DNA from: Janthinobacterium sp. LM6
Lineage (GTDB): Bacteria > Pseudomonadota > Gammaproteobacteria > Burkholderiales > Burkholderiaceae_D
Assembly: GCF_002002885.1 (NCBI RefSeq)
Contig: NZ_CP019510.1
Coordinates: forward strand, 5,642,001 to 5,706,000
DNA: 64,000 nt
Reading direction: 5' to 3'
In this document: positions 1-64,000 of the stretch, piece after piece
How the letters are laid out: each line of letters opens with the position of its first letter
Position numbering within the stretch: position 1 is the stretch's first letter
Notes under the pieces: model-generated
What the model was told of the DNA's origin: nothing
Database searches by the model: none
Seen by the model: only the letters and a program-made list of their open reading frames with translations
Made by a program: the position numbers and the translations under genes

Positions 1-2136
1 CAGCGTTTTTTCGGCGCTGACGCGGCGAAGGCGGCGCTTGCCGACTAGCAAATGGATCAATTGGATGCACAGCAGGATGACGACGATCAAGACCGTGGCG
101 TAGGCAATCGCCGTGCCGTAGTTGCCGTTCGACACCAGGCCGATGATGTAGGACGTGGCCATGTCGTAATCGGCGCTGACGAGGAAGACGACGGCCGAGA
201 TCGACGTGATCGAGCGCACGAAGCCATACACGAGGGCCGAGGCGATGGCCGGGCGCAGCAGCGGCAGGATGACCTTGCGCATGGTGGTCCAGCTGCTGGC
301 GCCCAGGGTGATCGATGCCTCATCCAGGCTGCCGTCGAGCTGGCGCATGGCGGCGATGCCCGTGCGTAAGCCCATCGGCATGTTGCGGAAGACAAAGCAC
401 AGGATCAGAATCGTCGCCGTGCCCGTCAACTCGATGGGCGCCGAGTTGAACGCCAGGATGTAGCTGATGCCGATGACGGTGCCGGGAATGGCAAAGCTGA
501 GCATGGTGCCGAACTCGAACGCGCTCTTCAGGGCGAATTGCTGGCGCACCAGCAGCCAGGCCGACAGGATGCCGACAAAGGCCGTCAAGGGCGCGGCGAT
601 GGCCGAGATCGTCAGCGTGGTGAACAGCGACGGCCAGGCCTGGCCCGTCCATTGCCAGCCGGAAGCGCCCGCCGTGATGCCAAAGGCGTCGATGTAATGG
701 CGCAAGGTGAAGGCGTTGTCCTGGCCCCAGTTATTCACGAAGCCGCCCGCCACCACGGTGCCGTAGACCAGGGCCGTGAAGGCGAACCATGGCAGGGCGA
801 TGGTCCACAAGGTGGTTTTCAGGCGCGGGTTGAGCGAGGCGTGGCCGCCGTGGTCGGCCTTGCCCGTCACCGTCACATACGATTTCTTGCCCAGCCACAG
901 GTTCTGGATGAAGAAGGCACCCACGGCAAACGTCAGCAGCACGATGGCCAAAGTCGCCGCGCGGCCCTGATCGTTCGAGGCGCCCACCACGGAAAAGAAG
1001 ATTTCCGTCGACAGCACGTGGAAGTTGCCGCCCAGCACCATCGGGTTGCCGAAGTCGGCCATGCTTTCGATAAAGCACAGCAAAAAGGCATTGGCGATGC
1101 CGGGACGCATCAAGGGCAGCGACACCTTGACGAAGGTTTGCCAGCTGCTGGCGCCCAGGGTGCCCGACGCTTCTTCCAGCGACGGGCTGACGCCTTCCAC
1201 CACACCAATCAATGTCATGAAGGCAATCGGAGCAAAGGCCAGCATCTGCGACAGCCACACGCCCGTCATGCCGTACAGCCAGCGGCTCTGCTCGATACCA
1301 AACAGGTCGCCGACGAGGCCCGTGATGGCGCCGTTGCGGCCGAACAGCAGGATCAGGGCCAGGCCCAGCACGAAGGGCGGCGTGACGATCGGCAAGATGG
1401 TGATGGCGCGCATCGGACGTACCCAGCGGCCATTGGTGCGCGTCACCAAGAGGGCGAACACGAGACCGAGGAAGGTGGCCGACACGCCCGTCAGCAGGGC
1501 CAGCGCCAGGGTATTCCAGGCCACGCCGCAGCGGCCGGGACCGGACACGCAATTGAGGCTCCAGATGCCGGGATCCGCCATGCGGCGCGCCAGGGCGGCG
1601 GCGCCCGTGCCGCCATCGTCCATCGGCTGGCCGGCGCTGACGAGGATCAGCGCGACGGGGAACAGCACGAACAGGGAAATCAAGCAAATGATGAGGCCGA
1701 TGGCGCCGGCCACGAAGGCGTCGCCGCGGCACACGCCGCAGGCGGCGGCGCCCGAGGTGAGCAGGAACAGCAGGCACAGCGACAGCAGCAGCGCGCCGAA
1801 ACCGAGACCGGTGCCGGCGGCCAGCGGGCCCCAGCCCAGCCATGCCAGCCACAGCAGGCCCGCGCCGCCGAGGGCGATCTGGCCCAGGCCCAGGGTCTTG
1901 CGGTGGGGATTGGCGGCCACCAGCGCGGCGCTGGCGGCGAGCAGGGCGAAGAACACGCCCAGCGGCCAGGCGCCGAACGACAGCAGGTGCAGCATGGCCG
2001 GTGCGCCGCGGTCACTGAAGAACTGGCCGTCCCGCAACCACTCGCCGGCGAACAATCCCGCTTCCTGCTGCTGCCAGGGCAACAGGCACAACGCTGCCAG
2101 GGCGGCCAGCAGCCAGCCGTAAAATATCTTTTTCAT
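1..2136 (-). CDS. ABC transporter permease, ferric-iron (FbpB/AfuB) type, partial at the left edge
   Basis: Inner-membrane permease of a binding-protein-dependent importer, read leftward; the 3' end lies outside the window. The frame stays open for 712 codons from the ATG at 2136; another in-frame ATG at 2145 is possible. It carries two fused permease domains. The EAA-type cytoplasmic loops read EEASGTLGASSWQTFVKVSLP and DEASITLGASSWTTMRKVILP, and each is followed by a hydrophobic block. Members of the FbpB/AfuB class have this duplicated layout at about 700 residues, so only a short C-terminal tail is probably missing. The binding-protein gene lies 154 bases upstream on the same strand. The ATPase gene would be expected just beyond the left edge. 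Ferric iron is the family default; the true substrate is not proven. Confidence 0.88.
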   Translation of the reverse strand, partial: MKKIFYGWLLAALAALCLLPWQQQEAGLFAGEWLRDGQFFSDRGAPAMLHLLSFGAWPLGVFFALLAASAALVAANPHRKTLGLGQIALGGAGLLWLAWLGWGPLAAGTGLGFGALLLSLCLLFLLTSGAAACGVCRGDAFVAGAIGLIICLISLFVLFPVALILVSAGQPMDDGGTGAAALARRMADPGIWSLNCVSGPGRCGVAWNTLALALLTGVSATFLGLVFALLVTRTNGRWVRPMRAITILPIVTPPFVLGLALILLFGRNGAITGLVGDLFGIEQSRWLYGMTGVWLSQMLAFAPIAFMTLIGVVEGVSPSLEEASGTLGASSWQTFVKVSLPLMRPGIANAFLLCFIESMADFGNPMVLGGNFHVLSTEIFFSVVGASNDQGRAATLAIVLLTFAVGAFFIQNLWLGKKSYVTVTGKADHGGHASLNPRLKTTLWTIALPWFAFTALVYGTVVAGGFVNNWGQDNAFTLRHYIDAFGITAGASGWQWTGQAWPSLFTTLTISAIAAPLTAFVGILSAWLLVRQQFALKSAFEFGTMLSFAIPGTVIGISYILAFNSAPIELTGTATILILCFVFRNMPMGLRTGIAAMRQLDGSLDEASITLGASSWTTMRKVILPLLRPAIASALVYGFVRSITSISAVVFLVSADYDMATSYIIGLVSNGNYGTAIAYATVLIVVILLCIQLIHLLVGKRRLRRVSAEKTL

Positions 2137-2290
2137 GAGTTTCATCCAACTATGAACGTCTGAAATTCTGTTGCGCGGTGCGCTCTGTTTCCCAGACGTT
2201 TTGAACAATTGATATAGGTTTAACGCCTGCCAAAACTGTAGCGAGCGGCAGTGAGTTGCGGCCGAGACGCGCAGTAAGTTTTGACGCGCG

Positions 2291-3310
2291 TTAATTGCCG
2301 GCAGAATAAATCTGCGTGGTCCAGCGTTGTAATAAGCGCTTGCGCGTGTCCGAGGCGCCATACTTGGCGAAGTCGTAGTTGATGGTCTTGATGTTTTCCA
2401 GGCGCGGCGAGGCGGCGGGAATGGTGGCGGCCGTATTCGACGGGATCTGGAACGCCAGCGCTTTCACGGCTTCGCTCTGCACGTCCGGACGCAGGGCGAA
2501 TTCATAGAATTTCTTTGCCTGCTCCATGTTTTTCGCGCCCTTGACGATGCTCATCGAGCCGATCTCGTAGCCCGTGCCTTCGCAGGGCGGCAAGACTTTC
2601 ACGGGAAAGCCGGCCACGGTCAGTTTCATCAGGTCGTGCATGAAACCGATGGCCACGCCCGCTTCGCCGCGGCCCACGTCCTCGCCGGGCGCCACGCCCG
2701 CGTTCGGATACTTGCTGACGTTCTGCCCCATTTTCGCCAGGAAATCGAAGGCGTCCTCTTCTCCCATCAACTGCACCACGGTGGCCAGCGCGTTGTAGGC
2801 GGCGCCCGAGGAGTTCGGGTTGGCCATCTCGATCTCGCCCTTGTAGGCGGGCTTGACGAGGTCTTTCCAGCATTGGGGCGGCGGCAGGTTTTTCTTCTTC
2901 AGCACGTTTTCGTTGTAGGCCAGGCCCAGGATGCCGATATAGATGCCGACGGTGCGGTATTTGGCCGTCTCGGCCTGCTTGAGCGCCCACGGCTGCAGCT
3001 TGGGCAGGGTGGGCGACTTGTATTCTTCCGTATAGCCTTCGGCGGCGGCTTGCAGATGCGGGTCGCCCGTGCCGCCCCACCAGATGTCCGATTTCGGGTT
3101 CGACGCTTCGGCGCGGATCTTCGCATACGCCTCGCCGGCGCTCTTCCTGATCATCGATACCTTGATCTTGCTTTCCGCCTCGAAGCGGTTCTTCATCAGC
3201 TGGCACCACTCCATGTCGGCCGAACACAGCACGGACAGGCGTTCCTCGGCGGCCATGGCCGTCATCGGCAGGGCCAGGCTTATAGCAATCGCAACATTGC
3301 GCATCTTCAT
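2291..3310 (-). CDS. ABC transporter substrate-binding protein, AfuA/FbpA type (COG1840)
   Basis: Periplasmic binding protein, 339 residues, that would feed the permease downstream. It begins MKMRNVAIAIS with a Sec signal peptide ending near AMA-AEE. The mature part contains the CSADMEWCQLM segment seen in one branch of COG1840 iron-type binding proteins, then IWWGGTGDP and a C-terminal lobe typical of class D binding proteins. The start was set at 3310 because GGAG stands 7 bases upstream; the frame is open 15 codons further. The two cysteines near the N-terminus (VLCSADMEWC) could form a disulfide. The ligand may be ferric iron, another chelated metal, or a phosphonate-like compound; sequence alone does not decide. 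A palindrome upstream at 3412 is a candidate operator. Confidence 0.85.
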   Translation of the reverse strand: MKMRNVAIAISLALPMTAMAAEERLSVLCSADMEWCQLMKNRFEAESKIKVSMIRKSAGEAYAKIRAEASNPKSDIWWGGTGDPHLQAAAEGYTEEYKSPTLPKLQPWALKQAETAKYRTVGIYIGILGLAYNENVLKKKNLPPPQCWKDLVKPAYKGEIEMANPNSSGAAYNALATVVQLMGEEDAFDFLAKMGQNVSKYPNAGVAPGEDVGRGEAGVAIGFMHDLMKLTVAGFPVKVLPPCEGTGYEIGSMSIVKGAKNMEQAKKFYEFALRPDVQSEAVKALAFQIPSNTAATIPAASPRLENIKTINYDFAKYGASDTRKRLLQRWTTQIYSAGN

Positions 3311-3411
3311 CGTCTCACTCCAAGTTTGTTGTCGTTGTGGTACTTCAGACCGCACCGCTATCTTGCGGTGTCACTGTCCCGGGATGTGCTTTTAAAGGCC
3401 TTGCACTGCAT

Positions 3412-3425
3412 TGCACACGTGTGCA
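3412..3425. promoter_or_regulatory. 14-bp perfect palindrome upstream of the ABC importer genes
   Basis: TGCACACGTGTGCA is a perfect dyad about 100 bases upstream of the binding-protein start. A position in the promoter region of the leftward operon and perfect symmetry suggest a repressor or activator site. No regulator gene lies next to it, so its partner is unknown. Confidence 0.4.
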
Positions 3426-3496
3426 CACCTTACCACCAGCCGATTTTGACTGTCAACAAGAATCTCGGCAGGCGTGCCGCGTGGTGTTTTACCGAC

Positions 3497-3530
3497 AAAA
3501 AAAGCCGCCAGCGTTGCAGCTGGCGGCTTT
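3497..3530 (-). terminator. Intrinsic terminator of the MFS gene
   Basis: A perfect 12-bp stem (AAAGCCGCCAGC paired with GCTGGCGGCTTT, 6-base loop) is followed on the minus strand by a run of seven T (A run at 3497-3503). It lies 26 bases past the stop of the MFS transporter gene that ends at 3556. Confidence 0.88.
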
Positions 3531-3555
3531 CGGGACCGGTGGGGTCAGAGGGGTG

Positions 3556-4806
3556 TTACTGCCAGGCTTCCTTGCCCGCGCGTGGCTTGCCCACCATCAA
3601 CAGCGCGCCCAGAGTCAGCACGGCTGCCAGCGACAGGTAATAGCCGACGTATTGCAAGCCGTAGTTGGTGGCCAGCCAGGTGGCGATGTACGGCGCCAGC
3701 GAGGCGCCCAGGATGCCGGCCAGGTTGAACGTCAGCGAGGCGCCCGTGTAGCGCACTTCGGGCGGGAACAGTTCGGACAACATCGTGCCCAGCGGACCGT
3801 AGGTCATGCCCATCAGGCCCAGGCCGACAGCCATGAAGACCGTCACTTCCCACGTCACGCCCGAGCCGAACATGGGAGCGAGCACCAGGCCGAAGATGGC
3901 GATGGCGACGGAGACCCAGATCAGGGTGGCGCGGCGGCCGCGGCGGTCGGCCAGCACGGCCGAGAATGGAATCGTCAGGGCGAAGAACAGCACGGCAAAC
4001 AGCTGCACGACGAGGAATTCCTTGCGCGTGAAGCCCAGCTTGGTCGTACCCCAGCTCAGCGCGAACACCGTCATCAGGTAGAACAGCACGAAGGTGGCCA
4101 GGGCGATGATGGTGCCCAGGAACAACATGCGGCCATGCTGGCGGAACACGGTGGCCACGGGCAGCTTGACGACTTCGTTCTTGTCGATGACTTTCTGGAA
4201 GTCCGGCGTTTCCGTGATCTTCAGACGCACGTACAGGCCGACGATGACCAGCAGCGCGCTGGCCAGGAACGGGATGCGCCAGCCGTAGCTGAAGAATTGC
4301 TCATCGGTCATGGTTTCGCTCAGCAGCAGGAAGATGCCGCCCGACAGGAAGAAGCCGATCGGCGCGCCCAGCTGCGGGAACATGCCGTACCAGGCGCGCT
4401 TGCCCGGTGGCGCATTTTCCGTGGCCAGCAGCACCGCGCCGCCCCACTCGCCGCCCAGGCCCAGGCCCTGGCCGAAACGGCACAGCGCCAGCAGCAGCGG
4501 CGCCAAGGTGCCGATGGCGGCATACGTCGGCAGCAAGCCGATGATGACGGTGGAGATACCCATGGTCAGCAAAGCGGCCACGAGGGTGGCCTTGCGGCCG
4601 ATGCGGTCGCCGAAATGGCCGAACACGGCAGAACCGATGGGACGGGCAAAAAAGGCGATGGCGAACGTGGCCAGCGACTGCAGCACGGCGGCCGACGGGT
4701 CGCCGGCGGGGAAGAACAGTTTCGGGAACACCAGCACGGCGGCGGTGGCGTAGATATAAAAGTCAAAGAACTCGATGGTGGTGCCGATCAGGCTGGCGAA
4801 CAGCAC
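3556..4806 (-). CDS. MFS transporter, metabolite:H+ symporter (MHS/ShiA-ProP) family; start disrupted
   Basis: Inner-membrane proton symporter with about 12 helices. Family marks are EFFDFYIYATAAVLVFPKLF at the N-terminus, GHFGDRIGRK in the loop between helices 2 and 3, and RFGQGLGLGGEWGGA. The substrate is unknown; relatives take up organic acids, shikimate or betaines. The only start codon in this frame is a GTG at 4806, inside what looks like a longer N-terminus. A much better start, ATG at 4841 with AAGGAG upstream, is one base out of frame because of a run of seven C just after it. Eight C would give MSTPPKKNSPGTVLFASLIG joined to the rest, a normal N-terminus of 428 residues. The gene is therefore either phase-variable, weakly expressed from GTG, or affected by a sequencing slip. 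Confidence 0.85.
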   Translation of the reverse strand: MLFASLIGTTIEFFDFYIYATAAVLVFPKLFFPAGDPSAAVLQSLATFAIAFFARPIGSAVFGHFGDRIGRKATLVAALLTMGISTVIIGLLPTYAAIGTLAPLLLALCRFGQGLGLGGEWGGAVLLATENAPPGKRAWYGMFPQLGAPIGFFLSGGIFLLLSETMTDEQFFSYGWRIPFLASALLVIVGLYVRLKITETPDFQKVIDKNEVVKLPVATVFRQHGRMLFLGTIIALATFVLFYLMTVFALSWGTTKLGFTRKEFLVVQLFAVLFFALTIPFSAVLADRRGRRATLIWVSVAIAIFGLVLAPMFGSGVTWEVTVFMAVGLGLMGMTYGPLGTMLSELFPPEVRYTGASLTFNLAGILGASLAPYIATWLATNYGLQYVGYYLSLAAVLTLGALLMVGKPRAGKEAWQ

Positions 4807-4827
4807 CGTGCCGGGGGAATTTTTCTT

Positions 4828-4834
4828 GGGGGGG
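4828..4834. repeat. Homopolymer tract (7 G on plus strand) at the start of the MFS gene
   Basis: Seven consecutive G (C on the coding strand) lie two codons after the ATG at 4841. The tract length sets whether that ATG is in frame with the transporter: 7 is out of frame, 8 is in frame. This is the arrangement expected of a slipped-strand switch, and it is also a common site of base-calling error. Confidence 0.8.
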
Positions 4835-4933
4835 TGCTCATTTACTGCGCTCCTTGGGGAGGGTGTCTAAAGGCCATTCTCTGGATGTTTTTTCAGGCAG
4901 CAGCACAGCACGTTGTATAAAGTAACCGCCAGT

Positions 4934-5065
4934 AAATTATTGTTATTTCTGACTTCCATAAGCGGCGTGCTGCTGCGTTGGCAGCCGCTCGCAGTGCTCG
5001 CACTGCGTCGCGACAGCCGCCTTGCATCACATCCGCTTCTGTTCATCATAAATTTACAATAATTT
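4934..5065. repeat. 132-bp segment bounded by 10-bp inverted repeats
   Basis: AAATTATTGT at 4934-4943 is the exact reverse complement of ACAATAATTT at 5056-5065. Between them sits a hairpin GCAGTGC-TC-GCACTGC at 4991-5006. The layout resembles a small non-autonomous element or a structured RNA, but no target duplication was seen. Confidence 0.35.
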
Positions 5066-5218
5066 CCCGACGATTACTTAGGCGCATTGTTCACCTATCA
5101 TAGCTGTGCGCGGACGTATTTGCTGTGAATTTGCTACTAAATTCGCAAACAAATTCCACGCAGCAACACGCCGTTGTTAACGGCAGGCAACGGTGAACAA
5201 ACGCGCGCTATCGCGCTG

Positions 5219-5234
5219 TGATCAGTGCTGATCA
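5219..5234. promoter_or_regulatory. Perfect dyad TGATCAG-TG-CTGATCA
   Basis: A 7-bp inverted repeat with a 2-base centre lies in the non-coding stretch upstream of the MFS gene, far (about 380 bases) from its start. It may be an operator or the foot of an RNA hairpin; no function can be assigned. Confidence 0.3.
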
Positions 5235-5537
5235 GAGAAACAACGGTCGTGCGCCATCCGGTTACCCGGGGCACGGCAGGAAAGGCGTCAGGGGATGGGC
5301 GACGTGTATCAGGCCCGGCGTATCGCCAGGCATTCCGTACCAGACCCGCGCGTCGGCATCGCGGCATCGGTCATTTGTGGTGAATCCTTGCCTGCGGCCC
5401 CTCCGGGTGGAGCGGGCCGGCGATCATCGCGCTGCATCACTAAGGATGCGGTTGATCTTGCTGTAAGCGGCTTATGATACGCGCAGTGGTGCGGTGCGGC
5501 AAGATAGTTTGAAATGCAAACCCCAACAGCAAGGACT

Positions 5538-5564
5538 GGGGTCGGACCCTGAGGGTCCGACCCC
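5538..5564. repeat. REP-like palindrome, copy 1
   Basis: Perfect 13-bp arms GGGGTCGGACCCT / AGGGTCCGACCCC separated by one base, in CTGGGG...CCCCGG flanks shared with the copies at 31438 and 43262. It lies 28 bases past the stop of the thioredoxin-like gene, where the hairpin could end transcription or protect the mRNA 3' end. Confidence 0.85.
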
Positions 5565-5591
5565 GGCATCTGCCGTTGGGCTTAAAACGAC

Positions 5592-5915
5592 CTACGCATC
5601 AATCAGGGCGAACGCCCTGGCGATCTCCGCGCTGTCGAGCGGGCGCACGAGGCGCGCCACTTCCTGGCCATCCTTGAGGAAAATCAAGGTCGGCCACAGT
5701 TTCACCCGGAAGTAGCGTCCCAGGGCGCGGCCGGGGCCGTCTTCCACGCGCAGGTGCGGCACCTCGGGGTGCTGCGCAAAGGCAGCGGCCAGCGGCGCCT
5801 GGGTGGCGCGGCAGTGGCCGCACCAGCCCGTGCCGAATTCCAGCAGGGCCGGGCCCGCCAGCGCGTCGATCCCGGCACGCGTGGGTTGCGCCACAGCATA
5901 CGTGTCATTCATCAT
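5592..5915 (-). CDS. Thioredoxin-family protein with CGHC active site
   Basis: Small cytoplasmic redox protein, 107 residues from the ATG at 5915. The motif GTGWCGHCRATQAPLA places the two cysteines at 32 and 35, the usual distance from the start of a thioredoxin. The cis-proline part reads FRVKLWPTLIFLKDGQEVARLVRP. CGHC rather than CGPC is the protein disulfide isomerase type pair and tends to be more oxidising, so reductase activity should not be assumed. No signal peptide is visible. AAGGAGAG just upstream of 5915 fixes the start; an ATG six codons earlier (5933) would abut the preceding FAH gene. The short gap to that gene suggests co-transcription. Confidence 0.85.
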   Translation of the reverse strand: MMNDTYAVAQPTRAGIDALAGPALLEFGTGWCGHCRATQAPLAAAFAQHPEVPHLRVEDGPGRALGRYFRVKLWPTLIFLKDGQEVARLVRPLDSAEIARAFALIDA

Positions 5916-5933
5916 GCCGCTCTCCTTGTCCAC

Positions 5934-6629
5934 TCAGACCACTTTCACGCGCAGTTCGCCCAGGCCATCGATGGCCCCCACCAGCTCGTCGCCGCGCTGC
6001 ACGGCCGCCACGCCGGCCGGCGTACCCGTGTAGATCAGGTCGCCCGGCTGCAAGGTGAAATAGGTCGACAGGTCGGCGATAGTTTCCGCCACATTCCAGA
6101 TCAGCATATCGATGCTGCTGCTTTGGCGCAGCTCGCCATTCACGCGCAGGGTGATGGCGGCATGCTGGACGTCACCCGCCTGCGCGGCCGGCGTGATGGG
6201 GCCGATGGGCGCCGAGTGCTCGAAGGCCTTGCCCGTCTCCCACGGACGGCCCAGTTTTTTCGCCGCGCCCTGCACGTCGCGACGCGTCATGTCCAGGCCG
6301 ATCGCATAGCCCCACACGTGGCTCAGCGCATCGGCCACGCCGATATCGCTGCCGCCCTTGCCGATGGCCACCACCAGTTCCATCTCATGCTGGAAATCCT
6401 GCGTCTGCGCCGGATACGGCAGCTCGCCCATCGTGCCGGCTGGCACGGGCAGCACGGCGTCGGCGGGCTTCATGAAGAAAAACGGCGCCTCGCGGCCCGT
6501 GTGGCCCATTTCCTTGGCATGGTCGACATAGTTGCGGCCCACGCAATAGATGCGGTGGACGGGGAAAGTATCAACGCTGCCGCTGACGGGAACACTGGGC
6601 TGGATGGCTGCGGGAATGACATACGACAT
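5934..6629 (-). CDS. Fumarylacetoacetate hydrolase-family protein (fumarylpyruvate hydrolase / YcgM type)
   Basis: Cytosolic metal-dependent hydrolase or decarboxylase, 231 residues, the length of the short FAHD1/YcgM/NagK branch. Family marks are YCVGRNYVDHAKEMG near the N-terminus, FQHEMELVVAIG with the metal-binding acidic residues, GYAIGLDMTRRDVQ, and GDLIYTGTPAGVAAVQ near the C-terminus. Family members cleave fumarylpyruvate or decarboxylate oxaloacetate. Its place beside pca genes makes a role in aromatic ring-cleavage pathways plausible, for example the gentisate route, but the specific substrate is inferred only. It is read leftward, just before the thioredoxin-like gene and 76 bases beyond the end of the transporter gene. 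Confidence 0.85.
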   Translation of the reverse strand: MSYVIPAAIQPSVPVSGSVDTFPVHRIYCVGRNYVDHAKEMGHTGREAPFFFMKPADAVLPVPAGTMGELPYPAQTQDFQHEMELVVAIGKGGSDIGVADALSHVWGYAIGLDMTRRDVQGAAKKLGRPWETGKAFEHSAPIGPITPAAQAGDVQHAAITLRVNGELRQSSSIDMLIWNVAETIADLSTYFTLQPGDLIYTGTPAGVAAVQRGDELVGAIDGLGELRVKVV

Positions 6630-6666
6630 GAAAACTCCTGATCGGCACGATAAAAAGGCGGCGATG

Positions 6667-6689
6667 AAAAAGGGACACCGCAGTGTCCC
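6667..6689 (-). terminator. Intrinsic terminator of the PcaT-like transporter gene
   Basis: Stem GGGACAC / GTGTCCC with a 4-base loop (6672-6689), followed on the minus strand by a T run (A run 6667-6671). It lies just past the transporter stop at 6706. Confidence 0.75.
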
Positions 6690-6705
6690 CTATTTTACGA
6701 CAACG

Positions 6706-8001
6706 TTACTTCAGCAAGCCCGAGCGGCTCGGGTCCGGCATGCGGATGGCCACGATGAAGGAAATCAGGCACATGATGGTGACATACCAATAGAAATACT
6801 CTTCCACGTGCCAGGCCTTGAACTGCAGCGCCACGTATTCGGCCGAACCGCCGAACATGGCGTTGGCGACCGCATACGACAGGCCCACGCCCAGCGCGCG
6901 CACTTCGACGGGGAACATTTCCGCCTTGATCAGGCCGCTGATCGAGGTGTAGAAGCTGATGATGGCCAGCGCGATGATGATCAGGCCGAACGCCGCGTAC
7001 GGGCTGGAAATATCCTTCAAGGCATGCATGATCGGCAGCACGCACAGGGTGGCCAGGCCGCCGAAGAACAGCATCGAGGTGCGGCGGCCGATGCGGTCGG
7101 ACAAGGCGCCGAACACCGGTTGCAAAATCATGTAGACGAGCAAGGCGCACGTCATGACGGCGCTGGCCGTCTTGGTGTCCATGCCGGCCGTGTTGACCAG
7201 GTATTTCTGCATGTAGGTGGTAAACGTGTAGAACACGAGCGAGCCGCCGGCAGTAAAGCCCAGCACGGTAATAAACGCGCGCTTGTGTTTGAGCAAGCCG
7301 CGCAGGCTGCCCGCGTCCTTGTCCTTGCGCTCGCTGGCGGTCGTCGTTTCCGTCAGGGATTTACGCAGGTTCAGCGACACGAGGGCCGCCAGGGCGCCGA
7401 ACACGAACGGGATGCGCCAGCCCCAGGCGCGCAATTCTTCCAGGGTCAGCAGTTGCTGCAAGACCACCAGCACCAGCAAGGCCAGCAGCTGGCCGCCGAT
7501 CAGGGTCACGTACTGGAACGAGGCGAAGAAACCGCGCTTGCCCGATTCCGACACTTCACTCATGTAGGTGGCGCTGGTACCGTATTCGCCGCCCACGGAC
7601 AAGCCCTGGAACAGGCGCGCCACCAGCAGCAGGAACGGGGCGAAGGCGCCGATGGTTTCATACGTGGGTAGCACGGCGATCATCAGCGAGCCGCCGCACA
7701 TCATCAGCACGGAAATCATCATCGACTGGCGGCGGCCGTATTTGTCGGCGATACGGCCGAACAGCCAGCCGCCCACCGGACGCATGAGGAAACCGGCGGC
7801 AAAGATGCCGGCCGTCTGCAGCAGCTGCGTCGTCGGGTTACCGGAAGGGAAGAAGGCGTGCGAGAAGTACAGCGCGCAAAACGAGTAAATGTAGAAGTCG
7901 AACCATTCGACCAGGTTACCGGAGGAAGCGCCAATGATGGCCTTGATGCGCTGCTGGGATGTCAGCTGCGCAACGTCATGCGGAGTATCGTGGGATGTCA
8001 T
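6706..8001 (-). CDS. MFS dicarboxylate:H+ symporter, PcaT/KgtP-like (MHS family)
   Basis: Inner-membrane proton symporter, 431 residues and about 12 helices. KgtP of E. coli has almost the same length. Marks include [19 protein letters not shown] in helix 1, [17 protein letters not shown] in the loop after helix 2, and [20 protein letters not shown]. The start at 8001 (MTSHDTPHD) fits the family; the frame stays open 42 codons upstream without a better site. Because the gene follows pcaI-pcaJ-pcaF on the same strand, uptake of beta-ketoadipate or a related dicarboxylate, as by PcaT of pseudomonads, is the best guess. A hairpin with a T run lies between pcaF and this gene, so it may have its own promoter. 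Confidence 0.85.
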
Positions 8002-8085
8002 ATCAGTCTTCTTGTTCGTGTGAAAAAGCCAACGCCAGCCGGGTTGCCCGGGCTGGTTTTGCATCATACGCCCTTGATCAGGGTC

Positions 8086-8125
8086 AAAAAGCCGCCCGGC
8101 ATACGCGTTAATACGTATCGCCGGC
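8086..8125 (-). terminator. Possible terminator after pcaF
   Basis: On the minus strand an imperfect stem (GCCGGC-ATACG pairing with CGTAT-GCCGGGC around an AT-rich loop) is followed closely by five T (A run 8086-8090). It would separate pcaIJF from the transporter gene, at least in part. Confidence 0.45.
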
Positions 8126-8153
8126 AACTTTTTTCACCTGCGGGCGGGCGGAA

Positions 8154-9356
8154 TCAGACCCGTTCCAGCACCAGCGCGATGCCCTGGCCCACGCCGATGC
8201 ACATGGTGCACAAGGCGTAACGCCCGCCCGTGCGGTGCAGCTGGTTGACGGCCGTCATGGCCAGGCGCGCGCCCGACGCGCCCAGCGGATGGCCGAGGGC
8301 GATGGCGCCGCCGTTCGGGTTGACGCGCGGATCGTCGTCGGGCAGACCCAGCTGGCGCAGCACGGCCAGGCCCTGGGCGGCGAATGCTTCGTTGAGTTCG
8401 ATGACGTCGAAGTCGGCCAGGGTCAAGCCCGTCATGGCCAGCACTTTCAGGGTGGCGGGCGCGGGGCCGATGCCCATGATGCGGGGCGCCACGCCGGCGG
8501 TGGCCATGGCCACGACCCGCGCGCGGGGCGTCAGGCCGAAACGGGCCGCATTGGCCTCGTCGGCCAGCAGCAGGGCCGCGGCGCCATCGTTGACGCCGGA
8601 CGCGTTGCCGGCCGTAATCGTGCCGTCCGCACGCACGACGGGTTTGAGTTTCGTCAATGTTTCCAGGGTGGTGGCGCGCGGGTGCTCGTCGCGGGCAACG
8701 ACGAGGGGTTCGCCCTTCTTTTGCGCAATGGTGACGGGACAGATTTCACTGTCGAACACGCCCGCCTGCTGCGCCGCCAGCGCTTTCACCTGGCTGGCCA
8801 GGGCGAACGCATCCTGATCAAGACGGCTGATGCCGAAGTCGGACGCCACGTTTTCCGCCGTTTCCGGCATCGAATCGACGCCGTACTGCGCCTTCATCAA
8901 GGGATTGATGAAGCGCCAGCCGATGGTCGTGTCTTCCATTTTCATGCCGCGCGAAAAGGCGCTGTCCGCCTTGCCCATGACAAACGGTGCGCGGCTCATG
9001 CTTTCCACGCCGCCGGCGATCAGCAAGCCCGCTTCGCCGCTCTTGATGAAACGGGCGGCGCTGCCGATAGCGTCCAGGCCCGAGCCGCACAGGCGGTTCA
9101 GGGTGGCGCCCGGCACGCTGTCGGGCAAGCCCGCCAGCAAGGCGGCCATGCGCGCCACGTTGCGGTTGTCCTCGCCCGCCTGGTTGGCGCAGCCGTACAG
9201 CACGTCGGTAACAAAAGTCCAGTCCACATTCGGGTTGCGCGCCATCAAGGCGCGGATGGGCACGGCGCCCAGGTCGTCGGCGCGCACGCCGGACAGGCCG
9301 CCGCCGTAGCGGCCGAATGGGGTGCGCTGCGCGTCGCAAATGTATGCGTGGGTCAT
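8154..9356 (-). CDS. pcaF: 3-oxoadipyl-CoA thiolase
   Basis: Thiolase of the last beta-ketoadipate step: 3-oxoadipyl-CoA plus CoA gives succinyl-CoA and acetyl-CoA. It is 400 residues, exactly the family length. The nucleophilic cysteine is C90 in LNRLCGSGLDAIG; the second catalytic pair is H356 in ALGHPLGASGARL and C386 in CTMCIGVGQG. The start at 9356 is set by GGAGG 8 bases upstream. It follows pcaJ by 34 bases in a leftward pcaI-pcaJ-pcaF unit, which supports PcaF over a general acetyl-CoA acetyltransferase. A phenylacetate-pathway PaaJ thiolase is the closest alternative and does the same chemistry. Confidence 0.93.
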   Translation of the reverse strand: MTHAYICDAQRTPFGRYGGGLSGVRADDLGAVPIRALMARNPNVDWTFVTDVLYGCANQAGEDNRNVARMAALLAGLPDSVPGATLNRLCGSGLDAIGSAARFIKSGEAGLLIAGGVESMSRAPFVMGKADSAFSRGMKMEDTTIGWRFINPLMKAQYGVDSMPETAENVASDFGISRLDQDAFALASQVKALAAQQAGVFDSEICPVTIAQKKGEPLVVARDEHPRATTLETLTKLKPVVRADGTITAGNASGVNDGAAALLLADEANAARFGLTPRARVVAMATAGVAPRIMGIGPAPATLKVLAMTGLTLADFDVIELNEAFAAQGLAVLRQLGLPDDDPRVNPNGGAIALGHPLGASGARLAMTAVNQLHRTGGRYALCTMCIGVGQGIALVLERV

Positions 9357-9390
9357 GTTCTTTCCTCCAAGAAAGTGTATTGATTGTGAG

Positions 9391-10032
9391 TTAGCGCGCA
9401 TCCGTCAGCGGCACGGCCGTCAACGCTTGCAGCTGCTCGAAACTCAAGCCGTCCACCAGCTCGACGACCGTGGCACCGTTTGGTCCCAGGTCGAGCACGG
9501 CCAGGTCGCTGTAGATGCGGCTGACGCAGGCTATGCCCGTGAGCGGATACGTGCAGGCCTGCACCAGCTTGCTTTCACCCGTCTTGGTCAGCAATTCCAT
9601 CATGACCCAGGTTTTTTTCGCGCCAATGGCCAGATCCATGGCCCCGCCCACGGCGGGAATGGCGTCGGGCGCACCCGTGTGCCAGTTGGCCAGGTCGCCC
9701 GTGCTTGATACTTGAAACGCGCCCAGCACGCAGATGTCCAGGTGGCCGCCGCGCATCATGGCGAAGCTGTCGGCGTGGTGGAAGTAACTGCCGCCGGCCA
9801 GCAGGGTGACGGGCTGCTTGCCCGCATTGATCAGGTCGTAGTCTTCCTCGCCCGGCGCGGGCGCGGGCCCCATGCCGATGACGCCGTTTTCGCTGTGCAG
9901 GATGATATCCGCGCCAGCCGGCAAGTGATTGGCCACCAGGGTCGGCAAGCCGATGCCCAGGTTGACGACATTGCCTTCATGGATGTCGGCCGCCACCTTG
10001 GCCGCCATCTGGTCTCGATTCCATTTATTCAT
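9391..10032 (-). CDS. pcaJ: 3-oxoadipate CoA-transferase subunit B
   Basis: Beta subunit of the succinyl-CoA:3-oxoadipate CoA-transferase that activates beta-ketoadipate before thiolysis. It has 213 residues. The catalytic glutamate is E48 in ILHSENGVIGMGP, preceded by VVNLGIGLPTLVANHLP. The gene begins 11 bases after pcaI, so the two subunits are made together. Related SCOT-type enzymes use acetoacetate, but the pcaF and pcaR neighbours point to 3-oxoadipate. Confidence 0.93.
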   Translation of the reverse strand: MNKWNRDQMAAKVAADIHEGNVVNLGIGLPTLVANHLPAGADIILHSENGVIGMGPAPAPGEEDYDLINAGKQPVTLLAGGSYFHHADSFAMMRGGHLDICVLGAFQVSSTGDLANWHTGAPDAIPAVGGAMDLAIGAKKTWVMMELLTKTGESKLVQACTYPLTGIACVSRIYSDLAVLDLGPNGATVVELVDGLSFEQLQALTAVPLTDAR

Positions 10033-10043
10033 GTTGATATTCC

Positions 10044-10742
10044 TCAGGCAGCTTTGAAGCCGGCGGGGCCGGTGGCCGTGCGCGGCACTTGCACCAGGCG
10101 CTGCACGAACAGGCCCGGCGTGATGACGTGCTCGGGATCGATGCTGCCCAGTTCAGCAACTTCATGCACGGAAGCAATGCTGACTTTCGCGGCCATGGCC
10201 ATGATGGGACCGAAGTTGCGCGCCGTCTTGCGGTAGGTCAGGTTGCCCCAGCGGTCGCCCTGCTCCGCCTTGATCAGCGCGAAATCGGCGTGGATCGGTG
10301 ACTCGAATACATACATGCGGCCATCGATCTCGCGCGTTTCCTTGCCCTTGGCCAAGTCCGTGCCATAGCCCGTGGGCGTAAAAAAGCCGCCGATGCCGGC
10401 GCCGGCGGCGCGGATGCGTTCGGCCAGATTTCCCTGCGGCACCAATTCCAGCTCCAGCTTCCCTGCGCGGTACAGCGCGTCGAACACGTGGGAATCGGCC
10501 TGGCGCGGGAACGAGCAGATGATCTTGCGCACCTGCCCGTTTTTCAGCAGGGCGGCCAGGCCCGTGTCGCCATTGCCCGCATTGTTGTTGACGATGACGA
10601 GGTCGCGCGCGCCCTGGGCGATCAAGCCGTCGATCAGCTCGGCCGGCTGGCCCGCGCCGCCGAAGCCGCCAATCATGACGGTGGCCCCATCGTGGATATC
10701 GGCCAGCGCATCAAGCACGCTGGAACGCAGTTTGTCGATCAT
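10044..10742 (-). CDS. pcaI: 3-oxoadipate CoA-transferase subunit A
   Basis: Alpha subunit of the same CoA-transferase, 232 residues. It carries the CoA-transferase family 1 marks GGFGGAGQPAELIDGL near the N-terminus and IVNNNAGNGDTGL, and ends with the usual SIDPEHVITPGLFVQRLV. The start at 10742 (MIDKLRSS) has GGGAGGAG upstream, better than the ATG nine codons earlier. It is the first gene of the leftward pca unit and its promoter lies in the 166-base divergent region shared with pcaR, which holds a perfect inverted repeat. Confidence 0.93.
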   Translation of the reverse strand: MIDKLRSSVLDALADIHDGATVMIGGFGGAGQPAELIDGLIAQGARDLVIVNNNAGNGDTGLAALLKNGQVRKIICSFPRQADSHVFDALYRAGKLELELVPQGNLAERIRAAGAGIGGFFTPTGYGTDLAKGKETREIDGRMYVFESPIHADFALIKAEQGDRWGNLTYRKTARNFGPIMAMAAKVSIASVHEVAELGSIDPEHVITPGLFVQRLVQVPRTATGPAGFKAA

Positions 10743-10775
10743 TGCCTGTCTCCTCCCAATCAAACTCACAATCCA

Positions 10776-10796
10776 TTTGTTCGTATGTCGAACAAA
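10776..10796. promoter_or_regulatory. Perfect inverted repeat, probable PcaR operator
   Basis: TTTGTTCG-TATGT-CGAACAAA, 8-bp arms around 5 bases, sits 34 bases before pcaI and 112 before pcaR. IclR-family regulators such as PcaR bind GTTCG-type dyads in just this place. A second weaker set of ATTCG and TTCGT pieces follows at 10798-10820, which could be a further half site. Confidence 0.72.
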
Positions 10797-10876
10797 TATT
10801 CGTATTTAGAACTTATTCGTGAGAATATGCCTGATCGGGGCGCTTGTCAATTTGCCGTTTTCGCCGGCGCCATGGC

Positions 10877-10882
10877 TATAAT
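10877..10882 (+). promoter_or_regulatory. Possible -10 box of pcaR
   Basis: TATAAT lies 26 bases before the pcaR ATG. The best upstream -35 is TTGCCG at 10852, with a long 19-base spacer, so this is a weak or activator-helped promoter if real. Confidence 0.5.
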
Positions 10883-10908
10883 TGCCACCTTGACCAATTG
10901 GAATCGCC

Positions 10909-11736
10909 ATGACCGTACGCAGCAGCACGCCCCTTTCCGCCGAAGAAACCCTCGATGCCGACGGCGCACCGCGCCCTGGCGACAGCTATGTGCAATCGTT
11001 CGCGCGGGGCCTGGCCGTGCTGCGCAGCTTTGGCGCGGACGCGCCGCAACAGACCCTGAGCGAAGTGGCGGAACGGGCGCAGCTGACGCGCGCCGGCGCG
11101 CGGCGCATCCTGCACACCTTGTTGCATCTTGGCTACGTAGAAGCGGATGGGCGGCTGTTCCGCCTGACGCCGAAGGTGCTCGACCTCGGCTATGCCTATT
11201 TGTCGTCGCTGCCCGTGTGGACGCAGGCGCAGCCGCTGCTGGAAGAATTGATGCAGACCTTGCGCCAGTCGTGCTCGGCCACCGTGCTCGACGGCGACGA
11301 CATCGTGTACGTCGTGCGCCTGTCCGCGCACCGCACCATGTCGATCAACCTGGGCATCGGCAGCCGCCTGCCCGCCTACTGCACCTCGATGGGCAGGGTG
11401 TTGCTGTCGGGCCTGGCGCCCGAGGTGCTGCGCGAACGGCTGTCGAAGATGGCGCTGCTAAAAATCACGCCGGCGACCAAGGTCGATATCGACGTCTTGA
11501 TGGAAGAGATTGCGCAAGTGCGGCGCCAGGGCTGGTGCCTGGTGCAGGAAGAGCTGGAACAGGGCTTGATCGCCCTGGCCGCGCCCGTGTTCGACCGGGC
11601 CGGCAAGGTGGTGGCGGCGATCAACGTCAGCGGCCAGACGGCGGGGCCGTCCGTCGCGCACCTGCTGGAACACAGCTTGCCGAAACTGCTCGATACGGCC
11701 AGCCGGGTCAGCGCCCTGGTGCGGGTGCAGCAGTGA
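10909..11736 (+). CDS. pcaR: IclR-family regulator of the beta-ketoadipate pathway
   Basis: DNA-binding regulator, 275 residues. An N-terminal winged helix (about residues 25-90: SFARGLAVLRSFGADAPQQ, LSEVAERAQLTRAGARRIL) is followed by the IclR effector domain with LPAYCTSMGRVLLSG and a C-terminal VAAINVSGQT. The AYCTSMGR segment and divergent orientation from pcaI are typical of PcaR, which responds to beta-ketoadipate and usually activates pca genes. No strong ribosome binding site is seen. Its stop codon directly abuts the stop of the convergent ChaN-like gene. Confidence 0.88.
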   Translation: MTVRSSTPLSAEETLDADGAPRPGDSYVQSFARGLAVLRSFGADAPQQTLSEVAERAQLTRAGARRILHTLLHLGYVEADGRLFRLTPKVLDLGYAYLSSLPVWTQAQPLLEELMQTLRQSCSATVLDGDDIVYVVRLSAHRTMSINLGIGSRLPAYCTSMGRVLLSGLAPEVLRERLSKMALLKITPATKVDIDVLMEEIAQVRRQGWCLVQEELEQGLIALAAPVFDRAGKVVAAINVSGQTAGPSVAHLLEHSLPKLLDTASRVSALVRVQQ

Positions 11737-12594
11737 TTACTTGTTAAACTTCGCGCACGGATCCGGGCGCGGCTGCGCCGGCATCGTTTGCGTCAGATCA
11801 AACGTGCCCTTGTAGCCGGTGCTACCCTGCTCCAGGTAGCCGATGCTGCGCACGTTCAGCTGCGGGTCGGCCAGCTTCAGCCAGCGGGGCACGCCGATAT
11901 CCTTGCGCACGTGGTCGTTGCCGGCGATCAGCACCACGTCGCGCGGCGCCTGGTCGCGGATCAGCTTGGCCATCCAGATATCGCGCGCCACTTGGGCGTT
12001 GACGACACCTTTGATCATCATGTCGGGCAACATGTTGCAGCGGGCCGCCTGCACTTCCTTCTGTTGCCCGTCCAGGATATCGGCCGGCACGGGCGCAGCC
12101 AGGTACGTGGCCACCATGGCGGGCGGCATGCCCCACTGGATGCCGTCGCGCACGATGCGCGAGGCATCGGCCGGCGACAGGTTGCCGGCGACCAGGCTCA
12201 GCTGGTAGCTGATGACGAGGTCCAGCACGGGCCGGTACAAGCTCCAGTCCCAGCGCGGCTGTTCCATCACGCGGATGATGCAATCGGGGTCGGCGCAATC
12301 GCGCGCGGCGCGCGTCAGCAAGGCCTGGTTTTCGCGGTCGAACTGTTCCATGACAATCACGGGACGCCAGCCGGCCGCCAGGCGGCGGCGCAATTCCTCG
12401 ACGCGCAGGCGCTGGCCTTGCGCATTGTCATGGACTTCGCCCAGCAGCAACACTTGCGGATTGGGCAAGGCGTCGGCCACGGGCGCGGGAGGGGGCGGAG
12501 CGTCTTTCTTCAGCAAGCTGCCGCAGGCGGCCAGTGCCAGCACGCTGCACAACAGGGCGGCGCGCGCGCCGGCGCGGAAAATCACGGTTTTCAT
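11737..12594 (-). CDS. ChaN-family lipoprotein
   Basis: Outer-membrane or periplasm-facing lipoprotein, 285 residues. The signal peptide ends in a lipobox LAAC with cysteine 24. The ChaN-like (DUF399) fold is shown by VLLLGEVHDNAQGQRLRVEEL, VIVMEQFDRENQALL and VVLIAGNDHVRKDIGVPRWL, which keep the GEVHD and GNDH motifs. ChaN of Campylobacter binds haem and is linked to iron uptake; the role here is unknown. The stop codon touches that of pcaR, so the two genes converge with no spacer and no terminator hairpin. Confidence 0.85.
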   Translation of the reverse strand: MKTVIFRAGARAALLCSVLALAACGSLLKKDAPPPPAPVADALPNPQVLLLGEVHDNAQGQRLRVEELRRRLAAGWRPVIVMEQFDRENQALLTRAARDCADPDCIIRVMEQPRWDWSLYRPVLDLVISYQLSLVAGNLSPADASRIVRDGIQWGMPPAMVATYLAAPVPADILDGQQKEVQAARCNMLPDMMIKGVVNAQVARDIWMAKLIRDQAPRDVVLIAGNDHVRKDIGVPRWLKLADPQLNVRSIGYLEQGSTGYKGTFDLTQTMPAQPRPDPCAKFNK

Positions 12595-12639
12595 GTCAGG
12601 CGGGTATCTTCAAGTGGCGATGCGCCAGATTGTACCGTC

Positions 12640-13071
12640 TCAGGCCGGCGCGGGTGCGTTGCGGCGCTCCAGCACTTCAAAGACGGCCATGCCGGCCAGC
12701 ATGGCAAGCACAAAAATCCACGCCTTCGGCTGTCCCGCCAGCAGGGAGACGAGGGCGGGACCGGGACAGAAACCGGCGATGCCCCATCCCGCGCCAAAGG
12801 CCAGGCTGCCCAGCAGCAAGCGCCGGTCGATGCGCCGCGATGCCGGCAATTGCATGGAGTCGCCCAGCAGCGACCTGGTGCGCCGGCGCGCCAGCCAGAA
12901 GGCGGGCAGGGCCACGCCGATGGCGCCGCCCATCACCAGCGCCAGCGACGGATCCCAGGCGCCGGCCAGGTCGAGGAAACCGAGCACCTTGGCCGGGTTG
13001 CTCATGCCGGAGACGATCAGGCCCAGGCCAAAGACGAGGCCGCTCAACAGGGAAAAGATCAGCTTGCTCAT
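12640..13071 (-). CDS. YeeE/YedE-family transporter, C-terminal-type half
   Basis: Membrane protein of about 143 residues with four predicted helices, the second half of a YeeE/YedE (TsuA-like) sulphur-compound transporter split over two genes. Marks are LIVSGMSNPAKVLGFLDLAG and GWGIAGFCPGPALVSL, where the cysteine is in the motif used by thiosulfate transporters. Start: ATG at 13071, or GTG at 13083, which overlaps the stop of the previous gene as GTGA and would couple translation. TsuA takes up thiosulfate; close relatives beside BigR regulators are thought to move sulfite or related ions. Confidence 0.87.
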   Translation of the reverse strand: MSKLIFSLLSGLVFGLGLIVSGMSNPAKVLGFLDLAGAWDPSLALVMGGAIGVALPAFWLARRRTRSLLGDSMQLPASRRIDRRLLLGSLAFGAGWGIAGFCPGPALVSLLAGQPKAWIFVLAMLAGMAVFEVLERRNAPAPA

Positions 13072-13079
13072 AAGCTTGC

Positions 13080-13505
13080 TCACAGATGGCGCAACAGATA
13101 CACGGTGAGGAAACCGGCCGCCATGAAGACGATGGTGGCCGCCAGCGAACGGGGGGACAGGCGCGACAGGCCGCACACGCCGTGGCCGCTGGTGCAACCG
13201 GCGCCATAGCGTACGCCCACGCCCACCATCAAACCCGCCACGATCAGGGCGGGCGTGCCGGCGTCGATCCGCACGGGCGGCAAGGCATGCCACAGCTGGT
13301 ACAGCAGGGGCGTGCCGACCAGGCCGGCAAGAAAGGCGATGCGCCAGCCCAGATCGCCCTGGCGCGGGCGCAGCAAGCCGCCAAGAATGCCGCTGATGCC
13401 GGCGATGCGGCCATTGAACAAGATCAATAGCGCAGCCGCCAGGCCGATCAGCATGCCGCCGGCCAGCGAGGCCCACGGCGTGAAGTGCTGCCAGTCGATG
13501 TGCAT
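13080..13505 (-). CDS. YeeE/YedE-family transporter, N-terminal-type half
   Basis: Membrane protein of 141 residues, four to five predicted helices. It begins [18 protein letters not shown] and carries [13 protein letters not shown] and the cysteine motif [21 protein letters not shown]. In TsuA-type carriers the cysteines in such loops hand the sulphur ion through the membrane. It lies 8 bases after the regulator gene and overlaps the second half-transporter, forming a three-gene leftward unit. The split into two proteins of about 140 residues is common in proteobacteria. Confidence 0.87.
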
Positions 13506-13513
13506 GGAAATAT

Positions 13514-13867
13514 TCAGTCCGCTTCGTCGTTGAACGGAGGCCGCGGCGCGCAAAATTGCGCGTACAGCACTTGCAGCACGGCCAGCACGGGCGCGCTGGC
13601 GACACGGTAATAGATCTGCTTGCCGTCGCGCCGCGTGGCCACCAGCATCTCTTCGCGCAGCACGCCCAGCTGCTGCGACAGGGTCGGCTGGCCGATGCCC
13701 ACTTTTTGTTCGAGGTCGCTGACGCAATGCTCGCCCTGCGATAGCTGGCACAGCAGCATCAATCGGTCGGCATTGCCCATGGCCTTGAGCAGCGAGCTGG
13801 CCTTGTAGGCCGAGCCACGCATGGCGTCGAGGTTGTATTCGGCGTGTTGTGTTGCGACTGTCTCCAT
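13514..13867 (-). CDS. ArsR-family redox/persulfide-type regulator, BigR/SqrR-like
   Basis: Winged-helix repressor, 117 residues. The recognition part reads [21 protein letters not shown], followed by the wing [13 protein letters not shown]. Cysteines C40 (LMLLCQLSQ) and C106 (AQFCAPR) match the spacing of the C42/C108 pair that BigR and SqrR use to sense sulfide-derived persulfides; C48 is extra. It heads the operon with the two YeeE halves, as BigR does in other bacteria, so it probably represses sulphur-ion transport until persulfides appear. No persulfide dioxygenase gene follows here, unlike in the classical bigR operon. Confidence 0.85.
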
Positions 13868-13910
13868 CGTGCCCTCCCACAGGCGGTCATATTGATCATC
13901 ATGCGATAAA

Positions 13911-13931
13911 CAATATACTAATCAATATACT
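13911..13931. promoter_or_regulatory. Direct repeats CAATATACT upstream of the BigR-like gene
   Basis: CAATATACT occurs at 13911-13919 and again at 13923-13931, 12 bases apart. The first copy also pairs with ATATTG at 13889-13894. BigR boxes are AT-rich and lie at this distance from the start, so this is the likely autoregulatory site. Confidence 0.5.
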
Positions 13932-14199
13932 GTTTTCCTGCTGGCGATTCACACAAAAAAACAACAGTGTTCTTCGGCGATAGCGTGCTCTTGCGAAGTG
14001 TGCGGCAGCGATAGCCATCACGCTATCAAAATGATAAATATTCGTAATTTAAAGCAAATAAGCGTAGCAAAATTGCCACGATTTGTGCTGTAATAAGACC
14101 TCTTCAGAAAAATCGTGATACGCCCCCGTACAGGCGCATTGTCCGTCCAGGCGCAGGCCGGTTTTCGACCGCACCGCACGGTGAACCAGGGAGTCAAAG
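13932..14199. other. Non-coding stretch before the PEP-CTERM-like gene, with a long-loop hairpin
   Basis: GATAGCGTG (13979-13987) is exactly complementary to CACGCTATC (14019-14027), leaving a 31-base loop that has a further GCGATAGC copy. AT-rich sequence with TAAT and AAAT tracts follows to about 14097 and should hold the promoter of the rightward gene. No gene is seen. Confidence 0.45.
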
Positions 14200-14601
14200 A
14201 TGAAGTTACTTCAGCCGCTAGGCATGGCCATGCTGGCGCTGTCGGCGTGTGCCGGCAGTGCGGCGGCCAGCACCCCGCCCACGGCACACGCCCAGGTCGT
14301 GAGCGACGACAGTCTCGGTTTCACCAGCACTGCCGACAATCCCGGCTGGGACACACCGGACTTGCCGTATGCGCGCCTGCTGGCGCAGGGCACCATGCTC
14401 AACGCGGCCCCGCGCTGGAGCAGCACCGGTGCGCGCCAGGGCGCACTGCCTCCGTCCGCAGCCGCCACGGCCCCGCCCGTGCAGCAAACGAACGTGCCCC
14501 CGCCCGTGCCCGAAGCGAGCATGGTCTCGATGCTGCTGGTGGGACTGGGCCTGCTGGCCTTTAGCATGCACGGCGAAAAACAGGAAAAATTCGATAGCTG
14601 A
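14200..14601 (+). CDS. Small exported protein with an atypical PEP-CTERM-like tail
   Basis: Secreted or membrane-anchored protein of 133 residues, function unknown. A signal peptide covers about residues 1-23 (ends SAAA). The middle is low-complexity and rich in Ala, Pro and Thr. The C-terminus has VPEAS at 103-107, a hydrophobic helix at about 108-122 (MVSMLLVGLGLLAFS), then HGEKQEKFDS. This follows the PEP-CTERM order (V-P-E-x, helix, tail) read by exosortase and common in this bacterial group. It lacks the usual second proline and the arginine-rich end, so sorting may be inefficient or absent. GGGAG stands 7 bases before the start. A bidirectional terminator follows. Confidence 0.7.
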   Translation: MKLLQPLGMAMLALSACAGSAAASTPPTAHAQVVSDDSLGFTSTADNPGWDTPDLPYARLLAQGTMLNAAPRWSSTGARQGALPPSAAATAPPVQQTNVPPPVPEASMVSMLLVGLGLLAFSMHGEKQEKFDS

Positions 14602-14631
14602 GCCTATTCCGGCAGCCGATGCCGCTGCCTT

Positions 14632-14663
14632 AAAAAAAATTCCGCCTTGCGCGGAATTTTTTT
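14632..14663. terminator. Bidirectional intrinsic terminator
   Basis: Stem AATTCCGC / GCGGAATT with a 5-base loop, an A run before it and a T run after it. It serves the rightward PEP-CTERM-like gene ending at 14601 and the leftward operon ending at 14685. Confidence 0.85.
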
Positions 14664-14684
14664 GCCTGCCGTGCCGGTCAATGC

Positions 14685-14864
14685 TCACTTGTCCAGCAAG
14701 CGGCAAACCCGTTCGATATTCCCCACAGGAATGCCCGACTTCAGGGCGCGCGCGATGCAGGCCGCCTTGTCCGTGCCCGAGGCGGAAATGAGCACGAAGG
14801 CCGTGCCCAGGGCGCTGACGGCGACCAGCAGGATCAATATACCCTTGACGATATCCCAGTTCAT
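14685..14864 (-). CDS. Small membrane protein, 59 residues, last gene of a coupled operon
   Basis: Begins MNWDIVKGILILLVAV and has one predicted membrane helix at about residues 6-27, followed by a short domain with cysteines 36 and 54 (KAACIARALKSG, ERVCRLLDK). I do not recognise a family. The ATG overlaps the TGA of the DUF3224 gene as ATGA, and GAGG stands 4 bases before it, so translation is coupled to its neighbour. A terminator follows within about 25 bases. The clear start signal, overlap, helix and terminator together support a real gene despite its size. The paired cysteines outside the helix could form a disulfide if that part faces the periplasm. Confidence 0.72.
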   Translation of the reverse strand: MNWDIVKGILILLVAVSALGTAFVLISASGTDKAACIARALKSGIPVGNIERVCRLLDK

Positions 14865-15262
14865 TGCGCCTCAGCAATGTCGTACGTGAAATCATAATAA
14901 TGCTTGCCATCTTCGATGCGGATGGCCAGGCTGCCCGACAGCCCTTCCAGTTGCCCCGTCCCCGTATCGGGCACCACCGTCACCGACAAAGCGGGCGCGC
15001 CGCGCGTCATCGTGCCGCTGTGCTGCAAATAAAAACTGCCGTGACGCCCGTCCAGCGTGCCTTCCACCCGCTCCAGCGCCACATAGCCTGCCGAGCCGGC
15101 CACGCTGGCGCGCGCGCTGAGCATCTCGCCCCGCGCGCTGGCGTCGAGGGCGCCGTGGTAGCGCTTGGCTAGCGACAGGCGTCCCAGCCCCGATTGCGCG
15201 GCCGTATCCGACAAGGTTTCCGGGGTGATGGTGACGTTGAATTCGCCTGTAATGGTAGGCAT
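14861..15262 (-). CDS. DUF3224 domain protein
   Basis: Soluble protein of 133 residues beginning MPTITGEFNVTITPETLSDT. The allene-oxide-cyclase-like beta-barrel family DUF3224 is shown by RLSLAKRYHGALDASARGEMLSA, YVALERVEGTLDGRHGSFYL and the C-terminal GKHYYDFTYDIAE. No enzyme activity is established for the family. AAGGAG 7 bases upstream sets the start at 15262. Its ATG overlaps the stop of the DUF1697 gene by one base, and its own stop overlaps the small membrane protein gene. Confidence 0.85.
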   Translation of the reverse strand: MPTITGEFNVTITPETLSDTAAQSGLGRLSLAKRYHGALDASARGEMLSARASVAGSAGYVALERVEGTLDGRHGSFYLQHSGTMTRGAPALSVTVVPDTGTGQLEGLSGSLAIRIEDGKHYYDFTYDIAEAQ

Positions 15263-15849
15263 CAGTGCTCCTTGGAAGATGAAGAGGTGGCGGCCGCCTC
15301 CGGCCCGTTCAGCAGCACATGCAATTTTTGCATGGTGGCCCAGTTGCGCGAGGTGACGCCATCGCCGAGCAGCGCGCCCAGCGCCGCCACCACCTTGCTG
15401 GCCAACACGCCGTCGGGACACCAGGCATACGCAGCCCAGCGCCCCAGGACCAGCGCTTCCGGCTGCCACGGCCGCTGCGCCAGGGGCGCCAGGCGCTGCA
15501 TGTCGGCCGGATTGTTCAGCACCAAGGTCAGCAGACGCGCCGCATCGGCCGCCGGCGCCAGGGTGTTTTGTTCGATCAGTTCGGCAAACTGGCTGGCCGA
15601 CAGCACCGTCACCCGGGCCGCCACGCCCAGTTTCAGCACCAGCGCTTCCTCGATGCGGGCAGCGGCGTCGGCCGGCGCGACCTTGCCGCCGTCATACACG
15701 ACGTTGCCACTGTTGAGCACGGTGCGCACCTGCGCAAAACCCAGGTCGCCCAGCAGCTTGCGCAGGTCGGCCATGGCCACGCGCTTGGCGCGGCCGACAT
15801 TGATCCCGCGCAAAAGCGCCACTTGCTGACTATTTTCCATCTGTGCCAT
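15262..15849 (-). CDS. DUF1697 domain protein
   Basis: Cytosolic protein of 195 residues with the DUF1697 signature QQVALLRGINVGRAKRVAMADLRKLL at the N-terminus and VRTVLNSGNVVYDG. The family is widespread and uncharacterised. AAGGAG precedes the ATG at 15849. It is the first gene of the three-gene coupled unit DUF1697-DUF3224-small membrane protein and lies 15 bases after the stop of the sensor kinase gene, so it may also be read through from there. Confidence 0.87.
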   Translation of the reverse strand: MAQMENSQQVALLRGINVGRAKRVAMADLRKLLGDLGFAQVRTVLNSGNVVYDGGKVAPADAAARIEEALVLKLGVAARVTVLSASQFAELIEQNTLAPAADAARLLTLVLNNPADMQRLAPLAQRPWQPEALVLGRWAAYAWCPDGVLASKVVAALGALLGDGVTSRNWATMQKLHVLLNGPEAAATSSSSKEH

Positions 15850-15864
15850 GTGTTGTCTCCTTGC

Positions 15865-17442
15865 CTATGCCTGGCCGGCCGGAACGCTGGCGGCGCCTTC
15901 CGGCAATGGCGTCACCTTGGGCAGGCGCAGCAGGAACGTCGCGCCCTGCCCCAAGGTGCTGCTGACCGTGATGGTGCCGCCAAACTGCTTGGCAATCAAG
16001 TTGAATACGATATTCAAGCCCAGGCCCGTGCCGCCCTGTCCGCGCCGCGTGGTGACAAACGGGTCGAACACACGGTCGAGCATGTCGGGCGCGATGCCGC
16101 GGCCATTGTCGCGCACCTGCATGGCGATCCAGTCGTTGTCGCCGTGCACGCCGATATGGATGTGGCCATCCGTGTCCGCATCGAAAGCGTGCTCGACGCA
16201 GTTCAGGACCAGGTTGGTCAGCACCTGCGCCAGCGCGCCCGGATAGCTGTCGAGCATGATGCCGGGCGGGCAATCGATATCGATGCGGATGCGTGTCTTT
16301 TTCAGGGTCGGCTGCAGGCTCGAGATGACTTCGCCGATATAGTCGCGCAATTCGAACAAACGTCGCGCCTCGCTGACCTGGTCGACGGCGATCTGCTTGA
16401 AGCTGTGGATCAGGTGCGCGGCGCGGTAGGCATTGTTCATGATCAGGCGCGCGCTTTCGCCGGCCGTTTCCAGGTAGCGCACGATATCGGTCTTTTTGAC
16501 GCTGCCGCCCGCCACCGCCGCACTGATGTGATCGGTGGCTTCCTTCAGCACCGATGCGCTGGTCAGCGCGATGCCGACCGGGGTGTTGATTTCATGCGCC
16601 ACGCCCGCCACCAGGCTGCCCAGCGAGGCCAGGCGTTCCGACTGCAGCAACGATTCCTGCGCCCGGCGCAATTCGTCCATGGCTTGCGCCGTCTCCTGCT
16701 GCGAGCGGCGCGCCATGTCTTCCGCCTCGCGGCTGCCCTCGATGATGGACTTGAGCTTGCGCTGCACGGCATTGAAGCCGCGGATCACGTCGCCCAGCTC
16801 GTCGCGCCGGTTTTCCGGCAGCTCTTCGACGTCGGCGCTGCCGCGCGTGGCCAGGTCGAACAAGCCGTCGCGCAACTGTTTCAATGGGCCGAAGACGATG
16901 CGCAGGCTCAGCGCCAGGGCGCCCACCAAAATGATGTCAAGTAGCAACACTTCCAGCACCTTGCGCCGCACTTCGCCGCGCAGGGCCGCATCGATCTGGG
17001 CACGGCTGAAATTGACGATGACCTTGCCGACGATCACCGGCTTGCCGCCCGTGGCCGCCGCCACGGCGTCGCGGAACACCAGCGGCGCCTCGACGGGCGT
17101 GCCGCCCATGGCCACGTCGGCCGTCAGCGGCACCAGGGTACCCGCCGCGTCGCGCACTTCGCCCGCGAACAGGCCGACCGAGGCGTCGTAGACGCGGATG
17201 CCGACCAGTTCCGGCGGCAGCATTTCGGCCGCGACGATGCTGTCGACCTTGGATTTGTCGAGGTCCCACAGGGCGGACGGCAAGCTGGTCTGCAAGCGCG
17301 TCAGCACGCCGCTGCGCAGGCGCGCGCTGCCCGATTCGAGTTCCTTGCTCAAGGTATATTGGGTATAGCTACCCGAAATGCCCAGCACCAGGGTGACGAT
17401 CACGACAAAAAGCAGGGTCAGCCGGACTTGGATACTCACCAT
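15865..17442 (-). CDS. Orphan sensor histidine kinase
   Basis: Membrane sensor of 525 residues. Helix 1 is at about 8-24 and helix 2 at 164-182, bracketing a periplasmic sensor region of about 140 residues. A HAMP linker (about 183-236) and a coiled coil follow. The phosphorylated histidine is H283 in GSLVAGVAHEINTPVGIAL, an NtrB/RstB-like H box. The ATP-binding domain has QVLTNLVLNCVEHAF, VRDNGRGI, FDPF and GGTGLGL. No response regulator gene is adjacent, so its partner is elsewhere. The DUF1697 gene begins 15 bases downstream. A signal cannot be predicted. Confidence 0.88.
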   Translation of the reverse strand: MVSIQVRLTLLFVVIVTLVLGISGSYTQYTLSKELESGSARLRSGVLTRLQTSLPSALWDLDKSKVDSIVAAEMLPPELVGIRVYDASVGLFAGEVRDAAGTLVPLTADVAMGGTPVEAPLVFRDAVAAATGGKPVIVGKVIVNFSRAQIDAALRGEVRRKVLEVLLLDIILVGALALSLRIVFGPLKQLRDGLFDLATRGSADVEELPENRRDELGDVIRGFNAVQRKLKSIIEGSREAEDMARRSQQETAQAMDELRRAQESLLQSERLASLGSLVAGVAHEINTPVGIALTSASVLKEATDHISAAVAGGSVKKTDIVRYLETAGESARLIMNNAYRAAHLIHSFKQIAVDQVSEARRLFELRDYIGEVISSLQPTLKKTRIRIDIDCPPGIMLDSYPGALAQVLTNLVLNCVEHAFDADTDGHIHIGVHGDNDWIAMQVRDNGRGIAPDMLDRVFDPFVTTRRGQGGTGLGLNIVFNLIAKQFGGTITVSSTLGQGATFLLRLPKVTPLPEGAASVPAGQA

Positions 17443-17588
17443 CGATCAACACTCCCCGGGCCAGGCCGCCAGCCCGCGGCGCGGGCGCAGTGACGTCAGC
17501 GGACAACAGCCTGAATCAAATGTACGGTATGACATGCTTATTGGCAAGATTTACAGCAATGCCGTTTTCCACCAGGCCTTGATACAGG

Positions 17589-17619
17589 TTGAGACATTGC
17601 GTCATGGCAATGGTAATAT
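17589..17619 (+). promoter_or_regulatory. Possible promoter of the HDOD gene pair
   Basis: TTGAGA at 17589 and TAATAT at 17614 are 19 bases apart, 25 bases before the first ATG of the pair. The spacer is longer than ideal. Confidence 0.35.
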
Positions 17620-17643
17620 CCCGCAATCATCTAAGGAGTCGTC

Positions 17644-17982
17644 ATGGCGGTCATGCATCAACATCTACCCCTGGAACAAGTTCGTCCTGGCATGGTTTTG
17701 TCGGATGTATTGCTCGATGCGCATGGACAAGTGCTGTTGCCGCAAGGCGCGGTATTGACGGAAAACATGCTGGCCCTGATGCCGCGCCACAACATCGACA
17801 TGTTGCCGATCCAGGCGCCGCCCCCCTCGCCGGAAGAAATCGCCGCGCAACAGGCGGCCGACAGCGAACGGCTGGCCTACCTGTTCCGCAAACATGACCC
17901 GGAGGATCCCCTGGACGCGGCCACGACCTTGCTGCGCAGCTATGTCACGGCTTACCGCCTGGGCACGGGAGAGGCCGCATGA
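17644..17982 (+). CDS. Small protein partnered with an HDOD protein (DUF3391-like)
   Basis: 112 residues. The N-terminal half, LEQVRPGMVLSDVLLDAHGQVLLPQGAVLTENMLAL, resembles the short domain that stands before HD-GYP or HD hydrolase domains in many signalling proteins (a DUF3391-like turn around RPGM and G-LLP-G). The C-terminal half is charged and helical. AAGGAG stands 7 bases before the start. The stop overlaps the HDOD gene as ATGA, so the two are translated together, as if a normally fused two-domain protein were split. Function unknown. Confidence 0.75.
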   Translation: MAVMHQHLPLEQVRPGMVLSDVLLDAHGQVLLPQGAVLTENMLALMPRHNIDMLPIQAPPPSPEEIAAQQAADSERLAYLFRKHDPEDPLDAATTLLRSYVTAYRLGTGEAA

Positions 17983-18824
17983 GCACCCAGCTGACGCTCG
18001 ACGACATCGTCGCCCACCTCGATGACTTGCCCTCGCTGCCCGCCGTCGTCATGGAACTATTGAACAGCATCGACCAGGAAGACGTCGATATTTCCGTGCT
18101 GGCCAAAAAAGTGTCGTACGACCAGGCGCTGACGGCGAAAACCCTGCGCCTGGCCAACTCGTCGCAATATGGCTTGCAAGTGAAAGCCACCACCATTCAG
18201 CAGGCGATCACTTACCTGGGCTTCCAGACCACGCGCAGCCTGATCACGTCGGCGGCCATCACGGGTTGCTTCCCGGAAGGACGCTGCCCCGGTTTCGACG
18301 ACAAGGCCTTCTGGCGCCATTCGGTGGCGACGGCCGCCTGCGCCAAGGTGCTGGCGCGGCAAATCCGCTTCAACCAGGATTACGCGTTCACGGCCGGCTT
18401 GCTGCACAACATCGGCCGCCTGGTGCTGGTCAGCAGTTTTCCCACGCATTATGCGCAAGTCATCGCACACCAGGCGGCGCACGATTGCAGCCTGCTCGAA
18501 GCGGAGCAAACCGTGCTGGGCGTGGATCACGTGCAGGCCGGCGTGGCGCTGGCCGAACACTGGAATTTTTCCGACACGATGCGCCTGGCGCTGGGCAACT
18601 ATCTGCAGCCGGAAACGCCGGGAGCAGGCTTCCTCGCGTCGCTGATCCACGTGGCCAATGCCGTCGTCTGCGCGCTCGACCTGGCGCAGGCGGGCGACGA
18701 CATGGTGCCGCGCGTCTCGCCGGTGGCCTGGGATGCCCTGGGCTTGGGCGAAGACACGTATCTGCAGCTGTTCCGCGAAACGGAACTGCGCTACGACGAA
18801 ATCACCTCGGCCTTGTTAAGCTGA
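17979..18824 (+). CDS. HDOD domain protein
   Basis: Cytosolic signalling protein of 281 residues. The HDOD domain (about 15-215) reads LPSLPAVVMELLNSI, AKTLRLANSSQYGL, and TAGLLHNIGRLVL, where the usual HD pair has become HN, so metal-dependent phosphohydrolase activity is not expected. HDOD proteins act as scaffolds in chemotaxis, cyclic-di-GMP and stress signalling. It overlaps the small partner gene upstream. No other domain is attached. Confidence 0.87.
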   Translation: MSTQLTLDDIVAHLDDLPSLPAVVMELLNSIDQEDVDISVLAKKVSYDQALTAKTLRLANSSQYGLQVKATTIQQAITYLGFQTTRSLITSAAITGCFPEGRCPGFDDKAFWRHSVATAACAKVLARQIRFNQDYAFTAGLLHNIGRLVLVSSFPTHYAQVIAHQAAHDCSLLEAEQTVLGVDHVQAGVALAEHWNFSDTMRLALGNYLQPETPGAGFLASLIHVANAVVCALDLAQAGDDMVPRVSPVAWDALGLGEDTYLQLFRETELRYDEITSALLS

Positions 18825-18973
18825 CTCGGCAGGCAAAGCCGCAAACGCAAACGGCCCTCGCCTGAGGGCGAAAGCCGTTATGGGTACTGCCATCATTCCA
18901 CCTTGCCCGGTCCACGCCAGCCTGTTGCCGCCAGCAGCTACGCAAGCGGCACAGTCAGCGCGCCACCACCGCA

Positions 18974-19300
18974 TCAGTGCGCGTAATTCGATTCTTGCGC
19001 ATCGCCGCGGTCTTCCGCTTTTGGACGGCCCTGGGCGTCGGACAGGCGATACTTGGTGCGGCGGTCGCCCATCAAGTCGCGCAGGTCACGAATGCTCATG
19101 CCCGTCACTTCGTGCATGCGGATCAGCAGCGAGGCGCCGACCGGCAAGCGGTGGTGGCGGATCTTGCTGATGACGGGTGGCGCCACTTCAAGCAGACGCG
19201 ACAGGGCTGCATCGTTTTTCAGCTGCATCTTGCTCAGCAGAATATCCAGCAGGTGGTTCGGGTTGTAACTCTCTTGCGATGCTAATGCATGATGTGCCAT
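18974..19300 (-). CDS. Small helix-turn-helix-like protein, Cro/CI type
   Basis: 108 residues. The central part LSKMQLKNDAALSRLLEVAPPVISKIRHHRLPVG fits a Cro/CI-type helix-turn-helix: helices around ALSRLL and PPVISKIRHHR. VGASLLIRMHEVTGMSIRDLRDLMG follows and is typical of lambda-repressor-like folds. The tail is polar and probably disordered. GAGGAAAAATC before the ATG is a good ribosome binding site. The gene stands alone, with a long non-coding stretch upstream. It is likely a DNA-binding regulator; target unknown. Confidence 0.78.
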   Translation of the reverse strand: MAHHALASQESYNPNHLLDILLSKMQLKNDAALSRLLEVAPPVISKIRHHRLPVGASLLIRMHEVTGMSIRDLRDLMGDRRTKYRLSDAQGRPKAEDRGDAQESNYAH

Positions 19301-19987
19301 GATTTTTCCTCGTCTGGTGAATGTAGAAAATAATGCCGATACGAACTTAAGGCTGGCTTAGAGTGTTCAAATAAACGTCTGTCCATCGGATTCAGCCCTC
19401 CCCCGCCCTTCCTCCGTATCGCACTGCCTGCACAGGACTCGCACAGCCACGCCCAGCCAACGTACGCAACTTGCCGCGTGAGTAAAAGCACGTGCAATCC
19501 ACTAAAATGAATTGCATATAAGGCAATATACTAGCCCAAACACGCGGCATCTGCGCCTCGCGCAAACTTCCTGATTGTTAAATATCAATCAAGCTGCTGG
19601 TTGGCTTGGCAACGATGCTATTTCAACACATTAGGATGCCAGCGGGCGCACACAAGGCTTTGCAGCAACTTGTTACAAATCAATGGTGTCGCACGGCAAC
19701 AAATGCTTTTAAGCATCACGATGCAAGCGGACATAGACAGGCGACAACCTTGTCGGCAAGGTAAGCACAACATGGCCCGCCCCGGCGATTTACGCTAAAC
19801 TATGGCCTGAAATTGCAGCGAGCCTGCCGCCGGGCAGCCAGAGGCGCCCGGCCGGTCATCCACCGCCTCCCGCCCCGAGCGGCGCACAGCGCAAGCCCCC
19901 TGCCCAGCTTATTTGCAGCCACACTGATTTGCTCCATTATTTGTCCCACTTATTTGCCGCCACATTTACCGATAAGCACCCGACGCC
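19301..19987. other. 687-base non-coding stretch before miaB, rich in short dyads
   Basis: No credible gene. Dyads seen: TGATTG-TTAAATAT-CAATCA (19572-19591), ATGCTT-TT-AAGCAT (19703-19716) and CGACAA-CC-TTGTCG (19742-19755). The left end must hold the promoter of the leftward HTH-like gene and the right end that of miaB. The density of dyads in 200 bases suggests a regulatory region or a small RNA. Confidence 0.5.
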
Positions 19988-21355
19988 ATGCAGAAAAAAG
20001 TATTCATTAAAACCTTCGGCTGCCAGATGAACGAGTACGACTCGGACAAGATGGCCGACGTGCTGGGCGCCTCCGATGGCCTGGTGCGCACGGACACGCC
20101 GGAAGACGCCGATGTGATCCTGCTCAATACCTGCTCCGTGCGCGAAAAGGCGCAGGAAAAAGTGTTTTCCGACCTGGGCCGTCTGCGCGAGCTGAAACTG
20201 GCCAAGCCGCACCTCTTGATCGGCGTGGGCGGCTGCGTGGCGTCGCAGGAAGGCGACGCCATCGTCAAGCGGGCGCCGTATGTCGACATGGTCTTCGGCC
20301 CGCAAACCCTGCACCGCCTGCCGCAGATGATCGAGCTGCGCCGCGCCAGCGGCGACGCGCAAGTGGACATCAGCTTCCCGGAAATCGAAAAGTTCGACCA
20401 CATGCCGCCGGCCAAGGTGGAAGGCGCCTCGGCGTTCGTTTCCATCATGGAAGGCTGCAGCAAATATTGCAGCTACTGCGTCGTGCCCTACACGCGCGGC
20501 GAGGAAGTGTCGCGCCGCTTCGAGGACGTGCTGACGGAAGTGGCGGGCCTGGCCGCCCAGGGCGTCAAGGAAATCACCCTGCTGGGGCAAAACGTCAACG
20601 CCTACCGTGGCGCGATGGAAGGCGGCGAGATCGCCGACTTTGCCCTGCTGCTCGAATACGTGGCCGACATCCCCGGCATTGCACGCATGCGCTTCGTCAC
20701 CAGCCACCCGAAGGAATTCACGCAGCGCCTGATCGACGCCTACGCCAAAATTCCGCAGCTGGTCGACCACCTGTACCTGCCCGCGCAGCACGGCTCCGAC
20801 AAGGTGCTCGGCGCCATGAAGCGCGGCTACACGGGCCTCGAATACAAGTCCATCATCCGCCGCATCCGCGCCGTACGCCCGAACATGGCCATTTCGTCCG
20901 ACTTCATCGTCGGTTTCCCCGGCGAGACCCAGGCCGACTTCGACGCCATGATGAAGCTGATCGCCGACGTGGGCTTCGACAACAGCTACAGCTTCATCTT
21001 CAGCAAGCGCCCCGGCACGCCGGCCGCCAGCCTGGAAGACGACACGCCGCATGAAGTCAAGCTGGCTCGCTTGCAACAGTTGCAGGCGGCCATCGACGCC
21101 AACACGCGCAAATACAGCCTGGCCATGGTCGGCACCGTGCAAACCATCCTCGTCGAAGGCCGTTCGAAGAAGGACACGATAGATCGCGAACTGCAAGGCC
21201 GCACGGAAAACAACCGCGTGGTCAATTTCGACGCCGGCCCCGACGGTTTGCAATTGATCGGCCAGCTGGTCGACGTGCGCATCACCGAAAGCCATTCCTA
21301 CACCCTGCGCGGCGAACTCGTCGCCAGCGCACCCGCATTGAAAAGAGCCAGTTGA
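19988..21355 (+). CDS. miaB: tRNA-2-methylthio-N6-dimethylallyladenosine synthase
   Basis: Radical-SAM methylthiotransferase, 455 residues, that adds the 2-methylthio group to i6A37 of tRNAs reading UNN codons. The N-terminal domain has cysteines C12, C49 and C83 for the auxiliary iron-sulphur cluster. The radical-SAM triad is C157, C161 and C164 in [22 protein letters not shown] domain ends the protein. The TTG start of phoH overlaps its stop, giving the conserved miaB-phoH-ybeY order. Confidence 0.96.
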
Positions 21356-22416
21356 AAACCAAAGCCCCGATACAGCCGCATTACTTCATTCCCGAGCCGC
21401 TCGACAACACGCGCCTGGCGCACCTGTGCGGCCCCCTCGATGAAAACCTGCGCCAGATTTCCGCCGCCCTCGACGTGACGATCTTCCGCCGCGGCGAGAA
21501 ATTCATCGTCGGCGGCAGCAATGCCGAACGGGCCGTGGAAATCCTCGAACAGTTCTACGCCATCGCCAACAAGGTCGTGCCGCTGGAAGAAGTACAGCTG
21601 GCCCTGGTGGAACAGCGCGCCGGCCTGTCCGCCGCCTCGGAACACCACGCCAACGCACCCGCCAGCACCTTCGTCGAGCCGGACATCGCCAGCCCCGTGC
21701 TGAAAACACGGCGCGCCGACCTGCGCGGGCGCACGCCGCACCAGATCGCCTACCTGCGCGACATCCTTGAACACGACATCAGCTTCGGCGTCGGCCCGGC
21801 GGGCACGGGTAAAACCTACCTGGCCGTCGCCTGCGCCGTCGACGCGCTCGAACGCGACGCCGTCAAGCGCATCATTCTGACGCGCCCCGCCGTCGAAGCG
21901 GGTGAACGCCTGGGCTTCCTGCCGGGCGACCTGGCGCAAAAGGTCGACCCGTATCTGCGTCCCCTCTACGATGCGCTGTATGATTTGCTGGGCTTTGACC
22001 GCACGCAAAAACTGTTTGAAAAACAGGTGATCGAGATCGCCCCGCTGGCCTACATGCGCGGACGCACCCTGAACCACGCCTTCGTCATCCTTGACGAGGC
22101 GCAAAACACCACCGTCGAACAGATGAAGATGTTTTTGACGCGCATCGGCTTCGGCAGCAAGGCCGTGGTGACGGGCGACGTCACGCAAGTCGACCTGCAC
22201 AAGAGCCAGACGAGCGGCCTGATCGACGCCGTGCACGTATTGAAAGACGTGCGCGGCATCGGCTTCACGCAATTTAACAGCACCGACGTGGTGCGCCATC
22301 CGCTCGTCGCGCGCATCGTCGACGCCTACGAAACGGCGCAGGCGGCCAACGCCGACGCCGCCCAGTTACTCCCCTTGTTGAAACCAGCTGCCGCCAAAAA
22401 TGTCCGAAAAAAATAA
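21352..22416 (+). CDS. phoH: PhoH-family ATPase
   Basis: Cytosolic nucleotide-binding protein of 354 residues (PhoH-like, YbeZ type). Walker A is GPAGTGKT at 148-155; Walker B lies in [11 protein letters not shown]. An RNA-binding KH-like region precedes the ATPase. YbeZ-type proteins interact with YbeY and are thought to act in rRNA maturation and decay. It begins with TTG at 21352, overlapping the miaB stop (TTGA), and its end overlaps ybeY by 17 bases. Confidence 0.93.
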
Positions 22417-22864
22417 ACTGTCCCTGTCCGTGCAATACCCGGACGCCCGCCTGGCTTCCCTGATCACGCGCCCGAAAGTGCGCCGCTGGGTCAAGGCGGC
22501 CCTGTTCGCCCCCGCCGAATTCACCATCCGCTTCGTCGACGCGGAAGAAGGCCGTACCTTGAACCGCGATTACCGCGAAAAGGACTACGCCACCAACGTG
22601 CTGACGTTCGCCTACAACGAAGGCGAAGAGTTAAGCGACGACGAGCCGACGCGCGCCGACATCATCCTGTGCACGGACGTGCTGGAAAAGGAAGCGGCGG
22701 AGCAAAAGAAGAGCGTGGAAGAGCACACGGCCCATCTGATCGTGCATGGCGTGCTGCATGCGCAGGGCTACGACCACATGGATGACGAGGAAGCGGCCGA
22801 AATGGAGGGACTGGAAACGGACATCCTGGCCAAGCTCGGCATCACCGATCCGTACAAGGAGTAA
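22400..22864 (+). CDS. ybeY: Endoribonuclease YbeY
   Basis: Zinc-dependent single-strand endoribonuclease for 16S rRNA 3'-end maturation and ribosome quality control, 154 residues. The metal site is H116-x3-H120-x5-H126 in [35 protein letters not shown] is also a family mark. It overlaps phoH, so the two are made together. Confidence 0.95.
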
Positions 22865-22868
22865 GACC

Positions 22869-23291
22869 ATGGGAACCTGGGCGCTAGATGCCTTCGGCAA
22901 CGACTACGCCATGGATTGGGCGCAGGACTTGCACGAATACAAAACCCTGGAACTGGTCGAGACGACGCTCGACAACGTCATCGACAGCCAGGAAGCGGAG
23001 CTGGAAGCGCCGTTCGCCGCCGAAGCGCTGGCCGCGCTGGAAGTGATCGCGCGCCTCTTGGGCAAGCCGGGCGAGGACGACCCGGCCACGGCGGACGTGG
23101 ACGAGTGGGTGGCCGCCTGCAAGAAGAAGGTGACGCAGCCGCTGCTGGAAAAAGCGCGCCTGGCCTTCGACCGCATCACGGCCGAGACCTCGGAACTGCG
23201 CCAGTTGTGGCAGGACAGCGAGCATTACGCCGACTGGCAGGCCGACGTGGCGGCCTTGCGCGCACGCGTGCTGGGCCCGGACGCCGCGTAA
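22869..23291 (+). CDS. DUF4259 domain protein
   Basis: 140 residues beginning MGTWALDAFGNDYAMDWAQDL, the signature of DUF4259, a family with no known activity. The rest is helical and acidic. Its start at 22869 is 4 bases after the ybeY stop, with AAGGAGTAAGACC as a good ribosome binding site reaching into ybeY. It interrupts the common ybeY-corC order and may be a local insertion, though base composition is like its neighbours. Confidence 0.85.
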   Translation: MGTWALDAFGNDYAMDWAQDLHEYKTLELVETTLDNVIDSQEAELEAPFAAEALAALEVIARLLGKPGEDDPATADVDEWVAACKKKVTQPLLEKARLAFDRITAETSELRQLWQDSEHYADWQADVAALRARVLGPDAA

Positions 23292-23339
23292 AACATCGGG
23301 CAACGGCGCACTTCAACGTATTAAATTTGCATCAAAAGC

Positions 23340-23359
23340 GGGGAAATCCGGTATTCCCC
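23340..23359 (+). terminator. Weak hairpin between the DUF4259 gene and corC
   Basis: GGGGAA / TTCCCC around an 8-base loop, followed by CACTTTT. It may partly end the miaB-ybeY transcript before a new promoter for corC. Confidence 0.4.
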
Positions 23360-23408
23360 CACTTTTGGTGTATCCTATATCCCTTCGCAACAACGGCTCA
23401 CGCCTCCT

Positions 23409-24287
23409 ATGCCCGAGCACCCTAGTGGCGTCAGAACTGACGTCAAGCCCCACCGGTCACTGTTTGAACGCCTGACCGCACTCATTTCCCCCGAGCCAGA
23501 GAACCGTGCAGAATTGCTCGAAGTTCTACACGATGCGCATGAACGCAAGCTGATCGACGCCGACGCCCTGTCGATGATCGAAGGCGTGTTCCAGGTATCG
23601 GATCTCTGTGCGCGCGACATCATGATTCCCCGCTCGCAAATGGATGTCATCGACATCAGCAAGCCGATCGAGGAATGGATGCCGGAAGTCCTGTCCACCG
23701 CCCACTCGCGCTTCCCCGCGATCGAAGGCGAGCGCGACAAGGTCATCGGCATCCTGCTGGCGAAAGACTTGCTGCGTTATTACGCTGAAGAAACTTTCGA
23801 CGTGCGCGACATGCTGCGCCCCGCCATCTTCATCCCCGAATCGAAACGCCTGAATGTGCTGCTGCGCGATTTCCGCGCCAACCACAATCACATGGCCATC
23901 GTCGTCGATGAATACAGCGGCGTCGCCGGCCTGATCACCATCGAAGACGTGCTGGAACAGATCGTCGGCGACATCGAGGACGAATACGACTTCGACGAAG
24001 CCGAGGACAACATCCTGTCGCTGAAGGAAGGCCAGTTCGGCCCCCGCTGGAGAGTCAAGGCGCTGACCGAGATCGAACAGTTCAACGAAGAAGTGGGCAG
24101 CCACCTGGTGGACGACGACGTCGACACCATCGGCGGCCTCGTTTCGAAGTACCTGGGCCGCATGGCGCACAAGGGCGATATTTTCGACCTGGGCAACCTG
24201 CGCTTCGAGGTGCTGCGCGCCGATGCGCGCCAGGTGCACGTGCTGCTCGTCGAGCGCCTGCCCAACGTGCCGGAACTGGAACTCTGA
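23409..24287 (+). CDS. corC: HlyC/CorC-family CBS-domain protein
   Basis: Cytosolic protein of 292 residues: two CBS domains (about 70-190, with ARDIMIPRSQMDVIDIS and NHMAIVVDEYSGVAGLITIEDVLEQIVGDI) and a C-terminal CorC_HlyC domain (about 205-285). The family assists magnesium and cobalt efflux. No membrane part is present. It lies just before lnt, the usual corC-lnt order. Confidence 0.92.
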   Translation: MPEHPSGVRTDVKPHRSLFERLTALISPEPENRAELLEVLHDAHERKLIDADALSMIEGVFQVSDLCARDIMIPRSQMDVIDISKPIEEWMPEVLSTAHSRFPAIEGERDKVIGILLAKDLLRYYAEETFDVRDMLRPAIFIPESKRLNVLLRDFRANHNHMAIVVDEYSGVAGLITIEDVLEQIVGDIEDEYDFDEAEDNILSLKEGQFGPRWRVKALTEIEQFNEEVGSHLVDDDVDTIGGLVSKYLGRMAHKGDIFDLGNLRFEVLRADARQVHVLLVERLPNVPELEL

Positions 24288-24303
24288 CATGCGCGTCCTG
24301 TAA

Positions 24304-25893
24304 ATGCGTTTCAGACGCTTAGATCCCAACGCCCCCGCCAAACCGCCCCGCAGCACCTGGGCGCGCATGCTGACTGCCGCCATCGCCGGCGCCGTCGCGG
24401 TGCTGGCGTTCGCCCCTTTCGGCTACTGGCCGCTGCAAATCCTCAGCCTGGGCGTGCTGTTCTACCAGGTGCTGCGTTCGTCCAGCGTCAAGGGCGGCGC
24501 GCTGATCGGCTGGGCCTACGGCTTCGGCTGGTGCGCGGCCGGCACGCACTGGCTGTACATCTCCATGCACCGCTATGGCGACATGGCCGCGCCGATTGCC
24601 GCCGTCGCCGTGGCCCTGCTGGCCCTGTTGATGGCCATTTACGTGGCCCTGGCCATGGGCGCGGCCGCCTGGCTGCGCCAGCGCTGGGTGCTGTCCCTGC
24701 CCGCCATGACCCTGCTGGTGCTGCCCGCAACCTGGACTCTGTTCGAATGGACGCGCGGCTGGCTGTTTACGGGCTTCCCGTGGCTGGCCACCGGTTACGC
24801 CCACAATGCCAGCCCGCTGGCCGGCTTTGCCCCCATCGTCGGCGCGTATGGCCTGGGCTGGCTGGCGGCGCTGTCGGCCGGCGCCCTGCTGCTGCTAGTC
24901 CACCCCCTGCACCGCACGCGCTGGTTGGCGCTGGGTGGCGTCATTGCCCTGTACGCGGCCGGCCTCGGCTTGCAGTACGTGGCGTGGACGCACCCGGTCG
25001 GACGCCCGATCACGGTGCGCCTGTTGCAGGGCAATGTGCCGCAGCAGCAGAAATTCGACCCCGGCTTCGTGCTGGGCGCCCTGCAGATGTACCAGAGCGC
25101 CATCACCAGCGCGCCGGCCGACCTGATCGCCACGCCGGAAACGGCCGTCACCGTGCTGCCGCACCAGCTTCCGCCCGGCTATCTGGATAGCCTGGCGACG
25201 TATGCGCAGCAGACGGGCAGCACGATTTTGCTCGGCATGCCCGTGCTCGACGAGCAGCAGCGCTTCTACAATGCGGCCCTAGGGATCACACCCAACGGCA
25301 CGCCGGGACCGTATTACCAATACCGCAAGCACCACCTGGTGCCGTTCGGCGAATTCGTGCCGCCCGGCCTGCACTGGTTTGTCGCCATGATGGCCATCCC
25401 GCTGGGCGACATGGGCCGTGGCGCCGAGGTGCAAGCGCCTTTGGCCGTGCGCGACCAGCTGGTGCTGCCGAATATCTGCTACGAAGACCTGTTTGGCGAG
25501 GAAATTGCCGGCCAGCTGGCCAGCGCCCACCGCAGCGGCAAGCAGTCGGCGTCCGTGCTGCTCAATATCTCGAACCTGGCCTGGTTCGGCGACTCGATCG
25601 CCATCCCGCAGCATTTGCAGATTTCGCAGATGCGCAGCCTGGAAACGGGCCGCCCGATGCTGCGCTCGACAAATACGGGCGCCACCGCCGTCATCGACGG
25701 CAAGGGCGTGGTGCAAAGCCTGCTGCCGCCGGAACAGCAAGCCACCCTGGCGGCCAAGGTGCAAGGCATGGGCGGCATGACGCCATACATTCTATACGGC
25801 AACAAACTGGTGCTGGCCCTGGCCGCGCTGGCCCTGCTGACGGCCTTCCTGCTGTCGCGCGCCGCTCGCCGTGGCCGCGCCGCGCAGCAATAA
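24304..25893 (+). CDS. lnt: Apolipoprotein N-acyltransferase
   Basis: Inner-membrane enzyme of 529 residues that adds the third acyl chain to the N-terminal cysteine of lipoproteins. About six N-terminal helices are followed by a periplasmic nitrilase-like domain. Its catalytic triad appears in TPETAVTVLP (glutamate), YQYRKHHLVPFGEFVP (lysine) and PNICYEDLFGEEIA (cysteine). A last helix ends in RAARRGRAAQQ. The four-codon frame ATG CGC GTC CTG TAA at 24289-24303 fills the gap after corC and ends directly at the lnt ATG. Confidence 0.95.
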   Translation: MRFRRLDPNAPAKPPRSTWARMLTAAIAGAVAVLAFAPFGYWPLQILSLGVLFYQVLRSSSVKGGALIGWAYGFGWCAAGTHWLYISMHRYGDMAAPIAAVAVALLALLMAIYVALAMGAAAWLRQRWVLSLPAMTLLVLPATWTLFEWTRGWLFTGFPWLATGYAHNASPLAGFAPIVGAYGLGWLAALSAGALLLLVHPLHRTRWLALGGVIALYAAGLGLQYVAWTHPVGRPITVRLLQGNVPQQQKFDPGFVLGALQMYQSAITSAPADLIATPETAVTVLPHQLPPGYLDSLATYAQQTGSTILLGMPVLDEQQRFYNAALGITPNGTPGPYYQYRKHHLVPFGEFVPPGLHWFVAMMAIPLGDMGRGAEVQAPLAVRDQLVLPNICYEDLFGEEIAGQLASAHRSGKQSASVLLNISNLAWFGDSIAIPQHLQISQMRSLETGRPMLRSTNTGATAVIDGKGVVQSLLPPEQQATLAAKVQGMGGMTPYILYGNKLVLALAALALLTAFLLSRAARRGRAAQQ

Positions 25894-25958
25894 GCGGCCG
25901 ATATTGCCCGAAGAGTCACAGTGGGCCCGTAAAAACCGCTAAAATTAGCAAAAACCCG

Positions 25959-25990
25959 GCCCGGACGCGCTTCCAAGCATGCGTCCGGGC
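25959..25990. terminator. Strong hairpin between lnt and glyQ
   Basis: Ten-bp perfect arms GCCCGGACGC / GCGTCCGGGC with an inner GCTT-CC-AAGC stem. Rightward it is not followed by a clear T run. Leftward a run of five T follows, but no gene is there. It may end the corC-lnt transcript or fold in the glyQS leader. A dyad GCTAA-AA-TTAGC stands just before it (25938-25949). Confidence 0.55.
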
Positions 25991-26040
25991 TTCAAGCAAA
26001 CCTTAACAAAGCGCAGCCTCCCGCGCGGCGAACTCATACG

Positions 26041-26958
26041 ATGCTCACATTTCAACAAATTATCCTGACCTTGCAAACCTATTGGGACAAGCAAGGTTGC
26101 GCCCTGCTCCAGCCTTACGACATGGAAGTCGGCGCCGGTACCTTCCACACCGGCACCTTCCTGCGCGCGATCGGCCCGGAGCCTTGGCGCGCCGCGTATG
26201 TGCAGCCGTCGCGCCGCCCGAAGGATGGCCGCTACGGCGAAAATCCAAACCGCATGCAGCACTACTACCAGTATCAGGTGGTGTTGAAGCCCGCGCCGGA
26301 AAACATCCTCGACCTGTATCTGGGTTCCTTGGCCGCCCTGGGCCTGGATTTGAAGCAGAATGACGTGCGCTTCGTCGAAGACGACTGGGAAAGCCCGACC
26401 CTGGGCGCCTGGGGCCTGGGCTGGGAAGTCTGGCTGAACGGCATGGAAGTGACCCAATTTACCTACTTCCAGCAAGTGGGCGGCCTCGATTGCAAGCCCG
26501 TGCTGGGTGAAATCACCTACGGCATCGAACGCCTGGCCATGTACCTGCAAGGCGTGGAAAACGTGTATGACCTGGTGTGGACCGAGTGGGAAGAGAACGG
26601 GGTCACCAAGAAGCTGACCTACGGCGACGTCTTCCACCAGAACGAGGTGGAGCAATCGACCTACAACTTCGAGCACGCGAATACGGACCTGCTGTTCGAA
26701 CAGTTCGGCAACTACGAAGCGGAAGCGAAACGTTTGATCGAGCTGCAACTGACCCTGCCCGCCTACGAGAAAATCATGAAGGCTTCGCACAGCTTCAATA
26801 TGCTCGACGCGCGCGGCGCCATCTCGGTGACGGAACGCGCCGCCTACATCGGTCGCGTGCGCACCCTGTCGCGCCTGGTGGCCCAAGCGTACTACGACTC
26901 GCGCGAGCGCCTCGGTTTCCCGATGCTGCCCGCCGCAGACCAACCCGCCGCCGCTTGA
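26041..26958 (+). CDS. glyQ: Glycyl-tRNA synthetase alpha subunit
   Basis: Catalytic subunit of the bacterial alpha2beta2 GlyRS, 305 residues. It begins [20 protein letters not shown] and has the class II motif 2 region with [19 protein letters not shown], plus [15 protein letters not shown] and [16 protein letters not shown]. It forms glycyl-adenylate and charges tRNA-Gly with GlyS. glyS follows after 39 bases. Confidence 0.97.
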
Positions 26959-26997
26959 TTGCCTAGCTCATACACCGCCGTACCAGACAAGAACACC

Positions 26998-29100
26998 ATG
27001 AACCAAACACTGCTCATCGAACTGCTAACCGAAGAACTGCCGCCGAAAGCGCTGGCCAAACTGGGCGCCGCCTTCACGGCCGGCATCGTCAACGGCCTGA
27101 AAGCGCGCGACTTCCTGGAAGCCGACAGCGTCGCCACCAGCTACGCCTCGCCGCGCCGCCTGGCCGTCTCCATCACCAACGTGCGTGAAGTCTCGCCCGA
27201 TAAATCGATCCGCGAAAAAGTCTTGCCCGTCTCCGTGGCGCTGGACGCGAACGGCAACGGCACGCCGCCGCTGGCCAAGAAACTGACCGCGCTGGGCTTC
27301 CCCGACCTGACGGTGGCCGAGCTGGAACGCGCCGCCGACGGCAAGGCTGAAAGCTTCTTCTACACCTACACGGCGCCCGGCAGCAAACTGGAAACGGGCG
27401 CGCAAGCTGCCCTGGCCGAGTCGGCCGCCAAGCTGCCGATTCCAAAGCTGATGAGCTATCAGCGCCCGGACGGCAGCACCGTGCAATTCGTGCGCCCGGC
27501 CCACAGCCTGATCGCCCTGCACGGCATCAATATCCTGCCATTGACCTTGCTGGGTTTGACGGCCGGCCGCACCACCCTGGGCCACCGCTTCCTCACCGAC
27601 GGCGCGCCGATCACCATCGCGCACGCGGAAAACTATGCGCCGTCGCTGATCCTCAACGCCAGCGTCATCGCCAGCAACGAGGAACGCAAGGAGCGCATCC
27701 GCGCCCAGCTGCTGGACAAGGCCGGTGCCGACCAGGTACTGATGCCCGAAGCGCTGCTCGATGAAGTCACGGCGCTGGTCGAATGGCCGGTCGTGTATGA
27801 GTGCCACTTCGAGGAAGAATTCCTGGCCGTGCCGCAGGAGTGCCTGATTCTCACCATGCAGACGAACCAGAAATACTTCGCCCTGACGGACAGCGAAGGC
27901 AAGCTGCGCTCGCGCTTCCTGATCGTGTCGAACATCGAGACGGACACGCCAGAGCACATCATCGGCGGCAACGAGCGCGTCGTGCGCCCGCGCCTGTCCG
28001 ACGCCAAGTTCTTCTTCGAGCAAGACAAGAAGAAGACGCTGGCATCGCGTCTGCCGCTGCTGGCCAATGTCGTCTACCACAACAAGCTGGGCACGCAGGC
28101 AGCCCGCACAGAACGCGTCAAGTCGCTGGCCGGCGCCATCGCCGCAAAATTGGGTGGCGACGTGGCCCTGGCCGAACGTGGCGCCCTGCTGGCCAAGGCC
28201 GATCTGCTGACCGACATGGTGGGCGAATTCCCCGAGCTGCAAGGCATCATGGGCACCTACTACGCGCGCCATGACGGCGAACCGGAAGAAGTGGCGCTGG
28301 CCGCCTCCGAGCATTACCAGCCGCGCTTTGCCGGCGACAGCCTGCCAACCACCGGCACCGGCACCGCCGTGGCCCTGGCCGACAAGCTCGAAACCCTGGT
28401 CGGCATCTGGGCTATCGGCCTGGCGCCGACGGGCGACAAGGATCCGTTCGCGCTGCGCCGCCATGCCCTGGGCGTGCTGCGCATGCTGCTGGAAAAACGC
28501 CTGCCTTTGTCGATCCAGGGCTTGCTGTTTGATGCCGCCGCGCAGTTCGCAGCCGTTCCCGGCTTCAAGGACCCCGTCGCGGATGTCGCCACCTTCATGC
28601 TCGACCGCCTGCGCGGCATCCTGCGCGAGCGCGGTTTCTCGCCGAATGAAATCGAAGCCGTCGTGGCGCAGAATCCCGACCGCCTGGACGACATCGTGCA
28701 GCGCCTGGAAGCCGTGCAGGCGTTTGCCGCGCTGCCGGAAAGCGCCTCGCTGGCCGCCGCCAACAAGCGCATCACGAACATCCTGAAAAAGAACGAAGAA
28801 GCCGTGAGCCAGGTCGCCGCCGGCGGCGTCAACGTGGCGCTGCTGCAGGACGAAGCGGAGAAAAAACTGGCCGCCGCCGTCTCGCGCGTGCAGCCGGAAG
28901 TCGACGCGGCCTTCGCCAAGGGCGACTTCACCAGCACCCTGCAAACCCTGGCGCAGCTGCGCGACGATGTCGACGGCTTCTTCAACGACGTGATGGTGAT
29001 GGCCGAGGATGTCGCCCTGCGCAACAACCGCCTGGCACTGCTGTCGTCGCTGCACGGCATGATGAACCGCGTGGCCGACATTTCCAAGCTGGCGGCATAA
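26998..29100 (+). CDS. glyS: Glycyl-tRNA synthetase beta subunit
   Basis: tRNA-binding beta subunit, 700 residues, starting [23 protein letters not shown] at 26998. [12 protein letters not shown] and [12 protein letters not shown] are family marks. The C-terminus (from about 590) forms the anticodon-binding, DALR-like part. The frame is open 13 codons further upstream, but that segment has no family likeness. Its stop overlaps the gmhB start by one base. Confidence 0.97.
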
Positions 29101-29687
29101 TGGGCACGCCGGCGCTGAAACTGATTATTCTCGACCGCGACGGCGTCATTAACCATGACTCGCCGGACTTCATCAAGTCGCCGGCCGAATGGCTGCCGAT
29201 CCCCGGCTCGCTTGAAGCGATCGCCCGCCTGAACCAGGCCGGCTATCGCGTCGTCATCGCCTCGAACCAGTCGGGCATCGCACGCGAATATTTCGACATG
29301 ACGGTCTTGAACGCGATCCACCAGAAGATGCACACATTGGCGCAGCAGGTGGGCGCCGATATCGACGCCATCTTCTTTTGCCCGCACGCGGGCGCGGACA
29401 ATTGCGACTGCCGCAAGCCGAAGCCCGGCATGTTCCATGAAATTTCGCAGCGCTACAACACCAGCCTGAAAGGCGTGCCCACGGTCGGCGATTCGTTGCG
29501 CGACCTGCAGGCAGGCTTCATCAGCGGCTGCGTGCCCTACCTGGTCCTGACGGGCAAGGGCGAGAAGACCAATGAAACGGGCGGCCTGCCGCCTGGCACC
29601 CAGGTCTTCCCCGACCTGGCCGCCGTCGTCAGCCACCTGCTCAAGGCGCCAGCGGCACCGGCGCCCACAGTGGCATTCAGTATCTAA
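29100..29687 (+). CDS. gmhB: D-glycero-beta-D-manno-heptose 1,7-bisphosphate 7-phosphatase
   Basis: HAD phosphatase of ADP-heptose synthesis for the LPS core, 195 residues. The nucleophile pair is D12/D14 in LIILDRDGVIN. The zinc loop CPHAGADNCDC marks GmhB proper, and GDSLRDLQAG is HAD motif IV. It begins on the last base of the glyS stop codon (TAATG). Heptosyltransferase I lies 3 kb downstream, which fits. Confidence 0.93.
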   Translation: MGTPALKLIILDRDGVINHDSPDFIKSPAEWLPIPGSLEAIARLNQAGYRVVIASNQSGIAREYFDMTVLNAIHQKMHTLAQQVGADIDAIFFCPHAGADNCDCRKPKPGMFHEISQRYNTSLKGVPTVGDSLRDLQAGFISGCVPYLVLTGKGEKTNETGGLPPGTQVFPDLAAVVSHLLKAPAAPAPTVAFSI

Positions 29688-29703
29688 TCTTCGGAGAACC
29701 GCA

Positions 29704-30444
29704 TTGCGTAATATTTCCCTGTTCCTGCGATCCCTGCTGTTCATGATCATCATGATCGTGGCCACCATCGTCTGGGCCTGCGTGTGCTTTTTTGCCGCGC
29801 CATTGAGCTATAACAAGCGCTATTGGGTCACCTCGCGCTGGAACGTGTTTATCCTGTGGTGTGCCAAGGTCATTTGCGGCATCCGCTATGAAGTCAAGGG
29901 TGCCGAGAACTTCCCCGACGCGCCGGCCATCGTGCTGTCGAAGCACCAGTCGGCCTGGGAAACCATCTTTTTGCTTCCCAGCCTGCCACGTCCGCTCGTG
30001 TATGTGTTCAAGAAGGAGATTTTGTACATCCCCTTCTTCGGCTGGGCCATGGCGCTGCTGCGCATGATCCCCATCGACCGCAAGCAGGGCAAGCATGCGT
30101 TCAAGAGCGTCGTCGCGCATGGCAAGCGCCGCCTGGCAGATGGCCAATGGATTATCATGTTCCCTGAAGGCACCCGCATTCCCGTGGGTCAGGCGGGCAA
30201 GTACAAGAGCGGCGGCACGCGTTTGGCCATCGCCACGGGCGCCGTGGTGGTGCCGATTGCGCATAATTCAGGCGAATGCTGGCCCAAGCAGTCATTCCTC
30301 AAACGCCCGGGACTGATCACCGTCTCGATAGGCAAACCGATTTCGCCGGAAGGGCAAACCCCGGACAGCATGATGCAACAGGTGGAAAATTGGATAGAAT
30401 CAGAAATGCGCGTCATTTCGCCTCACGCCTACAACGCTGGCTAG
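29704..30444 (+). CDS. plsC: 1-acyl-sn-glycerol-3-phosphate acyltransferase
   Basis: Inner-membrane acyltransferase of 246 residues making phosphatidic acid. One or two N-terminal helices (SLLFMIIMIVATIVWACVCFF) precede the catalytic part. Motif I reads KHQSAWE, with glutamate in place of the common aspartate of NHxxxxD, and motif III is FPEGTRIPVG. The start is a TTG at 29704 with GGAG 8 bases upstream, 17 bases past gmhB. The longer open frame begins inside gmhB and lacks family likeness. The glutamate variant also occurs in related betaproteobacteria. Confidence 0.9.
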   Translation: MRNISLFLRSLLFMIIMIVATIVWACVCFFAAPLSYNKRYWVTSRWNVFILWCAKVICGIRYEVKGAENFPDAPAIVLSKHQSAWETIFLLPSLPRPLVYVFKKEILYIPFFGWAMALLRMIPIDRKQGKHAFKSVVAHGKRRLADGQWIIMFPEGTRIPVGQAGKYKSGGTRLAIATGAVVVPIAHNSGECWPKQSFLKRPGLITVSIGKPISPEGQTPDSMMQQVENWIESEMRVISPHAYNAG

Positions 30445-30488
30445 ACGGCATCAGCGCGGTCATCCAGGAGCCGACACTGCGCCAGCAG

Positions 30489-31409
30489 ATGAAGACCATC
30501 AGGGTCGGCGACCAGCAACTGGATTTGTTCGCGCATGACGTCTCGACCAGCACGCCCCCGGCGGTGCGCCCCACGGCACCGCCAGCGCCGCCCGTGGCGC
30601 CACCGCTAGTGGCACCCGCGCCCCCCATCGTTCGTCCCGCCCCGCCTCCCCTGCCTTCACCACCACGCACCGACGATGGCCCGCCACTGCGCCAGCTGCA
30701 ACTGGGCAGCCACCTCGTCGAATTTGCCCTGCGCCGCTCCACGCGCCGTTCCATCGGCTTCATGATCGACGATAACGGCTTGCGCGTCACGGCGCCCAAG
30801 CGCGTCACCCTGGCCGAAATCGACAACGCCATCCGCGCCAAGCAAGGCTGGATCGTCTCGAAACTGCTGGAACGCGGGGAGCGCAAGGTACAGCGCCAGC
30901 AGCGCCCGCCCGTGGCCTGGGTCGACGGCGCCATACTGCCCTACCTCGGCGGCGACATTACCTTAAGATTGCACCAGGCGCCGCGCCACCGCGCCAGCTT
31001 CCAGCGCGAGACGAATGAGCTGCACGTATGGGTCACGCCCACGGGCAGTGAACAGCAGTTGAAGGAAAAAGTGAAGGGATGGTTTCAGCACGAAGCGCGC
31101 CAGCTGTTCGAGGCGCGCCTGGACGTGTATGCGGACAAGCTGGGCGTCCAGTACGATTCCTTATCGCTGTCCTCGGCCGGCACGCGCTGGGGCAGCTGCA
31201 CCATCGAGCGCAAGATCCGCCTGAACTGGCGCCTGATCCATTTCGCCCTGCCGCTCATCGACTACGTGGTGGCGCACGAACTGTCGCACCTGCTGGAAAT
31301 GAACCACAGCCCCCGCTTCTGGGCCACCGTGGAATCGATCTATCCCGATTACGATGGCGCCAAGCAGGCATTAAGGAAGCGCTCGCAAGAACTGCCGGTG
31401 TTGTTTTAA
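30489..31409 (+). CDS. YgjP-type (DUF45) zinc metallopeptidase
   Basis: About 306 residues. After a short start (MKTIRVGDQQLDLFAHDV) comes a proline- and alanine-rich linker of about 45 residues, then the DUF45/WLM-type domain. The zinc site is HELSH in VVAHELSHLLEMNHSPRFW, with TRWGSCTIERKIRLNWRLI before it, both hallmark segments. YgjP-like proteins are uncharacterised; some are linked to DNA-protein crosslink or protein quality control by fold likeness only. The start is uncertain: the frame is open 71 codons upstream into plsC. A REP-like palindrome follows the stop. Confidence 0.83.
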   Translation: MKTIRVGDQQLDLFAHDVSTSTPPAVRPTAPPAPPVAPPLVAPAPPIVRPAPPPLPSPPRTDDGPPLRQLQLGSHLVEFALRRSTRRSIGFMIDDNGLRVTAPKRVTLAEIDNAIRAKQGWIVSKLLERGERKVQRQQRPPVAWVDGAILPYLGGDITLRLHQAPRHRASFQRETNELHVWVTPTGSEQQLKEKVKGWFQHEARQLFEARLDVYADKLGVQYDSLSLSSAGTRWGSCTIERKIRLNWRLIHFALPLIDYVVAHELSHLLEMNHSPRFWATVESIYPDYDGAKQALRKRSQELPVLF

Positions 31410-31437
31410 CGGTACTCCCACCAAACGGCGCAAAGCT

Positions 31438-31464
31438 GGGGTCAGACCCGGCGGGTCTGACCCC
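31438..31464. repeat. REP-like palindrome, copy 2
   Basis: Arms GGGGTCAGACCC / GGGTCTGACCCC around GGC, identical over all 27 bases to the copy at 43262. It sits between the convergent ends of the YgjP-type gene (31409) and waaA (31469), a place where it can end transcription from both sides. Confidence 0.88.
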
Positions 31465-31468
31465 GGAA

Positions 31469-32746
31469 TTAAACCAACAATAAAGGTTGAATCGCCGCGA
31501 TGGTGCGTGGCGTGGCGCCCCGGTGCTGGTTCGCAAACGCCAGCGCCTTTTGTCCCATCGACGATAAACGCGCGGGGTCCTGCAGCAGGGCCGCCGCCTG
31601 CGCCATCAGCGCGTCGGCGTCCGCCACCAGCGCGGCGCCGCCGGCGGCAATCGCCTGCTCGGTCACCAGCGCAAAGTTGAAGGTGTGGGGGCCGATCAGC
31701 ACGGGCTTGCCCAAAGCCGCCGGCTCGATCAGGTTTTGCCCGCCCAGCGGCAGCAGGCTGCCGCCCACAAAAGCGCAATCGCAGGCCGCGTAATAGGCAA
31801 ACATCTCGCCCATCGAGTCGCCCAGCAGCACCTGCGTGCCCGCAGCAACAGTGTCGTCCTGCGCCAGGCCGGACCTGCGCTGCACGGCCAGGCCCTGCGC
31901 CAGCACCAATTTTCCCACCTCGTCGAAGCGCTGCGGATGACGCGGCACGATCAATAGCAGTGCATTGGCAGGCAGGCTGGCGCGGGGCAAGGCGTCGAGA
32001 ATCAATTGTTCTTCCCCTTCGCGCGTGCTGGCGCACAGCAGCACGGGGCGCTGGCCGATGGCGCCGCGCAACCAGGCGCCTGTCGCCAGCGCCGCTTCGG
32101 GTACGACGACGTCGAACTTGATGCTGCCCGTGACGACGACTTCCTGCACGCCCAGCTGACGTACGCGATCGGCGTCGTCCTGCGTCTGCGCCGCGACCAG
32201 GGTGATGCCGCGCGCCGCATCGGCGATGAGTTTACCCAGGCGCTGCGCCTTGCCCAGCGATCGCTGCGACAGGCGCGCATTGGCCAGCACCACGGGCACT
32301 TTGTAGCGATTGCATTGGTGGATCAGGTTTGGCCACACTTCCGTCTCCATCAGGATGCAGATGCGCGGCGCGAAATGGCGGATGAAACGGGCCGGCATGG
32401 CGCCCGTGTCGTACGGAAGGTAGCTTTGCACGAGGCGCGCGCCGTGTTTCGCAAACAGTGCCTTGCCCGTGGCGCGCCCCGTCGGCGTCATGTGCGTGAG
32501 AATGATGCGGCACGCGGGCCATGCGGCCAGCAGCGCATCGATCAGCGGTTCGGCCGCGCGCGTCTCGCCGACGGAGACGGCATGCAGCCAGATGGTGTCG
32601 ATAGCGGAAGTCGGCTGGCGCCCATAAAAGCCCAGGCGCTCACCCCAGTGCTGGCGGTAGCCGGATTCCTGGCGTCCGCGCAGCCACAGCCGCGCCAGCA
32701 CCAGGGGCAAGGCCAGCCACCAGGCAAGGGTATAAAGAAGTCGCAT
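31469..32746 (-). CDS. waaA: 3-deoxy-D-manno-octulosonic acid (Kdo) transferase
   Basis: Inner-membrane-bound glycosyltransferase of 425 residues that adds Kdo to lipid A precursor. An N-terminal helix is followed by a GT-B fold with WLHAVSVGETRAAEPLIDAL, ILTHMTPTGRATG, YLPYDTGAMPARFIRHFAPR and GGSLLPLGGQNLIEPAALGKPVLIGPHTFNF. It follows waaC by 32 bases on the same strand. Mono- or bifunctional transfer cannot be told from sequence. Confidence 0.94.
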   Translation of the reverse strand: MRLLYTLAWWLALPLVLARLWLRGRQESGYRQHWGERLGFYGRQPTSAIDTIWLHAVSVGETRAAEPLIDALLAAWPACRIILTHMTPTGRATGKALFAKHGARLVQSYLPYDTGAMPARFIRHFAPRICILMETEVWPNLIHQCNRYKVPVVLANARLSQRSLGKAQRLGKLIADAARGITLVAAQTQDDADRVRQLGVQEVVVTGSIKFDVVVPEAALATGAWLRGAIGQRPVLLCASTREGEEQLILDALPRASLPANALLLIVPRHPQRFDEVGKLVLAQGLAVQRRSGLAQDDTVAAGTQVLLGDSMGEMFAYYAACDCAFVGGSLLPLGGQNLIEPAALGKPVLIGPHTFNFALVTEQAIAAGGAALVADADALMAQAAALLQDPARLSSMGQKALAFANQHRGATPRTIAAIQPLLLV

Positions 32747-32778
32747 GTTTGTTTGATGTTGAAGTCAGGCGGTTGAAG

Positions 32779-33801
32779 TCAGGCGGGCGGATAGTCGGCC
32801 AGCAGGCGCTGCGCCGCGGCCAGCACTTCCGGCACGCCGGGCGGCGCGCCTTTATCGCCCAGGTTGATGATTTTCGGCGACCAGTTGCCTTCCGTTTTCC
32901 ACAGCGGCGAATCGGCATAGATTTCCACTGTCGGACGTACAAAGGCGGCGGCGATATGCGTCAGACCCGTGTCGACGCCGATCACCAGCGCCGCATGGCG
33001 CGCCAGCAGGGTGGCGTCGCCCATCGACAGCTTCGGCAGCAGGCGAGCGTTGGGCAAGCTGGCCGCCAGTTGTTCGGCTTCCGCCTTTTCCTTGGGCGAC
33101 CCCCAGGGCAGCAAAATCGGCATGGGAGCGAGCGCGTGGCCCAGAGCGATCCAGTTTTCCGGCGCCCATTTCTTGGCGTCGCGCGCCGTGCCGTGGAAGT
33201 ACACGCAGTAGGGCGCCGCGCCCATCCAGTCCGGACGCGGTTCGCTGCCCGATACTTCCGGCAAGCCGAAATCGGCCGGCGTGTCGACCGTGTAGCCGAG
33301 TGCCGCGCCGGCCACCAGGCGGCCGCGCGCTACCGCATGCGTACGCGGGTCGAGCGGAATGCTTTTCGTATGAAAAATGCGCGAGATGCCTTCGTAGCCG
33401 GAGCCTTCGCTGCCATTGGCCAGGCCGACTTTCTGCCCGCCCGGCGCCAGGCGCGCGGCGCCCATGATGATGCCCGTCTTGAGCAAGCCCTGGGTATCGA
33501 ACACATAATCGTAGCGCGTCTGCCGCAGGCTGCGGAAGAAGGCAGCGATTTCCGCGCGCGTTTCTTTCTTGCCCAGGCTCTTGCGCCAGCGCCGCAGCGC
33601 GAACGGGAAGATGGTACCCACGCGCGGATTCAGGCGCACCAGGCTGACGTAACCCTCTTCGACTACCCAGTCGATGGTCGCATTCGGATAATGGCGGGCG
33701 ATATCCGCCACCATCGGCAGGTTATGCAGCACGTCGCCCAGCGAGGACACCCTCACCAGCAGGATTTTCAAGGGCGCCTGTGCGCCAGCTTGGCCGGCCA
33801 T
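32779..33801 (-). CDS. waaC: Lipopolysaccharide heptosyltransferase I
   Basis: GT9 glycosyltransferase of 340 residues that adds the first heptose to Kdo. Marks: LKILLVRVSSLGDVLHNLPMV at the N-terminus, VFDTQGLLKTG, and VIGVDTGLTHIAAAFVRPTVEIY near the C-terminus. It begins 4 bases past the stop of the phosphomannomutase gene, so the unit pgm-waaC-waaA is one leftward operon for core sugar supply and assembly. Confidence 0.93.
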   Translation of the reverse strand: MAGQAGAQAPLKILLVRVSSLGDVLHNLPMVADIARHYPNATIDWVVEEGYVSLVRLNPRVGTIFPFALRRWRKSLGKKETRAEIAAFFRSLRQTRYDYVFDTQGLLKTGIIMGAARLAPGGQKVGLANGSEGSGYEGISRIFHTKSIPLDPRTHAVARGRLVAGAALGYTVDTPADFGLPEVSGSEPRPDWMGAAPYCVYFHGTARDAKKWAPENWIALGHALAPMPILLPWGSPKEKAEAEQLAASLPNARLLPKLSMGDATLLARHAALVIGVDTGLTHIAAAFVRPTVEIYADSPLWKTEGNWSPKIINLGDKGAPPGVPEVLAAAQRLLADYPPA

Positions 33802-33805
33802 GCTG

Positions 33806-35188
33806 TCAGAACGGCAGCACAGCGTCTGGCTTGGCAGCCAGGATCACGCTCTTGAACTGCCCCTGGATGCGCGCCAGCGCTGCCGGCGTTTCCGCCTCGA
33901 AGCGCATGACGATTACCGGCGTGGTGTTCGACGAGCGGGCCAGGCCGAAACCATCCGCATACTCCACGCGCAAGCCGTCGATGGTGATGATCTGCTCATT
34001 GCCCGGGAAGACGGCGTCGCGGCGCAGCATGTCCATCAGCACGACATTCTCGCCTTCCTTCAGTTCCAGGTGCAGTTCGGGCGTGCTGTCGGACTGCGGC
34101 AGGGAGTTCAGCAGGCTTGACGGGTCGGCTTCGCGCGTGAGGATTTCCAGCAGGCGCGCGGCCGAATACAGGCCATCGTCGAAACCGTACCAGCGGTCCT
34201 TGAAGAAGATATGGCCGCTCATTTCGCCGCCCAGCGGCGCACCCGTCTCGCGCAGCTTGGCTTTCACCAGCGAGTGGCCCGTCTTGTACATCAGCGGCAC
34301 GCCGCCATGCTTGGTGATGTAAGGCGCCAGGTGGCGCGTGCATTTCACGTCGTACAGGATTTGCGCGCCCGGATGGCGAGTCAGCACGTCGGCGGCGAAC
34401 AGCATCATCTGGCGGTCGGGGTAGATGATCTGGCCATCCTTGGTGACCACGCCCAGACGATCGCCATCGCCATCGAAGGCGATGCCGATTTCCGCATCCG
34501 TCTCGGCCAGGCAGCGGATCAGGTCTTGCAGGTTTTCCGGATGCGCCGGATCCGGATGATGGTTCGGGAAATTGCCGTCGACTTCGCAGAACAGTTCGAT
34601 GACTTCGCAGCCCATGCCGCGGAACAGGTCACCCGCAAATGCGCCGGCCACGCCATTGCCGCAATCGACGGCGATCTTGATCGGGCGCGCCAGCTTGACG
34701 TCGCCCAGGATGCGCTGCAGGTAGGCGGCGCGGATATCGTGCGTGGCGTACGCTCCCGGCGTGACGCTGGCGCTGCCGTCGTGCGCGACGATGCTGTGGT
34801 ACAGCGCCTGGATCGCTTCGCCGTGGATCGCTTCGCCGGCCAGCACCATCTTGAAACCGTTGTAGTCGGGCGGATTGTGGCTGCCCGTGACCATGATGCC
34901 GGAACGCGTGTCGAGCACATTCGTGCCGAAGTAGACCATCGGCGTGGCCACCACGCCCAGGTCGATCACGTCGACGCCTGCCGCTTGCAAGCCCTGCGCC
35001 AGCGCCACCGTCAATTCCGGCCCCGACAGGCGGCCATCGCGGCCGATCACGACCCGCTGCTCGCCCTTGGCCAGGGCGGCCTGGCCAAATGCCTGACCGA
35101 TCTTGTGGGCCACGCTGGCATCGAGGGTTTTAGCGATGATGCCGCGAATATCGTAGGCCTTGAAGATCGTTCTGGACAATGGAAGCAT
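33806..35188 (-). CDS. Phosphomannomutase/phosphoglucomutase (AlgC/PMM-PGM type)
   Basis: Cytosolic mutase of 460 residues converting mannose- or glucose-6-phosphate to the 1-phosphates for LPS and exopolysaccharide sugars. Marks: FKAYDIRGI at the start, catalytic serine in TGSHNPPDYNGFKMV, metal loop FDGDGDRLGVV, and sugar loop GGEMSGHIFF, all as in AlgC. The start at 35188 (MLPLSRTIFKAYD) fits the family; the frame is open 62 codons upstream without likeness. Confidence 0.93.
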   Translation of the reverse strand: MLPLSRTIFKAYDIRGIIAKTLDASVAHKIGQAFGQAALAKGEQRVVIGRDGRLSGPELTVALAQGLQAAGVDVIDLGVVATPMVYFGTNVLDTRSGIMVTGSHNPPDYNGFKMVLAGEAIHGEAIQALYHSIVAHDGSASVTPGAYATHDIRAAYLQRILGDVKLARPIKIAVDCGNGVAGAFAGDLFRGMGCEVIELFCEVDGNFPNHHPDPAHPENLQDLIRCLAETDAEIGIAFDGDGDRLGVVTKDGQIIYPDRQMMLFAADVLTRHPGAQILYDVKCTRHLAPYITKHGGVPLMYKTGHSLVKAKLRETGAPLGGEMSGHIFFKDRWYGFDDGLYSAARLLEILTREADPSSLLNSLPQSDSTPELHLELKEGENVVLMDMLRRDAVFPGNEQIITIDGLRVEYADGFGLARSSNTTPVIVMRFEAETPAALARIQGQFKSVILAAKPDAVLPF

Positions 35189-35279
35189 GGTGTGGGCGGT
35201 ATAAAGAGAGTCAAATAGGGCGCCTGGCAAGGTGCAGCGCGGGGCTGACAGCTTGCTACTGCGCCAAGAGTATACCGAA

Positions 35280-35588
35280 TTATACGCGCAGCAGATCGAT
35301 CGACTTGCCCGATTCCACCCATTGCCTGACCCACAGCGGCTGGCGGCCACGGCCTGTCCATTGCTCGGTCGCATTGTCAGGATGACGGTAGCGCACCGCG
35401 ACTTTGCCCGTGCGCGGGTGCAAGCCGTCGAGTATCAGCTGTTTCAGCGGAATGCCCGCCTGCTGCGCGATGGCCATGATCTGTTCGCGTGCCTTGTTCA
35501 AATCTTCACGTTCGCGGCTGTTCAATTCCTGCTTGACATTATCTTCCAGCTTGCGCAATTCCAGCATCGTCATCGTAGACAAATCCAT
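35280..35588 (-). CDS. H-NS-family nucleoid protein
   Basis: Small DNA-binding protein of 102 residues. The N-terminal half (MDLSTMTMLELRKLEDNVKQEL...) is a coiled-coil oligomerisation part. The C-terminus has the H-NS binding motif YRHPDNATEQWTGRGRQPLWV. The start was set at 35588 because AAAGGA stands 8 bases before it; the ATG at 35597 sits too close to that site. The upstream region is AT-rich, as expected for autoregulation. Several paralogues are usual in this group, and this one cannot be named further. Confidence 0.9.
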   Translation of the reverse strand: MDLSTMTMLELRKLEDNVKQELNSREREDLNKAREQIMAIAQQAGIPLKQLILDGLHPRTGKVAVRYRHPDNATEQWTGRGRQPLWVRQWVESGKSIDLLRV

Positions 35589-35643
35589 CCCGTACATCCT
35601 TTACATTAATTTAAATAATAAAATAAGCGTGAAATATACTACA

Positions 35644-35673
35644 TTGCATAAACATCTGCGCAGCGTTGCATAA
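35644..35673. promoter_or_regulatory. Paired TTGCATAA sites upstream of the H-NS gene
   Basis: Two identical 8-base sites lie 22 bases apart (about two helical turns), 56-85 bases before the H-NS start. This layout fits cooperative binding by a regulator, unknown which. Confidence 0.4.
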
Positions 35674-36002
35674 TCCATCGCCCATTGAATCACGGCTATC
35701 GGCTTATTTATCTGCTCCACATTAAGATTCAATGAAAAATATGCCGAAAGTGCGCGTATAAAATAAATAAACATGGATGAGTGGCATTCCGGCTTCCTGC
35801 GCAGGCTACTTGCAAGGCCAGCATGACGCGGCCATCCATTCCGATAAACGCGCTGGCGGATTATTATCGATATACGCCAGCGGACAATGCCGCCCCATTA
35901 AATCTCCGACAGCATAATCGGCATCCGCTTTTCTTCCCGCCGGCCGTGCGCGCAATCGGGTACCGCCCAGGAATGCACCCAACACCAAAGGGCAGGCATG
36001 CT

Positions 36003-36008
36003 TATAAT
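36003..36008 (+). promoter_or_regulatory. Possible -10 box of apaH
   Basis: TATAAT lies 32 bases before the apaH ATG; no good -35 is seen 16-18 bases upstream. Confidence 0.45.
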
Positions 36009-36040
36009 GCAGGCGCGTAGTTCACTTCATCCCGGCACAT

Positions 36041-36880
36041 ATGAAAACTTACTTTATCGGCGATCTGCAAGGCTGCCATGCACAAACCATCGAACTGATC
36101 GAACTGATCCAGGCGGCAGCGAATGGCCCGTACCGCCTGCTGTTCGCTGGCGACCTGATCAACCGCGGCCCGGCCTCGCTGGCCACGCTGCGCCACGTGC
36201 ACGCGCTGGCGCAGCAGGGCCTGGCCGACAGCGTCCTGGGCAACCATGACTTGCACCTGCTGGCCGTGGCCAACGGCATCCGCCCCGAGCATGCGTCCGA
36301 TACGCTGGCCGAGATTCTCGACGCGCCCGACCGCGACGAGTTGATCAACTGGCTGCGCCAGCGGCCGTTGGCACTGGAGCACAAAGGCCATGTGCTCGTG
36401 CATGCGGGCTTGCTGCCGCAATGGAGCGCGGCCCAGGCCCAGTCCCTGAGCGGGGAAGTATCCGCGATGCTGCGCAGCGACGGCTGGGTGGCCTTCCTGC
36501 ACACCATGTACGGCAACGAACCGGCCGCCTGGCACGACGACCTGCAGGGCGCCGACCGGCTGCGCTGCATCGTCAACGCCATGACGCGGCTGCGCTTTTG
36601 CACGCGGGAAGGCGTGATGGACTTCAAGATGAAGGAGAGCGGCAGCCCGCCGCCGGGCTCCGGCCTGCTGCCGTGGTTCGACGTCCCGGGACGGCGCAGC
36701 GCCGGCGACACCATCGTCTTCGGCCACTGGTCGGCGCTGGGACTGCAGCTGCGGGAGCACCTGATCGGCCTCGATAGCGGCTGCGTCTGGGGTGGTAAGC
36801 TGTCGGCCGTGTGCCTGGAAGACCGCTCGCTGCTGCAAGTCGCCTGCCCCGCCTTCCAGCAGCACAGCGGCAAGCGCTAA
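36041..36880 (+). CDS. apaH: Symmetrical bis(5'-nucleosyl)-tetraphosphatase
   Basis: Cytosolic metallophosphatase of 279 residues that splits Ap4A into two ADP and also removes Np4-caps from RNA. Metal-site motifs: GDLQGC (7-12), [21 protein letters not shown], and histidine in [11 protein letters not shown] and [11 protein letters not shown]. It stands alone, with its own likely promoter. Confidence 0.95.
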
Positions 36881-36973
36881 ATGGCAAGCATGGCGCGCAT
36901 ATGCTTAGTCGAAATCGGTCGTTGGCCTTGCCGCGCGCAGCCCGTATGATGCAGCTTTTGCCTTTGCGATCCC

Positions 36974-37894
36974 ATGCATCCTGATACCGACAGACTGGCG
37001 CGCTGGCTGCTCGGCAGCCTGGAACTCGACACCGCCATCCTGCATGTGGGCCAGTACTGCGGCCGCTGGCGCGCCTCCACGGCGGGCCGGGAACTGGGCA
37101 GCTTTCACCTTGTGCTCGATGGCCACTGCTATTTGCACCTCGACGGGGCGGCACCGATTGCGCTCGGCCCGCGCGACGGCGTCTTCCTGCTGCGCGACTT
37201 GCCGCACTTTCTCAGCCCGCACAGCGACCCGCTGCAGGCGGTCAGCGCGCAAGCCATGCTGCCGCTGGAATCGCCCACGGACCAGCCGGCGACGGCGCTG
37301 GCCTGCGGCTTCTTTCAATTTCGCGGCGCCCTTTCCGCGATGATCGTCGACTCCTTCCCGCCGTACCTGCTGATACGCGGCGATGCGCCCGCCTTCAGCG
37401 CCGCTGCCGCGCTGTTCGACCTGATCCTGGCAGAAGCCGGCGGCGACCCGGAACAACCGTCGCCGCTCATCGCGCGCCTGGTCGAACTGCTGTTCTTTTA
37501 CCTGATACGCCATGTGGCGCAGGGCGAGCAGGTGGCGGCCGGCCTGCTGTCGCTGCTGCACCAGCCCGCATTTTCACCGCTGCTCGAACGCATGCTCGTC
37601 GCCCCCGCCGACGACTGGTCAATCGAGAACATGGCCAAGGCCGCGTGCATGTCGCGCGCCAGCTTCTGCAAGCATTTCGCCAGTGCCAGCGGCCACTCGC
37701 CGGCCCAGTTCCTGCTCCTGCTGCGCATGAAGATCGCCGCGCGCCGGCTGCACGACGGCGTCTCCGTCGAACGCGCGGCCGAACTGGTGGGCTACCGCTC
37801 GCACGCCGCCTTTACGCGCGCCTTCAAGCGGGTCACGGGCGAGCAGCCAGGCGCCTACCGGCGCGACCAGCGCCAGCGCCAACTGGCCAGCTGA
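36974..37894 (+). CDS. AraC-family regulator with N-terminal cupin (RclR-like)
   Basis: 306 residues. The N-terminal half (about 5-190) is a cupin_6-type domain. The C-terminal half is an AraC DNA-binding domain with both helix-turn-helices: IENMAKAACMSRASFCKHFA and VERAAELVGYRSHAAFTRAFKRVTGEQPGAYR. The cupin_6 group includes RclR, which senses reactive chlorine through cysteines; here one cysteine is seen early (VGQYCGRW). It lies 118 bases before the AhpD-like gene on the same strand and is the likely regulator of that cluster, by position only. Confidence 0.87.
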   Translation: MHPDTDRLARWLLGSLELDTAILHVGQYCGRWRASTAGRELGSFHLVLDGHCYLHLDGAAPIALGPRDGVFLLRDLPHFLSPHSDPLQAVSAQAMLPLESPTDQPATALACGFFQFRGALSAMIVDSFPPYLLIRGDAPAFSAAAALFDLILAEAGGDPEQPSPLIARLVELLFFYLIRHVAQGEQVAAGLLSLLHQPAFSPLLERMLVAPADDWSIENMAKAACMSRASFCKHFASASGHSPAQFLLLLRMKIAARRLHDGVSVERAAELVGYRSHAAFTRAFKRVTGEQPGAYRRDQRQRQLAS

Positions 37895-37972
37895 AATCAA
37901 GGATCACACAATCGCAGACGAACGAGCACAAAAGGACGACGCTGACGTCTGTTACCTGCACGGCATGGCCGA

Positions 37973-37978
37973 TATAAT
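37973..37978 (+). promoter_or_regulatory. Possible -10 box of the AhpD/ABC cluster
   Basis: TATAAT lies 35 bases before the first gene of the cluster. The -35 region is poor, consistent with a promoter that needs an activator. Confidence 0.5.
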
Positions 37979-38012
37979 GCATGAGTGACTTACCAACTTA
38001 GCAAGGTACCCC

Positions 38013-38567
38013 ATGTCCCGTCTGACGCTGCACACTCTCGATACCGCCCCGGCCGATAGCCGCCCCTTCGTGGAAAAGGCCATCGCCAACAATGGCTTCC
38101 TGCCCAACCTGATCGGCGTGCTGGCCAATGCCCCGCTGGCCCTGGAAACCTATCTGACCGTCTCCGGCATCAATGCGCGCGCCAGCCTGACGTTAATGGA
38201 ACGCGAGGTGGTGCAGATCACGGCCGCGCGCATCCACGGCTGCGATTTCTGCATCGCCGGCCATAGCGCCATCTCGCTGAAAAAAGCGGGACAGACGGCC
38301 GATACCGTGCGCGCCCTGCAGCACGGCCAGCCGACGAACGACGCCAAGCTGGACGCCGTCGCCGCCTTCGCCGCGGCCATCATCGCCACGCGCGGCGCCG
38401 TCACGGACGCCGACTATCAAGCCTTCCTGGCCGCCGGCTACAACGAACAACAGGCGTTGGAAGTGGTGCTGGGCATCAGCCTGGCGACGCTGTGCAATTT
38501 CTCCAACAGCCTGGCCGGCACGCCCGTCAATCCGCAATTGACGCCCTACCTGCCTGGCGCCGTCTGA
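38013..38567 (+). CDS. AhpD-like carboxymuconolactone decarboxylase-family protein
   Basis: 184 residues. The AhpD core has E64, C77, C80 and H84 in REVVQITAARIHGCDFCIAGHSAIS, the peroxidase/disulfide pattern CxxC-x3-H. Such proteins act as alkylhydroperoxidases or reduce peroxide made by flavin oxidases; decarboxylase activity is not expected with CxxC. It is first in a five-gene run, and the ACAD-like gene follows after one base. A role in disposing of H2O2 or a peroxide product from that flavoprotein is an inference from the neighbourhood. AAGGTA is the ribosome binding site. Confidence 0.88.
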   Translation: MSRLTLHTLDTAPADSRPFVEKAIANNGFLPNLIGVLANAPLALETYLTVSGINARASLTLMEREVVQITAARIHGCDFCIAGHSAISLKKAGQTADTVRALQHGQPTNDAKLDAVAAFAAAIIATRGAVTDADYQAFLAAGYNEQQALEVVLGISLATLCNFSNSLAGTPVNPQLTPYLPGAV

Positions 38568-38568
38568 C

Positions 38569-39648
38569 ATGGGCCACCTCAATCACTGGCTGCACATGCA
38601 CGCCGACCAACTCGACCAATCGTCGGAACTGGCTGAAATCGTCCTGCCTGCCCTCGCTGGCGACCAGCTGCTGGCCATCGGCGTGCCACAGGAACATGGC
38701 GGCGCGGGCGGCGACGTGCGCGACGCCATCGACGCCATCGCCAAAGTGGCCGAGCAATCGGTGACGGCGGCCTTTGTCTTCTGGGGCCAGCGCTGCTTCA
38801 TCGAATTCCTGCTGCAAAGCGAAAACCACGCCCTGGCCGAACGCCGCTTGCCCGGCCTGCTGGCCGGCACGCAGGCGGGCGCCAGCGGCCTGTCGAACGC
38901 CATGAAATTCTTGTCCGGCATCGAGCAACTGCAAATCACGGGCGCGCGCCGCGATGACGGCTTGCTCGTCGACGGCGGCCTGGCCTGGGTGACGAACTTG
39001 CGCAAGGCGGGCTTTGTCGCGGCAGCCGCCGTGGCGCCGAACGACGGCGCGCCCCCCGTCATCGTTGCCTTCGACAGCAGCACGGCAGGCGTGCAGCGCA
39101 GCGACGACCTGGACCTGATCGCCTTGCGCGGCAGCAATACGGCTTCCGTCAAGCTGGCGCAGGTGCACATCCCCGCCGCGGACATCATCAGCGACAATGC
39201 GCCAACCTGGCTGCCGCAGGTACGCCCATCGTTCCTCGGCATGCAGTGCGGCCTGTCGATCGGCCTGGCGCGCGCCAGCTTGGGGCAGGCGGCGCAAGTT
39301 TCCGCCGGCTCGCGCAACGCGCTCACGCCGCGCATCGAAGCACTGCAAGCCACCCTGGAGGCCGCCGTCGCGACCTTGCTGGCCGGCGTGCACGAGGGCC
39401 GTTTCAAGACGCAGGCGCCGGCCATGTTCCGCCTGCGCATACAGCTGGCCGACGTGCTGCAGCAGGCGCTGATGCTGGAACTGCAATCCATGGGCGGGCG
39501 CGCCTACCTGAACGCCGAGCAGCGGGGCTTTGCCCGCCGCTGGCGCGAATCGTCGTTCATCCCCATCGTCACCCCCAGCCTGACGCAGTTACAGGCGGCG
39601 CTGCAGCTGTTCGACAGCCAGCAGGCGGCAGCAGGAGCGCCGGCATGA
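38569..39648 (+). CDS. Acyl-CoA-dehydrogenase-like flavoprotein
   Basis: 359 residues, shorter than typical ACADs (about 380). The N-terminus has ACAD-like ALAGDQLLAIGVPQEHGGAGGDVRDAIDAIAKVAEQ and the middle WVTNLRKAGFVAAAAVA. The C-terminal helical domain has no catalytic glutamate that I can place. This branch contains true dehydrogenases and also DszC/SfnC-like flavin monooxygenases for sulphur compounds. Next to a sulfonate/nitrate-type importer, an oxidative role on the imported compound is likely but unproven. Its stop overlaps the ATPase gene (ATGA). Confidence 0.8.
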   Translation: MGHLNHWLHMHADQLDQSSELAEIVLPALAGDQLLAIGVPQEHGGAGGDVRDAIDAIAKVAEQSVTAAFVFWGQRCFIEFLLQSENHALAERRLPGLLAGTQAGASGLSNAMKFLSGIEQLQITGARRDDGLLVDGGLAWVTNLRKAGFVAAAAVAPNDGAPPVIVAFDSSTAGVQRSDDLDLIALRGSNTASVKLAQVHIPAADIISDNAPTWLPQVRPSFLGMQCGLSIGLARASLGQAAQVSAGSRNALTPRIEALQATLEAAVATLLAGVHEGRFKTQAPAMFRLRIQLADVLQQALMLELQSMGGRAYLNAEQRGFARRWRESSFIPIVTPSLTQLQAALQLFDSQQAAAGAPA

Positions 39649-40451
39649 CGGCAGCGGTGGAAACGCAAGACTGGGCGCTGCAGGCGCAGGACCTCAGCTA
39701 CGCTTATGCGGGCAGCGCACCCGTGTTCCAGCACGTCTCTCTGGGCGTGCGCAAGCGCGAAATCGTCTGCCTGCTGGGCGGCAGCGGCTGCGGCAAATCG
39801 AGCCTGCTGCGCGTGCTGGCCGGCTTGCAGCCGCCGTCCACGGGCGATATCCAGTTCCTCGACGCGCCCATGCGCGAACCAGACCCGCGCAGCGCCCTCG
39901 TCTTCCAGCAAGCGAGCCTGCTGCCCTGGCTGAACGTCACGGGCAATGCCGGCTTCGGCCTCGACTTCAAGCACCAGCCGCAACTGACGCACGAAGCGCA
40001 CCAGGCGCGCGTGGCGCAAGCCATCGAAGCGGTGGGTTTGAAGGGCCGCGAAAAGCTGTACCCATCCGCGCTGTCGGGCGGCATGGCGCAGCGCGTGGCC
40101 CTGGCCCGCGCGCTGGCGCGCGAACCGGAACTGCTGTTTGCGGACGAACCGTTTTCCGCGCTCGACGCCATCACCCGCGCCGAGATGCAGTCGCTGCTGG
40201 TCGACGTGGTGCACCGCTGGCACACGGCCGTGCTGCTGGTCACGCACGATATCGACGAAGCGATCCTGGTGGCCGACCGCATCCTGCTCATGGGCGGCAA
40301 GCCGGGCAACATCGTGCGCGAATGGCCCGTCGCCATCGCCCAGCCGCGCATCGGCCACAGCGCCGAGGTGATCGCCCTCAAGATGGACATCCTCGACGCC
40401 CTGCAGGCGCTGCAAAAGCAGGATCAAACGCCCGCCTTCGCCCCCAATTAA
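39645..40451 (+). CDS. ABC transporter ATP-binding protein, SsuB/TauB/NrtD type
   Basis: Cytosolic ATPase, 268 residues from the ATG at 39645. Walker A GGSGCGKSS, Q loop VFQQASLLPWLNV, signature LSGGMAQRVALARAL, Walker B LLFADEPFSALD and switch VTHDIDEAI are all present. It overlaps the ACAD-like gene by four bases. The longer open frame upstream is out of register with any domain. Confidence 0.93.
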   Translation: MTAAVETQDWALQAQDLSYAYAGSAPVFQHVSLGVRKREIVCLLGGSGCGKSSLLRVLAGLQPPSTGDIQFLDAPMREPDPRSALVFQQASLLPWLNVTGNAGFGLDFKHQPQLTHEAHQARVAQAIEAVGLKGREKLYPSALSGGMAQRVALARALAREPELLFADEPFSALDAITRAEMQSLLVDVVHRWHTAVLLVTHDIDEAILVADRILLMGGKPGNIVREWPVAIAQPRIGHSAEVIALKMDILDALQALQKQDQTPAFAPN

Positions 40452-40468
40452 TCGACCGGAACACTCAC

Positions 40469-41713
40469 ATGACATTCGAAGATCACAACAAACCCCTGCA
40501 TATCTGCGCCTCGTCCGATTGCGATTGCGGCCTGACGCGGCGCGACTTCCTGCGCATGTCGGCATTGGCCACGGCCAGCGTCGCCTCGCCCCTGCTGTTC
40601 GCCGGTGACGCCATGGCGCAGCAAGGCCCGAAAGGCGACGACCAGCCCGTGAAAATCGGCTACCTGCCAATCACCGACGCCACCCCGCTGCTCGTCGCCC
40701 ATGCCCGCAAGCTGTTTGAAGCGGAAGGCTTGCAGGCGGAAACGCCGCGCTTGTTCCGCAGCTGGGCACAAATCATCGAAGCTTTCGTCGCCGGCCAGGT
40801 CAACGTCATCCACCTGCTGTCACCGGCCACCCTGTGGGTGCGCTACGGCGCCAAATTCCCCGCGAAAGTCGTCGCCTGGAACCACGTCAACGGTTCCGCG
40901 CTGACGGTGGCCAACGAGATCAACAAGGTCTCCGACCTGGGAGGACGCACGGTCGCCATCCCGTTCTGGTACTCGATCCACAACATCCTGCTGCAGCAAA
41001 TCCTGTCCTCGAACGGCCTGACCCCGGTCACGCGGGCGCGCAACGCGGCCATCAAGTCGAACGAGGTGAACCTGGTGGTACTGGCGCCGGCCGAAATGGT
41101 CTCGGCCCTGGCCAGCAAGTCCATCGTCGGTTACATCGTGGCCGAACCGTTCAATGCGGCGGCGGAAAACGCCGGCATCGGCAAGATCCTGCGCTTTTCG
41201 GGCGACGTGTGGAAAAACCATGCGTGCTGCGTCACCTTCCTGTCCGAGCGCGACATCAACACGCGTCCCGAATGGGCGCAGAAGGTGACCAACGCCATCG
41301 TCAAGGCGCAGCTGTGGACGCGTTCGAACCAGGTTGACACGGCCAAGCTGCTGTCGAACGTGGGTGAGCACCGCTACACGCCGCATCCGCTGCAGGTACT
41401 GACCAAGGTGCTGGCCACCAGCGATTACGCCGGCTATGAAAAACAGGGCCTGATCGTGCACAAGAACTGGCAGCAGCGCCGCATCGACTTCCAGCCGTAT
41501 CCATTCGCCTCGTACACGGAAGAACTGGTGCGCGCCATCGGCCGCACCAAGGTCGAAGGCGATACGCGCTTCCTGGCGAACCTCGATCCGAAATTCGCCG
41601 CGCGCGACCTGGTCGATGACCGCTTCGTACGCAAGGCCATCACCGCCGTGGGCGGCCCTGCCGCCTTCGGCTTGCCGGCCAACCTGCTGCGCAGCGAAAC
41701 CGTGGCGGTCTGA
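40469..41713 (+). CDS. ABC transporter substrate-binding protein with Tat signal, NrtA/SsuA-like
   Basis: 414 residues. The Tat motif TRRDFLRM is at 23-30, followed by a hydrophobic part and a cleavage site near AMA-QQ (50/51). The mature domain has IGYLPITDATPLLVAHARKL, FRSWAQIIEAFVAGQVNVIH and WYSIHNILLQQIL, as in nitrate/sulfonate/taurine binding proteins. Tat export implies folding, perhaps with a ligand or cofactor, before crossing the membrane. The stretch before the Tat motif has cysteines at 13, 18 and 20 (HICASSDCDC), unusual in a signal peptide. Ligand unknown. Confidence 0.9.
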   Translation: MTFEDHNKPLHICASSDCDCGLTRRDFLRMSALATASVASPLLFAGDAMAQQGPKGDDQPVKIGYLPITDATPLLVAHARKLFEAEGLQAETPRLFRSWAQIIEAFVAGQVNVIHLLSPATLWVRYGAKFPAKVVAWNHVNGSALTVANEINKVSDLGGRTVAIPFWYSIHNILLQQILSSNGLTPVTRARNAAIKSNEVNLVVLAPAEMVSALASKSIVGYIVAEPFNAAAENAGIGKILRFSGDVWKNHACCVTFLSERDINTRPEWAQKVTNAIVKAQLWTRSNQVDTAKLLSNVGEHRYTPHPLQVLTKVLATSDYAGYEKQGLIVHKNWQQRRIDFQPYPFASYTEELVRAIGRTKVEGDTRFLANLDPKFAARDLVDDRFVRKAITAVGGPAAFGLPANLLRSETVAV

Positions 41714-41715
41714 CG

Positions 41716-42480
41716 ATGGCAAGCAAGTTGTTCACGAAGTTCGGCCTGCCCCTGGTGGGGCTGGCCTGTGCCTTGCTGCTGTGGTCCATGGGCGTGACGG
41801 CGCTGGAGAAATCCACGCCCATCGCCACCGCCTTTGCGCCGCTGCCCACGGCGCTGGCGTTCCGGGAAATGCTGGGCGGCTCGGATATCTGGCTGCACGT
41901 GGTACTGAGCCTGCAAAGGGTAGCTGTCGGCCTGGGACTGGCGATCGTCATCGGTGTGCCTCTGGGCGTGCTGGTAGCCATGTCGAAGAGCTTTTCCGGC
42001 GCGGCCATGCCGCTGTTCCAGCTGCTGCGCATGATTTCACCGCTATCGTGGATGCCGATCGCCGTGATGGTGCTCGGTGTCGGCGACGCGCCCGTGTACT
42101 TCCTGCTGGCGTTTGCGGCCGTCTGGCCGATTTTGCTCAATACGGCGGCCGGCGTGGCGCGGCTCGACCCGAACTGGCTGCTGCTGGCGCGCAGCCTGTC
42201 GGCCACGCGCAGCGAGATCGTCTTCAAGGTGATTTTGCCGGGCATCACGGCCGACATCCTGACGGGCGTGCGCCTGGCCATCGGCATCATCTGGATCGTG
42301 CTGGTGCCGGCGGAAATGCTGGGCGTGTCGGCGGGTCTCGGTTACTTCATCCTCGATACGCGCGACCGCCTCGCGTATTCGGAGCTGATGGCCGCCATCG
42401 TGCTGATCGGCATACTCGGGTTTATCCTCGACTACCTGGCACGCGCCGCGCATGCGCGCTGGCTGCACGTCAAAAACTAG
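41716..42480 (+). CDS. ABC transporter permease, SsuC/TauC/NrtB type
   Basis: Inner-membrane permease of 254 residues with about six helices. The EAA-type loop reads LLARSLSATRSEIVFKVILPGI; PLSWMPIAVMVLGVGDAP and IVLVPAEMLGVSAGLGYFILDTRD are family marks. It begins 2 bases after the binding-protein stop and completes a one-permease importer (ATPase, binding protein, permease). Its stop overlaps that of the convergent acyltransferase gene. Confidence 0.92.
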   Translation: MASKLFTKFGLPLVGLACALLLWSMGVTALEKSTPIATAFAPLPTALAFREMLGGSDIWLHVVLSLQRVAVGLGLAIVIGVPLGVLVAMSKSFSGAAMPLFQLLRMISPLSWMPIAVMVLGVGDAPVYFLLAFAAVWPILLNTAAGVARLDPNWLLLARSLSATRSEIVFKVILPGITADILTGVRLAIGIIWIVLVPAEMLGVSAGLGYFILDTRDRLAYSELMAAIVLIGILGFILDYLARAAHARWLHVKN

Positions 42481-43256
42481 GCGCTCTTTTCCAGCGGCAG
42501 CGCGGCGGCCACGGCCGCCTGCGTTGCCGTCGCCAGCTCACGCCGGTGCGCGTCCAGGGTCGCCATGGGCGCCAGACAGGTCAGGCGCGCCGTAATCGGC
42601 GGGCCGCTCAGGATCGCCACCATGCTTTGCGCAAAACTCATCTCGCCGATGAAATCGACGGCGTGATGCAAGGCTCCCTTGTCATCCACATACACGAGCG
42701 CGAGCGGCTGCACCGGCACGTGCGCGTCGATGGCCGCCTCGAACAGGTTGGCGTGAAACGGCAGGATCTGCCCTTGCGCGGCGGTCGTGCCTTCGGGGAA
42801 GAACGCGATGCGCTCGCCGGCCGTCAACTTATCCACCAGGCCCTGGAAAATCAGGCGCAGGTCGCGCTTACTGCCGCGCGAAATGAAGATGGTGCCGGCG
42901 CGTCCCGCCAGCCAGCCCAGGATAGGCCAGGCGCGGATTTCCGCCTTGGCGACGAAACGGCAGGGGTGGACGGCGTTGATGACGAAGATATCGAGCCACG
43001 ACACGTGGTTCGCCACCACCATCGCATGGTCGAGGGCCGGCACGCTGTCGGCCGGCTGCGCCACACGCACGCCGCAGATGTCGAGCAGCTGCGTCGACCA
43101 GCGGCGGATCCGCCGGTTGCGGCCGTCCAGGTCCAGCCAGGGAAAGAGCACGGCGCTCTTGGCCATGCCGCAGCTCAGGTGAATGGCGATGCGCGCGAGG
43201 CGGTAGGTAAGCAGAAGTTTCAAATGACACCAGATAAAGAAGCAAACCCACAGCAA
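42477..43256 (-). CDS. Lysophospholipid acyltransferase-family protein
   Basis: Membrane-associated acyltransferase of up to 259 residues. Motif I is NHVSWLD (NHxxxxD), then RAGTIFISRGSKRDLR and motif III FFPEGTTA. It is a second PlsC-like enzyme, diverged from the one at 29704; ornithine-lipid OlsA-type or general lysophosphatidate activity is possible. The first eleven residues of the longest frame (from a TTG at 43256) are doubtful: a TTG at 43223 gives the family-like start KLLLTYRLARIAIHL. A REP-like copy lies 5 bases upstream of the longest frame, leaving little room for a promoter. Confidence 0.83.
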   Translation of the reverse strand: MLWVCFFIWCHLKLLLTYRLARIAIHLSCGMAKSAVLFPWLDLDGRNRRIRRWSTQLLDICGVRVAQPADSVPALDHAMVVANHVSWLDIFVINAVHPCRFVAKAEIRAWPILGWLAGRAGTIFISRGSKRDLRLIFQGLVDKLTAGERIAFFPEGTTAAQGQILPFHANLFEAAIDAHVPVQPLALVYVDDKGALHHAVDFIGEMSFAQSMVAILSGPPITARLTCLAPMATLDAHRRELATATQAAVAAALPLEKSA

Positions 43257-43261
43257 ATTCT

Positions 43262-43288
43262 GGGGTCAGACCCGGCGGGTCTGACCCC
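43262..43288. repeat. REP-like palindrome, copy 3
   Basis: Identical over all 27 bases to the copy at 31438 (arms GGGGTCAGACCC / GGGTCTGACCCC around GGC). It lies between the end of pyrC' (43325) and the acyltransferase start, in a minus-strand tandem pair. Confidence 0.88.
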
Positions 43289-43324
43289 GGCAGTATGCTG
43301 GAGTTTCACTCCAGTACAAAAAAT

Positions 43325-44626
43325 TTAACGCTGAAACGCCACCTGTCCGGCGACAATGGTCGCCTTGACGATGCCGCTCAACTCATAGCCGAGGAAAGGC
43401 GTGTGCTTGCCCTGGCTGGCCAGCGACGCCGACGACACGGTCCAGCGCGCGGCGGGATCGAAGACGCAGATGTCGGCCGCTTCGCCCACGGCCAGGCTGC
43501 CGGCCGGGATACCGGCGACACGGGCTGCGTCGGACGTGACCTTGGCCACGGCGCGCGCCAGCGGACGCTCGCCCGCTTGCGGCTGGTTCAAGGCATAGTC
43601 GTCGGCCCATTTCAGGGCCAGCGACAGCAGCAGTTCCAGGCCCGTGGCGCCGGGCGACGCTTCGCCGAACGGCAGCAGTTTTTCATCGTCGTCGACGGGC
43701 GTATGGTCCGAGCACATGGCGTCGACCGTGCCGTCGAGCAGGCCGGCGCGGATCGCATCGCGGTCGCGCTGGCTGCGGAACGGCGGCGTGACCCTGGCGT
43801 TCGAATCGAAAAAGCCGATATCGGCGTCCGTCAGGTGCACGTGGTGCACGCCCACGTCGCAGGTGACGGGCAAGCCTTCGGCCTTGGCGGCGCGGATCAG
43901 CTCCAGGCCCGCCGACGACGAGATGCGGCACAGGTGCACGCGCGCGCGGCTGGCGCGCATCAATTCAAAGATCGTGTGCAGCGCGATGGTTTCGGACATC
44001 ACGGGCACGCCGGACAAGCCCAGGCGCGATGCCAGCGGGCCGCTGTGGGCGATGCCGCCGCGGCCGATGTGCGGGTCTTGCGGGCGCAGCCAGACCGTGT
44101 AGCCGAAGGTGTTCGCGTACTGCATGGCGCGCAGCAGCACGGTGGTGTCCTCGATCGGCTCTTCCGCCTGCGCGAAGCCGATGCAGCCCGCTTCCGTCAG
44201 TTCGGCCATTTCCGTCAGCGACTTGCCCTTCAAGCCCATGGTCAGCGCGCCCAGCGGATGCACGTGCGCCTTGTTCTGCGTCTTGGCGCGGTACTTCAGC
44301 ATTTCCACCAGACCCGGCTCGTCGAGCACGGGATCGGTGTCGGGCGGGCAAACCAGGCTCGTGACGCCGCCCTGGAGGGCTGCCTGCAATTCCGATTCCA
44401 GCGTTGCCTTGTATTCGTAGCCCGGCTCGCGCAGACGCGCGGACAGGTCGACCAGGCCGGGGGAAACCACCAGGCCGGCCGCGTCAAAGGTGGTGTCGGC
44501 GGTGAAACCTGCCGGGGCGCTGCCCACGGCCAGCACCTTGCCGTCGGCGATAAACAGGTCTTGCAAGCCATCGATGCCGTTGGCAGGGTCGATCAGGTGG
44601 CCGTTCTTGATATGTAGTGTCGTCAT
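43325..44626 (-). CDS. pyrC': Dihydroorotase homologue lacking metal ligands (PyrC'/PyrX type)
   Basis: 433 residues of the amidohydrolase fold. The motif that should read VDxHxHxREPG is VDLSARLREPG, with S62 and R64 in place of both zinc-binding histidines; the later SDHTP part is kept. Such pseudo-enzymes stand after pyrB in Pseudomonas and are needed to build the ATCase dodecamer rather than to catalyse. The place directly after pyrB here is the same. A working dihydroorotase must be encoded elsewhere. It follows pyrB by 24 bases. Confidence 0.9.
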   Translation of the reverse strand: MTTLHIKNGHLIDPANGIDGLQDLFIADGKVLAVGSAPAGFTADTTFDAAGLVVSPGLVDLSARLREPGYEYKATLESELQAALQGGVTSLVCPPDTDPVLDEPGLVEMLKYRAKTQNKAHVHPLGALTMGLKGKSLTEMAELTEAGCIGFAQAEEPIEDTTVLLRAMQYANTFGYTVWLRPQDPHIGRGGIAHSGPLASRLGLSGVPVMSETIALHTIFELMRASRARVHLCRISSSAGLELIRAAKAEGLPVTCDVGVHHVHLTDADIGFFDSNARVTPPFRSQRDRDAIRAGLLDGTVDAMCSDHTPVDDDEKLLPFGEASPGATGLELLLSLALKWADDYALNQPQAGERPLARAVAKVTSDAARVAGIPAGSLAVGEAADICVFDPAARWTVSSASLASQGKHTPFLGYELSGIVKATIVAGQVAFQR

Positions 44627-44650
44627 GCTCGCTTACTCGTCCTTGGGCTA

Positions 44651-45616
44651 TCAGCCCTGATTACCAGCCAAAATACTCATCACCGCCATGCGCACGGCGA
44701 TACCGAACGTCACCTGCGGCAGGATCACCGCCTGCGGACCGTCGGCTACGGCCGAATCGATCTCCACGCCGCGGTTCATCGGGCCCGGATGCATGACGAT
44801 GGCGTCCGGTTTCGCCAGCGCCAGGCGCTCGGGAGTCAAACCATAGCTCTTGAAATACTCCTGCGCCGACGGCAGCAGCGCGCCGCTCATGCGTTCATTC
44901 TGCAGGCGCAGCATGATGATCACGTCCACGCCTTTGAGGCCTTCATCCATGTTGGTGAAGGTGCGCACGCCCATCTGTTCCAGGCCGCCCGGCAGCAGGG
45001 TATGCGGGCCGATGGCGCGCACTTCCGGCACGCCCAGGGTGGTCAGCGCGTGGATATCGGAACGGGCCACGCGGCTGTGCAGGATGTCGCCCACGATGGC
45101 CACCGTCAGGTTGGTGAAATCCTTCTTGTAGTGGCGGATCGTGTACATGTCCAGCAAACCCTGGGTCGGGTGCGCGTGGCGTCCGTCGCCCGCGTTGACC
45201 ACGTGGACGTGCGGCTGCTTGGTGTCGATCAGGTGCTTGGCGATCAGGTAGGGCGCGCCCGACTGCGCGTGGCGCACGACGAACATGTCGGCATGCATGG
45301 CCGACAGGTTGTCGATGGTGTCGAGCAGTGACTCGCCCTTGCTGGCCGACGAGGCCTGGATGTTCAGGTTGATGACGTCGGCCGACAGGCGCTTCGAGGC
45401 GATTTCGAAGGTGGTGCGGGTGCGCGTGGAGTTTTCAAAGAACAGATTGAAAACGCTCTTGCCGCGCATCAGCGGCACCTTTTTCACATCGCGGTCGGAG
45501 ATGCCGACGAACGAGGAAGCGGTATCGAGGATGTGATTGACGATAGACTTCGGCAAGCCTTCAATCGTCAGCAGATGTTGCAGTTCGCCGTGTTTATTCA
45601 GTTGCGGATTAAGCAT
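44651..45616 (-). CDS. pyrB: Aspartate carbamoyltransferase catalytic chain
   Basis: First committed step of pyrimidine synthesis: carbamoyl phosphate plus aspartate gives carbamoyl aspartate. It has 321 residues. The carbamoyl-phosphate loop is [13 protein letters not shown] at about 59-71; [12 protein letters not shown] and [11 protein letters not shown] follow. The start overlaps the pyrR stop region by 8 bases. It probably assembles with the pseudo-dihydroorotase encoded next. Confidence 0.96.
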
Positions 45617-46148
45617 GGTGGGTATCTATGGTGAGCGTGAATTTTCCATCGTCGGCTTGCTTCAGGACCAGGGCCTGGCCCGGCGGCACGGCAGTGAAGG
45701 CGGCCACGAAATCGGCGGCCACCGGCAACTGGCGTTCGCCGCGGTCGACCAGGGCAGCCAGCATGATCTTCGCCGGGCGGCCATAGTCGAACAATTCGTT
45801 GATGGCCGCGCGCGTGGTGCGGCCCGTGTACAGCACGTCGTCGACCAGCAGGATGGTGGCGCCGGCCACGTCAAAGCTGATTTGCGTCGGCTTGACGTCT
45901 GCATGCAGACCCTTCTGGGCAAAGTCGTCGCGGTAGAACGAGACATCGAGCACGCCCAGGCGGTCGAGCAGGTTGAGGTCGCGCGCCAGGCGTTCAGCCA
46001 GCCAGGCGCCGCCCGAATGGATGCCGACGATGGCCACGTTGGGGATGCCCGCCAGGCCGCTCTGCACCTGTTGCAGCAAGACCGCGTACAGGGCCTCGGC
46101 GTCGAGTTGGGAAGGATTCGTAGGATGCGGCATAGGGTTCTTGATCAT
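45609..46148 (-). CDS. pyrR: PyrR-type uracil phosphoribosyltransferase / pyrimidine operon regulator
   Basis: 179 residues. The PRPP loop is at about 99-112, [14 protein letters not shown]. PyrR proteins have uracil phosphoribosyltransferase activity and in Gram-positive bacteria bind pyr mRNA; in beta- and gammaproteobacteria the regulatory role is less certain. No obvious attenuator was found upstream. The start could be 46148 or the ATG at 46133; neither has a strong ribosome binding site. Confidence 0.92.
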
Positions 46149-46171
46149 TCAGGAATGGGTCAAAGGTCAGA

Positions 46172-46570
46172 TTAATAATTCGCGTCGAAATACTGTTGCA
46201 GGATGATGGCGGCGGCGCGGTCATCGATGACTTCACCGCGCCTGGCAGCGATGACGGCAGATGAATAACGCTCGTCGACCAGTTCCACCGGCAGGTTGAA
46301 GCGACCGTGCACCTGGTTGGCGAAACGACGGCAGCGCGCGCTCATCTCATGTTCCGTGCCATCGGGATGGCTGGGCAAGCCCACCACGATGCGGCTCGCG
46401 CCCCACTCCCTGATCAGGCTATCGATGGCGGCAAACTTCGGCTCGTTCGCCGTGGCCGTGATCACGCTGAGCGGCTTGGCCTGGCAAATCATGGTATTGC
46501 CGATGGCCACGCCGATGCGTTTCAAGCCGAAATCGAAGGCGAGGATGGTGTCGATGGCGTCACCGCTCAT
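46172..46570 (-). CDS. ruvX: Holliday-junction resolvase-like / pre-16S rRNA nuclease
   Basis: YqgF-family RNase H-fold nuclease of 132 residues. The first acidic motif is AFDFGLKRIGVAIGN; IVVGLP and LVDERYSS follow. The E. coli protein trims the 5' end of 16S rRNA precursors. Its start overlaps the yqgE stop (ATGA), the widely conserved yqgE-yqgF pair. Confidence 0.93.
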   Translation of the reverse strand: MSGDAIDTILAFDFGLKRIGVAIGNTMICQAKPLSVITATANEPKFAAIDSLIREWGASRIVVGLPSHPDGTEHEMSARCRRFANQVHGRFNLPVELVDERYSSAVIAARRGEVIDDRAAAIILQQYFDANY

Positions 46571-47214
46571 GCGTGTCCGGCTTCCGATGCCAGCATGAGA
46601 GGATCGATACCGAGCAGTTTAATGGCCGCCACGTAGCGCTGCTCGATGGGGAAATCAAACAGGATGTCGGCCGAGGCGCCGACCGTCAACCAGCCATTGC
46701 GGCCGATCTCGTCTTCCAGCTGGCCCGGGCTCCAGCCCGAGTAGCCGATCGAGACCAGCATGCGCTCGGGACCATCCCCCTTGGCGACGGCTTCAAGCAC
46801 GTCAATCGAGGTGGTAAACGCCACTTCATCGGTCACCGTCAGCGACGAGGAATAACGCGCGCCCGGCGTATGCAGCACGAAGCCGCGGTCGTCCTGCACC
46901 GGACCGCCGAACATGATCGGTTCGTTGATGATGGGCGTGTCGCTGCCGGCCGCCAGTTTCAGGTCGATGCGGTCGAACAGCACTTCCATGGTCATGTCAG
47001 TGGGTTTGTTGATGACGACGCCCAGCACGCCATTTTCATTGTGTTCGCACACGTACACGACCGTGCCGCCGAAGATCGGATCTTGCATGGCCGGCATCGC
47101 AATCAGGAAATGGTTGGCCAGATTCAGGGTGGAGGAACCGGTTGCGGCCGGTTCTCCCATCCCCTGCATCAGACGATGTCCTGGTAGAGTCTGGTCGATT
47201 TTACTCTTTTTCAT
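46567..47214 (-). CDS. yqgE: YqgE/AlgH family protein
   Basis: Soluble protein of about 215 residues (or 200 from the ATG at 47169), a family without proven biochemical activity. Marks are LNLANHFLIAMPAMQDPIFGG, VVYVCEHNENGVLGVVINKP and IGYSGWSPGQLEDEI. It leads the unit yqgE-ruvX-pyrR-pyrB-pyrC'. Confidence 0.93.
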   Translation of the reverse strand: MKKSKIDQTLPGHRLMQGMGEPAATGSSTLNLANHFLIAMPAMQDPIFGGTVVYVCEHNENGVLGVVINKPTDMTMEVLFDRIDLKLAAGSDTPIINEPIMFGGPVQDDRGFVLHTPGARYSSSLTVTDEVAFTTSIDVLEAVAKGDGPERMLVSIGYSGWSPGQLEDEIGRNGWLTVGASADILFDFPIEQRYVAAIKLLGIDPLMLASEAGHA

Positions 47215-47555
47215 ACGCGATGCTCTCTCTGTGGGCTTGCTGGCAAGTCTCGCTTACCCCGCTATCGTACGCCTGGCGCAACCGACCGCACATCCTGGGC
47301 GGCGCGCACCGTGTTGCCAAGCGTTATTCTTGTTATGTTGTAAATTAATGGTCAATTCGCCATGCCTGCGGGTGCGTTTCAATGCCAATTGCAAAATTGA
47401 TTGCAAAACCGCTGTCGCACATAAAGCACCACGAACATACCCGGTAGTTTACACTGAATTGCCGTCGCAGCGACGCCAAAGGCGCGACGCGAGCGGCGAT
47501 AAAGCCCCGTTGGCGGCAAAAAATGGCCTATCTTTGACCCTGAACACGCGAAATA
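47215..47555. other. Divergent non-coding region between yqgE and phrB
   Basis: 341 bases holding promoters of both units. ATTGCAAAA occurs at 47388-47396 and again at 47400-47408, 12 bases apart. No gene was seen. Confidence 0.5.
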
Positions 47556-49019
47556 ATGACAATCAAGACTTCCCTGGTGTGGTTCCGGCGCGATCTGCGC
47601 GCGTTTGACCATGCTGCACTGCATCACGCCCTGCGCCAAAGCCAGGCCGTGCATTGCGTCTTCGTGTACGACACCGCTATCCTGGCGGCCCTGCCGCGCC
47701 GCGACCGGCGGGTCGACTTCATCCACGCCAGCCTGGCCGAGCTCGCTGGCGAGCTGCGCCAGCTGGGCGGCGACCTGATCGTGCTGCACGCGGACGCGGC
47801 CGAGGCCATCCCGCGCCTGGCCGCCGAATTGAACGCCGACGCCGTCTTTGCCAACCACGACTACGAACCGCAAGCCATCGCGCGCGACGCCACGGTGGCC
47901 GCCGCTCTCACGCGCGACGCGCGCCTGTGGTTCAGTTTCAAGGACCAGGTGATCTTTGAAAAGGACGAAGTGCTGACGCTCTCGGCCAAGCCGTATACCG
48001 TCTACACGCCGTACAAGAATGCCTGGCTGAAGAAAATGCGCGCGGAACCCGGCTGCCTGGCGCCGTTCGCCATCGAGCCGCATGCGGCCAGCCTGGCGCC
48101 GCCGCGCAATGGCACGCCGGCGCCCCTGCCCACCTTGGGCGAGCTGGGTTTCGAGGCCAGCAACCTGGCAGAACTGGCCATTCCCACCGGCATGTCGGGC
48201 GCCAGCCAACTGTTCGAGGATTTTTTACAACGCGTGGCCCGCTATGACGTGGCGCGCGATTTCCCCGCCTTGAAGGGACCGTCCTACCTGTCCATGCATC
48301 TGCGCTTCGGCACCGTGTCGCTGCGCTACCTGGTGCGCACCATCGTCGACCTGATGGACCGGGGCGGCGGCGGCGATGGCGCACCCGTGTGGCTGGCCGA
48401 ACTGATCTGGCGCGATTTCTACGCCATGATCCTGTACCAGAACCCGCATGTGGAAGGCGGCGCCTTCAAGCCAGCCTACGACGCCATCGCCTGGGAAACA
48501 GGAGCCGAGGCCGATGCCGCCTTTGCGGCCTGGTGCGAGGGGCGCACCGGCTATCCGCTGGTGGACGCGGCGATGGCACAGCTGAACCAGACGGGCTACA
48601 TGCACAACCGCCTGCGCATGGTCACGGCCTGCTTCCTGATCAAGGACCTGGGCATCGACTGGCGCCGCGGCGAAGCGTATTTCGCGCTGCACCTGAATGA
48701 CTTCGACCTGGCGTCGAACAACGGCGGCTGGCAATGGGCGTCCTCGTCCGGCTGCGACGCCCAGCCCTACTTCCGCATCTTCAATCCGATCACGCAATCG
48801 GAAAAATTCGATGCCGGCGGGCGCTTCATCCGCCGCTACCTGCCGCAGCTGAAGGCGCTGGGCGACAAGGAAATTCACGCGCCCTGGCTGGTGCCGCGCA
48901 TGCTGCTCGAGCAAAAAAACATCGTGCTGGGGTGCGACTATCCGGAACCGCTGGTGCAGCACGACGAGGCGCGCAAGGAGACCCTGGAACGTTATGCCGT
49001 GGTGAAAGTGGTGACGTAG
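47556..49019 (+). CDS. phrB: Deoxyribodipyrimidine photolyase
   Basis: Light-driven DNA repair enzyme of 487 residues that splits cyclobutane pyrimidine dimers. The N-terminal antenna domain starts SLVWFRRDLRAFDHAALHHAL. The C-terminal FAD domain has WREFY-type WRDFYAMI, TGYPLVDAAMAQLNQTGYMHNRLRM and DFDLASNNGGWQWASSSGCDAQPYF, which match class I CPD photolyases. It has its own promoter region and converges with chpA, whose stop lies one base away. Confidence 0.95.
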   Translation: MTIKTSLVWFRRDLRAFDHAALHHALRQSQAVHCVFVYDTAILAALPRRDRRVDFIHASLAELAGELRQLGGDLIVLHADAAEAIPRLAAELNADAVFANHDYEPQAIARDATVAAALTRDARLWFSFKDQVIFEKDEVLTLSAKPYTVYTPYKNAWLKKMRAEPGCLAPFAIEPHAASLAPPRNGTPAPLPTLGELGFEASNLAELAIPTGMSGASQLFEDFLQRVARYDVARDFPALKGPSYLSMHLRFGTVSLRYLVRTIVDLMDRGGGGDGAPVWLAELIWRDFYAMILYQNPHVEGGAFKPAYDAIAWETGAEADAAFAAWCEGRTGYPLVDAAMAQLNQTGYMHNRLRMVTACFLIKDLGIDWRRGEAYFALHLNDFDLASNNGGWQWASSSGCDAQPYFRIFNPITQSEKFDAGGRFIRRYLPQLKALGDKEIHAPWLVPRMLLEQKNIVLGCDYPEPLVQHDEARKETLERYAVVKVVT

Positions 49020-49020
49020 C

Positions 49021-52000
49021 TCAAGATTCGGTCAACAAGCGCCCCACCTCCGCCAGCAATTCTTCTTCCTGGAACGGCTTGCCGAAATACGCATTCACGC
49101 CCAGCTCGAACGCATGTGCGCGGTGCTTGTCGGCGCTGCGCGAAGTGATCATGATGACGGGGATGGCGCGCGTCTTGTCGTCGCTGCGCACATTGCGCGT
49201 CAAGTCAAAACCATCCATGCGCGGCATCTCCACGTCGATCAGCAGCAGGGCCGGAATGGCAGCCGGCTCCAGCGCATGCAACTGCTCCAGCGCATCGACG
49301 CCATCCTTGGCCAGCAGCACCTGGTAGCCTTCGCGCTCGAACAGGCGCTGCATCACGCGGCGCACCGTCAGCGAATCGTCGACCACCATCACGCGCACGA
49401 CCGGCACCGCCAACGCGCTGGAAACGGCACGCTGCTCGCGGCTGGCCAGCGCATATTGCGACAGCAGTTCCGGATGGTGCTCGAGGTGCTGCGCCAGCGC
49501 CACGGGGTTCAGGATCAGCACGATGTCGCCCGTGCCCAGCACCGTGGCGCCGGCAATGCCCGGCATGCGCGCCAGTTGCGGGCCTACGTGCTTGACCACG
49601 ACTTCGCGGTTACCCACCACGTCATCAACCTGCAAGGCCAGCCTGTCATTGCCATTTCTCAGCAACAGCACGGGCGCATAGCGCTGCGTGGCCTGTAGCG
49701 CCGGCGTCTCGCCCAGCATGGCCGACAGGTGGTGCAGCGCCAGCGACTGGCCGTGCGACTCGATGCATCCGGCTGCCCGCACCTGCTCCAGCTGCTCGCC
49801 TTTCAGGTGCAGCACCTGCTCCACCAGTACCGATGGCAAGGCATACGTCTTGCCGTTCGCCGCCAGCAGCACCACTTGCGTAACGGCCAGGGTCAGCGGC
49901 AGGTGGATGGTGAAGCGCATGCCCAGGCCCGCTTGCGTCAGCGTCTCCACGCGCCCGCCCAGCGCCAGCGCTTCGGAGCGCACGATGTCCATGCCAAAAC
50001 CGCGTCCGGCCAATTCCGTCAGGCTGTCGGCGGTGGAAAAACCCGGCGTGAAAATCAGCTCGGCCGCCTGTGCGTCGGTCAATGGCGCGTCCGTCGCCAG
50101 CAGGCCGGCGCCGTGCGCCTTGGCGCAGATGCGTTCCAGGTCCAGTCCTGCGCCATCGTCAGAAAAGGCGATCGCCACTTCGTTCCCCTGCTGGCTGACC
50201 TGCACCAGCAACTCGCCCGTTTCGCTCTTGCCCGCGACCAGGCGCGCGTCGCGCGGCTCGACGCCGTGCACGATGGCGTTACGCAGCAGGTGTTCGAACG
50301 GAGCAGCCATGCGTTCGAGCACGCTGCGGTCGATTTCCACGCCGCCGCCGCGGATGTCGAGATTGACGCGCTTGTCGACTTCCTTGGCGCTTTGCCGCGC
50401 CACGCGGAACAAGCGTTCAGCGATGCTGGCAAACGGCACCATGCGGATCTGCATCAGGTCGCGCTGCAGCTCGCGCGTCAACCGCGCCTGCAGCACCAGG
50501 TCGTCCGTCACCGCATCGACGCTGTGGCTGAGGTTTTCATGGAAAGAGGCCACGTCGTTGACGCTTTCAGCCATCATGCGCGTGAGTTCCTGCAAGCGCG
50601 TAAAACGGTCGAATTCAAGCGGATCGAAATCGCGCTCGCTGCCGACGGCCATGCGCGAGGCAATCTGCGATTCGGCCTGCATTTCCACTTCGCGCAGCTG
50701 GCGCCGCAAGCGCGCCAGGTTGTCGGAAAACTCGGACAGCGATGCGCCCAGCACGCCGACTTCATTTTCCATTTTAGAGCGCGTGATCGACACTTCGCCA
50801 GCCTGGTTGACCAGGCGATCGAGAATATCGGCGCGCACGCGCACCAGGGCCGCCTTCGGTTCGGCAACCGGCGTGTCTTCCATGCCCGGCAAGGGCAGCA
50901 AGGGCTGCTGCAACTGCTCGAACAGGTGCAACGCATGGTCGTAATGGGCCAGCAATTCCTCGAAAGCCTGTGGCGTGGCGGTGCCCGCGTGCAGCATGTT
51001 TTCGATATGCGTCTCGATTTCATGCGCATGCTGGCCCAGGCGCATGGCGCCGGCCATGCGCGCGCTGCCCTTGACCGTATGCAGGGTGCGCAACAGCATC
51101 TGCGCCTGCCCGCTATCGTGCGCCTGCTGCTGCCAGCTGCGCAGCGCCTCGCCGATCTGCGGCAGCAAGTCGGCGCCCTCCTCCAGGAAGACGGACAATA
51201 AATCGAGGTCAAGTTCATCGCTGATGCCGGCGCTGGCCGCCAGCAGCGCGGCCGCATCGGCTGGCATGATGGCAGGCGCCGGCGCTTCCGGCGCCGCGTG
51301 CTCCAATGGCGGCGCATGTTCGAAACCGGCGTCGAACAGGTCGTCACTGGCGCCGCTGTCGTGCACCGGCGCTGGCGGAGGTACTTCGGCAGCAGCCGGC
51401 TGCAGCGCGTCGGCGACGATGCTGGCATACGTCGCCTGGAACAGGGGCTCGAGCTGCGGCACAGGGACCTCGGCCAGCGCGTCGGGCAGCGCTTCCGCAG
51501 GGTGCGCCGGTGAGCCGACGATGCTGGCGTAAGCGGCCGCAAACAGGGCGTCGAGCCGCTCTTCCTTGCTCTCGCCGGGCGGCGCCGTCAGGGCGCGCCA
51601 CAGGGTGTTGAGCGCTTCGATCATATCCGGCTGCGTTGGCGCCAGGTCGCCCAGCGCAAACGCCTGCAGCATTTGCCCGATGCGCTGCGTGGCCTGCTCC
51701 AGCACGTCGTGCTGTTCGGCGCGCAGGCCGGCCAGCGGCGACACCACCGTTTCGATCACCGTCTCGAGCGCGTGCGCCAGGTCGCGCAGGGACTGGAAGC
51801 CGACCGTGCCCGACGTCCCCGCCAGGGTATGCACGGCTTGCAGCGCTTCCACGCTGACGGCGCGCTGCTCATGACGCCATTCGCCGAAGTCGCGCGTGAG
51901 CACGCGCAGCAATTCATCCGTCTCGGCCAGGTAGATGTTGTACAAGGGAAGGCTGATGCGCAGTTCGCCCACGTGCTTGAGGTGATCGTCCAGCGCCTCG

Positions 52001-54312
52001 TGGAGCGCGGGCGCCGTGGCCAAGGGAAGGCCGATCACATTGCCGTTGCCGGCCACAGGCGCGGCCTGGCGCGGCTTGCGCAATTCGAACGGACCGCCTT
52101 CGCGCACGCGCTCGGCCGCCGCCAGCAGCATGCCGGCCTCGCGCTCTCGCCCTGCCCCGCCTTCCAGTTCCGCCACCCATTCACTGAGCTGGTACCAGCC
52201 GTAGTTCAGCAGGGTAAACAGATCGTCGCTGACGGGGCGCGCTTCGGCCAGCCAGGTATTCATGACGCGCTCGATGGCGCCGGCCGCCTCGGCAAACTGC
52301 GCCAGGCCGATCATGCGGCTGCTGCCCTTCAAGGTGTGGAACGAGCGGCGCAGCATGGCCAGATGGTCGCCGCTGGCAGCCTGCTCGCGCGGCAGGGCCA
52401 GGGTGGTGTCGACAAAGGCCAGCACTTCGCGCGCTTCGGCGATGAAAATATCGAGCATCTCAGCGTCGACATCGGTCACTGCCGGCAAGGCATCCATGCC
52501 GGCAGGCGCGGCAGGCGACAGGGCCTGGTCGAGCAAGGGTACGGGCACGGCACCGGCGGCGGCGACTTTTTCAAATGGCAGGGCGCGGAAGGCGCCGGCG
52601 GCCGCGTCGAAATGGAAACGCCCGCTGGCCGCCTGCGCGTTACGGCCCAGCATATCGACAAAAAATCCCAGCGCACTGACATTTTGCGCGATCTCGTCGA
52701 GCGCCTCGGTCTGCGCCTCCGCATTGGCATCCGCCTTGGCGTCGCCATCGGCCAGCTGCCGCACGGCCGCATCGACCTGCAGCACGGCGGCGCGCGCCTC
52801 GTCCTGTTCCAGCCCGGCCAACTGCTGCTGCAACTGCTCCAGCACGGGCGCGACGCCATCGAGTGCCCCCGCCTTCGCCCCCGCTGCATCCGCGTAATAC
52901 GCATTGAGCACCTTTTCCACCTGGCGCAGGCCCGTCTTCATTTCCTCGGCCAGCACGGCCACCGTCTGCCCCTGTTCGATCTGGCGCGACAGCTCGCCCG
53001 CCGTGACGGGCGGCGGCGCTTCGCCAGCCAGCAGCGCCTGCAGGCGCGCGGCGATGGTTTCCGCATTGCCGGCGAAATCGTCGGGCAGGCGGCGCACCTG
53101 CTCCAGGCCCGTATCGGCAAACAGCAGCGCCATGCCGATTTCATTTTCCAGGGCCGCACTGCGCCCGCTGGCCACGGCTTGCCGCGCCACGGCCGCGCAT
53201 TCGCGCAACAGGCTGGCCAGGGCCGGCTGCTTCAGGGACTCCGCATGCGCGGCCACCTGTTGCAACGATGCGTCAAAATCCGTGCCCAGGGCGGGATCGA
53301 GGTCAGCTTGCGCCAGGCGGCTCCAGCTGGCACGCGCCTGCGCCAGTGCCGTGCGGGCGCCTTGCAAGGCCTTTTGGTCGACCTGGCCGTAGCGCCGCGT
53401 TTCCACGTCGGCGGGCAGCATGCCTTCCAGCGCGAAGGCGGCGCGCAGCTGGCGCGCCTCCGGCGTCGGCGCGTGTGCCGCGGCGATGAAGAACAGGGCG
53501 TCGCGCAGCATCGCTTCGGGCAGGCTGGCCGTCCCCTGCGCCAGGCGGCGCAACTGCAGATTGATCAGGCCGAACAACTGTTTGACGTTGAGCGTGCCCA
53601 TGCCCTCACCGCTGGCCGCCAGCCCGGCAAACGCCTGCATGGCGAACCAGAAGGTGCGCGCCGGCGCCTCCTGCTGCGCGTCGGCCACCAGGGCCAGCGT
53701 GGCGTGCAGGTCGCCGGCGTGCTGGCGCCGCGCCGCATCATCCTGCGCCTTCAGGAACGGCAGCAGGGACTTTTCAAAGCGCCCGCGCCAGGCCGGATAA
53801 TCGGCCACCGGCGGCGCGTCCGCCAGCGCAATCGCATGCCCTTCCAGCACCGTCGTGGGCGGAAAAAACAGGTCGGCAGGGTGGATGCGCTCGGCGCCCA
53901 GCATGGTTTGCAGGTCGCGGTAGTAGGGGAACAAGCGCGTCGGCTGCGGCGGCGTGCCGGCCACCAGGTCTTCCAGGTATTCGCTCAGGGCCTGATACAG
54001 TTCGGCGACGACTTGCGCATGGTCCAGCGTGTATTCCAGGCTGCCGTCGCGAAAGCGCGAAAGCGCCTGCTCCGCGCCATCCGTCAGCAGGCTGGCGCCG
54101 GCCACGTCGACCATCACCAGTGCGCCATGTGCCTGGTGCAGGTGCGAGCGCGCATGCTGCAGGGCCGTGGCGCGTTCCTCGCGCTCGCGGCCACCCGCCT
54201 CGAACAAAGCTGTTTTCGAGCGGCCCAGCGCTTCGCGGATTTCCACCATCACCCACGACAAAGGTTCGCTGTCGAACGGCTTGGACTGCAGTGGACTATC
54301 AGGTGTGCTCAT
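49021..54312 (-). CDS. chpA: ChpA-type CheA/response-regulator hybrid of the Pil-Chp system
   Basis: Cytosolic hybrid kinase of 1763 residues controlling type IV pilus motility. Three clear Hpt histidines are H659 (SFHTLKGSSRMIGL), H828 (AVHTLAGTSGTVGF) and H1078 (TLHTVKGSARMAGA). The first 600 residues look like decayed helical Hpt-type repeats. Then come the P3-like dimer region (about 1150-1300) and the ATPase with HLLRNAIVHG (1341-1350), DDGAGL and GRGFGMD. A CheW domain (about 1475-1615) and a receiver with D1645/D1646, D1693 and K1745 complete it. P. aeruginosa ChpA is longer and has more phosphotransfer sites, so this is a reduced version. It is last in the pilG-pilH-pilI-pilJ-chpA run. 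Confidence 0.93.
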   Translation of the reverse strand: MSTPDSPLQSKPFDSEPLSWVMVEIREALGRSKTALFEAGGREREERATALQHARSHLHQAHGALVMVDVAGASLLTDGAEQALSRFRDGSLEYTLDHAQVVAELYQALSEYLEDLVAGTPPQPTRLFPYYRDLQTMLGAERIHPADLFFPPTTVLEGHAIALADAPPVADYPAWRGRFEKSLLPFLKAQDDAARRQHAGDLHATLALVADAQQEAPARTFWFAMQAFAGLAASGEGMGTLNVKQLFGLINLQLRRLAQGTASLPEAMLRDALFFIAAAHAPTPEARQLRAAFALEGMLPADVETRRYGQVDQKALQGARTALAQARASWSRLAQADLDPALGTDFDASLQQVAAHAESLKQPALASLLRECAAVARQAVASGRSAALENEIGMALLFADTGLEQVRRLPDDFAGNAETIAARLQALLAGEAPPPVTAGELSRQIEQGQTVAVLAEEMKTGLRQVEKVLNAYYADAAGAKAGALDGVAPVLEQLQQQLAGLEQDEARAAVLQVDAAVRQLADGDAKADANAEAQTEALDEIAQNVSALGFFVDMLGRNAQAASGRFHFDAAAGAFRALPFEKVAAAGAVPVPLLDQALSPAAPAGMDALPAVTDVDAEMLDIFIAEAREVLAFVDTTLALPREQAASGDHLAMLRRSFHTLKGSSRMIGLAQFAEAAGAIERVMNTWLAEARPVSDDLFTLLNYGWYQLSEWVAELEGGAGREREAGMLLAAAERVREGGPFELRKPRQAAPVAGNGNVIGLPLATAPALHEALDDHLKHVGELRISLPLYNIYLAETDELLRVLTRDFGEWRHEQRAVSVEALQAVHTLAGTSGTVGFQSLRDLAHALETVIETVVSPLAGLRAEQHDVLEQATQRIGQMLQAFALGDLAPTQPDMIEALNTLWRALTAPPGESKEERLDALFAAAYASIVGSPAHPAEALPDALAEVPVPQLEPLFQATYASIVADALQPAAAEVPPPAPVHDSGASDDLFDAGFEHAPPLEHAAPEAPAPAIMPADAAALLAASAGISDELDLDLLSVFLEEGADLLPQIGEALRSWQQQAHDSGQAQMLLRTLHTVKGSARMAGAMRLGQHAHEIETHIENMLHAGTATPQAFEELLAHYDHALHLFEQLQQPLLPLPGMEDTPVAEPKAALVRVRADILDRLVNQAGEVSITRSKMENEVGVLGASLSEFSDNLARLRRQLREVEMQAESQIASRMAVGSERDFDPLEFDRFTRLQELTRMMAESVNDVASFHENLSHSVDAVTDDLVLQARLTRELQRDLMQIRMVPFASIAERLFRVARQSAKEVDKRVNLDIRGGGVEIDRSVLERMAAPFEHLLRNAIVHGVEPRDARLVAGKSETGELLVQVSQQGNEVAIAFSDDGAGLDLERICAKAHGAGLLATDAPLTDAQAAELIFTPGFSTADSLTELAGRGFGMDIVRSEALALGGRVETLTQAGLGMRFTIHLPLTLAVTQVVLLAANGKTYALPSVLVEQVLHLKGEQLEQVRAAGCIESHGQSLALHHLSAMLGETPALQATQRYAPVLLLRNGNDRLALQVDDVVGNREVVVKHVGPQLARMPGIAGATVLGTGDIVLILNPVALAQHLEHHPELLSQYALASREQRAVSSALAVPVVRVMVVDDSLTVRRVMQRLFEREGYQVLLAKDGVDALEQLHALEPAAIPALLLIDVEMPRMDGFDLTRNVRSDDKTRAIPVIMITSRSADKHRAHAFELGVNAYFGKPFQEEELLAEVGRLLTES

Positions 54313-54353
54313 GCATGCCTCGGTAAGGAATTCGCCCTGGACTGGCGCGGCGT

Positions 54354-56591
54354 TCAGGCGGCGACGCGGAAGCGCGACACCGAATTTTTCAGTTCCTGCG
54401 CCAGCATCGACAGTTTATGGATCGATTGCGCCGTTTGCTGCGTGCCATCCTGGGTCTGCTCCGTCACGCTCAGGATATGCTGGATATTCAAGGCCACGCC
54501 GCTGGCCGAACCGGCCTGCGTGCCGGTGGCGAACGAGATGCCCTGGATCAGTTCAGCCAGGTGTTTCGACACCTGGCTGATATCGTTCAAGGCCGCGCCG
54601 GCCGCGTCGGACAGGCGCGCGCCCTCGACCACGCCCTGCGTGGAGGTTTCCATCGCCCGCGTCGCATCCTGGGTATCGGCCTGGATGGTGCGCACCAGCG
54701 CGCCGATCTGCTTGGCGGCGGCGGCCGAGCGTTCGGCCAGGCGCTGCACTTCCTCGGCGACGACGGAAAAGCCGCGCCCCGCCTCGCCAGCCGAGGCGGC
54801 CTGGATGGCCGCGTTCAGCGCCAGCACGTTGGTCTGCTCGGTGATGTCGGAAATGAGCTCGGTGATTTCGCCGATTTCCTGCGACGATTCGCCCAGGCGC
54901 TTGATGCGCTTGGAGGTATCCTGGATCTGCTCGCGGATTTCATGCATGCCTTTGATGGCGTTTTCCACCGCCGTCGAACCCTGCTGCGCGGCCGCCACCG
55001 ACTGGCGCGCCACGTCGGCCGAGACACTGGCCGATTTCGACACGTCGGTAATCGCATTGGCCATCTTGACCACGGTGGCGCTGACGCCCTGGATTTCGCG
55101 CGACTGCTGCTGCGACGCGATCAGCAGCTTGCTGGAGATGCTTTGCGCCTGCGTCGAGGCGCGGTTGACCTGTTCGGCCGTCGCCGTCACCCTGCCCACC
55201 AGGCCGCGCAATTCCTCGACCGTGTAATTGACGGAATCGGCGATGGCGCCCGTGATGTCTTCCGACACGGTGGCCTGTACCGTCAGGTCGCCGTCGGCGA
55301 CCTTCTGCAATTCGTTCATCAGGCGCAGGATGGCCGCCTGGTTCTGTTCATTCTTGGCCTTGGCCTGCTCCTCCTGTTCCTGCGACAGCAGGCGCAGGAT
55401 TTCCGCTTCCTGGCGCCGCCGCTCGGCGTCGCGCGTGCGGTTGACGGAGTCCTGCAGCAGCACCCTGCCGATGCCCGCCGCCGCGATCAGGGTCAGCAGC
55501 ACGCCGCCGACCATCATCCAGAAGGCGACGCCCAGGGTTTCCTGGTTCACGTGGTACATCTGCTGCAGCAGGGTCAATCGCTGGCGCAGGTCTTCGTTCT
55601 CGTTGAAGATCAGCTGTTCGGCACTTTTCGCCGAACTGAATTTGTCGAGCCGGTCGAGTATCGATGAGACCAGCTTCTGGTAAGTATCGAAACTGGCCTT
55701 CAGCGCCACGAGCCGGTCGCGCAGTTCGGCGTCGCGCGTGGGCGCCAATTGCAGCGACACGCTGCCATTGAGCAGGCCTTCGACGGCCGTGCGGAAATAC
55801 GTCGTGTCGCGCCCCAGCGAAAACGCCGTTTCCGAGCTGATGCTGCCCGACGACAGGAACTCGCTGGCGCTGCGGCTCATGCGCTGGCTCAGCATCATCA
55901 GGCGGCCGATGACGGCCAGATCGCGCGCATTGCCGCCGCGCTGCACCTTCAGCGCCGCGACTTCCTCGGTCTGCGCCAGCAGCGCCGGCGACAGCGCATT
56001 CAATTGCTGCAAGGTCTTGTCGAATTCGCCCAGTTCCGGTTTCAGGCGCAGGATGGTACTGGCCGCGCGGTCGCTGCTGGCCCACTTCTTGCGCGCGTCG
56101 GCCACCGCCGCCAGCAGCGCGGAACGCGACTCGCCGATATCGCGGCCGTGATACGTCCCGCCGCGCAGCATCAGGCGGAAATCCTGGTTCAGTTCATTGC
56201 GGCTTTCCTCGAGCTGGCGGAAGGCTTCCGGATTGCCTTGCACGGCGTTCGGCGCGGCCTTGCCGATGCGCTGCGAATGCATTAGCGCGTCGCTGGCCAG
56301 CTGCGTCTGCGCCGAGGCGATGTTGCCGCTGCGCGTGTTCAGCCCGACGAACAGCAGGCTGGCGGCCAGGCTCAAGGCCATCACCGTCGACAGAATGCTC
56401 AATTGTTTTTGCAGCGGAAAATGGCCGATCAGCGGCAGCCTCCAGTCCCCGGCCGGCGCGCTGGCCAGCGACTTGCGCCGTCCCAGCGCGTCGCGCAGGC
56501 GCAGCGGCAGGTCGGCCGTCGATGCCGGTGCTTCCGGAGCGTGCTGCGCTTCGGGCATGCCGGCCGCCAGGATAGGGGAATGGGCACCCAT
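54354..56591 (-). CDS. pilJ: Methyl-accepting chemotaxis protein PilJ
   Basis: Membrane chemoreceptor of 745 residues. Two helices (near residues 75-95 and 350-375) bracket a periplasmic sensor with two PilJ-type modules. HAMP and a signalling tip with [32 protein letters not shown] follow. The start at 56591 overlaps the pilI stop by one base (TGATG). It would sense surface contact or pilus state and feed PilI and ChpA. No pilK methyltransferase or chpB methylesterase gene is in the run. Confidence 0.92.
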
Positions 56592-57217
56592 CAGCAAATA
56601 TCCTTGTGGTCAGGGGGGCCGTCAAAGCCGGCGTCGAGGAAGCGTGCCGACTGCGCCAGCTGCGCCAGGTCCAGGCGCAGCCACTGCTGCCCTTCGCTGT
56701 CGCGCAGCGCCTGCGACGCCCAGGACGGCGGCGCATCCGGCAAGGGGATGGATTGCATCGTGCGCAGCTGGCGCAAGCCCAGCACGCGTTCGACCAGCAA
56801 AGCGCAATTGAGACCCAGGCGGGGAGAAAACGTGATGATGCGGCAGTAATTGCCGGGCGCGCAAGCCGCTTCGCCCATGTAGCGGGCCAGGTCGACGACC
56901 CCCGTCAGGCGTCCGCGCATGGCCGCCAGGCCCAGGTACCAGTCCTGCGCCAGCGGCACGCCCTGGATCTGCACGCCGGCGGCAATGACGATTTCGCCGA
57001 GCTGCGTCAAGTCGAGCAGGCACGGCCGGCCACCGAGCATCACGCCCAGTTCCTTGCGCGCCGCCAGCGTGCCGCTGCGCGCGGCCTGTATCCGCTCGAT
57101 CAATTGCAGCTGATACTGGCGCAAGCGCCCCTGCCGCGCACCCGTCTCGAAAGACGGCATGGCGGCGGCAGGCGGAAAGGCCGCTGTGGACACGCCGTGA
57201 CCTGGCATCGTCTGCAT
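56591..57217 (-). CDS. pilI: CheW-like adaptor PilI
   Basis: Cytosolic scaffold of 208 residues coupling PilJ to ChpA. An N-terminal extension of about 55 residues precedes a CheW-type domain: [31 protein letters not shown] and [14 protein letters not shown]. It lies between pilH (2 bases upstream) and pilJ (1-base overlap). Confidence 0.87.
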
Positions 57218-57219
57218 GC

Positions 57220-57585
57220 TCAGGAAATCGCGGCGATCTTGGCCAACAGCTCGGCTTCGACCACCGGCTTGACCAGGTAATCGCGCGCGCCCTGGCGCAA
57301 GCCCCAGATGCGGTCCGTTTCCTGGCTCTTGCTGGAGCAGATAATCACCGGCACGTCCTGCAGTTCGGGATCGCGCGCGATGGCGCGCGTGATCTGGAAG
57401 CCATTCGCACCGGGCATCACCACGTCCATCAGGATCAGGTCGGGCCTGGCCTGCTTGAGTTGCGCCAGCGCGTCGGCGCCATCCTGCGCCGTGAGGACGG
57501 CGTAACCGGCACGCACCAGGATCTCGCTCAGGTAATAGCGTTCTGTCGGCGAGTCGTCGACGATCAGAATTGTGTGTATGGCCAT
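57220..57585 (-). CDS. pilH: Twitching-motility response regulator PilH
   Basis: Stand-alone receiver domain of 121 residues: ILIVDDSPTERYYLSEIL with the acidic pair, phosphoacceptor D in LILMDVVMPGANGFQITRAI, and lysine in YLVKPV. PilH is thought to act as phosphate sink or to favour pilus retraction. The start at 57585 (MAIHTILIVDD) fits the family. It follows pilG by 36 bases. Confidence 0.9.
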   Translation of the reverse strand: MAIHTILIVDDSPTERYYLSEILVRAGYAVLTAQDGADALAQLKQARPDLILMDVVMPGANGFQITRAIARDPELQDVPVIICSSKSQETDRIWGLRQGARDYLVKPVVEAELLAKIAAIS

Positions 57586-57621
57586 CTGCTTCCTTGCTGC
57601 GTTGTCAATCAATAAAACCAC

Positions 57622-58044
57622 TTACTCAAAATGCCTGGCCAGGTGCAGCCGCACGGCCTCCAGCAGCGCCTCGCGCGCCAGCGGCTTGGCCAGGCAGGCG
57701 CTGGCGCCTGCCATGGCGCCGCGCGCGCGGTCGAACAGGCCCTCCTTCGACGACAGCATCAGCACCGGCGTGGCGTGATACGCCGCGCTGGCCTTGATCA
57801 GCGCGCAGGTGCGGTAGCCGTCCAGGCGCGGCATCACAATGTCGCACACGATCAGCGCCGGCCGGCAGTCGGCGATCTTGGCCAGGGCCTCGAAGCCGTT
57901 TTCCGCCACCACCACACGATAACCGGCCTCGCCCAGGATTTTCGCGGCCGCGCTGCGTATCGTCGCGCTGTCGTCGATGACGAGTATCGTGGTGCCTGTG
58001 CACGCGGCATCGGCCGGCGCCTCGGGCAAAAAGGGACGCGTCAT
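57622..58044 (-). CDS. pilG: Twitching-motility response regulator PilG
   Basis: Receiver protein of 140 residues: a short lead, then TTILVIDDSATIRSAAAKIL, phosphoacceptor in LIVCDIVMPRLDGYRTCALI, and lysine in ACLAKPLAREALL. PilG favours pilus extension in P. aeruginosa. It is first in the chemosensory run; its promoter must lie in the short region before rubredoxin's stop. Confidence 0.9.
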   Translation of the reverse strand: MTRPFLPEAPADAACTGTTILVIDDSATIRSAAAKILGEAGYRVVVAENGFEALAKIADCRPALIVCDIVMPRLDGYRTCALIKASAAYHATPVLMLSSKEGLFDRARGAMAGASACLAKPLAREALLEAVRLHLARHFE

Positions 58045-58079
58045 GTGATTATTCGACAATCTTTCATACCATAGCACAG

Positions 58080-58106
58080 GCTGCCGCGATACCTGCGTGC
58101 GGCAGC
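58080..58106. terminator. Hairpin between the rubredoxin gene and pilG
   Basis: GCTGCCGC / GCGGCAGC around 11 bases. No T run follows on the minus strand, so termination by the intrinsic route would be weak. Confidence 0.4.
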
Positions 58107-58129
58107 GGCATCCCATGGACTGCGATCAA

Positions 58130-58321
58130 TTACAGCGCCACCATCTCGAAATCATCCTTGCGCGCACCGCATTCAGGGCAGGTCCAGTTCATCGGAACAT
58201 CGGCCCAACGCGTGCCCGGAGCGATGTCTTCGTCGGGCAGACCGGCCGCTTCATCATAAACCCAGCCGCAAATAAGACACATCCACGTTTGGAATTGCTG
58301 CGTTGTTTCGTTGCTACTCAC
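58130..58321 (-). CDS. Rubredoxin
   Basis: Small iron electron carrier of 63 residues. The four cysteine ligands are in WMCLICGWVYDEAAG and WTCPECGARKDDFEMV. An N-terminal extension of about ten residues (SSNETTQQFQ) precedes the fold. The start is taken as GTG at 58321 with GAAGGG upstream; the longest frame begins at a TTG at 58342. It is divergent from thiD with a 57-base shared promoter region. Confidence 0.92.
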   Translation of the reverse strand: MSSNETTQQFQTWMCLICGWVYDEAAGLPDEDIAPGTRWADVPMNWTCPECGARKDDFEMVAL

Positions 58322-58378
58322 GTTCTGCCACCCTTCAATCAAGTAAAATGCTGAATTAGGTATCTTAATCTACCCGCC

Positions 58379-59236
58379 GTGCAAAACCAAACTTCTCCCC
58401 TCATATTAAGCTTCGGCGTGTCCGATCCGGTCGGCGCGATCGGCATCCAGGCCGACCTGGCCACGTTTTCAGCCTTCGGCTGCCATGGCCTGTCCGTCAC
58501 CACGGGCCTGTTGATCAGCGATACGGCGCGCGTGGAAGACGTGCAAGCTGTCGATCCGGACTGGGTTTCCGACCAGGCGCGCGTACTGCTGGAAGACATG
58601 TCCGTGGCCGCCATCAAGATCGGCGCGCTGGGCAGCGTGGAAAACGTCACGGCCATCGCCGAAATCGTCTCCGACTATCCGAACGTGCCGCTGATCCTCG
58701 ACCCCTTCATTTCGGCGCTGCCGGAACAGGGCATGGACGACGAAGACATCCTCACGGCCGTGCGCCAGCTGCTGATCCCGCAAACGACCCTGCTGGTGCT
58801 CTCGCCGGTGGAACTGGAACGCCTGGCCGAGACCTGGCGCGATGCCGACCCGGACGACACATTACAAAACGACGTCGATTACCTGGTGGCGCTGGGCTGC
58901 GAATACGTGCTCGTCACCGGCATGCCGGCCGACGCCAGCAAGTCCGGCACGGCCGAAGGCAAGCTGCGCGCCAATACCCTGTTCGGCGAGGACGGCGTGG
59001 TGCGCCACGACGAATGGCAGCACCTGCCCGGCATCTTCAACGGCGCCGGCAGCACCCTGTCGGCCGCGGCCACCGCCCTGCTGGCCCTGGCGGAAAACGA
59101 AGACGATGTGCCGCAGGTAGTCGTGGCGGCGCAGGAATTTACCACCGGCGCGCTGGCCCACGCGCAGCGCCACGGCATGGGCAAGCTGGTGCCGAACCGG
59201 CTGTTCCGGCAGCAGCGCCAGCGCGGCGCCCAATAA
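58379..59236 (+). CDS. thiD: Hydroxymethylpyrimidine/phosphomethylpyrimidine kinase
   Basis: Cytosolic ribokinase-fold kinase of the thiamine pathway, 285 residues. Marks are LSFGVSDPVGAIGIQADLATFSAFGCHG, where the usual GGAGIQAD is VGAIGIQAD, and the C-terminal anion-hole part GIFNGAGSTLSAAATALLA, where the usual GTGCT is NGAGST. These changes are seen in a betaproteobacterial ThiD branch, so kinase activity is likely but not certain. Start is GTG at 58379. hemL follows on the same strand. Confidence 0.85.
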   Translation: MQNQTSPLILSFGVSDPVGAIGIQADLATFSAFGCHGLSVTTGLLISDTARVEDVQAVDPDWVSDQARVLLEDMSVAAIKIGALGSVENVTAIAEIVSDYPNVPLILDPFISALPEQGMDDEDILTAVRQLLIPQTTLLVLSPVELERLAETWRDADPDDTLQNDVDYLVALGCEYVLVTGMPADASKSGTAEGKLRANTLFGEDGVVRHDEWQHLPGIFNGAGSTLSAAATALLALAENEDDVPQVVVAAQEFTTGALAHAQRHGMGKLVPNRLFRQQRQRGAQ

Positions 59237-59281
59237 GTACAGACGACACAGACAACGATCCACTTTCAAGGCACGATTATC

Positions 59282-60571
59282 ATGACGACGACTTCACAAA
59301 ACGACATCCTGTTTGCCCGCGCACAAAAAACCACGCCAGGCGGCGTCAATTCGCCCGTGCGCGCCTTCCGCTCCGTGGGCGGCACGCCGCGCTTCATCAC
59401 GCGCGCCGAAGGCCCGTACTTCTGGGACGCGGATGGCAAGCGCTATATCGACTACATCGGCTCCTGGGGCCCGGCGATCGTCGGCCACGCCCACCCGGAA
59501 GTGGTAAAGGCGGTACAGGATGCGGCCGCGCTGGGCCTGTCGTTCGGCGCGCCGACCGAAGGCGAAGTGCTGATGGCCGAGGAAATCACGCGCCTGGTGC
59601 CGTCGATCGAGCAGGTACGCCTGGTGTCGTCGGGCACGGAAGCGACCATGAGCGCCCTGCGCCTGGCGCGCGGCGCCACGGGCCGCGACAAGATCGTCAA
59701 GTTCGAAGGCTGCTACCACGGCCACGCCGATTCGCTGCTGGTGAAGGCGGGCAGCGGCCTGCTCACCTTCGGCAACCCGACGTCGGCCGGCGTGCCGGAA
59801 GACTTCGTGAAACACACGCTGGTGCTCGACTATAACAACGTGGAACAACTGAAGGACGCCTTCGACAGCTTCGGCGCGGAAATCGCCTGCGTCATCGTCG
59901 AACCGGTGGCCGGCAACATGAACCTGGTGAAAGCCACGCCGGCATTCCTGCAGGCGATGCGCGAACTGTGCACGCAGCACGGCGCCCTGCTCATTTTCGA
60001 TGAAGTCATGTGCGGCTTGCGCGTGGCCCTGGGCGGCGCGCAGGCGCTGTACGGCATCCAGCCGGACCTCACGGCGCTGGGCAAGGTGATCGGCGGCGGC
60101 ATGCCGGTGGCGGCCTTCGGCGGCAGCGCGGCGCTGATGCACCATATGGCACCGCTGGGCGCCGTCTACCAGGCCGGCACCTTGTCCGGCAACCCGGTCG
60201 CCGTGGCGGCCGGCATGGCCACCTTGAAACTGATCCAGCAGCCAGGCTTCTACGAGCAGCTGGGCGCCACGGCCAAGCGCCTGGCCGAAGGCCTGACGGC
60301 CGCCGCAAAAGAAGCGGGCGTGGTCTTCTGCGCCGACTATATCGGCGGCATGTTCGGCATCTATTTCAGCGCCACCCCACCGACCAGCTACGCGGAAATG
60401 ATGGCGGGTGACCGCAGCAAGTTCAACGCCTTCTTCCACGCCATGCTGGACGAAGGCGTGTACTTCGCGCCAGCCGCCTTCGAGGCGGGCTTCGTCTCGG
60501 CGCAGCACGACGATGCCGTCATCGACGCCACCATCGCTGCCGCACGCAAGGTGTTTGCCAAGCTCGCGTAA
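59282..60571 (+). CDS. hemL: Glutamate-1-semialdehyde 2,1-aminomutase
   Basis: PLP enzyme of 429 residues converting glutamate-1-semialdehyde to 5-aminolevulinate in haem synthesis. The PLP lysine is K268 in [30 protein letters not shown] and [10 protein letters not shown] are family marks. AAGG stands 11 bases before the ATG. It is the last rightward gene before the convergent HAD gene, whose stop is 2 bases away. Confidence 0.96.
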
Positions 60572-60573
60572 AG

Positions 60574-61290
60574 TTACACCGCCGCGGTGTCCATCACCGC
60601 GGCCACCAGCGCCGGCAGGCTGGCCATGTCGCTGAACACGACATGCGCGCCAGCCGCCTTCAGGCGCGCTTCCTGGCCGGCGGCGATATGCCCGCCGCCG
60701 ATGAAGCCCAGGACCGTCATGCCCGCCGCCACGGCGGCCGTCACGCCCGTGACGCTGTCTTCCAGCACCAGGCACTGGCCCGGCGGCACGCCGAAAGCTG
60801 CCGCGGCTGCCAGGTACAGGCCCGGATGCGGTTTGGCGTGACCCACCAGGTCCGGCGTGAAAACGCGCTTGTCGAACAGCGGCGCCATGCTGGTCCGCTC
60901 GAGCGACGACAGCACGCGCGCGCTGACGCTGTTCGAGGCCACGGCCTTGGGCAGGGGAATGGCTGCCAGCGCCAGCGCCACGCCGGGCACGGCGCGCAGC
61001 TGCGCATCGCAGGCCACATCGACGGCGTTGCCGATGGCCATGATCTCGTCGGCCGGCAATTGCGGCAAGCCCAGCTCCTTGTAAATGTCCTGCATCAGCG
61101 GCACCAGGCGCTGGCCCAGGCGCGGCTCGATCAAGCCCTGCAGGGTGACGCCCTCGGGCAGGTTGGGCAGGCGCGGCCCCAGCAATTCCAGCAGCGCTTG
61201 CAGGGCCACGGCCTCGCTGTCGACCAGCACGCCGTCGCAGTCGCTGATCAGGTGGGTAAAGCGCGTTGGGATGGTGACGGTATCAGGCAT
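60574..61290 (-). CDS. HAD-superfamily phosphatase (subfamily IA, YieH/GmhB-unlike)
   Basis: Cytosolic phosphatase of 238 residues. The nucleophile motif is LISDCDGVLVDSEAVALQAL, motif II AVASNSVS, and motif III/IV AKPHPGLYLAAAAAFGVPPGQCLVLEDSVTGVTAAVAAGM. It is nearest to the 6-phosphogluconate / sugar phosphatase group. GGAGAG just before 61290 sets the start. Substrate unknown. Confidence 0.87.
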   Translation of the reverse strand: MPDTVTIPTRFTHLISDCDGVLVDSEAVALQALLELLGPRLPNLPEGVTLQGLIEPRLGQRLVPLMQDIYKELGLPQLPADEIMAIGNAVDVACDAQLRAVPGVALALAAIPLPKAVASNSVSARVLSSLERTSMAPLFDKRVFTPDLVGHAKPHPGLYLAAAAAFGVPPGQCLVLEDSVTGVTAAVAAGMTVLGFIGGGHIAAGQEARLKAAGAHVVFSDMASLPALVAAVMDTAAV

Positions 61291-61599
61291 GGACTCTCCA
61301 GAAGGCAACAGTGACGGGAAATGCGGCGGCCAGCCGGCCAAGGCTGGCATCGCAACGATCATAGGTGGAACAGGCGGACGCTACCACGCAGAAAACGTCT
61401 GAATGACGATACTTTTCTGCCAAAGGCAGCCAACGGGGAAAGAATCAGGCGTCAGGCAAGCGGCTACGCGCGAATACCAATTCAATACCACGCAATACCA
61501 GTGATTATCGCTGATTTTTGAAATTGCTGCGCTCGCATTGAAATCCGGACAAGATCCGGTGGTAGCGCCGGGGCGCGGACGCGTCCCGGCGACAAGGGC
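61291..61599. other. Non-coding stretch between the HAD gene and corA
   Basis: 309 bases with no gene seen. Two small hairpins: CCGGA-CAAGA-TCCGG (61545-61559) and GCCGGG...CCCGGC around 61567-61591, just past the corA stop. The latter may end corA transcription although no T run follows. Confidence 0.5.
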
Positions 61600-62565
61600 T
61601 TATTTCAGCCAGCCGCGGTGGCGGAAGTACAGGAAGGGTGCGATGGCGCTGGTGACCATCAGGCCCCAGGCCCACGGATAGCCGAACGACCATTCCAGTT
61701 CCGGCATCAGCTTGAAATTCATGCCGTACACGCTGGCGATCAGGGTAGGCGGCAGGAAGGCCACGCTGGCCACCGAGAATATCTTGATGATCTTGTTCTG
61801 GTTGATGTTGATGAAGCCGACGGTGGCATCCATCAGGAAGTTGATTTTATCAAAAAGGAAAGACGTGTGGCCATCCAGCGATTCGATGTCGCGCAAAATC
61901 TGCCGCGCTTCCTCGAACTGCTCGGAATTGAGCAAGCGGCCACGCATCAGGAAACTCACGGCACGGCGCGTATCCATCATGTTGCGGCGGATGCGGCCAT
62001 TCAAATCTTCCTCGTGGGCAATCGCATTCAGCGCTTCAGCCGCGTGCGCATCGGTAAATTCCTTTTGCAGCACGCGCGTGCTGACTTCTTCCAGGTTCTG
62101 GTAGATGCCTTCGAGCACGTCGGCCGAATATTCGGCATCGGTGGCGTACAGGTCGAGCAGCACATCCATGTAGTCGGCAATCGAGCCTGGCCGCGAACGG
62201 GCGCGCATGCGCACCAGGCGGAACACGGGCAAGTCGTCCGTATGCATGGAAAACAAAATCTTGCGGGCCAGGATGAAGGCCACGGTGATGACGCGCGAGG
62301 GACCGTCGTCTTCTTCGCGCAGGAAGTCCGTGCGCAGGTGCAAGTCGCCGTTTTCCGCTTCGTAATAGCGGGCCGACGCTTCAATATCCTTGACTTCGTC
62401 TTCGCCCGGCAAGGTGACGTTGTAGATGGCCTTGACCCAGGCCCGTTCATCATCGGTGGGGTCGGTCAGGTCGACCCACACCGGTTCGGCATTTTCGAGG
62501 TCTGCGCGGCTGTCGATCGGCACCTGGTTGAGCCGGCCATTCTGTAATACAAAGACATTGATCAT
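61600..62565 (-). CDS. corA: Magnesium/cobalt transporter CorA
   Basis: Pentameric inner-membrane Mg2+ channel, 321 residues. A large N-terminal cytosolic domain is followed by two C-terminal helices; the selectivity motif YGMNF is at 280-284. The C-terminus ends FRHRGWLK with basic residues. CorC at 23409 is a functional relative but far away. Confidence 0.94.
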   Translation of the reverse strand: MINVFVLQNGRLNQVPIDSRADLENAEPVWVDLTDPTDDERAWVKAIYNVTLPGEDEVKDIEASARYYEAENGDLHLRTDFLREEDDGPSRVITVAFILARKILFSMHTDDLPVFRLVRMRARSRPGSIADYMDVLLDLYATDAEYSADVLEGIYQNLEEVSTRVLQKEFTDAHAAEALNAIAHEEDLNGRIRRNMMDTRRAVSFLMRGRLLNSEQFEEARQILRDIESLDGHTSFLFDKINFLMDATVGFININQNKIIKIFSVASVAFLPPTLIASVYGMNFKLMPELEWSFGYPWAWGLMVTSAIAPFLYFRHRGWLK

Positions 62566-62786
62566 GCGCGCTCTCAGCCGGATGTTGGGTTATCGTGATG
62601 TGCTGGCGCTGGCGCCAAAAATGAAAACAGCGCAAGTGTACCCGCAAAGGCCTTTTCACGACCACCCCCGGCACCGCTTTTTCACGGAAAAAGTGCGGCG
62701 TTGCACCAACCGGGCCAATTAAGATGCTGCGCCGCAATAATGCCAATCAGGCAGCTTTAATTTTATGCAAAGAAATTCCACTATCC

Positions 62787-63518
62787 TCAAGGCAATTCCG
62801 CCGCCCCCATGCGGCGCAGGATGACACTGGTACGCCGGTTCAGGTAGCCCGTATCGCGGTGGCGGTCGTAAAAGCGGGGATTCGGCAGCATCACGGCCAG
62901 TTTCGCCGCCTGTCCCGCGCTCAGGCCCGCCGCGCTGACCTTGTAATAGTGGCGCGCGGCCGCCTCGGCGCCAAAGGTGCCCGTGCCAAATTCCACCACG
63001 TTCAGATAAATCTCGAAAATGCGCTGCTTTTCCATCAGGTTTTCCAGCATATACGTGATGATCAGTTCCTGGCCCTTGCGCACATAGCTGCGCGAACCGG
63101 ACAGGAACAGGTTCTTCGCCAACTGCTGGGTGATGGTGGAGCCGCCCGCCACGACTTTCTGCTTCTTGCTGTTCTTTTCATATGCCTTTTGCAAGGCTTC
63201 CCAGTCCACGCCTTCGTGCTCGGAAAAATTCGCGTCTTCCGAGGCGATGATGGCCCGCTTCAGGTTGTTCGAAATGCGGTTGTACGGCACCCACGTCTGC
63301 TTGATGGTGGCATTGGGATTCTTGTCCTGCAAGACAGACAACTGTTCGCGCATGAAAGCCGTGCTGGTCGGGTTATGGTCGACCCACCACCAGATTTGCA
63401 GGAAGAAATACAGTTGCACGACGATAAACGCCAGCACGGGCAGGATGAACAGCCACTTGATCCAGCCGTAGCGGCTGCCGCTGTCGCCCTTGCGCGCGCC
63501 CTTCTTGCCGGCGCTCAC
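62787..63518 (-). CDS. mtgA: Monofunctional biosynthetic peptidoglycan transglycosylase
   Basis: Inner-membrane GT51 enzyme of 243 residues that polymerises lipid II. One helix (about 19-42) anchors it. The catalytic glutamate is E94 in AIIASEDANFSEHEGVDW; GGSTITQQLAKNLFLS and IFEIYLNVVEFGTGTFGAEAAARHYY are GT51 motifs. The GTG start at 63518 overlaps the aroE stop (GTGA), coupling the two. The frame is open 19 codons further inside aroE. Confidence 0.93.
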   Translation of the reverse strand: MSAGKKGARKGDSGSRYGWIKWLFILPVLAFIVVQLYFFLQIWWWVDHNPTSTAFMREQLSVLQDKNPNATIKQTWVPYNRISNNLKRAIIASEDANFSEHEGVDWEALQKAYEKNSKKQKVVAGGSTITQQLAKNLFLSGSRSYVRKGQELIITYMLENLMEKQRIFEIYLNVVEFGTGTFGAEAAARHYYKVSAAGLSAGQAAKLAVMLPNPRFYDRHRDTGYLNRRTSVILRRMGAAELP

Positions 63519-64000
63519 AGGGCACTGCGCAATTGCGCCAGCAAATCCTGCGTCTGCGGTCGTACGCCGCGCCACACGTAAAACGCTTCGGCCGCCTGCT
63601 CCACCAGCATGCCCAGGCCGTCGCGCACCTGCGCGCCATGCTGGGCGGCAAAGTCCATGAAGACGGTGGGCTGGGCGCCGTACATCATGTCCAGCGCCAG
63701 GGTGTCGCGGCCGAAAATACCCGGCGGCACGGGCGGCAAGTCGCCCGCCAGGCTGGCCGAGGTGGCGTTGATGACGATATCGAACTGGCCATCGGGCTGC
63801 ATGTAGCCGCCGGCGCGCAGCTGCCCGGGGTGCGCCAGCGCGTCGGCAAACTGCGCCACCAGCGCCTCGGCCGTGGCCACGGTGCGGTTGGCAATGAAGA
63901 TTTCCTGCGGCCCCTGCTCCAGCAAGGGCAGCACGACGCCGCGCGCCGCGCCGCCGGCGCCCAGCAGCAGGATACGCTTGCCCGCGACGCTCACGCCCGC
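63515..64000 (-). CDS. aroE: Shikimate dehydrogenase, partial at the right edge
   Basis: C-terminal 161 residues of the NADPH-dependent enzyme of aromatic amino-acid synthesis. The nucleotide-binding part is VAGKRILLLGAGGAARGVVLPLLE, followed by IANRT, DIVINATSASLAG and the conserved DGLGMLVEQAAEAFYVWRG. The substrate-binding N-terminus lies beyond the window. The stop overlaps the mtgA start. Confidence 0.93.
   Translation of the reverse strand, partial: AGVSVAGKRILLLGAGGAARGVVLPLLEQGPQEIFIANRTVATAEALVAQFADALAHPGQLRAGGYMQPDGQFDIVINATSASLAGDLPPVPPGIFGRDTLALDMMYGAQPTVFMDFAAQHGAQVRDGLGMLVEQAAEAFYVWRGVRPQTQDLLAQLRSAL

Follow-up and report, generated by a model that had tools for sequence, protein, structure and literature searches.

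The DNA analysed here, referred to as the window, is a 64-kb stretch of the Janthinobacterium sp. LM6 genome (G000; 6.29 Mb, assembled as one contig and 100% complete). On its minus strand, at 3556..4806, lies the open frame of a predicted metabolite:H+ symporter. The protein belongs to the metabolite:H+ symporter (MHS) family of the major facilitator superfamily, matching the full length of model TIGR00883 (positions 1-400 of 400) above the curated cut-off (453.3 bits vs 443.45), and PF07690 and PF00083 also match; it differs from the named-substrate equivalogs (shikimate transporter, ProP) in scoring below their curated cut-offs. The closest solved structure by sequence is a phosphate transporter, related only distantly, and the top named protein matches are from Janthinobacterium UMAB-56 (99% identity) and J. 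lividum PAMC 25724 (98% identity). No plasmid record matched the locus by megablast, and an Rfam search over positions 4700-5600 gave nothing credible, the two matches obtained being far under the gathering score.

Upstream of this frame, the minus strand carries an ATG at 4839..4841 (CAT on the plus strand), with the Shine-Dalgarno sequence AAGGAG (4850..4855; CTCCTT on the plus strand) standing 8 nt 5' of it. A run of seven C (4828..4834; G7 on the plus strand), the sole C/G run of at least seven within the window, occupies codons 3-5 after the ATG, and at this position its length decides the frame of the symporter. As assembled, the frame from the ATG reads MSTPPRKIPPARCCSPA and ends with TGA after 17 codons (4788..4841, minus strand). 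In the symporter frame there is no ATG, GTG or TTG from the upstream stop (TAG, 4869-4867) down to a GTG at 4804..4806 (minus strand), from which 416 codons are open. This GTG equals codon 13 of the 428-codon relatives and is probably near the beginning of the first membrane helix. An earlier note on this DNA had named the ATG with AAGGAG ahead of it, the seven-base C run and the GTG as the only in-frame start left, all of which direct reading of the sequence bore out.

The two starts differ in their predicted ribosome binding. The Shine-Dalgarno duplex of the ATG was calculated at -7.7 kcal/mol, a strength reached or exceeded by 6.3% of 2000 random sites, and that of the GTG at -1.7 kcal/mol, reached or exceeded by 80.1% of 2000 random sites. 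These values bear on the possibility that the symporter is still usefully made, from the GTG or by ribosomal or transcriptional slippage, so that the change in the tract is nearly silent. Over the 120 relatives listed from a protein database search, the N-terminal tail differs in both length and sequence, and its loss may not harm the protein; in addition, C_CCC_CCA would, reasoning from the sequence, permit re-pairing after a -1 shift. However, the GTG has no real Shine-Dalgarno sequence, conservation does not mark it as a potential start (L116, one of the relatives, reads GTA in its place), and the strong ATG would compete with it. We therefore regard a nearly silent change as very improbable.

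To place the frame break among relatives, 40 genomes of the genus, one per species and the window's genome included, were searched by DNA. An orthologue of the symporter was present in 36 of them, G000 counted; G010, G022, G028 and G035 gave weaker DNA matches only, which we read as paralogues. The frame was open from the matching ATG in 35 of the 36 orthologues, the sole exception being G000. Because all 35 others have an in-frame ATG at the matching position (the same alignment column in the rows compared column by column), the ATG at 4841 is more than a chance start. The proposal that an eight-base run would join this ATG to the symporter thus holds, and the alternative raised alongside it, that relatives all start at the GTG, does not. 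AAGGAG was found in 32 of the 36 upstream stretches. The tract was an uninterrupted C8 in 17 orthologues and the broken C7 in G000; in the remaining 18 it was interrupted or shorter, yet in frame, and a tract of nine C or more was absent from all relatives among the 36 (30 of the 36 were compared column by column in an alignment). The run thus follows from the Thr-Pro-Pro codons, and several lineages have lost it while keeping the frame.

The earlier note had presented the locus as a phase switch or a sequencing slip. Slippage in the run fits the data, whereas the comparison does not support the switch. In a contingency locus, the C tract would slip both ways and turn the symporter on and off in the population. 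Such a locus would explain why the tract immediately follows the start codon and why its length in G000 breaks the frame, and short C tracts can vary: excerpts of published reports describe this for a short homopolymeric C tract of bvgS in Bordetella (PMC1891110) and for a C5/C6 tract of NMB1760 in Neisseria (PMC5084427). However, among the 36 orthologues frame-changing variation was confined to G000 itself (0/35 other species off-frame), no tract exceeds eight, and 18/35 have an interrupted run or one with fewer C, so that an uninterrupted tract kept by selection is not seen, and C7-C8 is short for a tract of this kind. Moreover, mutS (1030.5 bits) and mutL (572.9 bits), both above cut-off, are intact in G000, and the family consists of inner-membrane symporters, not a surface structure. 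A maintained switch is thus unlikely. Because mutS and mutL are intact, no general slippage would be expected in this genome either.

Codon use was examined in the G000 gene set of G000:C1:5440001-5840000. With CCC at 0.327 of Pro codons, about 33 of the 309 Pro-Pro pairs should be CCC-CCC, but 5 were counted, and genes seem to avoid long C runs. As CCC-CCC is depleted and the tract nevertheless persists in 17 of 36 species, its presence is not simply a matter of codon preference. C8 might be a low-rate contingency site of the Janthinobacterium lividum group, a source of recurring off alleles (in G000, and perhaps in the lineage of the database protein P0005 described below) that is retained although CCC-CCC is otherwise depleted; we consider this quite unlikely.

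Over the whole of G000, 33 overlapping matches merged into 16 C runs of at least eight. One of these, a C8 run at L186:1501-1508 (G000:C1:389399-389406), lies in frame at codons 13-15 of a gene of about 405 codons. The two longest runs are both intergenic. A C13 run is located at L187:1501-1513 (G000:C1:501136-501148); no full relative of this region was found in the 39 other genus genomes, the one match being of about 34 bases. A C17 run at L204:1501-1517 (G000:C1:3894387-3894403) lies just 5' of a gene that, from its translation, we take to be antirestriction-like. Two of the 39 other genomes contain a relative of the C17 region: G013 reads C7 at this place, and G019 reads TTCCTCCC. As a candidate for a tract of variable length, the C17 run ranks above that of the symporter.

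Related proteins were collected from 5.8 billion database proteins, 120 of the 7,999 passing matches being listed. P0002 (428 aa, from a contig of 518,957 bp) differs from the G000 protein at one residue over 416 and starts with MSTPPKKNSPG; therefore a close intact relative exists, known from the protein alone. Among the matches listed, three clusters (P0007, P0012 and P0013) start with MSTPKKN, one Pro fewer, which is consistent with in-frame contraction of the tract and lends something to the idea of a contingency locus. The same can be said of P0005 (416 aa, with three further substitutions, from a contig of 1,993 bp). Among these matches, its first residue falls right on the GTG, where gene calling would put the start if the upstream frame were broken; this protein could be a second off copy, and of all the results it alone hints at recurrent slippage. 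P0075 also begins at the GTG position, with V instead of M as its first residue, and for this reason is probably a cut-off gene.

To estimate the age of the lesion, changes were counted on 30 of the 36 coding sequences; L116, L180, L181 and L184 were dropped for their different length, and L182 and L183 as distant. G000 showed five private synonymous changes and no private nonsynonymous change among these 30 rows. The nearest relative by this count, G016, differs from G000 by 42 synonymous and one nonsynonymous changes. In a tree of the 36 orthologues, G000 lies within a 25-row clade that contains all 17 carriers of C8, which makes a terminal event the best reading of C7; the fork of G000 itself has modest support (84/83), and many inner forks of the tree are open. 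With no private nonsynonymous change in G000, any decay must be very recent, and the pattern of changes would indicate a frame break that is either very young or not real. The earlier note was right that the rest of the transporter is intact with no other lesion, 416 codons being open. It took the intact body as the mark of a reversible switch, but a recent mutation or an error accounts for it equally well.

The error in question would be a sequencing or assembly miscall, with the tract of the isolate as long as that of its sisters and the gene intact. False homopolymer deletions are the common error of long-read assemblies, according to an excerpt of PMC12007338 (Kastor). The broken C7 occurs in a single one of the 36 assemblies, the remainder of the gene is under purifying selection, and the close protein P0002 is intact, all of which a miscall would explain. 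We compared the G000 assembly with two collinear genomes, using a 400-kb stretch for each of G001 and G009 and a second one of 400 kb for G001, so that about 800 kb of the 6.29 Mb was covered by the comparison with G001. In the codon-scored gene set, 282 genes of G001 (299,791 bp) were aligned to G000 in the first stretch and 284 (301,451 bp) in the second. Of the rows, 7 and 11, respectively, had no fewer than 12 in-frame and 12 out-of-frame columns. Among these 566 genes, the symporter was the sole case in which a homopolymer slip threw a gene body off frame; the other rows, judged by eye, were compensated pairs, complex changes, gene ends or 5' leaders. In one row of the reverse comparison, at 98586-100800 in the second stretch of G000, C3 stands against C4 in G001, which is either a leader difference or a break in G001. 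The comparison with G009 (272 genes, 8 rows) missed the symporter, presumably because the predicted start lay beyond the break, and the survey is accordingly weak for breaks near a start.

C/G runs were compared over the same two stretches. Nine runs of at least seven were found in G000, of which eight align to G001, and six of these eight show no gap in the run, G001 having no run of at least seven there. The two gapped runs are the symporter tract (seven in G000 vs eight in G001) and an intergenic run (C7 in G000 vs C5 in G001) just past the stop of a frame that, from its translation, we take to be uvrA-like. The G000 assembly does not generally shorten C/G runs. It also carries the C13 and C17 runs mentioned above, with lengths as assembled, from which the true ones may differ. 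Because the assembly is otherwise clean, a one-off real slip, which the earlier note had not set apart from a switch, explains the data at least as well as a technical one. A miscall in this single contig is a serious possibility, and we hold it to be the less probable course of events.

The leader of the symporter in G000 also carries an insertion. An element of about 164 bp at 4920..5083 folds as a single hairpin (-77.3 kcal/mol). Fifteen copies occur in G000, and matches were found in 36 of the 40 genus genomes. Leaders could be aligned for 31 of the 36 orthologues, five being without an anchor; 28 of the 31 lack the element, which is present in G000 and G032 and in degenerate form in G005. 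The elements of G000 and G032 are 98% alike, and the other copies, among those listed, at most 87%. Being short, palindromic, multi-copy and absent at this site in relatives, the element is like a miniature inverted-repeat transposable element (MITE). Comparison of G000 with empty sites hints at a TA target, with ends not fixed to the single base and the left T missing in G032. MITEs with TA targets resemble elements of the IS630/Tc1-mariner type. The element sits between the ribosome site and, upstream of the insertion, a TATGATA box (5096..5102, minus strand) that is conserved in the aligned leaders; the box is a possible -10 element, although a consensus scan did not list it. The element may lower expression and relax selection on the symporter. 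Because G032 has the element together with an intact frame, the insertion and the frame break are separable.

Beyond the leader, the interval between long HSPs at G000:C1:5624561-5647600 (window 1-5600 plus 17 kb past its left edge) measures about 23 kb in G000 vs 3.6 kb in G001. A gene for a 2-aminoethylphosphonate-type binding protein, scoring below the curated cut-off, lies at 2291-3355. From the difference in length, an island with this gene may adjoin the symporter.

The G000 locus combines a broken frame, unique among 36 orthologues, with an intact gene body and a clean surrounding assembly. Our preferred explanation is a recent, one-off slip in the C run that is real in the isolate and leaves the symporter null or near-null, with no maintained switch; we give it an even chance. 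Slippage in the C run of the Thr-Pro-Pro codons just past the start would have cost the gene its frame. Ribosomes loaded at the strong AAGGAG/ATG would then make a 17-residue peptide, and the symporter would be made weakly at best, from the GTG at 4806. With this weak GTG as the sole route to the symporter, the allele would be null or near-null. On this explanation the frame change would exist in the isolate itself, and expression of the symporter would probably be lost.

The comparison of 35 sister species makes the event private to G000. A literature search for Janthinobacterium and phase variation found neither term in any title or abstract. None of the papers searched brought phase variation together with major facilitators, homopolymeric tracts, frameshifts and start codons, or Janthinobacterium together with miniature inverted-repeat elements. 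Were the tract a true switch, an environmental betaproteobacterium would have a contingency locus acting on a metabolite symporter.

Compared with known systems, the locus shares with long-read homopolymer errors a run that is one base short in one assembly only, with the relatives open. It differs from the error-prone assemblies described in an excerpt of PMC12007338, which carry many breaks, whereas G000 has one in 566 genes aligned from G001. With the poly-C/poly-G contingency loci (bvgS of Bordetella, the simple-sequence-repeat genes of Neisseria) it shares a coding C run that sets the frame. According to excerpts of PMC1891110 and PMC5084427, variation in the Bordetella and Neisseria tracts is seen among close strains or inside a culture. 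Unlike those loci, the tract in the window is in frame in all 35 sister species and is not maintained. A one-base homopolymer break in an otherwise perfect gene can thus mimic a switch when a single genome is considered, and caution is required. Recent strain-specific pseudogenes have one lesion, an intact body and intact copies in relatives, and from these the G000 locus departs in nothing tested.
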